DNA from: an uncultured Bacteroidota bacterium
GTDB taxonomy: Bacteria > Bacteroidota > Bacteroidia > JABEUT01
Direction of reading: 5' to 3'
DNA: 32,313 nucleotides
NCBI GenBank assembly: GCA_903916255.1
Contig: CAIWVW010000071.1
Span: 1-32,313 of the forward strand
Shown here: piece by piece, positions 1 through 32,313 of the stretch
How positions within the stretch are numbered: the stretch's first letter is position 1
Layout of the letters: each line of letters opens with the position of its first letter
Translations under genes and position numbers: made by a program
The notes under the pieces: model-generated
Told to the model about the DNA's origin: nothing
What the model saw: only the letters and a program-made list of their open reading frames with translations
Database searches by the model: none

Positions 1-30
1 GGCATGACACCTGTAATCACCTTAAAGTAA

Positions 31-71
31 AGGGGAAGGAGGGGGCGGCAAAGCCGCCCCCTCCTTCCCCT
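31..71. repeat. Perfect 19-bp GC-rich inverted repeat
   Basis: Arms 31-49 and 53-71 are exactly complementary around a 3-base AAA loop; the stem is made of G/A-rich and C/T-rich blocks. There is no clear T-run on either side, so it is an incomplete match to an intrinsic terminator. It could stop or protect a transcript arriving from outside the window. Function is inferred only from shape. Confidence 0.6.
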
Positions 72-95
72 CACTCATTAAAAATGGATTCTGTC

Positions 96-116
96 ATGCC
101 GAACTTGTTTCGGCAT
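96..116. repeat. REP-like palindrome, copy 1 (family ATGCCGAA-N5-TTCGGCAT)
   Basis: ATGCCGAA (96-103) and TTCGGCAT (109-116) flank the 5-base spacer CTTGT. The same palindrome occurs in the other orientation at 17422-17446 and 19641-19663. The first bases of the window (GGCATGACA) match the outer flank of this copy on the opposite strand, so the window probably starts inside a fourth copy. A dispersed intergenic repeat; no transposase is linked to it here. Confidence 0.7.
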
Positions 117-132
117 CTGTCCTATTTTTACG

Positions 133-144
133 CCCCCCCCCCCC
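133..144. repeat. Poly-C run (12 C)
   Basis: Twelve consecutive C bases between the palindrome and the end of the GIY-YIG pseudogene. Such runs slip during replication. It is intergenic, so any effect would be on transcription or RNA ends. It may also be a weak point for sequencing accuracy. Confidence 0.8.
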
Positions 145-179
145 GGACGATTCATTGAGGCGGGCTATTTCAGCACAAG

Positions 180-497
180 TTATTTAATTTGTCCTTTCGT
201 AAACCAATCATGAGCCAAATCTTTCATTTCCGGGTTTTCTTCTTTTATTAAATTAATCTTCCAATCCCGGTGCCAATTTTTTAATCTTTTCTACCGAATA
301 ATCGCATTATTTATGTCATCAAATTTCTCATAATATACTAAGCATTTCAAGTTGTATTTTGAAGTAAAAGCTGAACCTGACCCCTCTTTATGTTCCAATA
401 CCCTTCTTTTAATATTGTTGGTTACTCCAATATAAAATATACTATGACTTTCATTGCTCATAATATAAACGTAAAAAGTAGGATATGGCATTCTCAT
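180..497 (-). pseudogene. YhbQ-like GIY-YIG nuclease gene with an in-frame amber codon
   Basis: From ATG at 497 the frame encodes a GIY-YIG domain of the small COG2827/YhbQ type: Tyr-Val-Tyr-Ile near the start, then FYIGVTNNIKRR with the conserved YIG and Arg. It stops at TAG (291-293) after 68 codons. Reading past that codon, the same frame continues with KRLKNWHRDWKINLIKEENP and ends at TAA (180-182), the usual C-terminus of this family at the usual total length of about 105 residues. The stop replaces a Glu codon (GAG to TAG by one change) in the family's Arg-Glu-Lys motif, probably the metal-binding Glu of the fold. TAG is a normal stop for neighbouring genes, so recoding is unlikely. The 68-residue product would lack the C-terminal third. 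A sequencing error cannot be excluded. Confidence 0.85.
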
Positions 498-581
498 TGC
501 ATAGCAAATTTACTGATTTTTGCTAAACCAAATTCTCCGATTGAAGGCGAACCTCAGCGGTAATTGATGAATCCATCCACC

Positions 582-3527
582 CTACCCCTTACTCCCTGCA
601 CCTTTTGTATTATCGAAAGGTGGATGCGTACCTGATGTTTTATACTTTTTGATATTCAACTGTAGGTTCAGCATAAAATAACGCCTTAACACTACCGTTT
701 GGCTATCCTGAATATAGGTATCGGTAACGGTGCGGGTAATGCTGGTATTCTGGTTGAGAATATCATTCGCACTGATAGATACCTGCAACATTTTATCTTT
801 CAAAAATTTGTATCCTAAAGAGCCGTTCCAAAGATAAATAGCCTGGTTATAAGTCTGCGCCAAACCTGCATAAGAGGTCTCACTAAGGCTGGTATTAACT
901 ATTAACGCTTTGAAAAATATCAGGTTTATTTTACCCATCGCAACACCTGTATAATAATTGCCATTCTCCTGATTTTGCAGGGTATTGGTAACAGTGCTGT
1001 AGTTTGCCGTATAGGATAAAGTATAGTCTACATTCTCGCTGATATTGCTGCTCAATACCAAGCCTTCACTATACGTGTAATTGGAAGAATAATTGGCTAC
1101 CTCGTTTATTAATGCAGGCGTGCGGGTATATACAAATCCTGAATTCAGATTCAGGTTAACTTTCAAGGGGCGAATAAGCCAGCCGTAGGTAATAAATGCT
1201 TTTCCGTTCCAGTAGCCTTGCAGGTTTACCGGCATTGAAAGTTGCGAGCCTTTATATAACGTAGTTCCGTTTGAAAGCACCGAATCTCCTAAAGGAATAT
1301 ACGACGCATTACCAATGTAGTTTTGAATATAATTGGCATACATGTACACTAAAAAAGTGGTGGCCTTACTGCTGTTGGTGGCTCCGTATCTGGCTATCAG
1401 GCTCTGCTCGAAATCCTCCTTCAATTGCGGGTTGCCCGTATTCAGCAACAGCGGATTGGTATTATTCACCACATTTTGCAACTGCGAAATAGTGGGCGGC
1501 GTAACATTGCTTCTGTACATTAAACGCAGGTTTTTACTTTGCGAAAACTTGTAATTAAAAATGATGCGCGGAAGCACACTTATGTAATTACGCTGCACAG
1601 CCGGCAAATCGCTAACAGGGTATTGCTCTTGCGCAATAAGCGTGGCGTACTGCGGATTTACGCTTGCCATTATATAATACTTCTTCCCATGATTGAGGCG
1701 GTAGCTTATCCCTACTGAATTGGTAATGTAGGTATTCTGATATTGATTGGAAAGGGCCGTATCCGGCAGGGTGTACCATTCGGAAGCAGAGTCATAGTCA
1801 TACGTTCGCTTGCTGGTGTTATTGATATTCACCGAAGGATTGTAATTAAATTGGAACAAACTATTGCTGTCGACAGGTTCGGTATAAGAAAGGTTCGAGC
1901 CGAATGTGTAGCCTGTGGTAGGTTGGCTGTATTGCTGGTTAATCAGCGTAGTTGTTATATTAGTAGTTGCAGTATCCCTAACATAATATTGGTCAAGCGC
2001 CATAAGTCCGCCGGGTGTGCTTTTATTATTGTCATCAAAGCTCACATTCCATGATATGGTGCGGAAACGCTTGTGGAATTTATGCATATATAAAATATTG
2101 CCCGAATAATCATACCCCCTGCTGCTCGATGAGGTATTTGTATTAGATAAACTTTGAACCATATCGCTCAAAAAGTCTGTTTCATTCGCATCCGATGAGG
2201 CATGTGTCTGCTGTATAGTTCCTTTCAGAATTACATACACAGCGTTATTGGTATCCACATTCCATTCCAGCCTGGTGTTTATGCGGCTGTTATAATTTGT
2301 ACTTCCCGAACCGGAATTCTGGTTATAAATATTGCTGCTTTCTTCTCCGCTGGTATATGCAGTGGAAGATGTGGTAGTATTTGTATTAACCGCATTATTG
2401 AAAAAATAACTGGCCGTAAGTTTTACCCTGTTTTTATTCCAGGCATCGCTATAGTTCATTCCAAAGGAATTGGTAGTAGTTATACCACCCTGCGAGCCTA
2501 CCAGATAATTCCCCGCACCTCTTGTCAATCCGCTTCCGGTGGAAGAAATATTGCTGCCGCCTCCTCCGCCATAACTTCCCCCGCCCCCGCCATGCGAACC
2601 GCCACCGGAACCACCTCTGCCCTGCCCGCCGCCGCCATTGCCACTTCCACCAAGCATACCCAAAATATCTTCGGTGGCAAAGTTTTGCTGGTTCACATTA
2701 TTGGCAAGCCCGATAATAGAAAAACGGCTGGCTCCGTTGAAAAAATTCATGTTGCCGCCCGCCAAGTAGCGTTCGTCGGTGCCATATCCTCCATAAATCT
2801 TCCCAAATGTGCCATTGCGGCGGTTGCGTTTGGTTACAATATTGATTGTCTTTTGAGTATTACCGTCATCAAAGCCTGTAAACTGTGCCTGGTCGCTGAG
2901 TTTATCGAATACCTGTATCTTGTCTATTACTTCAGCAGGAAGGTTTTTCAGCGCAACCATCGGGTCGTCGCCAAAAAAAGGCGTTCCATCTACCAGCACC
3001 TGTGTTACCTGTTCACCGTTAACAGTCACCGCTCCGTTTTGCGATGATATGCCCGGCATTTTATTCACCAAATCTTCGGCGGTGGCATCGGGTTGGGTTT
3101 TAAAAGCGTCGGCACTGTATTCGGTGGTATCTTCTTTTTGCTGAACCGGCACTACTCCATTCACCGTAATCCCTTTCAGGTTGTTCGCGGCAAATTTCAT
3201 TTTCAACGCACCCATATTAATATCCTTAGCCGATTGCGCCAAACGGATATTAAAATCGGCATAGCCGAGAAAGGTGCCTCTGAGCCTGTAGCGGGATGGT
3301 GCAAGGTTTTCAAAAACAAAATTGCCGTTGTTGTCGGTAGATGTGGCAAACTGCTTGGTGCTGTCGGGAGTATATATAAGTACAACCACACCGGGTAAAG
3401 GTGTTTTATCGGAATCGCTGATAAACTTACCCGATATTTTTATGGGTTGAGGGCTTGTCGTTTGCGCCTTTAGGTTTCCCATAAAAAGCACCACCGCAAA
3501 AACAAGGATATGTATAACTGCCCTCAA
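582..3527 (-). CDS. Outer-membrane beta-barrel protein with carboxypeptidase-regulatory N-domain (TonB-receptor-like)
   Basis: A 981-residue exported protein. A signal peptide ends near residue 22 (LKAQ). Residues about 30-95 form a carboxypeptidase-regulatory-like beta-sandwich (PLPGVVVL...NNGNFVFENLAP). Residues about 110-235 are a plug-like region (EDLVNKMPGI, VLVDGTPFFGDDP). The rest is a long Ser/Thr/Asn/Tyr-rich barrel of the OMP_b-brl_3 type. The family sits in the outer membrane; no substrate can be read from sequence. Residues about 292-326 are an unusual Gly/Ser/His tract early in the barrel, probably a surface loop. The start is TTG at 3525-3527, 19 bases after the upstream lipoprotein gene; the only nearby ATG is out of frame and stops at once. 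The two genes are probably co-transcribed. No C-terminal T9SS domain is seen. Confidence 0.85.
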   Translation of the reverse strand: MRAVIHILVFAVVLFMGNLKAQTTSPQPIKISGKFISDSDKTPLPGVVVLIYTPDSTKQFATSTDNNGNFVFENLAPSRYRLRGTFLGYADFNIRLAQSAKDINMGALKMKFAANNLKGITVNGVVPVQQKEDTTEYSADAFKTQPDATAEDLVNKMPGISSQNGAVTVNGEQVTQVLVDGTPFFGDDPMVALKNLPAEVIDKIQVFDKLSDQAQFTGFDDGNTQKTINIVTKRNRRNGTFGKIYGGYGTDERYLAGGNMNFFNGASRFSIIGLANNVNQQNFATEDILGMLGGSGNGGGGQGRGGSGGGSHGGGGGSYGGGGGSNISSTGSGLTRGAGNYLVGSQGGITTTNSFGMNYSDAWNKNRVKLTASYFFNNAVNTNTTTSSTAYTSGEESSNIYNQNSGSGSTNYNSRINTRLEWNVDTNNAVYVILKGTIQQTHASSDANETDFLSDMVQSLSNTNTSSSSRGYDYSGNILYMHKFHKRFRTISWNVSFDDNNKSTPGGLMALDQYYVRDTATTNITTTLINQQYSQPTTGYTFGSNLSYTEPVDSNSLFQFNYNPSVNINNTSKRTYDYDSASEWYTLPDTALSNQYQNTYITNSVGISYRLNHGKKYYIMASVNPQYATLIAQEQYPVSDLPAVQRNYISVLPRIIFNYKFSQSKNLRLMYRSNVTPPTISQLQNVVNNTNPLLLNTGNPQLKEDFEQSLIARYGATNSSKATTFLVYMYANYIQNYIGNASYIPLGDSVLSNGTTLYKGSQLSMPVNLQGYWNGKAFITYGWLIRPLKVNLNLNSGFVYTRTPALINEVANYSSNYTYSEGLVLSSNISENVDYTLSYTANYSTVTNTLQNQENGNYYTGVAMGKINLIFFKALIVNTSLSETSYAGLAQTYNQAIYLWNGSLGYKFLKDKMLQVSISANDILNQNTSITRTVTDTYIQDSQTVVLRRYFMLNLQLNIKKYKTSGTHPPFDNTKGAGSKG

Positions 3528-3546
3528 ACCATTTTGAATTAAAAAA

Positions 3547-4428
3547 TCACATGTGCCCTGCCCCGGTTACCAGGCGCAACTTAATATATGCAATAAGCGA
3601 TTCGGTACTTGAACCGCCACCGCCGCCGCCGCCATGGCGTCCACCACCTGCGCCGCCATGCATTCCGCCGCCGCCGCCGCCTGCGGCACCCATGGCCTGT
3701 GGAGTACCCATATTGCCGGGACCTCCGCCACCCTGGTCGCCCCCGCCGCCATAGGATTTACCTGTGACCGACACCACAAAAGAAATTCCCAATACCATGC
3801 TGGAATCGGCTGCCGGGCGCAAACTTTTATAGAGTGCTTTTATAGGAATAGCAGCTTCGTAAATCATAATATGATTGGTATCCCAGTTTAAATAGGCATT
3901 AATGCCATAGAGGTTGGGCATATCTGCCGTTCCGTTAATACCGCCCGGAAACCCGGTTATTTTCATTTGCTTGCTGGCGGTTGAATATTGCTTATGAAGC
4001 CCAAACGCAGCCGTGGACGGGTCCTGTAAAGGTTCTTTTTCGTCTGAAGCATCCTTACCTTCGCCCCTGCGCTGTATAACAGGAAATTGGATTCCCATTT
4101 CTTTTCTTTTCCCGCCGGTGGTATCTATAAATATCTGCAATCCGTTGCGTATAATTCCTTTCTGAGTTTCCGTTTCTGTGGCGCGTATGCAGAAATAGAG
4201 ATTGGTTCCGTCATTCGAAATGGAGAAATTCAATTTCGATTTATCGTCGTAATAATCGAGCGGTATTTTCCATTCATTGGCTTTGCCATCGATGGTAACA
4301 GGTTTGCTTTGCCACATGCTGGAATATACCAGCGGCGAGGAACAGCCAGCAAACAGAGCTGCCGCAGCCGTTGCTGAAATACTAATTCTTTTTAATACGT
4401 TTCCGGTTTCCGGTAGTTTAAAATTCAT
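3547..4428 (-). CDS. CBM9-like lipoprotein with Gly/His-rich C-terminal tract
   Basis: A 293-residue protein with a lipoprotein signal: basic start, hydrophobic Ala-rich stretch and lipobox LFAGC, with Cys29 as the predicted lipidated residue. Residues about 40-220 resemble the carbohydrate-binding family 9-like sandwich (VTIDGKANEW, NLYFCIRATE, GLQIFIDTTGGKR, YEAAIPIKAL). In Bacteroidota this fold is often found in envelope proteins without proven sugar binding. Residues about 226-274 are almost entirely Gly with His, Met and Ser. It is first in a two-gene unit with the outer-membrane barrel gene downstream and is divergent from 4587. The shared Gly tracts suggest that the two products work together at the envelope; that is inference. 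Confidence 0.75.
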   Translation of the reverse strand: MNFKLPETGNVLKRISISATAAAALFAGCSSPLVYSSMWQSKPVTIDGKANEWKIPLDYYDDKSKLNFSISNDGTNLYFCIRATETETQKGIIRNGLQIFIDTTGGKRKEMGIQFPVIQRRGEGKDASDEKEPLQDPSTAAFGLHKQYSTASKQMKITGFPGGINGTADMPNLYGINAYLNWDTNHIMIYEAAIPIKALYKSLRPAADSSMVLGISFVVSVTGKSYGGGGDQGGGGPGNMGTPQAMGAAGGGGGGMHGGAGGGRHGGGGGGGSSTESLIAYIKLRLVTGAGHM

Positions 4429-4549
4429 ACATACTGATAATAGGGGGCGTTGATTTACTTTAGACGATAATTGTTTTTATATCCTTCCGTAAGAGAAAGA
4501 CGGTGCAAAGGTTACGAATTTCCGCGTCGTCTAATCTTAAACTTTAGGC

Positions 4550-4557
4550 TAATTTTG
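4550..4557 (+). promoter_or_regulatory. -7 element TAATTTTG upstream of the 4587 gene
   Basis: Matches the Bacteroidota TAnnTTTG consensus and lies 29 bases before the ATG at 4587. No convincing -33 TTG box is seen at the expected distance. Confidence 0.45.
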
Positions 4558-4586
4558 CAGTCATACAGTCAACAAAAACAAAACCT

Positions 4587-5471
4587 ATGAATATTTTGAA
4601 GAGAAAAGCCGGTATGTTAATATTGTTCAGCGCGTTTGTTTGCGCCTGCTCAATAACTTCGGCACAGGATTATTACGGAGGAGGTGGCGGCTCATGGAGA
4701 AGAAAACCAGCTAACGACCAACCACCGCCAAAAGATGCCAAACAAAATTCAGAGCCCAGCGGTTACACTTCTATTAATATTGGACTGGCCGACCCGGTTG
4801 GCAGTTTTGCCAATTCGTTCGGGGCGGGTTACGGAGGCTATGCTTTGTCGGGGTTGGGTTATCACTTCGCTTTTGCCATACCGATTAGCCATTCCAATTT
4901 CGGGCTGGCCTTTATGTTTGGCGGCTATAATAACCAATATGACCTGAACAATTATGTTAACTATCTGGCCAATACCAATCCTTATCCCAATTCAATAGAA
5001 TATGGAAATGTATCGGGCGGCGTTAATAATGTATATTCCGAAAGCAGCATTTTAGGCGGATTATATGTTACCTATCCTATAGGAAGGCTTTCCATCGATG
5101 GCCGGTTAATGGCCGGCGTGCTTTTGAACAGCCTGCCCGAGCAAGCCTACGGAACCGTTGATTCAGCCAACAACCAAACGGTGTATGATTTGCAGACTAC
5201 CTACCCTACATCTTTTGCCGTTGATGCCGGAATAGGCCTGCGCTGTTTTATTGCACGCCTTGGAAGAAGGCAGCTTTGCGCTATGGTGAATGTTGATTAC
5301 CTTTACTCCAACGTATCATACACTACCACCCAAGTGGTGGATTATACGCCCTCTGCAAATAACCCGTATGGTAATTATTACGAATCTTACAATACCATTT
5401 CCGGACACCTTCCTATTTCCTTATTGAATATCACCTTTGGGCTGGGCTACCAGTTTGGCGGCGACGAATAG
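4587..5471 (+). CDS. Exported outer-membrane beta-barrel-like protein
   Basis: A 294-residue protein of unknown function. The N-terminus is a signal peptide ending around SITSAQ (residue 27); a Cys pair nearby (CAC) is a weak lipobox alternative. A short Gly run (YYGGGGGSW) and a Pro/Lys linker follow. From about residue 60 the sequence alternates polar and aromatic residues and ends NITFGLGYQFGGDE, typical of a small porin-like barrel. It is divergent from the CBM9-like lipoprotein/barrel unit and shares the unusual poly-Gly feature with it. A strong bidirectional terminator follows. Localisation is an inference from composition. Confidence 0.75.
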   Translation: MNILKRKAGMLILFSAFVCACSITSAQDYYGGGGGSWRRKPANDQPPPKDAKQNSEPSGYTSINIGLADPVGSFANSFGAGYGGYALSGLGYHFAFAIPISHSNFGLAFMFGGYNNQYDLNNYVNYLANTNPYPNSIEYGNVSGGVNNVYSESSILGGLYVTYPIGRLSIDGRLMAGVLLNSLPEQAYGTVDSANNQTVYDLQTTYPTSFAVDAGIGLRCFIARLGRRQLCAMVNVDYLYSNVSYTTTQVVDYTPSANNPYGNYYESYNTISGHLPISLLNITFGLGYQFGGDE

Positions 5472-5493
5472 TTTTGGTAATTCATACACACTA

Positions 5494-5525
5494 AAAAAGG
5501 GAGGGTACTTCTACCCTCCCTTTTT
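5494..5525. terminator. Bidirectional intrinsic terminator
   Basis: Perfect 14-bp stem (5494-5507 with 5512-5525) around a CTTC loop, with A-runs on one side and T-runs on the other. It lies between the convergent genes ending at 5471(+) and 5589(-) and can serve both. Confidence 0.85.
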
Positions 5526-5588
5526 AGTTTACAGTTACAAAGTAAAATTCAATCTTTCTACTTTATAAACTTTACAAACTTTTAACGC

Positions 5589-8417
5589 TTACTGTGTTTT
5601 CACAATTTTCTTAGCTGTTACTGAACTTCCATCGCGGTTTTGAATCCTTACCAGGTAAACTCCATTCGCCTTGGTAGAAATATCAAACTGAATGGTTGGC
5701 TGGTCGGCAACTACGCTTGCTATTGGTTGTCCGAGGTAATCATACACTACTATAACCTGTCCGCGAATTACGCCGGAAACAGTAAAGTTTCCGTTGTTCG
5801 GGTCAGGATATATGCTTATAGATGAAGCATTGCTTACTTCTTCAATTGCAGTAATAGTTACACAAGCGCTTGTTGAACAACCATTGGCATCGGTTACCGT
5901 GCAGCAGTAGTTTCCGTTGCATTGGCCTTTAAGCGTGTCAGTAGTTTCACCGCCCGGGCTCCATGAATAGGTATAGGCAGATGTTCCGCCGCTTGCAGTT
6001 ACCCAGGCTTGCCCATCGCATAGCCCTCCGCTGTCTGCGTTCATTGTAAAACCTTGTACCAGCGACAGTGCAGCAGGTGCCGTAATAGTAACACCGGCTG
6101 TACTTGAGCATCCGCTATTATCAGTAACAGTTACCGTATAGTTTCCGGCAGAAAGTCCGGATACAGTGTTATTAGTGCTGCCACCCGTCCAAGAATAGGT
6201 ATAAGGCGAGGTTCCGCCACCCGCTGTAACGCTCGCACTTCCGGTTGAAGCACATTCCGTTGCATTGGCAGTTACTGATGCGGTTAAAGAAACTACCATT
6301 GGCGCTGTGATGGTTATACCGGCCGTTGCATTGCAACCCTGGTTGTCCGTAACAGTTACCGTATAATTTCCGGCAGAAAGCCCGGTAGCATTAGCGGTAG
6401 TACTGCCACTTGTCCACGAATAGGTGTAAGGTGACGAACCACCGCTTGGCGCAGAAGTTGCACTTCCGTTAGAAGAGCATCCGGTTGCATTTGCTGTTAC
6501 GCTTGCATTCGCGGCCAACTGGGCAGGAGCCGTAATGGTTATGCTGCCTGTAGCGCTGCACCCCTGGTTATCAGTAACCGTTACCGTATAGTTTCCGGCA
6601 GAAAGCCCGGTAGCGTTCGCAATGGTACTTCCGCTCGTCCATGAATAGGTGTATGGCGAGGTTCCACCGCTTGGCGCAGAAGTTGCACTTCCGGTAGAAG
6701 CGCATCCGGTTGCATTTGAAGTTACGCTTGCATTCGCGGCCAACTGGACCGGAGCTGTTATAGTTACGCTGCCTGTAGCGCTGCATCCCTGGTTATCAGT
6801 AACCGTTACCGTATAGTTTCCGGCAGAAAGCCCGGTAGCGTTCGCAATGGTACTTCCACTCGTCCATGAATAGGTGTATGGCGAGGTTCCACCGCCTGGC
6901 GCAGCAGTTGCACTTCCGGTGGAAGCGCAGCCAGACGCATTAGCAGTAACGCTGGCATTGGCCAGTAACTGGGCCGGAGCCGTGATAGTTACACTGGCAG
7001 TACCTGCACACCCGTTGTTATCATGTACGGTTATTGTATAGTTTCCGGCAGAAAGCCCTGTTGCAGTAGTAGTAGTGCTTCCGCTTGTCCATGTATACGT
7101 GTAAGGCGTTGTACCCCCGCTGGCTGATGCCGATGCACTGCCGATATTAGAGCAGGCGGTTGCATTTGCCGTTACAGTGGCTGTGGCTGCAACAACAGGC
7201 GGAGCCGTAATTGTTACACTGGAAGTAGCCGTACATCCGTTATGGTCTGTAACAGTTACGGTATAGCCGCCGGCAGAAAGCCCGGTAGCTGAAGTAGTAG
7301 TACTTCCACTCGTCCATGAATACGTGTAAGCTGCAGTTCCGCCGCTGGCGGTAACAGTTGCACTGCCGTTCGAATTACATCCCGTTGCATTAGCCGTTAC
7401 GGTGGCTGTGGCTATAAGTACCGGAGGTGCAGTAATAGTAACCGACATGGTAGAGGAACATCCATGGTTATCGGTAACAGTTACCGTATAAATGCCTGCC
7501 GATAATCCGGTTGCATTTGCCGTTGTTTGTCCGCTAGGGTTCCATGCGTATGTGTATGCGCTTACGCCTCCATATACAGTTACCGTAGCCGAACCGGCGC
7601 TGCTTCCACCGCACAGATTATTGGTAGAAACCATTTTCAAAGGCAATGGATTCAGGTTATCCCATAAGGCCCATGAACGGTACATATCAACTGCAGGCAC
7701 AGGCCCTGTCTGCACAGCTCCTACGTTGCCAACAATAGCATCAGTACATCCATACCCGAACCAATCGCTCCAGGTATTGGTACCTGAATTGTACCTTTCG
7801 GCCATCAGGTGAGCCTGGTTAAGCACATTTGGCGAAGCTACCTCCGAATTACCCGTTCCACTGATATAGGAAAACGTAATGTTTCCCGCAGCAGGCTTGG
7901 TGCTGTATCCGGTGTTGGCATCAATTACATACGCCCTGTCTACAACATTATACGAATTATCTGCATTACTCGGGCTTCCCGGCGTAATAAAAGCATTCAT
8001 ATTTGCCACATCCGATTGCGGACCGCTTAATGAAGTTACACCGAGCTCGTTATCGGCTACAGTATGGTAGGTAGAGAATTTTACAACTCCGCTGCCGGTT
8101 CCTGCCGTACTTATGTCGAGTGTTACAGGTAAGTACTGTGCATTGGAATAGCCAAAGGGAACCGTATAGTTTCCCGTATTGGTTCCAATGTTCCAGTCTA
8201 CCTGGTTAAACTCATTTTCTGAAATAATCCAACCCGTTCCTGTCCTGGTAATCGCCGCTGGTGCGGGATTAGTCAAAACCAGCGAAGTTGGGTTGGCTGC
8301 GCTGCCTCCTGTCATCACCACATCGTATGACCCTGTCATAACTAATTGTGCTGATGCTTTATGAGGCAGCATCCCGATAAGTATCGGGGCTATTATAAGA
8401 CCTATATACTTTTTCAC
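5589..8417 (-). CDS. Secreted SprB-repeat protein with T9SS C-terminal sorting domain
   Basis: A 942-residue cell-surface or secreted protein. The start is GTG at 8415-8417, followed by a signal peptide ending HKASAQ (residue 24). Residues 25-260 are a unique N-terminal domain. Residues about 261-862 are eight SprB-type repeats of about 75 residues, each with PYTYSWTSGS, TGLSAGNYTVTVTDNQGC and an ITAP end. The last about 75 residues form a Por_Secre_tail sorting domain (IYPDPNNGNFTVSG, GVYLVRI, ending IVKTQ); YPDP replaces the usual YPNP. Such domains direct export through the type IX system and are then cleaved or attached. SprB itself is a gliding adhesin, but repeat content alone does not prove gliding. 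No T9SS machinery genes are in the window. Confidence 0.9.
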   Translation of the reverse strand: MKKYIGLIIAPILIGMLPHKASAQLVMTGSYDVVMTGGSAANPTSLVLTNPAPAAITRTGTGWIISENEFNQVDWNIGTNTGNYTVPFGYSNAQYLPVTLDISTAGTGSGVVKFSTYHTVADNELGVTSLSGPQSDVANMNAFITPGSPSNADNSYNVVDRAYVIDANTGYSTKPAAGNITFSYISGTGNSEVASPNVLNQAHLMAERYNSGTNTWSDWFGYGCTDAIVGNVGAVQTGPVPAVDMYRSWALWDNLNPLPLKMVSTNNLCGGSSAGSATVTVYGGVSAYTYAWNPSGQTTANATGLSAGIYTVTVTDNHGCSSTMSVTITAPPVLIATATVTANATGCNSNGSATVTASGGTAAYTYSWTSGSTTTSATGLSAGGYTVTVTDHNGCTATSSVTITAPPVVAATATVTANATACSNIGSASASASGGTTPYTYTWTSGSTTTTATGLSAGNYTITVHDNNGCAGTASVTITAPAQLLANASVTANASGCASTGSATAAPGGGTSPYTYSWTSGSTIANATGLSAGNYTVTVTDNQGCSATGSVTITAPVQLAANASVTSNATGCASTGSATSAPSGGTSPYTYSWTSGSTIANATGLSAGNYTVTVTDNQGCSATGSITITAPAQLAANASVTANATGCSSNGSATSAPSGGSSPYTYSWTSGSTTANATGLSAGNYTVTVTDNQGCNATAGITITAPMVVSLTASVTANATECASTGSASVTAGGGTSPYTYSWTGGSTNNTVSGLSAGNYTVTVTDNSGCSSTAGVTITAPAALSLVQGFTMNADSGGLCDGQAWVTASGGTSAYTYSWSPGGETTDTLKGQCNGNYCCTVTDANGCSTSACVTITAIEEVSNASSISIYPDPNNGNFTVSGVIRGQVIVVYDYLGQPIASVVADQPTIQFDISTKANGVYLVRIQNRDGSSVTAKKIVKTQ
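5831..7637 (-). repeat. Eight tandem coding repeats with a 225-bp period
   Basis: The ITAP-encoding segment recurs every 225 bases (for example near 6081, 6306, 6531, 6756, 6981, 7206 and 7431), exactly 75 codons. The central copies (about 6310-6985) are nearly identical in DNA, while the outer copies have diverged. This pattern suggests recent unequal recombination or gene conversion in the middle of the array. Confidence 0.9.
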
Positions 8418-8493
8418 GTTGTTTGTGTTTTAGATTGAAATTAATTTTTGTTCCTTTCCCCCGGTTGCCGGGAGGTTTCTAATTTCGAACCTA

Positions 8494-10317
8494 TTATTTC
8501 TGAGTATTAGGTTGTGTATTTGATTGAGCACTCGCTCTGCCAATTCCATTCATCGCATCATTTTTCATGATAGGAAGCGGTTGTTTCACCACCGTTCCTT
8601 TATGGCTTTGTTTCGGGTCTGCAATGGCCGGAATATTTTTTGGAGCTGTCTTTAAAACTGCTTTGCCTGCTGATTTATTTGGATTTACAAGGCTGATTTT
8701 AGAACCATCAGGACCTACAGGGAAACGCCAGTTTGCATAGTCATACGTTTGTCCTTTTTTGTTAACTGTAGCTGCGCGGTTAGCAACAATGTGCCAGCTG
8801 AATGAGGTATTGGATGTTCCATGGTTCAATTCAACAACATCAAATCCGGAAACTGATTTATTGGTTACATAAACGCCATTGCAATCTCCTTCCAACTGAA
8901 CAAAAGCTTGCAAAGGGTGCTTTTGACTAATGGTTACATTCCTGGCTAAAAGCGGGTCAAGGGTAATATGGGCTTTACCATTCACCAGTTGCCCTTCTCC
9001 ATAATCTTCAAATTTCACTTCAGGAGATTCATTGCAATACATAACCCTGTTTTGGTTGTTTTCATCTTTCACCATGGTTGATTTAACACCACCGGAAAGA
9101 ATTCCATAGCCTGCATAGGCAACATAGGCTATATCTCCGCCCTGGTCTGTAAAATAGCCACCTATATTGAAACCTTCATTCACCCCTATAATACCTTCAT
9201 CTCCTAATCCATCAGAACCGCCGGCACCATAAGCCTGTCCATAACCAATTACACCGCCATAGCCACCATTGCCCATAACAGCATTACCGGCTACAGACAC
9301 CCCGGTTACACCGGAATTCCCACTGGAAGTATAGCCTGAAACACCCGAGTCAACACCAGCTGCATATAACCCAACACCTGCGCCTGCTGCTTCAGCATAA
9401 TCGCCAGTTCCATCATAAAAATACCCTCCCAAAGTTGTTCCATATCCATATACTCCATAACTGCCACCATAAGCATATACACCAATACCACCCAGGGTAG
9501 AATCGTATGCCGCAACACCAGCACCACCACCAAAGGTTGATACCCCCATAACACCAACCCAGCCATCATCACGGCCATATACACCCGCATCATAATTGGC
9601 TGTACTTAGTCCATATACACCATAATTTGTGCCATACGCGGTTACACCGGTTGCATTGGTATTATCTGCAATGGTCGCGTAATCAGCAGCGGTAGCATCC
9701 TTAAAATAGCCTCCGCTACCTGCACCATAAAAAGTGGCATCGCCATATATGCTATATGTAGAGCCTGCACCATATACGCCAATGCCGCCCTGGCCATAGC
9801 CGCCAACACCCCAACTGCTTGCATCGGTAGTATATCCTGCCGCAGCTATACCGGAAGAGGTTACCGAATACAACATGGCGCCAGCCACGTAAGGAGAATT
9901 AACATCCACCGCTATATCATTGTCTTGTATTAATCCTGTCCCCAAGGTAGTTCCATTTGGTGTCCAGCGTGCTACATAATTATTAATACCTGAACCGTAA
10001 ATATTACTGTTCATGCTGGCCCATGCGGTGCCGTTCCAATAATAATAACCTGCGCCATTACCTCCCGTTGGAGCGGTAGGGCTATACACAATCAGGCCTG
10101 TTGCCGGGCTGGTAATTGTAGCAGTTGTTACATTAGTTAATGAAACCGACTGGGGCAAAAAACCCTTCAATACACCCGTATTACCCGACTGTAAATCAAG
10201 TATGGCGGAAGCATTGGGGGTTGCTGCACTGTTATTTATCGCTATCTGTGCTTTAAGCGAGGTTGCTGCAAGGCTAAATAAGCCAACAGCAAGCATTAAG
10301 GAATTTTTTGTTCTCAT
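8494..10317 (-). CDS. Secreted Gly/Tyr-rich repeat protein, tail-fibre-like
   Basis: A 607-residue exported protein with a signal peptide ending SLKAQ (residue 24). The next section (NASAILDLQSGNTGVLKGF, then PATGLIVYSPTAPT and YYYWNGTAWAS) is a module common at the start of large Bacteroidota surface proteins that resemble phage tail fibres. Residues about 115-410 are short Gly/Tyr/Ala-rich repeats (forms such as GVYGYGTTLGGYF) suggesting a beta-helical or fibrous stalk. The C-terminal part (about 430-530: LLARNVTISQKHPLQAFVQL, GVYVTNKSVSGFDVVELN) is a compact domain seen in similar proteins; I cannot name it. No T9SS sorting domain is visible at the end (QSNTQPNTQK), unlike the neighbour. 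Function unknown; adhesin or fibre is a guess. Confidence 0.75.
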   Translation of the reverse strand: MRTKNSLMLAVGLFSLAATSLKAQIAINNSAATPNASAILDLQSGNTGVLKGFLPQSVSLTNVTTATITSPATGLIVYSPTAPTGGNGAGYYYWNGTAWASMNSNIYGSGINNYVARWTPNGTTLGTGLIQDNDIAVDVNSPYVAGAMLYSVTSSGIAAAGYTTDASSWGVGGYGQGGIGVYGAGSTYSIYGDATFYGAGSGGYFKDATAADYATIADNTNATGVTAYGTNYGVYGLSTANYDAGVYGRDDGWVGVMGVSTFGGGAGVAAYDSTLGGIGVYAYGGSYGVYGYGTTLGGYFYDGTGDYAEAAGAGVGLYAAGVDSGVSGYTSSGNSGVTGVSVAGNAVMGNGGYGGVIGYGQAYGAGGSDGLGDEGIIGVNEGFNIGGYFTDQGGDIAYVAYAGYGILSGGVKSTMVKDENNQNRVMYCNESPEVKFEDYGEGQLVNGKAHITLDPLLARNVTISQKHPLQAFVQLEGDCNGVYVTNKSVSGFDVVELNHGTSNTSFSWHIVANRAATVNKKGQTYDYANWRFPVGPDGSKISLVNPNKSAGKAVLKTAPKNIPAIADPKQSHKGTVVKQPLPIMKNDAMNGIGRASAQSNTQPNTQK

Positions 10318-10349
10318 AGTTTTTAATTTTTGGTTAGACGATTAAGACA

Positions 10350-10357
10350 CAAATATA
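10350..10357 (-). promoter_or_regulatory. -7 element TATATTTG upstream of the 10317 gene
   Basis: On the minus strand, TAnnTTTG lies about 33 bases before the ATG at 10317; a TTG (-33-like) lies 18 bases further upstream (10376-10378 on the plus strand as CAA). A good fit to the Bacteroidota promoter. Confidence 0.5.
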
Positions 10358-10550
10358 AAATTTCCTGCGAGATAACAATATGACTTTAGTGTTATTTATT
10401 TTGCCTATTCACATAAATATGTTATATACCCTTATTTAATTCGAAAATACTCTTAACTTAGTAACCTTTTGAAAAAACAACCGGAAGCTATTTCTATCCA
10501 TCACATAATAAACAGCTTGTGTTCGGGTTAATTTATTTAGGAGATATTAT

Positions 10551-10558
10551 TATATTTG
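10551..10558 (+). promoter_or_regulatory. -7 element TATATTTG upstream of trmN
   Basis: TAnnTTTG match 39 bases before the ATG at 10598. The -33 region is weak. Confidence 0.4.
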
Positions 10559-10597
10559 TAAACAAAACGATTGCACTTTTAACAAAACTATGCCTTT

Positions 10598-11332
10598 ATG
10601 CCCGCCGATTCTTTTGTATTTAAGGAATTTGAAGTAAAGCAAAGCAATTGCGCCATGAAAGTGGGCACGGATGCTGTTCTGCTTGGCGCATGGGGCAAAC
10701 TGCCCGAAAAAGGCCACATGCTTGACATTGGTACAGGCACAGGAATAATAGCCATGATGGCGGCACAGCGCTCTGCCACCCTAATAGATGCCATTGAAAT
10801 AGATGAAGATGCATACCGGGAAGCGGCAGAAAACTGCAAAAACTCGAAATGGAATGAGCGCATTCATGTGCACCATATATCCTTTCAAAAGTTTGTGCCT
10901 TCGGTTACTAAAAAATATGATGTAATACTGAGCAACCCTCCTTACTTTTCAAATTGCGTGCAGGCTGCCTCCGAATCGCGGACAATGGCGCGGCACACCT
11001 GCAACCTGAGCTTCGAAGAACTGGTAGACGGCATAGCATCGCTGTTAAAAGAAGACGGTTCCTTTGCCACTATTTTACCGTTGAAAGAAGCCGAAGATTT
11101 ATCGGCCATTGCCAAAAGATACGGGCTTTATACCAACCGGATAACACGGGTAAAAACCACCTGCACTAAACCCGCCAAAAGGACGTTGATGCAATTTGGA
11201 TTTCATAAAGCAAACCCGGTAGAGGAAACCCTTATAATAGAGAACGAACCCGAGGCCGGCAGCCGGCTGAATCAGCGCACCTACTCTACCGACTATAAAA
11301 ACCTTACCCGCAATTTTTATTTGAACTTTTAA
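10598..11332 (+). CDS. trmN: tRNA1(Val) (adenine(37)-N6)-methyltransferase (TrmN/YfiC)
   Basis: A 244-residue SAM-dependent methyltransferase of the YfiC/TrmN family, which makes m6A at position 37 of tRNA1(Val). The N-terminal block FVFKEFEVKQ...MKVGTDAVLLG is typical of this family. Motif I is DIGTGTG (43-49), the acidic ribose-binding end of strand 2 is in AIEIDED, and the catalytic NPPY of N6-adenine methylases is at 113-116. Length is normal. The start is ATG at 10598; an ATG eight bases upstream is in another frame. No other tRNA-modification gene is nearby, so it is probably transcribed alone. The related rRNA methylase RsmC-like family is the main alternative, but the N-terminal block favours TrmN. 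Confidence 0.9.
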   Translation: MPADSFVFKEFEVKQSNCAMKVGTDAVLLGAWGKLPEKGHMLDIGTGTGIIAMMAAQRSATLIDAIEIDEDAYREAAENCKNSKWNERIHVHHISFQKFVPSVTKKYDVILSNPPYFSNCVQAASESRTMARHTCNLSFEELVDGIASLLKEDGSFATILPLKEAEDLSAIAKRYGLYTNRITRVKTTCTKPAKRTLMQFGFHKANPVEETLIIENEPEAGSRLNQRTYSTDYKNLTRNFYLNF

Positions 11333-11412
11333 AGAAATTCAATCTGGAACCCCTCAAACCCTTAAGGGGGCTTAAAATGATGATTATCACACGATATCTG
11401 AAAATATTTATC

Positions 11413-11420
11413 TATATTTG
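11413..11420 (+). promoter_or_regulatory. -7 element TATATTTG upstream of the 11455 gene
   Basis: TAnnTTTG match ending 34 bases before the ATG at 11455. Confidence 0.45.
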
Positions 11421-11454
11421 AAATATAGTTAAATACCAAAAAAATCAGACAGGT

Positions 11455-12873
11455 ATGAAAAAGAAATATTTGCTTTTTTTAATACTATGGTTAACCGGAT
11501 TAGAAACAGCCAGTGCACAGTTTACCGACCTTCATAATTTTAATGATACCAGCGGCTCCGGACCAAGCAGCCCATTGGTAATTTCAGGGAAAACGATGTT
11601 TGGGGCGACATCAGGTGGAGGTTTATATGCAAACGGCATCATTTACTCGATAGATACCAATGGAAATAATTTTAAGGTATTGTATACTTTCGACAGTACA
11701 TTCTCTTATAGTGTCAATTCAGGCCCCGTTTGCGGGTTAACACTGGTGGGAAATAAACTATATGGAACAACCTATCAATTGGGAAGTTTAGGTAATGGAA
11801 ATATATTCTCGATAGATACGGATGGAACCAATTACAAAGACTTGCTTGATTTTAATATTACCAATGGACAAATGCCAAACGGCTACTTAGTATATTCTTT
11901 TGGAAAACTATATGGTATGACATTTCAGGGTGGCGCACATAACGGTGGCCTTGTTTTTTCGATAGACACCAATGGAAACAATTATAAGGACCTTCTTGAT
12001 TTTGGCGGGGCAAATGGCTTGAGCCCTCAAGGCTCATTAACTATTTACAATAATAAACTATATGGGCCAACCCAGGACGGAGGTGCATATGGATATGGCA
12101 CACTATTTTCACTTGATACAGATGGAACAGGTTATAAAAAATTGCACGATTTTAATGATACGACCGGTGCGAATCCTGCAGGTGGATTAGTGGCTCTCAA
12201 CAATAAATTATATGGTATTGCCGAGTGGAAAGATATTTTTTATGCCGGTTATATTTTCGCTATTGATACTGACGGAAGCAACTACAAAAACATACATCGG
12301 TTGAACGACACCGATGCTGATATGAATGGTTCATTAATTTATAACAACGGAACATTATATGGAATGGCCACCGCAGGAGGGATATATTCGAGCGGCGAGC
12401 TTATTTCATTAGATACAACCGGTAGCAGCTTTAAGGAATTTTTTACTTTTAATGATACCGACGGATTTAATCTTGAAAATGGAAAATTAACCTTTTATAA
12501 TAATACATTATATGGTGTGGCATACCAAGGAGGCCCTTATCAATATTATGGGTTGGTTTTTAAGTTTCGTAATTCCGAAGTCAGCACCTCGGTTAAGGAA
12601 TTAAAACCGACAGCAGGGGCAATATCTGTTTACCCAAACCCGGGCAATGGTGTGTTCACCGCTTCAATTAGCGGTTCAAACACACAGGAAGAAATTACGA
12701 ATGTAGAAGTTTATAATATTCTCGGCGAAAAAGTATATGCTAATCAAACCGTAATTCATACTTCGCAATTCCTAATTAATTTAAGCAGTCAGCCCAATGG
12801 AGTTTACCTCTATCGTATTATTGCCAAAAATGGCGATTTGCTTGGAGAAGGGAAATTAATAATTCGAAAATAG
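11455..12873 (+). CDS. Secreted GloVer-repeat protein with T9SS C-terminal sorting domain
   Basis: A 472-residue exported protein. The signal peptide ends ETASAQ (residue 22). Residues about 24-380 are tandem units of the type LYGTTYQLGSLGNGNIFSID followed by TDGTNYKDLLDF, the Gloeobacter/Verrucomicrobia (GloVer, TIGR03803-like) extracellular repeat; seven or more units are visible, with a beta-propeller look. The final about 75 residues are a Por_Secre_tail domain (SVYPNPGNGVFTAS, GVYLYRI, ending KLIIRK), which targets the protein to the type IX system. Cargo function is unknown. It stands alone between a promoter-like element and a strong terminator. Confidence 0.9.
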   Translation: MKKKYLLFLILWLTGLETASAQFTDLHNFNDTSGSGPSSPLVISGKTMFGATSGGGLYANGIIYSIDTNGNNFKVLYTFDSTFSYSVNSGPVCGLTLVGNKLYGTTYQLGSLGNGNIFSIDTDGTNYKDLLDFNITNGQMPNGYLVYSFGKLYGMTFQGGAHNGGLVFSIDTNGNNYKDLLDFGGANGLSPQGSLTIYNNKLYGPTQDGGAYGYGTLFSLDTDGTGYKKLHDFNDTTGANPAGGLVALNNKLYGIAEWKDIFYAGYIFAIDTDGSNYKNIHRLNDTDADMNGSLIYNNGTLYGMATAGGIYSSGELISLDTTGSSFKEFFTFNDTDGFNLENGKLTFYNNTLYGVAYQGGPYQYYGLVFKFRNSEVSTSVKELKPTAGAISVYPNPGNGVFTASISGSNTQEEITNVEVYNILGEKVYANQTVIHTSQFLINLSSQPNGVYLYRIIAKNGDLLGEGKLIIRK

Positions 12874-12891
12874 GAATTAACCAAACCTTTT

Positions 12892-12925
12892 AAGGGGCTT
12901 TGAATAGTACTATTCAAAGCCCCTT
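12892..12925. terminator. Long perfect palindrome, probable bidirectional terminator
   Basis: 17-bp arms 12892-12908 and 12909-12925 are exactly complementary with no spacer (a loop of about four bases would form). It lies between convergent genes ending at 12873(+) and 12953(-). There is no long T-run after it, so termination may be weaker than the shape suggests. Confidence 0.7.
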
Positions 12926-12952
12926 CAGGCGTTTGGAACAAAAAACTAAATT

Positions 12953-13801
12953 TTACTTGGTAGCTACCACCAAATACTTGCTTTCCTTCCAGAAAGTAGC
13001 CGGCATGGTAATAGAAAGCGAATCATTTTTACTGTTGGCAACAAGTTGATAGGTATTATCAGGGTGCGTAGTTATAAACCTCCTGAATTTGCCATGCAGG
13101 GCAAGCCCTTTCAAAGTAACCAGATTGGCTTTCGTAAATGCAGAATTACTGGCTGCGGGATTAATTTCAGCTACACGGCCCAAGCCTATAAAACCACCTT
13201 TTTTATCTATTACACCTTTATCCTGTAATTCTTTCAGTGTGCCCGATACATAATACACCGTGTTCATTTCCACCATTTCGGCACGTTGCCTTTTAATTAC
13301 AACCAAACTGTCGTTAAAGTGCGTAGTAACCATGCGCAGCGAATCATTCGCCTTGCTCAGTTTGCTTTGCAGGTCGGCTATTTCCTCATCCTTCTCTGCT
13401 ATTTCCTGGGTAAGATGCGCTACCAAACTTTGCAATTTATTGTTTTTTGTATCCATCCTTCTCAGGCGCGATTGAAGGTTGTTCATCTTCTTATCGTTAT
13501 CTACAATCCATTGGTCGAGTTCTTTCACTTCCGCCACCACCGATTGCTTATCCGCCGAATTCATCTCACCGGGTTTTATGGTCACTATTTTTTCGCGCTG
13601 CTTTATCTTATCCAGGTTTTCCTGAATTTCGTTCAGGTCATTCAGATAGGCTGTAATCAGGGAATCTTTTTGCGTAGCCTGAATTGCTTTCACAGAGTCT
13701 TCTTTGGCCAAATCTTTAATCTTCTTCACATCCTCCATATTGGTGCTGTTGCAGGCTGCAAGTGTTGCCATTGCGGCAAAAATTATCACAGGTGTTTTCA
13801 T
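12953..13801 (-). CDS. Coiled-coil lipoprotein, function unknown
   Basis: A 282-residue protein with lipobox LAAC (Cys17). Residues about 20-175 are rich in Lys, Glu, Asp, Leu and Gln with heptad spacing, a long coiled coil (AEKDEEIADLQSKLSKANDS). The C-terminal domain (about 180-282: YYVSGTLKELQDKGVIDKKG, FIGLGRVAEIN, FRRFITTHPDNTYQL) recurs in Bacteroidota lipoproteins of this layout, but I know of no assigned role. Probably anchored to the outer membrane. It may share an upstream promoter with 13888-14283 (gap 86 bases). Confidence 0.75.
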   Translation of the reverse strand: MKTPVIIFAAMATLAACNSTNMEDVKKIKDLAKEDSVKAIQATQKDSLITAYLNDLNEIQENLDKIKQREKIVTIKPGEMNSADKQSVVAEVKELDQWIVDNDKKMNNLQSRLRRMDTKNNKLQSLVAHLTQEIAEKDEEIADLQSKLSKANDSLRMVTTHFNDSLVVIKRQRAEMVEMNTVYYVSGTLKELQDKGVIDKKGGFIGLGRVAEINPAASNSAFTKANLVTLKGLALHGKFRRFITTHPDNTYQLVANSKNDSLSITMPATFWKESKYLVVATK

Positions 13802-13887
13802 TTTTTTAAAATATTATGTAAGGTTAAACTTTGCTGTTCGAATATTGCCCGTTGCGGGCTGCTGATTATGTACTAAAGAATATTTCT

Positions 13888-14283
13888 TTATACATTGGCC
13901 GATGCAGGCGGAGGGCGGAAAGAAAAAGCGCTGAGAAACACGGCCGGAAATTGTTGAAACCCGGAAAACGATAATACCTCTTTTATATGCGCAGCATTTA
14001 CAGATGAAGCATCGGCAGGGCTGTAATAAGTATTGAATGTGTTTCCGTTATAGAAAAATGCAATGCCTTTACTTTCAATTCCCATGCGGAAAAGCAGGAT
14101 AACTTCCTTTTTGGAAGGCTTGTTTTCCTGCATGCTGAAAGGGGATGCATAACACGGATTGTAAGATGAAACAATGCTTACCCCGGCAGATTCAAAAGGC
14201 TTGTCTGCTGCACTGCATCTTATTAAACAGATTAAACTGAGAAGGGACGGAAGGAGAAAAAATATGTTAAAATATCTTTTCAT
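13888..14283 (-). CDS. Small exported protein, function unknown
   Basis: 131 residues. The N-terminal hydrophobic segment (IFFLLPSLLSLICLIRCSA) looks like a signal peptide, with Cys23 as a possible lipidation site but a poor lipobox. The body has no motif I recognise; the C-terminus has a hydrophobic patch followed by FRPPPA. On the minus strand a -7 element (TACTTTTG, 14313-14320) lies 29 bases upstream of the ATG, which supports it as a real gene. Not assigned. Confidence 0.55.
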   Translation of the reverse strand: MKRYFNIFFLLPSLLSLICLIRCSAADKPFESAGVSIVSSYNPCYASPFSMQENKPSKKEVILLFRMGIESKGIAFFYNGNTFNTYYSPADASSVNAAHIKEVLSFSGFQQFPAVFLSAFSFRPPPASANV

Positions 14284-14312
14284 TTTTGGGTTATTTTAGC
14301 GCTTTCACAACA

Positions 14313-14320
14313 CAAAAGTA
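14313..14320 (-). promoter_or_regulatory. -7 element TACTTTTG upstream of the 14283 gene
   Basis: TAnnTTTG on the minus strand, 29 bases before the ATG at 14283. Confidence 0.45.
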
Positions 14321-14408
14321 TTACAAATACAGGTTAGCGTGCGCAATTATTTTCCTGTTTAACATTTTTTAGCGTTAGGCTGCCTATGAATAGTATAAAA
14401 AGAGCCTG

Positions 14409-14597
14409 CTATCTCTTTTTCTTCCATTTAAAGTCTTTTCCGCAATCGAAACAATGGCAGGTGAGGCTGAAAGAAGTATTGGGCATAGGCATAAATACCA
14501 TTAAACTTAAAATGGCAAATATAACGGAGGAATAGCGAGGCTTCGACACCTCCTCCGAGCCGCAATAGGGGCAACGTATATGTTTATCTTCTTCCAA
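14409..14597 (-). CDS. Small zinc-ribbon membrane protein
   Basis: 62 residues with two Cys-X2-Cys pairs (CPYC near residue 9 and CFDC near residue 50) that would together hold one zinc. Between them lies a hydrophobic stretch of about 20 residues (VIFAILSLMVFMPMP), so the knuckles may flank a membrane hairpin. The end is very basic (KDFKWKKKR). The only in-frame start is TTG at 14595-14597, inside the last codons of the DUF2007 gene (14-base overlap), which implies translational coupling. DUF2007 domains and zinc ribbons often occur together, so the pair probably works as one unit; the function is unknown. Confidence 0.65.
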   Translation of the reverse strand: MEEDKHIRCPYCGSEEVSKPRYSSVIFAILSLMVFMPMPNTSFSLTCHCFDCGKDFKWKKKR

Positions 14598-15315
14598 ACA
14601 AATAAAAACACGTACAGTAAATAGTGGTACTTTTTGATTTCAACACCATGCTCTGCCCCGAAAATTCGATAGCATATCTTCCATTATACACAAACTGAAA
14701 AGTATCGGCATTGCTTATGATTAAGCTGTCCTTTATCAACTCCCAGTCGGCTTTTACCGGAAACGTTTTAAACCCAGGAAGGGAAATAGTTCCCGGTGTT
14801 TTAAAATTGATATTCTCCTTGCATCCGCCTTTGAACATGACATTAAGACCATACGATTGCGGAATGTAGTCTTTACCGTTATAGTTAATATTATCGATAC
14901 ACCAGTAAAAAGGTTGTGCCAATTTTTTGGCAGTACCGGGCTGGGTAAAAAAATATACCGGTATGCAAATTGCTGCAATTACAGCTATTACATACACCGA
15001 CAGTTTCACTTCAAATCGTGATTTTTTGAAAAACGGTAGTTTTTCTGATAATACTTCCAGCCATTTATAAGGATTTTTATTTGCATCTTCCCTGTTCAAA
15101 TATCCTTGCTCTTCCAATATTTTTGTGGCAGCCTCCGCGTCTTCCTCCTTCACCTGCAACTTTACCCCGCCCACCGCATAGGTATAAACAGGGTTGGTTT
15201 GAACGGTCAGCTCATCCTTTATAAAACATTCTATACCTTCCGATTCGAGCATTCCTTTAATAATATATACCTGCTGCGGATAGGAAACGGAAAGTATGGT
15301 AACAAGTGTCGGCAT
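14584..15315 (-). CDS. DUF2007-domain membrane protein
   Basis: 243 residues. Residues 1-75 match the DUF2007 'putative signal transducing' fold (TILSVSYPQQVYIIKGMLES, GIECFIKDE, VGGVKLQVKEEDAEAATKIL). A linker and one membrane span follow (about 104-122, KLSVYVIAVIAAICIPVYFF), then a C-terminal domain of about 115 residues, probably outside the cytoplasm, with no match I know. The 3' end overlaps the zinc-ribbon gene. DUF2007 has no established biochemistry. Divergent from the 15382 gene. Confidence 0.75.
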   Translation of the reverse strand: MPTLVTILSVSYPQQVYIIKGMLESEGIECFIKDELTVQTNPVYTYAVGGVKLQVKEEDAEAATKILEEQGYLNREDANKNPYKWLEVLSEKLPFFKKSRFEVKLSVYVIAVIAAICIPVYFFTQPGTAKKLAQPFYWCIDNINYNGKDYIPQSYGLNVMFKGGCKENINFKTPGTISLPGFKTFPVKADWELIKDSLIISNADTFQFVYNGRYAIEFSGQSMVLKSKSTTIYCTCFYLFGRR

Positions 15316-15381
15316 ATAGTGTAATTACTGTGGTAAAGATACACTAATAAATTTCCTATATTCACCATTCAATTCTATCCG

Positions 15382-15882
15382 ATGAAAAAAATAGTATTTC
15401 TGTTTATAGCGCTTCCAAGCCTTTTATGGGCTCAGGATACGCAACCCAAAGGCGATTTTTACCTTGAAAATAACGCCATCGTTTACCGCCATATTTATAA
15501 AGATTCGCTCGATTCGGCTTCGGTAATAATGCAAAAACTTATGGCGCAACTTCCCGCATCAACCACCATAAACAATCTTAAAGAATTTAAAACCGAACAT
15601 GTAATTACCGGTAATTATGAAACCCAGAACAGCACCGACGGCTACCCCTGGGAATTGCTGAAAGCCTATTTCAGCATAGAAATTAAAAACGGAAAATACA
15701 GGCTTACCCTGTCGAATATTATAGACAATCAAAATGCCGGAACGGTTCCTCTAACCTCTTTATATGTAAAAAACAATCCGCCTGAATGGCGCAGCGGAAT
15801 AGACAGCAAACTGGCCAAATTGGGCACAAAGTTTTTAAATGCCTTTCAACTTAATTCAACTGCCGGAAAAGCAGATTGGTAA
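15382..15882 (+). CDS. Small exported protein, possibly DUF4468-like
   Basis: 166 residues with a clear signal peptide (KKIVFLFIALPSLLWAQ). The mature part (NNAIVYRHIYKDSLDSASVI, then a two-layer alpha/beta pattern, YFSIEIKNGKYRLTLSNII) recalls the DUF4468 fold found in Bacteroidota exported proteins, but the match is by eye only. The TTACGG hairpin array starts eleven bases after its stop codon, the first hairpin acting as a likely terminator. Confidence 0.6.
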   Translation: MKKIVFLFIALPSLLWAQDTQPKGDFYLENNAIVYRHIYKDSLDSASVIMQKLMAQLPASTTINNLKEFKTEHVITGNYETQNSTDGYPWELLKAYFSIEIKNGKYRLTLSNIIDNQNAGTVPLTSLYVKNNPPEWRSGIDSKLAKLGTKFLNAFQLNSTAGKADW

Positions 15883-15892
15883 CATAAAAAAA

Positions 15893-15912
15893 CCCGGCCT
15901 TACGGGACCGGG
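15893..15912 (+). terminator. First TTACGG-loop hairpin, probable terminator of the 15382 gene
   Basis: Stem CCCGGCC (15893-15899) with GACCGGG (15906-15912), loop TTACGG, one C/A mismatch next to the loop's closing pair. It starts 11 bases after the stop codon. A-run before and T-rich stretch after. Confidence 0.6.
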
Positions 15913-16266
15913 TAATGTTTAGTCGTATATTTTTCATTCCACTTCTTTTCAGCATGCCAACCTTACGGGGTTGCTGCTCCCTTTAACTTGCCTGCCTTAC
16001 GGGGCAGGTCTTTTTGCTTGCTAACCTTACGGGGTTAGGCTTCTATTACTGCCAAACCTTAACGGGGGATGGCGCTTCCTTTAACGTGCCAACCTTACGG
16101 GGTTGGTCTTTTTGCTTACTAACCTTACGGGGTTAGGTTTCCTTTAAAGAGGCGCTTTACGGAGCGCTAAATCTTTTCATGGTTGCCAGCCTTACGGGGT
16201 TGGTCTTTTTTTGCTAACCTTACGGGGTCAGTCTTTCTGTTTACACCGCCAACCTTACGGGGTTGG
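15893..16266 (+). repeat. Array of eleven tandem hairpins with constant TTACGG loop
   Basis: This fills most of the 565-base gene-free stretch 15883-16447. Eleven short hairpins share the loop TTACGG (one, near 16051-16073, is irregular with TTAACGG). Loops start at 15900, 15963, 15997, 16027, about 16059, 16095, 16125, 16157, 16192, 16220 and 16255; after the first, the spacing is 28-36 bases (mean about 32). Stems differ but stay paired: CCAACC/GGTTGG, CCTGCC/GGCAGG, CTAACC/GGTTAG, GCGCT/AGCGC, CCAGCC/GGTTGG (G-T wobble). One copy (16214-16231) has a mismatch. Most are followed by a T-rich spacer such as TCTTTTT. The rest of the gap (16267-16447) shows no gene or motif. I do not recognise the family. 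Confidence 0.85.
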
Positions 16267-16447
16267 TCTTTTCTACAATCAAATCTAAAAAGAACGTTTA
16301 TCGCTTTCGATGAGACAAAACAACAACTAATGTGCCGGCTAAAACATGTATTTCGTCAGGAATAAATGTGATTTTTGTCACCAAAAGGAGTTTAAATACC
16401 TTTTAGTCCTTTATTATAAGGCTAACGAAAAAAAATAGATTAACCTC

Positions 16448-16849
16448 CTAATAAACAGTGCGTTTCAATAACTCCGCCAGCCGCCTTCTGTCATAGCTGG
16501 CGCGCTTTTCAGTCATATCTACATTCCGGCTGTTTTCATCCAGGTCCTCATCATTATGCGCTTGGATAGTCAGGTATTCATCGCGTTCCTTAATCCATTT
16601 GGCCTCTTCGGCATTCAAGTTTTTCCTTACGGAAGTATCCAACCTAACCCGAACCATCCTATACACCACTTGCAGCATACTATCCACCTGTTTGGCATAA
16701 CGCCGGCTGCAACTTAATGCATTACTGGTATTATACATACAGGCATTGTGAATGCTATCGTACTTTTGAATAGCCGCAGAAGGCTGTGCGACAGCAAAAC
16801 AAGCAGGTAAAAGAAAAATAAAAAAGAGAATACGATTAAAATTATTCAT
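16448..16849 (-). CDS. Exported LprI-like (DUF1311) protein
   Basis: 133 residues with a signal peptide ending CFAVAQ (residue 22). The mature protein has the pattern of the lysozyme-inhibitor LprI-type N-terminal domain: an early Cys (37), a second Cys (47), a run with spaced Leu/Tyr, then LNAEEAKWIKERDEYL, the conserved Ala-x2-x-W-x4-RD signature. In other bacteria such domains sit in periplasmic or surface proteins, some inhibiting lysozyme; inhibition here is not shown. It lies 8 bases downstream of 16858-17334 and is surely in its operon. Confidence 0.7.
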   Translation of the reverse strand: MNNFNRILFFIFLLPACFAVAQPSAAIQKYDSIHNACMYNTSNALSCSRRYAKQVDSMLQVVYRMVRVRLDTSVRKNLNAEEAKWIKERDEYLTIQAHNDEDLDENSRNVDMTEKRASYDRRRLAELLKRTVY

Positions 16850-16857
16850 GGATATTA

Positions 16858-17334
16858 TTATTTATTAAACTCATTCGGGCACTGAAATACGAATTGTACC
16901 GTAGCGCCTTCCTTTATTTTTGGAATGGCAATAATATTAGTGCCGTGAAATAAAATGGCAAGACCGGAAGGCGCAATACTTAACGTGTAGATATATTTAC
17001 TTCCGATTATCTGCACCCTTTTGGTAACCTTACCTCCCCCACCCCATGTTTTTGGAAAATATAGTAAAGTCTGTTTATCAAAATCAATGTTTAATGTATC
17101 GGGGCAGCTACTTGCAAAGAAATCTTTAAAATCCCTGTAATTATTAATTACCCTCGGACCGCTCCATTCATCGGGACCTTGATAAAAATAGGTTGGATAC
17201 AAACAGCCAATGCTTACTATTTGTTCTTCGGGAATTTCAATAGTATCATTGGCTTTATTGGTATCGCTTACTTCTTTTGCCTCCACACAGTGGGAAAAAG
17301 AAAATAAAGCAATACCAATTAATAAAAGCCGCAT
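16858..17334 (-). CDS. Exported PrcB-like protein, function unknown
   Basis: 158 residues with a signal peptide (RLLLIGIALFSFSHCVEA). The mature part has the order seen in PrcB_C-like domains: a stretch like VINNYRDFKDFF, then LNIDFDKQTLLYFPKTWGGG, a beta-rich centre and AIPKIKEGATVQFVF. PrcB is a protease-complex subunit in Treponema, but the domain is widespread and this resemblance is by eye. First gene of a pair with the LprI-like protein. A -7 element and a palindrome lie directly upstream. Confidence 0.6.
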   Translation of the reverse strand: MRLLLIGIALFSFSHCVEAKEVSDTNKANDTIEIPEEQIVSIGCLYPTYFYQGPDEWSGPRVINNYRDFKDFFASSCPDTLNIDFDKQTLLYFPKTWGGGGKVTKRVQIIGSKYIYTLSIAPSGLAILFHGTNIIAIPKIKEGATVQFVFQCPNEFNK

Positions 17335-17337
17335 AGC

Positions 17338-17361
17338 ATTTGTATTATAAATACAAATCTA
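17338..17361 (-). promoter_or_regulatory. Promoter -7 element overlapped by a 9-bp palindrome
   Basis: On the minus strand, TAGATTTG (17354-17361) fits TAnnTTTG and lies 19 bases before the ATG at 17334. ATTTGTATT (17338-17346) and AATACAAAT (17350-17358) are exactly complementary around ATA, covering the -7 box and the expected start of transcription. It could be an operator or a 5' RNA hairpin. Confidence 0.5.
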
Positions 17362-17421
17362 CAAAAAAATAGAGCGTAGGTCAGTTTCAAAAGGCTACTT
17401 CTGCTATGAAAAGGCCTTGAA

Positions 17422-17446
17422 AGATGCCGAAACAAGTTCGGCATCT
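17422..17446. repeat. REP-like palindrome, copy 2
   Basis: AGATGCCGAA (17422-17431) and TTCGGCATCT (17437-17446) around ACAAG. It lies 15 bases past the 3' end of the DinB gene. Same family as 96-116 and 19641-19663. Confidence 0.75.
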
Positions 17447-17461
17447 CAAGCTTTGAGTATC

Positions 17462-17944
17462 TTATTTCAAATAGATAAGTTGCCCCAAATGACCTGCCAA
17501 ATGAGCAGTTCTGCCGGCAACTATGGTCAGCTTATTGCGGTGCGGTTCCTTCGCAAAATCTTCAGCAGAAACCAATGTATGCTTTTGAAACCAGTCATCT
17601 ACTGAAAGTTTGGCAAAATGCGCAGCCAATTTATCGTTTACAGTTTTCCAATAGGTTCTTATTTCACTTGCAGAAGGCAATTCAGCAACCGCCTTATCGG
17701 GTTTGGTAATAAATATTTCGTGAAATTCGGGATGCACCTGCTTTTCAAAATCAAGTATCGTCAGCATGTGGTCATTTACTGCGGCAAGGTGTCCCAGCAA
17801 GTATATACCTCTGTTTCTTCCGGGTGCAACTTCGTGCATCAGTTGTTCATCGGTAAGTTTACCCAATAGTTCATCGATTGCTTTAATCCGGGAATTCCAT
17901 AAATCGAGCACCATTTTTACGGCAAGTTGGTCGTGGTTTGTCAT
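17462..17944 (-). CDS. DinB-family protein
   Basis: 160 residues of the DinB/YfiT four-helix-bundle superfamily. The three metal-binding His expected for the family are present: His52 (LLGHLAAVNDHM) and His148/His152 near the C-terminus (RTAHLAGHLGQL). Members include thiol-dependent transferases and many proteins of unknown substrate. Length is normal. Downstream of 18032-18292 with an 87-base gap that contains a hairpin and a repeat, so co-transcription is uncertain. Confidence 0.85.
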   Translation of the reverse strand: MTNHDQLAVKMVLDLWNSRIKAIDELLGKLTDEQLMHEVAPGRNRGIYLLGHLAAVNDHMLTILDFEKQVHPEFHEIFITKPDKAVAELPSASEIRTYWKTVNDKLAAHFAKLSVDDWFQKHTLVSAEDFAKEPHRNKLTIVAGRTAHLAGHLGQLIYLK

Positions 17945-17983
17945 GTTGTTTTGTGTTAGTTGTTGTTATTATATTTTAATTTC

Positions 17984-18005
17984 AGCCCCAAAGCCAAAAG
18001 GGGCT
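17984..18005. terminator. Small hairpin between two minus-strand genes
   Basis: AGCCCC (17984-17989) pairs with GGGGCT (18000-18005); an alternative pairing is AAAGCC (17990-17995) with GGCTTT (18002-18007). It may weakly terminate the 18292 gene. No T-run follows on the minus strand. Confidence 0.35.
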
Positions 18006-18008
18006 TTA

Positions 18009-18029
18009 ATAATTGCCAGTCGGGCTCCG
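18009..18029. repeat. 21-bp dispersed repeat, copy 1
   Basis: The 21 bases from 18009 to 18029 (core GCCAGTCGGGCTCCG) are identical to 28859-28879. Both copies lie at the 3' end of a minus-strand gene. Probably a fragment of a short intergenic repeat family. Confidence 0.7.
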
Positions 18030-18031
18030 AC

Positions 18032-18292
18032 CTAATTTTTTTCTGCATTTATCCTTTTTGCTTCTCCATAGGCATCGGCAGCTAAGCTAAACATTAATAC
18101 CACCAACCCGATAAACAAAAACAGCCAGTCATTAAAAACAAGGTTGGTCAGAAATATTTTTATTTCGCCGTAGCGAATCAGGAGCCAGGCTATTACCAAT
18201 GCGAAGCCGAGCATTTTGCGTTTGCCGTTGTAAATGTAGCCGCCGCCAAATAGGAATAAGTTTAAAATGAATGCGAGCCATGGGTTTTTCAT
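18032..18292 (-). CDS. Small integral membrane protein
   Basis: 86 residues with about three hydrophobic spans: WLAFILNLFLFGGGYIYNG, MLGFALVIAWLLIRYG and WLFLFIGLVVLMFSLAA. The Gly-rich GGGYIYNGKRK turn after the first span recalls TM2-type membrane proteins. The end is polar. Divergent from the HxlR regulator with 132 bases between, so it is a likely target of that regulator. No function known. Confidence 0.65.
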   Translation of the reverse strand: MKNPWLAFILNLFLFGGGYIYNGKRKMLGFALVIAWLLIRYGEIKIFLTNLVFNDWLFLFIGLVVLMFSLAADAYGEAKRINAEKN

Positions 18293-18354
18293 AATTCAGT
18301 TTATTTTTGGGTTAGTATTAGATGCTTTATTAAGAACTATTACATTTGACCGGA

Positions 18355-18406
18355 CAAATATAAAACAATAAACTTGTATTTTGCAAGTTTTAATGTTATA
18401 TCTTTG
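18355..18406. promoter_or_regulatory. Divergent promoters sharing a symmetric operator
   Basis: AAACTTG (18370-18376) and CAAGTTT (18384-18390) form a perfect 7-bp inverted repeat with a 7-base spacer. On the plus strand, TATCTTTG (18399-18406) is a -7 element and the TTG of the left arm (18374-18376) its -33 box (22 bases apart). On the minus strand, TATATTTG (18355-18362) is a -7 element and the TTG formed by the right arm (18384-18386) its -33 box (21 bases apart). A dimer bound here would cover both -33 boxes. The divergent HxlR gene is the natural candidate. Confidence 0.6.
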
Positions 18407-18424
18407 TAAAATTATTTCAGACCT

Positions 18425-18793
18425 GTGCCCAAACAAGTATTAAATAAGATACCTAAACGCTCGCAATGCCCTATTTCGTGCAGCCTTGATGTGATAGGCG
18501 ATAAATGGTCATTGCTTATTATAAGAGATATGCTCTTTATGGGAAAATCTACTTACAACCAGTTTTTAGATTCACCGGAAGGTATTGCCACCAATATTTT
18601 AAAGGACCGCCTGCAAAAACTTACTAAGCTGGGCCTTATAACTTTTACAGGCGCAGAAAAGCGGAAAGTATATTCCCTCACCAAACTTGGCCTCGATTTA
18701 AAACCTGTTATTGAAGCCATCGGCGAATTTGGCATGAAGCACTTTAAAGGCAGCCGGGAATATATGGAGGGGCTGTTGAAAGGCGTCAGGTAA
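18425..18793 (+). CDS. HxlR-family transcriptional regulator
   Basis: 122 residues, a winged-helix HxlR/MarR-like regulator: CPISCSLDVIGDKWSLLIIR is the family N-terminal signature (Cys15 is the conserved, often redox-active, Cys), then FLDSPEGIATNILKDRLQKL and the wing AEKRKVYSLTKLGLDLKPVI. It binds DNA as a dimer. The start is GTG at 18425; an in-frame TAA lies six codons upstream and there is no ATG between. It is divergent from a small membrane protein and the intergenic dyad is placed for autoregulation. HxlR proteins often sense electrophiles or aldehydes; the signal here is unknown. Confidence 0.9.
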   Translation: MPKQVLNKIPKRSQCPISCSLDVIGDKWSLLIIRDMLFMGKSTYNQFLDSPEGIATNILKDRLQKLTKLGLITFTGAEKRKVYSLTKLGLDLKPVIEAIGEFGMKHFKGSREYMEGLLKGVR

Positions 18794-18868
18794 GCCCAAA
18801 GGCAAATGTTAGAAAATGTTAAAGCCATTTATCCAATTGCCGATAGCCCTATCTTCGGCCAAAAATGT

Positions 18869-19459
18869 ATGGCAAGGCTTGTTCTAATTACTTTCGAGTT
18901 TGTTATACTTATCCAATCTACGGGATGTTTCGGTATCCGCAAAAGCGCTGATTCAGTTGCCCAAGTGGGAAATATGACAATGACTCCCCGCAAAAAATTA
19001 TTCCGGAATGATACCTATAAAACAGAGTTTTCCTTTCATGCCCGCCTGCATGGAAAAGATACGCTGATACATGATACCCTTAAAACAAGCTGGCCGCCTG
19101 CCACCTATGGTGTATATACCGACTATACGTACCATGTATTATATGATACCACCAAACCCCAATTGCATATACTGCTGGCCTTTCAGCAGGACTTAAGCAA
19201 ACAGGTGGAAATAGATACTACAGTAGCCACAGTAAAATGCTTTTTTGGAACCAAGGGGCCTCCCGATTTAACTGGAATATGGATTCAATTCCAACCTAAA
19301 GATTCAGCTAACCAAATGTCTGAAAGAATACTTACCCCCGGTATGCGTGGCATCACATACCCCTGGCTTAAAAAGGTTCGTATTGCCTACCAACGGGATA
19401 ATCCGTATAAATTACAGATTTTATTTCCGCAGCGGTTGAATAAGTATGTAAAGGAGTAG
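18869..19459 (+). CDS. Predicted lipoprotein, function unknown
   Basis: The frame opens at ATG 18806, but ATG 18869 gives a proper lipoprotein signal (MARLVLITFEFVILIQSTGC, Cys20), so I prefer it; product of 196 residues. The mature part has beta-strand-like segments rich in Thr/Asp/Tyr (TDYTYHVLYDTTKPQLHILL) and ends basic. No family recognised. It follows the HxlR gene by 75 bases on the same strand and may share its transcript. Confidence 0.6.
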   Translation: MARLVLITFEFVILIQSTGCFGIRKSADSVAQVGNMTMTPRKKLFRNDTYKTEFSFHARLHGKDTLIHDTLKTSWPPATYGVYTDYTYHVLYDTTKPQLHILLAFQQDLSKQVEIDTTVATVKCFFGTKGPPDLTGIWIQFQPKDSANQMSERILTPGMRGITYPWLKKVRIAYQRDNPYKLQILFPQRLNKYVKE

Positions 19460-19777
19460 GTTGTGGTTATTCTTTCTGGCGTTTTTCAATTGCCATTCAC
19501 TTTAGTGAACGGTTAAAAGACAAAATGAAAATGGCTTTAGCCTTAAAGAGACTGGTTTTTGGCTAAAGCCAGAATGTTGAACTTTATTCTTCCCTCTGAT
19601 AAATGCGGGCTTGCCATTTCCCATTATTTCAAAAAATTGTGATGCCGAAACAAGTTCGGCATCTTTCTACCCCTGACAATATTTGTTAGCTGGAAAAAGG
19701 CAACATTACCTTATGCAGACGGCAATTGACAAAACGAAAGTTCAGCATTCCTATAACATTTTCCATACTTTTGTTAT
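19460..19777. other. Gene-free interval with inverted repeats
   Basis: 318 bases without a credible gene. It contains a short TTCACT/AGTGAA hairpin (19496-19509), an 11-bp inverted repeat TGGCTTTAGCC (19532-19542) with GGCTAAAGCCA (19561-19571), the REP-like palindrome at 19641-19663, and a -7 element TACTTTTG (19766-19773). It may be a remnant of a small non-coding mobile element, but no target duplication is visible. Confidence 0.55.
19641..19663. repeat. REP-like palindrome, copy 3
   Basis: GATGCCGAA (19641-19649) and TTCGGCATC (19655-19663) around ACAAG; same orientation as the copy at 17422. Confidence 0.75.
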
Positions 19778-20311
19778 ATGCTAACGGATTTTAAAATAGA
19801 AGTTGAGGAGACAAAGACGTATTGGCAGATGCTTCTGAAAAAAGCCTTGATTGGTTTTTTTTGTGGAATGATATATTTTGTATTTTTTACTTGGCGAATT
19901 CCTCAAATATGGACGAATTCATACATAATATTGGCTATATTATTACCCTATCTAACATTCATTGCTGCCTTTTTTTTCTCTTTTGATTCTTCATATAACT
20001 GCTTTATAACAAAGTTTGAAATAACTAACGGAAGCTATAATATTGAATATACGAAAAGAGGTAAAGCAAGTACAATTACAGGAAAACCGGAAGACTTTGA
20101 AATTGAATATGGAATAATTTATACCCGTTCATTACAACCCGGGAGGTACTATTTTCAAATTCAAAACAAAAAAGGCAAATCTCTCTTAAGGCAAACCTAT
20201 GGATTGAATTGGAAAGAACCATTTATTAAAGTAATGACTTATCTGCAAGCTAATAACCTCATTTTAAAAAGGTCAATCAAGCCCATTATTTTACCTGATT
20301 TAAATCAATAA
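19778..20311 (+). CDS. Two-span membrane protein, function unknown
   Basis: 177 residues. Two adjacent membrane spans (about 24-42 GFFCGMIYFVFFTW and 48-70 YIILAILLPYLTFIAAFF) follow a short acidic N-terminus; the C-terminal about 105 residues are soluble with beta-strand character (FEITNGSYNIEYTKRG, RYYFQIQNKKGKSLL), a layout like small bacterial PH-domain membrane proteins. A -7 element TACTTTTG ends only 4 bases before the ATG, so either the mRNA is leaderless or translation starts at Met18 (19829). The gene looks more A/T-rich than its neighbours by eye. Confidence 0.55.
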   Translation: MLTDFKIEVEETKTYWQMLLKKALIGFFCGMIYFVFFTWRIPQIWTNSYIILAILLPYLTFIAAFFFSFDSSYNCFITKFEITNGSYNIEYTKRGKASTITGKPEDFEIEYGIIYTRSLQPGRYYFQIQNKKGKSLLRQTYGLNWKEPFIKVMTYLQANNLILKRSIKPIILPDLNQ

Positions 20312-20367
20312 CCGAATTTAATCTCGTCGAAATAACAAAAAAGCCCCGCATCAAAAGGCCACTGTTT

Positions 20368-20922
20368 TTATAAATACCCCAAATTTTCGAGGCAGTATCT
20401 TTCGGAACGCCTCATTTGCATATAAAAAGTGGGCGTTACGCCGGTAATTTTTTTAAACTGATTCGACAAATGCGCCACACTGCTGTATTGAAGTTTAAAG
20501 GAAACCTCAGTAAGATTAAAACTACCATCCAATAAAAGTTTTTTCACTTTTTCGATTTTTTGAATAATGATATACTGCTGTATGGTGGTTCCCATAGCTT
20601 TCGAGAACACATTGGCAAGATACGTATAATCGTGATGCAGTTTTTCACTGATATAAGCAGAATAATTCACCTTGGGCAAATCGTCTGAATTGGCAATCAT
20701 TTCGGCAATTACATTTCTTATTTTGTTCGTCAGAATAATTCTATTATTGTTAAGCAATTCCAATCCTGACCTATCCATATATTCATTGAGTTGCTCCCAC
20801 TCTATTTGCAGCATATTTTCGGTCACCTCCGTGCTGTTATACATTTCATTAACCGCTTCTGTTGCCGGGCGCAGCGCAACATCACCAGGGGCTTCAAGCA
20901 GCCCGTTATTTCGATTTTTCAT
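20368..20922 (-). CDS. AraC-family transcriptional regulator
   Basis: 184 residues. The C-terminal half (about 85-175) is an AraC/XylS two-HTH domain: HDYTYLANVFSKAMGTTIQQ (first helix-turn-helix), IEKVKKLLLDGSFNLTEVSF, then LQYSSVAHLSNQFKKITGVT, the conserved second HTH and family signature. The N-terminal half has no sugar-binding cupin; it is a short helical region, the form seen in many Bacteroidota AraC proteins linked to stress response. Target and signal unknown. Stands alone. Confidence 0.85.
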   Translation of the reverse strand: MKNRNNGLLEAPGDVALRPATEAVNEMYNSTEVTENMLQIEWEQLNEYMDRSGLELLNNNRIILTNKIRNVIAEMIANSDDLPKVNYSAYISEKLHHDYTYLANVFSKAMGTTIQQYIIIQKIEKVKKLLLDGSFNLTEVSFKLQYSSVAHLSNQFKKITGVTPTFYMQMRRSERYCLENLGYL

Positions 20923-21242
20923 GGTGTTCTTTTTTAAAAGTTACTACTGGAAAACATCAGCACTCATCTACCATAGGAATGAACCCTGACATTTACAAGG
21001 TAGCCCGTAACAGACACTTGTATTTCAAATTTTCGGCAAACAAATAAAAATGCGATATGAATACCCGCAATAAGTCGGCAAAAAAATTATCAGTATCGGT
21101 ACTTTAATGTTGCACCAGAAATTGCATATGTGTAGCTTAAGATTCTTCGCTATGTTCAGAATGACAATCACACTTGGGTAAAAACAAAAAAGCCCCGCAT
21201 TTCTGCGAGGCTTCTCTCTTATAACTTATCTCTTATCTCTGC
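20923..21242. other. Gene-free interval between the AraC gene and rplT
   Basis: 320 bases. It holds the upstream region of the AraC-type gene, a REP-like fragment (GATTCTTCGC...CAGAATGAC, 21141-21165, with ATTCT/AGAAT arms at 21142-21146 and 21158-21162) and the rplT terminator. I see no gene. Confidence 0.5.
21186..21211 (-). terminator. Terminator of the thrS-infC-rpmI-rplT operon
   Basis: Read on the minus strand: GCCTCGCA, loop GAAA, TGCGGGGC, then TTTTTTG and more T. The one non-Watson-Crick position is a G-U wobble in RNA. It lies about 30 bases after the rplT stop codon. Confidence 0.85.
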
Positions 21243-21587
21243 TTATTTCACCTTATTCACCACAGCAGCAAAAGCTTCCGGGTGGTTCATAGCAAGGTCG
21301 GCTAATGATTTGCGGTTTAACAGAATGCCTTTGGTGCTCATTTTATTGATGAACGTTCCATAGTTCATGCCATGGTTACGCACTTCGGCATTAATACGTT
21401 GAATCCACAAAGCGCGGAAGTTGCGTTTTTTTGCTTTGCGGTCGCGGTAAGCATATCCCAAACCCTTTTCCAAGGTGTTCTTGGCAATGGTAAGGACATT
21501 CTTCTTGGCGCCATAGAACCCTTTGGTTCTACCTAATATTTTTTTTCTTCTGGCTTTAGAGGCTACTGAGTTACTTGAACGTGGCAT
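21243..21587 (-). CDS. rplT: 50S ribosomal protein L20
   Basis: 114 residues, standard L20: binds 23S rRNA early in large-subunit assembly. Typical blocks [37 protein letters not shown] and the C-terminal [16 protein letters not shown]. Last gene of the thrS-infC-rpmI-rplT operon, followed by a clear terminator. Confidence 0.98.
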
Positions 21588-21639
21588 GGTCTGTTAAATT
21601 TTGAATGTTGAATTTTGAATGTTAAATTTTCCGGATTGC

Positions 21640-21659
21640 TAATTACTAATTAGTAATTA
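21640..21659. repeat. 20-base perfect palindrome between rpmI and rplT
   Basis: Bases 21640-21649 are the exact reverse complement of 21650-21659 (AATTACTAA/TTAGTAATT core), and the motif AATTACTAATTA is partly repeated just after it. The gap also has TTGAATGTT-type direct repeats (about 21601-21622). Such A/T-rich words could form a weak RNA hairpin inside the operon. Confidence 0.6.
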
Positions 21660-21663
21660 CTAA

Positions 21664-21858
21664 TTAAACTCCGAGGAGCGCTTTTACTTTATCCATATTG
21701 CCATCAGAAACCATAACGGTTCCGGTAAGGTGGCGTTTGCGCTTCTTCGATTTTTTGGTGAGGATGTGGTTCTTGAAAGCTTGTTTCCTCTTTATTTTTC
21801 CGCTGGCGGTAAACTTGAATCTCTTTTTTGCTGCGGAATTGGTTTTTACTTTTGGCAT
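21664..21858 (-). CDS. rpmI: 50S ribosomal protein L35
   Basis: 64 residues, standard L35: [20 protein letters not shown] at the start and a very basic centre ([14 protein letters not shown]). Small late-assembly protein of the large subunit. Located between infC and rplT as in most bacteria. Confidence 0.98.
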
Positions 21859-21871
21859 TGGGTTTTAAATT

Positions 21872-21899
21872 AGTGGTCAGTTATCAGTGGTCAGTTATC
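21872..21899. repeat. 14-base word repeated twice in tandem
   Basis: AGTGGTCAGTTATC is present at 21872-21885 and 21886-21899 without a gap, followed by AGTT. It lies between infC and rpmI. Confidence 0.8.
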
Positions 21900-21907
21900 A
21901 GTTAAAA

Positions 21908-22462
21908 TTACTTTTTCTTAGGCGATAATATAATACTCATTCGTTTTCCATCCATAGTAGGCAGTTGCTCCACTTTGCCGACTTCTTCCAAAGCCTGTGC
22001 AAATTTAAGGAGGAGAACTTCTCCCTGCTCCTTGAACAAAATGGTTCTACCCCTGAAAAACACAAATGCCCTAACCTTTGCTCCGTGTTGGAGAAAACTT
22101 TCAGCGTGGTTTTTCTTGAAGTTAAAATCATGTTCATCTGTATGCGGTCCAAACCGGATTTCCTTTACAACAACCTTGGCAGTTTTGGCTTTGATTTCCT
22201 TTTGTTTCTTCTTCTGGTCGTAAAGAAACTTGCGGTAATCAACTACACGGCAGACTGGCGGGTCGACATTCGATGCTATTTCAACCAGGTCTAAACCTGC
22301 ATCTCTTGCCATTTTCAAAGCAGCATCAATAGTATAAACCCCGGGGGTTGTTACTACTTCTCCTACTACTCTCACTGTGCGGGCACGTATCATTTCATTG
22401 ATAGTGTGCTCGGGTTCCATTCTGCGCCTGCCCATAGGGCGCGGGTTATACGGTGTTGCTAT
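21908..22462 (-). CDS. infC: Translation initiation factor IF-3, AUA start
   Basis: IF-3 binds the 30S subunit and checks start-codon pairing. The N-domain ([40 protein letters not shown]), Lys-rich linker ([10 protein letters not shown]) and C-domain ([19 protein letters not shown]) are complete. The first ATG is at 22435, but it has no ribosome-binding site. Nine codons upstream is ATA (22460-22462) preceded by AGGAGG with a 5-base gap, the only strong Shine-Dalgarno I found in the window. From there the product starts (M)[13 protein letters not shown], matching the usual N-terminus of Bacteroidota IF-3, and has 184 residues. Non-AUG starts are the known basis of IF-3 autoregulation (AUU in E. 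coli). Confidence 0.93.
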
Positions 22463-22473
22463 AAGTTCCTCCT
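22460..22473 (-). promoter_or_regulatory. Strong Shine-Dalgarno and AUA start codon of infC
   Basis: On the minus strand AGGAGG (22468-22473), AACTT, then ATA (22460-22462). The site is 11 bases after the thrS stop codon. It decides the infC start. Confidence 0.85.
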
Positions 22474-22483
22474 GTTTTGTTAG

Positions 22484-24418
22484 TTATAAAAAATATTTCT
22501 TCAGCTCTTCGTTAATCATTGTGATAAAATCGTCCGTCATCATAGTACCCTTGTCTCCCTCGCCGTGCTTACGAACCGCTACCTTGCCGTCGGCTATTTC
22601 TTTGTCGCCAATAACCAGCATATAAGGTATTTTCATAATCTCGGCATCTCTAATTTTCTTGCCAATTTTCTCACTCCTTTCGTCAAAGAGGGTGCGAATA
22701 TCGTACTTTTTTAGTAATTGCAACACGTTTTTTGCATATTCTACCTGATTTTCTCCAATTGGTAACACGGCAACCTGGTCGGGAGCCAACCACAACGGGA
22801 GATTTCCGGCACAATGTTCCAGTAAAACAGCAATAAATCTTTCCAGCGACCCAAACGGTGCCCGGTGAATCATCACGGGCCTGTGTTTGGCATTATCTGA
22901 CCCGATATATTCCAGTTCAAAACGTTCGGGCAGGTTGTAATCTACCTGAATAGTACCCAGTTGCCAGCTTCTGCCTAAAGCGTCACGCACCATAAAGTCG
23001 AGTTTCGGCCCGTAAAATGCAGCCTCGCCATAGGCAACCACCGTTTTTAACCCTTTTTCGGCAGCAGCTTCAATAATATCGGCTTCAGCCCGTTCCCAAT
23101 TTTCTTCCGAACCAATGTATTTACTTCTGTCCTCTTTATCGCGCAGCGATATTTGTGCCGTATAGTTTTGGAAGTCGAGCGTCTTTAATACTTTCAATAC
23201 CAAATCAATAACTCTAATAAATTCTTCTTTCACCTGGTCGGGACGGCAGAATACGTGGGCATCATCCTGCGTAAATCCGCGAACGCGGGTAAGCCCATGT
23301 AGTTCACCGCTTTGCTCATAACGGTAAACCGTACCAAACTCAGCCAACCGAACCGGCAAATCGCGATAGGAACGCTGGCTGCTTTTATATATTTCGCAAT
23401 GGTGGGGGCAATTCATTGGTTTTAAAAAGAACTCCTCCCCTTCTTGCGGGGTTTTTATCGGTTGAAAGGAATCCTTGCCATATTTTTCATAGTGGCCCGA
23501 GGTTACATATAAATCCTTATGCCCGATATGCGGTGTAATTACCTGTACGTAGCCAATATCAGCCTGTGCCTGACGCATAAATCGCTCTAACCGCTCACGC
23601 AAAGCTGCGCCTTTAGGTAGCCACAACGGCAATCCCATGCCTACTTTTTCCGAGAAGGTGAATAACTCCAACTCTTTACCCAATTTGCGGTGGTCGCGCT
23701 TTTTGGCTTCCTCCAATAAAGTTAAATAGTCGGTCAGTTGTTTTTGGTCAGGAAAGGTGATGGCATAAATACGGGTAAGCTGTTTGCGCTTTTCATCACC
23801 ACGCCAATACGCTCCGGCAACATTCAATAACTTAACAGCCTTAATAAAGCCCGTGTTCGGTATATGCGGGCCACGGCACAAATCGGTAAAATTACCTTGC
23901 TTGTAAAAAGTAATGGAACCATCGGCAAGGCCGTCAATCAACTCTAATTTATATTCGTCGTTTTTAGCCGTGAAATATTTAATGGCATCTGCTTTCGATA
24001 CATCTTCGCGTATATATGGATTCTTCTGCTTGGCTAGTTCCAGCATTTTATCTTCAATCTTCTTGAAGTCTTCCGATGAAAGGTTTTTGTCGCCGGTGTC
24101 TATATCATAGTAGAAACCGTTCTCGATAGGCGGGCCGATACCAAACTTAGTACCCGGATAAATAGCCTCCAATGCCTCTGCCAGCAAGTGCGCCGAAGAG
24201 TGCCAGAAGGCGGATTTACCATCCACATCGTCCCATGTTAACAGCGCCAATTGGGCATCCATAGTAATTGGGCGGTTGGCATCCCACACCTGTCCGTTAA
24301 CCTTTGCCGCAAGCACCTTTGCCGCCAGCGAATTGCTTATTTCTTTGGCAATATCCATAGCGGTAATGCCATCGTTATATTGTTTTACCCGTCCGTCGGG
24401 GAATTTTATGTCAACCAT
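22484..24418 (-). CDS. thrS: Threonyl-tRNA synthetase
   Basis: 644 residues, full length. Charges tRNA-Thr in the cytoplasm. Order: TGS domain (1-60), editing domain with HSSAH (73-77) and CRGPH (181-185), class II catalytic core with motif 2 ([20 protein letters not shown]) and motif 3 ([13 protein letters not shown]), and the anticodon-binding domain. The catalytic zinc ligands are present: Cys337 (MNCPHH), His388 (DDAHVF) and His518. First gene of the operon with infC, rpmI and rplT. The 5' leader contains a 20-bp inverted repeat. Confidence 0.98.
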
Positions 24419-24435
24419 AGTTTAGTAATTAGTGG

Positions 24436-24503
24436 TTAGTGGATGGTGGTTAGTGGTTAGTTTACGCATGTGCATATACTATTCACTAACCACCATCCAC
24501 TAA
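24436..24503. repeat. 20-bp inverted repeat in the thrS leader
   Basis: 24436-24455 is exactly complementary to 24484-24503, with a 28-base spacer; the arms are built of the word TTAGTGG/CCACTAA and its variants. It ends about 18 bases upstream of the thrS ATG on the minus strand, so it would form a long RNA hairpin in the leader. No T-box or other known riboswitch features. Confidence 0.8.
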
Positions 24504-24643
24504 CTACTGTTTTAAGGTTTGCGAAATTACAAAAAAGAAGGGAGCCTCGCAGGCAATTAATATATGAAACAAGAAAAATTCGCCAACTACCGTCAAAATT
24601 CATCCATCCAACCAATATCATGTTCAGGTAACGGAAATTTCAG

Positions 24644-24651
24644 TACATTTG
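24644..24651 (+). promoter_or_regulatory. -7 element TACATTTG upstream of the 24697 gene
   Basis: TAnnTTTG match 45 bases before the ATG at 24697. No clear -33 box. Confidence 0.4.
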
Positions 24652-24696
24652 ATAAGAATTTGAAACTTGAAAATCAGCAACTAACCAACTCTCGCC

Positions 24697-27183
24697 ATGA
24701 AAAAACTACTTTGTATTTGTTCGGTTGTACTCGCATTTTGTTTTACCGAAATATCAAAAGCGCAGCAAATAATAACTATTGCCGGAAACAACAGACTTAC
24801 GGGATATAGCGGTGACGGGGGCCCTGCAACCGCTGCCGAAATAAATATAAATACCTTTTATAGCGGCGTAGCATTCGATAATTCGGGGAATACTTTTTTT
24901 GTTGATGGCGCCAACAATGTTATTCGTAAAATAAACTCCTCGGGAATAATATCCACCTATGCAGGAATCTATAACGTCAGCGGCTATTATGGCGATGGCG
25001 GCCCGGCCACAGCGGCTGAATTTAGCGGACCATGCAGTATTGCAGCCGACTATAAAGGCAATATTTATATTGCAGATGAAAATAATGATGTCATCAGGAA
25101 GGTAAACAGTTCGGGCGTAATCAGTACCGTAGCCGGGAATAATGCCAGCAGTTATGGTTATAGCGGTGATGGCGGGCCGGCAACAAATGCAGAGTTAAAC
25201 TACCCCATGTCGGTTGCTGCAGACAGCGCAGGTGATATCTACATTGCAGACGAACGGAATTTTATTATAAGAAAAGTAAACACTACAGGCATTATAACCA
25301 CGGCAGCAGGCACACCTTTAGCGGGTGGATACAGCGGAGACGGCGGGCCGGCCACTGCCGCTGAATTAAACGGTTCTATCTTCTATGTTTCTAACGATAC
25401 AAAAGGCAATTTTTACATAGTTGACTGTGATAATTTCAGGTTCCGCGAAGTGAACACTTCCGGTGTAATAACTACAATAGCCGGAAACGGAGTTCAGGGT
25501 ATTGCAGGAAGCGGTGGCCCGGCAACAGCCGCTTCTTTTCAATCACTCGGCGGGCTTGCAGTTGACAGTGCAGGGAATATCTGGTTATCTGTTGGCCAGA
25601 GTGAAGTGGATGAAGTGGTAAAATCCTCGGGAATTGTGAATACGATTATCGGAGCGCATAACCTGGGAGGATATTACGGGGACGGAGGCCCGGCTTTCCT
25701 GGCTGAAGTCGATTTTCCAGAAGGAATAGCTTTCGATAAACACTGGAACCTGGTAATGCCTGACCCGATTAGTAACGACATACGTGAAATAAACAATGCC
25801 ATGAAAGTTATTTTCGGCTATACCTACTATGACTACTGGAATAATTGCGATTACAACGGCTCACCAATGTATACCAACGTGAAAATGGAGCTGATAACAC
25901 CAACCGATACTTTATCTAACATAAGTGATGAAAATTCACTTTATTGGTTCTGTGTGCCAAAAGGAACTTATACAGTGGTATTTGACAGTACGTACAATAG
26001 CGGGTATAAAGTTATTTGCCCATCATCGCACCGCATAACAGTAACAGCCCCTGCAGATACGGTGGTAATGGGCTTTTCATGCCCGGGAACTTCATTTGAC
26101 CTGGCAGGCAACCTCAGCCTATGCATCGATACCCCATTAACCAATTCAAGCACTGCTACCATATCAGCTTGCATCTTCAATAATTATTGTGCACTTACTA
26201 GTGGAACCTTAAACCTTATTATTGATACCAACATTAAAGTAACAAGCTGGGTTGCACCCAGCGCCCCCAGCATCAGCGGAGACACCATGAAATGGAATTT
26301 TTCAAACCTGAGTGTATCCTTTAACCAAAACCAATGTGTATCTGTTACAGGTATTGTAAAAGATTCACTTGCCATTGCCACCGGCGACAGTAATTATGTA
26401 ACCATGTACCTTACTCCTGTTTCAGGCGATACAGCTCCATCGAACAACCTGGTGACCTATTGGGTAAAAAAATATCCCCGCAATTGTGTGGGCTTGCCTT
26501 ACGACCCTAATAATAAATCGGTATACCCGGAAGGGAACATCAATTCAGCCCAAAAACTTGATTATACCATCGAGTTCCAAAATACAGGCAATGCAACAGC
26601 TACCAATGTTATTATATATGATACCCTGAGCCCTTACGTAGATATTACAACACTATCTGTTAAATCGAGCAGTTTCCCATTAACCACCAGAATAATTGGC
26701 AATAACATAGTAGAGTTTATTTTTTCAAGCATTTACCTACCCGATTCTACAGGCAACCAAATTGGCAGCAAAGGAAATGTTATGTACAGCATTATGCCTA
26801 ACCCCAATCTTCCCAACGGCACACGCATAACCAATAAAGCAGGCATTTATTTTGATGCCAACCCTGAAATACAAACTAATACCACATTAAATACAATAGA
26901 CACCGCTATTCATACAGGAGTTGCTGCATTAGCGGCAAATACGCAGCATTTTATCTGTTTCCCGAATCCATTTACCACAACTACTACGGTTCTTTTCAAC
27001 ACTCATGAAAAGCATTACCTTGAAGTAGATGACCTAACGGGCCGCAAACTGAAATGGATTGAATGCAGCGGAACCCAATACAGCCTTAGTATGGAAGGAC
27101 TATCACAAGGTATTTACTTTTTAAGGGCGTTCGATAACAACCAACATTATATATCGACACAGAAATTGGTGGTAGAAAAATAA
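24697..27183 (+). CDS. Secreted NHL-repeat protein with T9SS C-terminal sorting domain
   Basis: 828 residues. The signal peptide ends EISKAQ (residue 22). Residues about 24-365 are six NHL-type propeller repeats with the recurring phrase GYSGDGGPATAAELN and blades such as NIYIADENNDVIRKVNSSG; six repeats fit one six-bladed propeller. Then comes a prealbumin-like segment, and about 620-740 a DUF11-like/DUF7619-like domain (LDYTIEFQNTGNATATNVII, YFDANPEIQTNT). The last about 75 residues are a Por_Secre_tail (FICFPNPFTTTTTVLF, QGIYFLRAF, ending LVVEK). Probably a surface or secreted binding protein; ligand unknown. A TTACAG-loop terminator starts at its stop codon. Confidence 0.9.
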   Translation: MKKLLCICSVVLAFCFTEISKAQQIITIAGNNRLTGYSGDGGPATAAEININTFYSGVAFDNSGNTFFVDGANNVIRKINSSGIISTYAGIYNVSGYYGDGGPATAAEFSGPCSIAADYKGNIYIADENNDVIRKVNSSGVISTVAGNNASSYGYSGDGGPATNAELNYPMSVAADSAGDIYIADERNFIIRKVNTTGIITTAAGTPLAGGYSGDGGPATAAELNGSIFYVSNDTKGNFYIVDCDNFRFREVNTSGVITTIAGNGVQGIAGSGGPATAASFQSLGGLAVDSAGNIWLSVGQSEVDEVVKSSGIVNTIIGAHNLGGYYGDGGPAFLAEVDFPEGIAFDKHWNLVMPDPISNDIREINNAMKVIFGYTYYDYWNNCDYNGSPMYTNVKMELITPTDTLSNISDENSLYWFCVPKGTYTVVFDSTYNSGYKVICPSSHRITVTAPADTVVMGFSCPGTSFDLAGNLSLCIDTPLTNSSTATISACIFNNYCALTSGTLNLIIDTNIKVTSWVAPSAPSISGDTMKWNFSNLSVSFNQNQCVSVTGIVKDSLAIATGDSNYVTMYLTPVSGDTAPSNNLVTYWVKKYPRNCVGLPYDPNNKSVYPEGNINSAQKLDYTIEFQNTGNATATNVIIYDTLSPYVDITTLSVKSSSFPLTTRIIGNNIVEFIFSSIYLPDSTGNQIGSKGNVMYSIMPNPNLPNGTRITNKAGIYFDANPEIQTNTTLNTIDTAIHTGVAALAANTQHFICFPNPFTTTTTVLFNTHEKHYLEVDDLTGRKLKWIECSGTQYSLSMEGLSQGIYFLRAFDNNQHYISTQKLVVEK

Positions 27184-27215
27184 TAAATCCCGGTCTTACA
27201 GGACCGGGATTTATT
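27182..27215. terminator. Strong terminator with TTACAG loop
   Basis: Perfect 14-bp stem (27182-27195 with 27202-27215) and the loop TTACAG. The first arm overlaps the stop codon of the NHL gene. Its loop and GC stem match the hairpin array at 15893, with TTACAG for TTACGG. Confidence 0.8.
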
Positions 27216-27268
27216 ATAATTAGCGTTCAAATGCCTTACAGGGCAATTTTTTAAGCCTTACGGGACTT
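27182..27268 (+). repeat. Second cluster of TTAC(G/A)G-loop hairpins
   Basis: Three hairpins: the terminator (27182-27215), TGCC-TTACAG-GGCA (27232-27245) and AAGCC-TTACGG-GACTT (27253-27268, with the same C/A mismatch as the first hairpin at 15893). A degenerate CCTTAACGGA follows near 27289. Like the main array, the cluster begins at the 3' end of a + strand gene. Confidence 0.65.
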
Positions 27269-27470
27269 GCTTCACATTAACGTTTCTACCTTAACGGATT
27301 ATTTTTTTATAGGTTACAAATCAATCAGGTCATTTCTTCATTTTATCTGAAATTCAGTTGGTAATTTTAGTTTAATTTTCTCTTTTACCCAACCTTTCCC
27401 CTATTCTCTCCGTTAGGGTGTAATAAACAGGTAATCTATAAGTTTATTAATCGCCCCTAAATTCAAAAGT

Positions 27471-28433
27471 ATGAATACATTTTTCAGGAAACTAACAGTG
27501 GCAGCCACTGTTGCTGTTATAACAGTTGCATTCAGTTGCAAAAAAGATTCGCCAACACCAACCCCCACTACCACAACTACAACAACCCCTACCGGGGAAG
27601 GCTACACTTCTATGTCAGATTTCTTTGCTAAAAATGGAGTTGCCGCCCAAACTTATACCATTACCGGCTCATCCGGAGGAAGCTTTAGGTCTCCACAGGG
27701 AACCGTGGTAACCATACCGCCTAATGCATTTCTTAACAGTTCCTTGCAGGTAGTTACCGGTCCGGTTACCATTACATTTAAAGATATCTACAAAAAAAGC
27801 GATATGCTTCTCTCTAATATTGCTGCAACCACTACTACCGGGGCACCATTAAAATCGGGCGGGGAATTTTATATAAAACCAACTTCAGGAGGCAATGCCC
27901 TTACGCTTGCAAATGCTATAACTGTTACACAACCCCTGGACACATTATCTGCTCCGGATAGCGCAATGAATGTTTATTACAGGGATACGGCAGGATGGGC
28001 TCTTGCTAACCTTAATGCATCCATTGTGGCAAACGCTTCCGGCTATCTGACCACGCTTTATACATTAACTACCCCTCCCACCGCCGGCACCTGGTGTAAT
28101 AGTGACGACCCTTCCTATTTTTCGGCCTACACACAGGGCACTTTAGTGTTGCAGGAAACCGATAACGCTACCGATTATGGCACCAATGTTTATTTGGTTT
28201 TTAAAGGGATAAACACTACAGATGCATGTCACACAGGGTTCGGCAATAATTTCAATTTTACAAACTGTGTTCCCGTGGGGCTGCAATGTACTGCTGTGGC
28301 TTTGGGGGTTAAAAACGGTACATTGTATAGTGCTATAATACCTTTAACTATTACATCCAGTCAAACAATTAGTTTCTCACTGACCGCAACAACAACCGCA
28401 GCATTTAAAGCAGCTTTGGAAGCCCTGAATTAG
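27471..28433 (+). CDS. Thr-rich lipoprotein, function unknown
   Basis: 320 residues with a lipobox AFSC (Cys23), then a Thr/Pro linker of about 20 residues that would hold it off the membrane. The mature part is beta-rich (GSFRSPQGTVVTIPPNAFLN, GPVTITFKDIYKKSDMLLSN, GEFYIKPTSGGNALTLANAI), resembling ZU5-like or surface-anchored Bacteroidota lipoproteins; no firm family. The GTVVTIPPNAF phrase is common in such proteins. A strong terminator follows, then a decayed copy of the same gene. Confidence 0.75.
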   Translation: MNTFFRKLTVAATVAVITVAFSCKKDSPTPTPTTTTTTTPTGEGYTSMSDFFAKNGVAAQTYTITGSSGGSFRSPQGTVVTIPPNAFLNSSLQVVTGPVTITFKDIYKKSDMLLSNIAATTTTGAPLKSGGEFYIKPTSGGNALTLANAITVTQPLDTLSAPDSAMNVYYRDTAGWALANLNASIVANASGYLTTLYTLTTPPTAGTWCNSDDPSYFSAYTQGTLVLQETDNATDYGTNVYLVFKGINTTDACHTGFGNNFNFTNCVPVGLQCTAVALGVKNGTLYSAIIPLTITSSQTISFSLTATTTAAFKAALEALN

Positions 28434-28459
28434 TGTGTTTGGTTTATTGGTTAACTTAA

Positions 28460-28492
28460 AAGTCCCCCTGACGATAAATGACAGGGGGACTT
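28460..28492. terminator. Terminator of the 27471 lipoprotein gene
   Basis: 11-bp perfect stem (28460-28470 with 28482-28492), AAGTCCCCCTG/CAGGGGGACTT, followed by a T-rich stretch. Confidence 0.85.
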
Positions 28493-28632
28493 ATTTATGC
28501 CGGTTTTACCATTCATTGCTTAAAACCTACCATATAATAAGTGAAACCCGCCATACGATAAGTGTAGCTTCTATCTTCAAAAATTACTATGTTACTTTGT
28601 TTCGGTTATTAATTCTGAACCCTTACACATAT

Positions 28633-28781
28633 ATGGACTCCTTTTACCGGAAAATAGTTTGCGCCATAATTGTAGCAGTAATAACTGTTGTATTCGGGCG
28701 TATAAAAACCAGCCCGAAAAATCTTATGGCAAAAGGTTCAGCCAGTATTGTATTTAATCAGCAATTGCGGCATTGAATTAG
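28633..28781 (+). pseudogene. Internally deleted duplicate of the 27471 lipoprotein gene
   Basis: The start MDSFYRKIVCAIIVAVITVV aligns with MNTFFRKLTVAATVAVITVA of the gene at 27471, but the lipobox Cys has become Arg (FGRIKTSP versus FSCKKDSP). After about 30 codons the frame turns into unrelated sequence and stops at 28776. The sequence around the parent's stop is kept: TGAATTAG (28774-28781), then TGTGTTT and TGGTTAA, in the same order as after the parent (28426-28433 onwards), and a terminator follows. So both ends survive and the middle of about 0.8 kb is lost. Unlikely to make a working protein. Confidence 0.75.
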
Positions 28782-28806
28782 GCTTTGTGTGTTTAGTGGT
28801 TAAATA

Positions 28807-28837
28807 AAAAACCCTGACTGTAAACGTCAGGGTTTTT
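28807..28837. terminator. Terminator downstream of the lipoprotein remnant
   Basis: 12-bp perfect stem (28807-28818 with 28826-28837), AAAAACCCTGAC/GTCAGGGTTTTT, T-run on both strands. It may also serve the minus-strand gene ending at 28881. Confidence 0.85.
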
Positions 28838-28858
28838 GCTTTTGAGAAAAGAATTCGG

Positions 28859-28879
28859 ATAATTGCCAGTCGGGCTCCG
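28859..28879. repeat. 21-bp dispersed repeat, copy 2
   Basis: Identical to 18009-18029; lies just past the 3' end of the 28881 gene. Confidence 0.7.
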
Positions 28880-28880
28880 G

Positions 28881-29936
28881 CTATTTTACCACCGTAAATT
28901 TTCCGGCATCAATAAAGTTGCCTGTTTTATCGGAAATACGGTAGAAATATAATCCGTTAGCTAAAGCGGAAGTATTAATATTCGCCAATTTATTGGAGAA
29001 ATCCGTAGTAGAAATTTGTCTGCCTGTAATATCCATAATAACCACAGAGCCATTTTCAGCAGAAGCCAATTTAATATTCAGCACCGTGTTGGCAGGGTTA
29101 GGATAAACCAACGAGCCAGCGTTGTAGGTTATTTGTTCAATACCAGTAACACTGGTATTTTTCAACCAGCTGGCTACTTTTACAGCTCCGTTTTTCATAT
29201 TCATGGTAAGCATCGGGTAGCCCAGGCTGTCAGCAATCCAGCTATAGGTTGTATCGCCATTCAGGGTTCGGCTGTGCGGTACATAAACCCATTTTCCGGT
29301 AACAGTATCACGCACAAAGGTGCTGTCGAGCGTATGGGTAATATTGCGGTGACGCAATACATTTTTAGTGCCGTAAGGGGTGGTGCAAACGCCATAGGAA
29401 TCCACGGTATCATTATAACCAACAAGGGATTGAATTCGTAATGAATCGAAAATAGAATCGTTAACAGGTATCTGTATCCTGTATGCATAGTTACCTGACC
29501 AACCTTCTAAATAGGTTAAGGTAAACTTATATAGTTCCTGCGAACTGGGCCTGTATACTACAGGATACGGATGAGCATTAATATTTTCCACCTCGCCGTA
29601 AAGTTGCAATTCGCTGCTGGCATTGTTTACATAAGCGTCGAGCAGGTTCCCAATGCTGTATTCCAGGGCTACATTGGCAGCAGGATAAAACCCTGCAAAA
29701 GTGGTGGATGATGGGGAAACGCATTTAATAGTATCGATTGTGGATGATGTAAGTGAACTATAATTCCATGTAACACCGGGGCCTGAAGGGGTAGGCACAA
29801 CCGCTGCATTAGAATCGTTCACCACCACAAACTTATCTCCAACAGCGGGGAAATCACTCGTTGAGGCGGTAATCTGGGCATTTAAAGCTGCCACGCCCAT
29901 AAGGCAAGAGGCTAAAAGTAGAGTCGTTTTTTTCAT
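28881..29936 (-). CDS. Secreted protein with T9SS C-terminal sorting domain
   Basis: 351 residues from ATG 29936, with a signal peptide ending ALNAQ. The frame extends to a TTG at 29957, but that codon lies inside the -7 box, so 29936 is the start. The mature body (SDFPAVGDKFVVVNDSNA, GPGVTWNYSSLTSSTIDTIK, GVCTTPYGTKNVLRHRNITH) is a beta-rich domain seen in other T9SS cargo; no enzymatic motif is visible. The last about 75 residues are a Por_Secre_tail (LVYPNPANTVLNIKLAS, NGLYFYRI, ending KFTVVK). Role unknown. Confidence 0.88.
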   Translation of the reverse strand: MKKTTLLLASCLMGVAALNAQITASTSDFPAVGDKFVVVNDSNAAVVPTPSGPGVTWNYSSLTSSTIDTIKCVSPSSTTFAGFYPAANVALEYSIGNLLDAYVNNASSELQLYGEVENINAHPYPVVYRPSSQELYKFTLTYLEGWSGNYAYRIQIPVNDSIFDSLRIQSLVGYNDTVDSYGVCTTPYGTKNVLRHRNITHTLDSTFVRDTVTGKWVYVPHSRTLNGDTTYSWIADSLGYPMLTMNMKNGAVKVASWLKNTSVTGIEQITYNAGSLVYPNPANTVLNIKLASAENGSVVIMDITGRQISTTDFSNKLANINTSALANGLYFYRISDKTGNFIDAGKFTVVK

Positions 29937-29954
29937 GTTGTTTAATTTATGTTG

Positions 29955-29962
29955 CAAAAGTA
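29955..29962 (-). promoter_or_regulatory. -7 element TACTTTTG upstream of the 29936 gene
   Basis: TAnnTTTG on the minus strand, 18 bases before the ATG at 29936. It overlaps the alternative TTG start at 29957 and rules that start out. Confidence 0.55.
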
Positions 29963-30149
29963 ATATTTTTAAAATACCAAAGGTTCTATTTAAAAGCTAC
30001 TTATATTACCTGGAGGTTTACCAAATATTAGCTTATCTTTAGCAATGCCCCATACCTTGTTAAGGTTAGGTTATTTCGCACATGCCCTGATGTTTATAGC
30101 TTATAGCTGTAATAGCTTATTCTAATTTCGCCGCAAAATAAAACCCGCG

Positions 30150-30599
30150 ATGAAAAAGACACTTGTATACCTTACTTTCTGCACGCTTAGTTTTTCATTT
30201 TTCACCATTTGTTCTGCTCAAACGAAAACCAAAGCCAAATCCGCTGCAACTACTGCCGGAACCCCTGCACCTGCAACTGCCCCTTATAACGGACCTAAAG
30301 GATGCCCTGCCGCTATGACCGAGGAAGAATTTAAAAGCGTTAAAAAAACAGTGAGCGATGAAACCGATATGGATGAAGTGCTGAATGTGGCTAAAAAAGT
30401 GGCCGTGGCCCATTGTTTTTCGGCCGAGCAGGTGAAAACCCTCATGCCCTATTTAAAAAGCGACGACAACAGGTTTGAGTTTTTTAAAACAATTTATCCG
30501 CATATTTTCGACCAAAACAACTACCCTATTATTGGTTCCACCTTTAAAGACGCATCTTATAAAGATAAAATACGTGTCTATGTAAACTCGCTCGAGTAA
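30150..30599 (+). CDS. Exported DUF4476-domain protein (first of three)
   Basis: 149 residues. The signal peptide ends TICSAQ, then comes a Lys/Ala/Thr/Pro linker. The DUF4476 domain covers about residues 52-149: GCPAAMTEEEFKSVKKTVSD, AVAHCFSAEQVKTLMPYLKS, DNRFEFFKTIYPHIFDQNNY. It has the two conserved Cys (before PAAM and in AHCFS). The domain is all-helical, common in Bacteroidota exported proteins, with no known role. More diverged than the next two copies; separated from them by a 197-base gap with its own promoter. Confidence 0.85.
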   Translation: MKKTLVYLTFCTLSFSFFTICSAQTKTKAKSAATTAGTPAPATAPYNGPKGCPAAMTEEEFKSVKKTVSDETDMDEVLNVAKKVAVAHCFSAEQVKTLMPYLKSDDNRFEFFKTIYPHIFDQNNYPIIGSTFKDASYKDKIRVYVNSLE

Positions 30600-30754
30600 T
30601 TATTTGTTTGGTGAAGCGTTTTTTATTTTACTTTTGTGTTTAATACATAAACCAAAAAGATTGCTGCATTATTACTTTCAGTTTTTGTGCGTTTTTTAAA
30701 TGTTAAAATTTATTAAATGAATATTGGCTTCACAAAGCCTTCACTCCCCTGAAA

Positions 30755-30762
30755 TACTTTTG
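30755..30762 (+). promoter_or_regulatory. -7 element TACTTTTG upstream of the second DUF4476 gene
   Basis: TAnnTTTG match 34 bases before the ATG at 30797. Confidence 0.5.
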
Positions 30763-30796
30763 ACGCAATTTTAACAATTAAAAAACAAAACAAAAC

Positions 30797-31321
30797 ATGA
30801 AAAGAATCTTGTATTTCGCCTGTCTGCTAACCCCTGCAATCGGACTATGCCAAACAGGAACCACCACCACTCAGCAAACAACCACCATGCCTTCGATGAA
30901 TGTAACCATTGGCGGCACCGGAATGACTACCCAGCAAACTACGGTTACCACCACCACTACTACAACCGGTGACCAAACCCAGCAAGCACCTCCGCCGGCA
31001 CAGGCTGCGCCGCCGGCACAAACAGGCTGCCAGATGCCAATGGCTTATGGCAACTATGAAAGCGCCAAGAAGAGCATTGCAGCCAAAGATTTTGAAGACA
31101 CTAAAATGACCCTTGCCAAACAAATTACCAGCGGAAACTGCTTGTCTGCCGAGCAAATCAGGGGAATTATGAAGTTGTTCGGATTTGAACAAACAAAACT
31201 CGATTATGCAAAATACGCTTACGACCATTGCACCGATAAAAGCAATTACTTCAAAGTGAATGATGCATTCCAGTTCGACAATTCCTCCAAAGAATTGAAC
31301 GACTACATAAGCGCACATTAA
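30797..31321 (+). CDS. Exported DUF4476 protein with Thr/Gln-rich linker (second of three)
   Basis: 174 residues. Signal peptide ending IGLCQ (residue 19). Residues 20-77 are a low-complexity linker rich in Thr, Gln, Pro and Ala (QQTTVTTTTTTTGDQ, then PPPAQAAPPAQ). The DUF4476 domain starts at GCQMPM and has NCLSAEQIRGIMKLFGFEQT, YAYDHCTDKSNYFKVNDAFQ and a conserved end. The domain is about four-fifths identical by eye to that of the next gene. The stop is 19 bases before the start of that gene, so they are co-transcribed. Confidence 0.88.
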   Translation: MKRILYFACLLTPAIGLCQTGTTTTQQTTTMPSMNVTIGGTGMTTQQTTVTTTTTTTGDQTQQAPPPAQAAPPAQTGCQMPMAYGNYESAKKSIAAKDFEDTKMTLAKQITSGNCLSAEQIRGIMKLFGFEQTKLDYAKYAYDHCTDKSNYFKVNDAFQFDNSSKELNDYISAH

Positions 31322-31340
31322 TTAACATTCACCCCTTACT

Positions 31341-32234
31341 ATGAAAACCAAAATTCTTTTAGGTGTTGTACTTTTATTGTCTGCATGGCAAATAAAGGCG
31401 CAAACTAATAACCTGATTATATTCGACCAGCAAGGCGAGCCTTTTTATGCCATCGTAAACGGAGTGCAGCAAAATGCAACGCCGCAAACCAATGTAAAAG
31501 TAACCGGTTTAACAGGCAACCCTGTTAAAGTAACCGTTATGTTTAAAGACTCCCTTATTCCGGCTATCACCAAGAACGCTTATTTTCAGGATAATGGTTC
31601 GGAAGAAACCTATAATGTGGTTGTGAAAAAAGATGGGGAACATGTGCTCCGTTTTATGAATGTAGTTCCTATTCCGCAAGCGCCTGCTCCCGTTCAAAAC
31701 CAAAATGTGGTGAATTACAACTCTACCCCGCCACCTACTTCAACTACCGTGGTGCAACAAACAACAACTACTACCACAACCACTGATGGGGGCGTGCCTG
31801 CCAATGTAACTATGAATGTAAACGGAGCCAATGTAGGAATGAACATGGGCGGCGTGCAGCAAACAACGGTTACCACCACCACTACCAATACGACTCCTCC
31901 GCCACCGGCACAGGCTGCGCCACCTGCACCCACAGGATGCCAGATGCCTATGCCGCATGATGATTATGAAAGTGCAAAAAGAAGCATTGCAGCCAAAGAT
32001 TTTGAGGATACAAAGTTGACTCTTGCCAAACAAATCAATGGAGGAAATTGCATGTCGGCGGAACAAATAAGGGGCATAATGCAGTTGTTCACCTTTGAGC
32101 AAACCAAACTCACTTTTGCCAAGTTTGCTTACGACCATTGTTCCGACAAAGGCAACTACTTCAAAGTGAATGATGCGTTCCAATTCGACAATTCGTCCAA
32201 AGAATTGAACGACTACATAAGCAGCCATCAGTAA
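31341..32234 (+). CDS. Exported DUF4476 protein with extra N-terminal domain (third of three)
   Basis: 297 residues. Signal peptide ending WQIKAQ (residue 21). Residues about 22-115 are an extra beta-rich domain not found in the other two copies (NLIIFDQQGEPFYAIVNGVQ, TGLTGNPVKVTVMFKDSL), similar to N-domains that occur with DUF4476 elsewhere. Then a Thr/Gln/Pro/Asn linker (about 125-205, including VVQQTTTTTTTTDGG and QQTTVTTTTTNTT), and the DUF4476 domain from GCQMPM to the end (NDAFQFDNSSKELNDYISSH). The shared linker and domain suggest duplication plus gain or loss of the N-domain. Transcription ends at a strong terminator. Confidence 0.88.
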   Translation: MKTKILLGVVLLLSAWQIKAQTNNLIIFDQQGEPFYAIVNGVQQNATPQTNVKVTGLTGNPVKVTVMFKDSLIPAITKNAYFQDNGSEETYNVVVKKDGEHVLRFMNVVPIPQAPAPVQNQNVVNYNSTPPPTSTTVVQQTTTTTTTTDGGVPANVTMNVNGANVGMNMGGVQQTTVTTTTTNTTPPPPAQAAPPAPTGCQMPMPHDDYESAKRSIAAKDFEDTKLTLAKQINGGNCMSAEQIRGIMQLFTFEQTKLTFAKFAYDHCSDKGNYFKVNDAFQFDNSSKELNDYISSHQ

Positions 32235-32263
32235 GCTAAGAGCTAAAAGTGAAGAGCTAAGAG

Positions 32264-32305
32264 TAAAAAGGCTTTTGCGGAATAAAATCTGTAAAAGCCT
32301 TTTTA
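32264..32305. terminator. Terminator of the DUF4476 unit
   Basis: 13-bp perfect stem (32264-32276 with 32293-32305), TAAAAAGGCTTTT/AAAAGCCTTTTTA, with a 16-base loop. Confidence 0.8.
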
Positions 32306-32313
32306 GTTTTCAA

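Follow-up and report, generated by a model that had tools for sequence, protein, structure and literature searches.

A tandem array of CNGUAA-loop hairpins in a Bacteroidota genome: probable gene for a regulated multi-hairpin RNA

Short tandem hairpins in which the loop hardly changes while the stems do may be a gene for a structured RNA, a cis-acting element, a mobile palindrome or a minisatellite. To which of these does the array described here belong, from which strand would it be read, and what could it do?

The hairpin array and its conserved fold

Direct reading of the window, i.e. the whole stretch of 32,313 nucleotides that was analysed, confirmed the intergenic array of eleven hairpins at 15893-16266 that had been noticed in a first, sequence-only reading. 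The loops lie at plus-strand positions 15900, 15963, 15997, 16027, 16059, 16095, 16125, 16157, 16192, 16220 and 16255. They had been described as invariant, which is slightly overstated: on the plus strand ten of the eleven hairpins have the loop TTACGG, but the fifth copy, which also has the poorest stem, has TTAACGG. Likewise, the spacing had been given as close to 32 bases; it is irregular within the window (about 28-63 nt), and the median over the 35 arrays collected (see below) is 33 nt. A higher-order duplication of 98 bp is present in the window. The compensated stem changes named in the earlier reading proved to be real and its G-T wobble was found again in copy 9 (plus strand), while copy 10 contains an A-C on the plus strand that corresponds to G-U on the minus strand and had not been mentioned there. 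Altogether, the stems are Watson-Crick paired at 59 of 66 positions. When whole 3' arms were exchanged among the window copies as a control, the mean was 42 paired positions, and 59 was never attained in 20000 trials.

The array is located between two convergent genes, 15382-15882 (+), encoding a secreted-type protein, and 16448-16849 (-), which is LprI-like. The element appears to be larger than 15893-16266, as it also comprises a putative minus-strand promoter (16315-16381) and the T-tract of a terminator (15886-15892). The features, all on the minus strand and with hairpins numbered in RNA order, are as follows.

16368..16381, minus: palindrome GTGACAAAAATCAC of Crp/Fnr type preceding the array promoter, at a position common to six array promoters of the genus
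16355..16358, minus: second conserved box, TGAC, probably a degenerate second Crp/Fnr half-site, at a fixed 9-nt distance from the palindrome
16316..16323, minus: -7-like element TTGTTTTG of the Bacteroidota TAnnTTTG type, from the promoter alignment and the TTTGTNTC strand count
near 16309, minus: putative transcription start, placed from the -7-like element
15886..16309, minus: putative ncRNA of about 420 nt with eleven C[N]GUAA-loop hairpins, A-rich linkers and an intrinsic terminator, on sequence evidence
16249..16266, minus: hairpin 1, CCAACC-CCGTAA-GGTTGG
16214..16231, minus: hairpin 2, CTGACC-CCGTAA-GGTTAG, one G-U pair on the minus strand
16186..16203, minus: hairpin 3, CCAACC-CCGTAA-GGCTGG, one A-C mismatch on the minus strand
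16152..16167, minus: hairpin 4, GCGCT-CCGTAA-AGCGC
16119..16136, minus: hairpin 5, CTAACC-CCGTAA-GGTTAG
16089..16106, minus: hairpin 6, CCAACC-CCGTAA-GGTTGG
16053..16071, minus: hairpin 7, CATCCC-CCGTTAA-GGTTTG, degenerate, with a 7-nt loop and an imperfect stem; missed by the covariance model
16021..16038, minus: hairpin 8, CTAACC-CCGTAA-GGTTAG
15991..16008, minus: hairpin 9, CCTGCC-CCGTAA-GGCAGG
15957..15974, minus: hairpin 10, GCAACC-CCGTAA-GGTTGG
15893..15912, minus: hairpin 11, the terminator hairpin CCCGGTCCCGTAAGGCCGGG
15886..15892, minus: T7 tract of the intrinsic terminator
27186..27274, minus: another array of this family with three hairpins, of which the last resembles a terminator and has a 16-bp stem

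A covariance model was run on the window's own 3.74 Mb genome, and every one of the 13 hits with E < 1 fell in the two window arrays; the family was traced across the class Bacteroidia (see below). The second array is antisense to, and directly behind, the gene at 24697-27183, and a degenerate fourth loop, CCGTTAA, occurs beside it near 27292.

Other repeats were also seen in the window. A perfect hairpin, TGCCGAAACAAGTTCGGCA, is present in three identical copies at 97-115 (-), 17425-17443 (+) and 19643-19661 (+), compared to a chance expectation of 0.01; it occurs in both orientations and looks like a separate, dispersed palindrome family. Positions 6118-7406 contain about 5.7 copies of a 225-bp repeat within the gene at 5589-8417, which encodes a large repetitive secreted-type protein.

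An alignment of 66 hairpins from the 35 arrays showed changes on both sides at all seven stem pairs. Pairing was found in 82% of the cells versus 56% after shuffling, the double changes amounted to 152 versus 56, and pairing fell to 38% when the partner was slid by one column. Since the aligned hairpins had been picked partly for their pairing, the test was repeated on loci found by the loop alone, where 513 of 636 outer pairs were formed, as compared to 280 ± 10 with shuffled arms. In the loop, C, G, U, A and A are conserved; read on the minus strand it is C[C>U>A]GUAA, every one of the 66 aligned hairpins having C[C/U]GUAA, and the closing pair is C-G in 64 of them. An orthologous three-hairpin array in five genomes of one family has kept its number and its three loops while the linkers drift, and its third stem has changed from CCAGCC/GGCTGG to CCTGTC/GACAGG. 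The z-scores from shuffling of the whole fold are modest (-2.26 for the other strand versus -1.42 for the CCGTAA strand). The both-sided changes and the loop-only comparison strongly support the earlier suggestion that the folded form of the hairpins is under selection.

Strand and promoter of the putative RNA

Several observations indicate that the minus strand, with its CCGTAA loops, is probably the RNA. A terminator at or near the array end was found on the CCGTAA strand in 22 of the 35 arrays versus 10 on the other strand, and the end hairpin is often itself the terminator, as in the window (CCCGGTCCCGTAAGGCCGGG-T7). Wobble changes compatible with G-U favoured the CCGTAA strand by 30:12 over the inner five pairs; over six pairs the ratio was 45:27, which is a weak difference (p about 0.04) from data overlapping with those of the 30:12 test, and taken together the wobble signal is moderate. 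The linkers on this strand are 47% A. Upstream, the TTTGTNTC motif preceded 7 arrays on the CCGTAA strand compared to 1 on the other (0.9 in shuffles), whereas searching for the generic TAnnTTTG promoter showed no excess for either of the strands, the informative evidence being the longer motif and the genus alignment. On the promoter side, the nearest gene was on the same strand in 18:6 cases, compared to 12:12 on the other side, as counted from crude ORF calls. Whole-array folding energies did not discriminate between the strands.

With regard to the linkers, the T-rich spacers reported earlier do exist on the TTACGG (plus) strand, but they are evenly T-rich (27-50% T over the first eight positions behind the stem) and form no tract after the stems; internal hairpins lack a U-tract immediately behind the stem, whichever strand is read. 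At the end hairpin, on the minus strand, the stem is directly followed by the T7 tract of an intrinsic terminator. The proposal that the array had grown from a terminator is thereby supported in one respect, as the end hairpin with the same loop terminates a putative minus-strand transcript, but not in the other, as the internal hairpins lack U-tracts. Of the alternatives listed in the earlier reading, the structured non-coding RNA is the one favoured here; that reading took the hairpins from the plus strand, which is probably not the transcribed one.

The window array (genome G000) and an array in G002 are orthologous, and both have a conserved upstream block on the minus strand. When six arrays of the genus were aligned on the -7-like element (five genomes, G002 contributing two loci), RTGAYnnnnRTCAY, TGAC and TTnnTTTG fell into the same columns, with the TGAC box 9 nt beyond the palindrome and TTnnTTTG about 35 nt after TGAC. 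Five of the six arrays matched the strict pattern, that of G006 deviating in the first half-site, and a seventh promoter, that of the G010 array, was similar but shifted. Eleven genomes of the genus were then searched with the fixed-spacing pattern, allowing one mismatch and using the reversed pattern as control. The pattern occurred at at least 34 places in 9 of the 11 genomes, and the reversed pattern at none. Of the exact matches, 5 of 11 precede arrays, and other matches lie upstream of genes for Usp, Dps-like ferritin, Hsp20, cytochrome c, COX2, pyrophosphatase and response regulators. The pattern is also found upstream of the gene of a REC-cNMP-HTH_Crp hybrid, which may regulate itself and which has homologues in 10 of the 11 genomes, the window's own included. 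The homologue in G000, encoded on contig C53, shares 63% identity with that of G010. As judged by these matches, the fixed-spacing tandem promoter of Crp/Fnr type is one that defines a stress regulon of the genus (e.g. loci L264-L293). Because the promoter is common to Usp, Dps, Hsp20, cytochrome and REC-Crp genes, we infer that the array RNA belongs to a low-oxygen/stress-type regulon.

In other lineages, the arrays at L057, L063 and L097 are preceded by a different conserved promoter block, and it thus seems that the RNA, not one promoter, is the conserved unit. The f61 and Adhaeribacter arrays have no recognisable promoter, and certain arrays resemble parts of mRNA 3' or 5' regions.

Some loci have features of their own. 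L255, L256 (family f21) and L129 contain long arrays in which short stems alternate and the number of hairpins reaches 21, and just upstream of these, on the CCGTAA strand, a TATTGGAATATA motif replaces the TTTG promoter. On the same strand, L057 and L097 contain a conserved ORF of about 31 aa (MITAIAIIGFFRKFRSLLPAERETRRYSMYP-like) between array and terminator, of which the counterpart in L063 is shorter and weaker, and L073 and L114 have a membrane-type ORF of about 40 aa (MKHFLAKPSNMDQFRQKTLLNSAIVMLVFSMSIFYGAYF) upstream of the array, as well as flanking genes, in common. In Adhaeribacter (L052 and L090), two arrays are present per locus; since the small genes (90-112 aa) that they immediately follow are paralogous, small gene and array seem to have been duplicated together.

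Distribution of the hairpin family

A loop-only tandem pattern was used to search 396 Bacteroidia genomes. It matched 22 of them, about 20 of which contained real hairpins (approximately 5%, for the exact pattern), and similar arrays were obtained both from genomes of the same genus and from other families of the class. When all bacterial species were scanned, the good hairpin arrays among the matches listed carried Bacteroidota names, except for L114 ('uncultured bacterium'), which has flanking genes matching those of a Chitinophagales locus. Cultured environmental strains with an array include Adhaeribacter aquaticus DSM 16391 and Chitinophagaceae bacterium IBVUCB1. The resulting collection comprises 35 distinct arrays with 217 hairpins, 3 to 15 per array; arrays with shorter stems, which were left out of this set, are sometimes longer (21 hairpins in L256). 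In or near the arrays, 217 hairpins were on the same strand and 0 on the opposite strand, and essentially no such hairpins were found outside arrays.

Rfam gave no hit on the window and, when thresholds were relaxed, only sub-threshold hits at chance level for the array and the other array loci. A search of the open-access literature with loop or array terms yielded no description either, so that neither source gave a match to a named family. A phage origin was rejected, as 17 viral contigs with the loop pattern showed no hairpin clusters on scanning. Long ORFs cross some arrays, but a translated plus-strand repeat was also rejected, because the spacing is not a multiple of three (remainders 1, 2 and 0 in a ratio of 77:58:47) and T-rich DNA lacks stops.

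Possible function and comparison with known systems

We consider it very probable from the sequence evidence that the array is a regulated multi-hairpin non-coding RNA. The conserved fold, the probable strand, the promoter-terminator anatomy, the co-regulation and the distribution find support in the sequences; what we infer is that the RNA is transcribed, that it has a bound partner and that it acts by titration. The RNA would be transcribed from the minus strand, starting near 16309, to a length of about 420 nt, under the control of a Crp/Fnr-family regulator, probably the REC-Crp hybrid, in common with low-oxygen/stress-type genes. Its eleven short hairpins would each display the loop C-N-G-U-A-A, closed by a C-G pair (in one case U-A), the A-rich linkers between them would be unpaired, and the RNA would end at the intrinsic terminator, whose hairpin bears the same loop. 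While the stress regulon is on, such an RNA would most likely capture an RNA-binding protein multivalently, as CsrB and RsmZ capture CsrA. Loops that stay constant while their stems vary freely, repeated 3-15 times or more, suggest that the loop is recognised and that copy number matters. Provided that the array is a regulated multi-hairpin RNA, we slightly favour this sponge mode, and the explanation as a whole, a regulated RNA of about 420 nt capturing an RNA-binding protein, has in our judgement roughly an even chance of being correct.

As to the partner, CsrA was found in none of 40 Bacteroidia genomes, 20 of them array-bearing, in a search that recovered the positive controls E. coli, B. 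subtilis and T. maritima. Hfq was likewise absent from all 40 genomes, which led us to reject an Hfq-dependent sRNA. RRM proteins are present in 34 of the 40 genomes; they are disfavoured as an obligatory partner, as they are missing from the array genomes G119 and G249. The covariance-model scan found no good single hairpins elsewhere in the window's genome that could mark mRNA targets. Mimicry of the tRNA-Thr anticodon (CNGUAA resembling a short NGU anticodon loop) was set aside, as the loop is 6 nt and G was never seen at the wobble position.

Alternatively, the hairpins might act in cis as a stability, termination or spacer element that blocks exonucleases or convergent read-through from 3' regions and has spread by tandem duplication. 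The intergenic position of the array between convergent genes, its terminator hairpin and the location of the Adhaeribacter arrays after paralogous genes are consistent with this. However, a role of this kind requires stems but not a constant loop, the internal hairpins are without U-tracts, and arrays of the genus come with a regulated promoter and a terminator of their own; we regard a cis-acting role as unlikely. Rather doubtful, too, is a base-pairing sRNA in which the identical loop seed CCGUAAG would pair with CUUACGG-like sites in many mRNAs, repetition raising its potency. Although the loop is exposed and constant, and a regulated promoter with a terminator is typical of trans-acting sRNAs, no enrichment of the complement CCTTACGGGG was seen outside the array (2 copies in 3.7 Mb, compared to 3 of the reversed control), and eleven repeats of one seed would be unusual; moreover, the accessible seed is only 6 nt since the loop-adjacent stem pairs vary freely.

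A feature at the DNA level, acting by hairpin extrusion or as a region with several protein-binding sites, appears improbable, as does a neutral minisatellite whose arms are kept complementary by template-switch repair. In their favour, the array number varies (3-15 or more), higher-order duplications such as that of 98 bp occur, and quasi-palindrome correction can change both arms together, but template switching would neither keep the loop constant nor favour one type of wobble. Orthologous arrays, furthermore, keep their number and loops while the linkers diverge, and the regulated promoter-terminator frame would be unexplained; the multi-site protein-binding region considered in the earlier reading is among the less likely alternatives. 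Mobilisation of a REP/BIME-like palindrome by a RAYT (Y1) transposase, also raised there, is highly improbable despite the intergenic palindromes and 7 Y1 transposase matches in the window's genome, as these lie elsewhere than on the window's contig (C71), where the linked transposase looked for was not found, Y1_Tnp is absent from the near-complete array genomes G172, G249, G272 and G283, the two arrays on one contig have a single orientation and no dispersed copies, and the conserved part is the loop rather than the stem.

Returning to a regulated RNA with a protein reader, a single loop repeated in a stress-regulated transcript would be a ready bait for a global RNA-binding regulator comparable to CsrA or Hfq, and with a loop alphabet of CNGUAA on C-G, mutational tests would be simple. 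More tentatively, the arrays may represent a Bacteroidia-wide, previously undescribed family of multi-hairpin regulatory RNAs whose loop code, CNGUAA, is recognised by an RNA-binding protein yet to be discovered; the family would give a group that lacks CsrA and Hfq its own sponge-type post-transcriptional control, with a REC-Crp low-oxygen/stress switch in the window's genus. A short tandem repeat of the kind usually dismissed as a minisatellite can be a conserved RNA gene when its stems covary around a fixed loop.

Among known elements, intrinsic terminators include the terminal hairpin with its T7 tract, but differ from the internal hairpins, which have no sense-strand U-tracts and whose loop has been conserved in different families of the class. 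FnrS is a short base-pairing RNA that depends on Hfq and is controlled by FNR. The putative array RNA resembles it as a small RNA under a Crp/Fnr-type regulator, together with respiration and stress genes, but would consist of tandem hairpins in host genomes without Hfq. REPs and BIMEs are, like the arrays, short intergenic palindromes that are sometimes clustered. REPs generally occur in more than 100 copies per genome, the orientation within BIMEs alternates, and these elements are associated with RAYTs (PMC2817692), whereas the window's genome has two arrays in one orientation with no linked RAYT, and conservation resides in the loop in the arrays and in the stem or foot in REPs.

In the Csr/Rsm systems, the stem-loops of RsmZ present A(N)GGAX, closed by a C-G pair (PMC4005645). 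The arrays have the loop CNGUAA versus ANGGA of Csr/Rsm, and their hosts belong to a different phylum; as the loop differs and the Csr protein is missing from all 40 genomes, we do not regard the array as a member of the Csr system proper. With CsrB/CsrC and RsmX/Y/Z it nevertheless appears to share several stem-loops with a constant loop motif, variable stems and a C-G closing pair, as well as, on sequence evidence for the array, single-stranded linkers, a rho-independent terminator and a regulated promoter.
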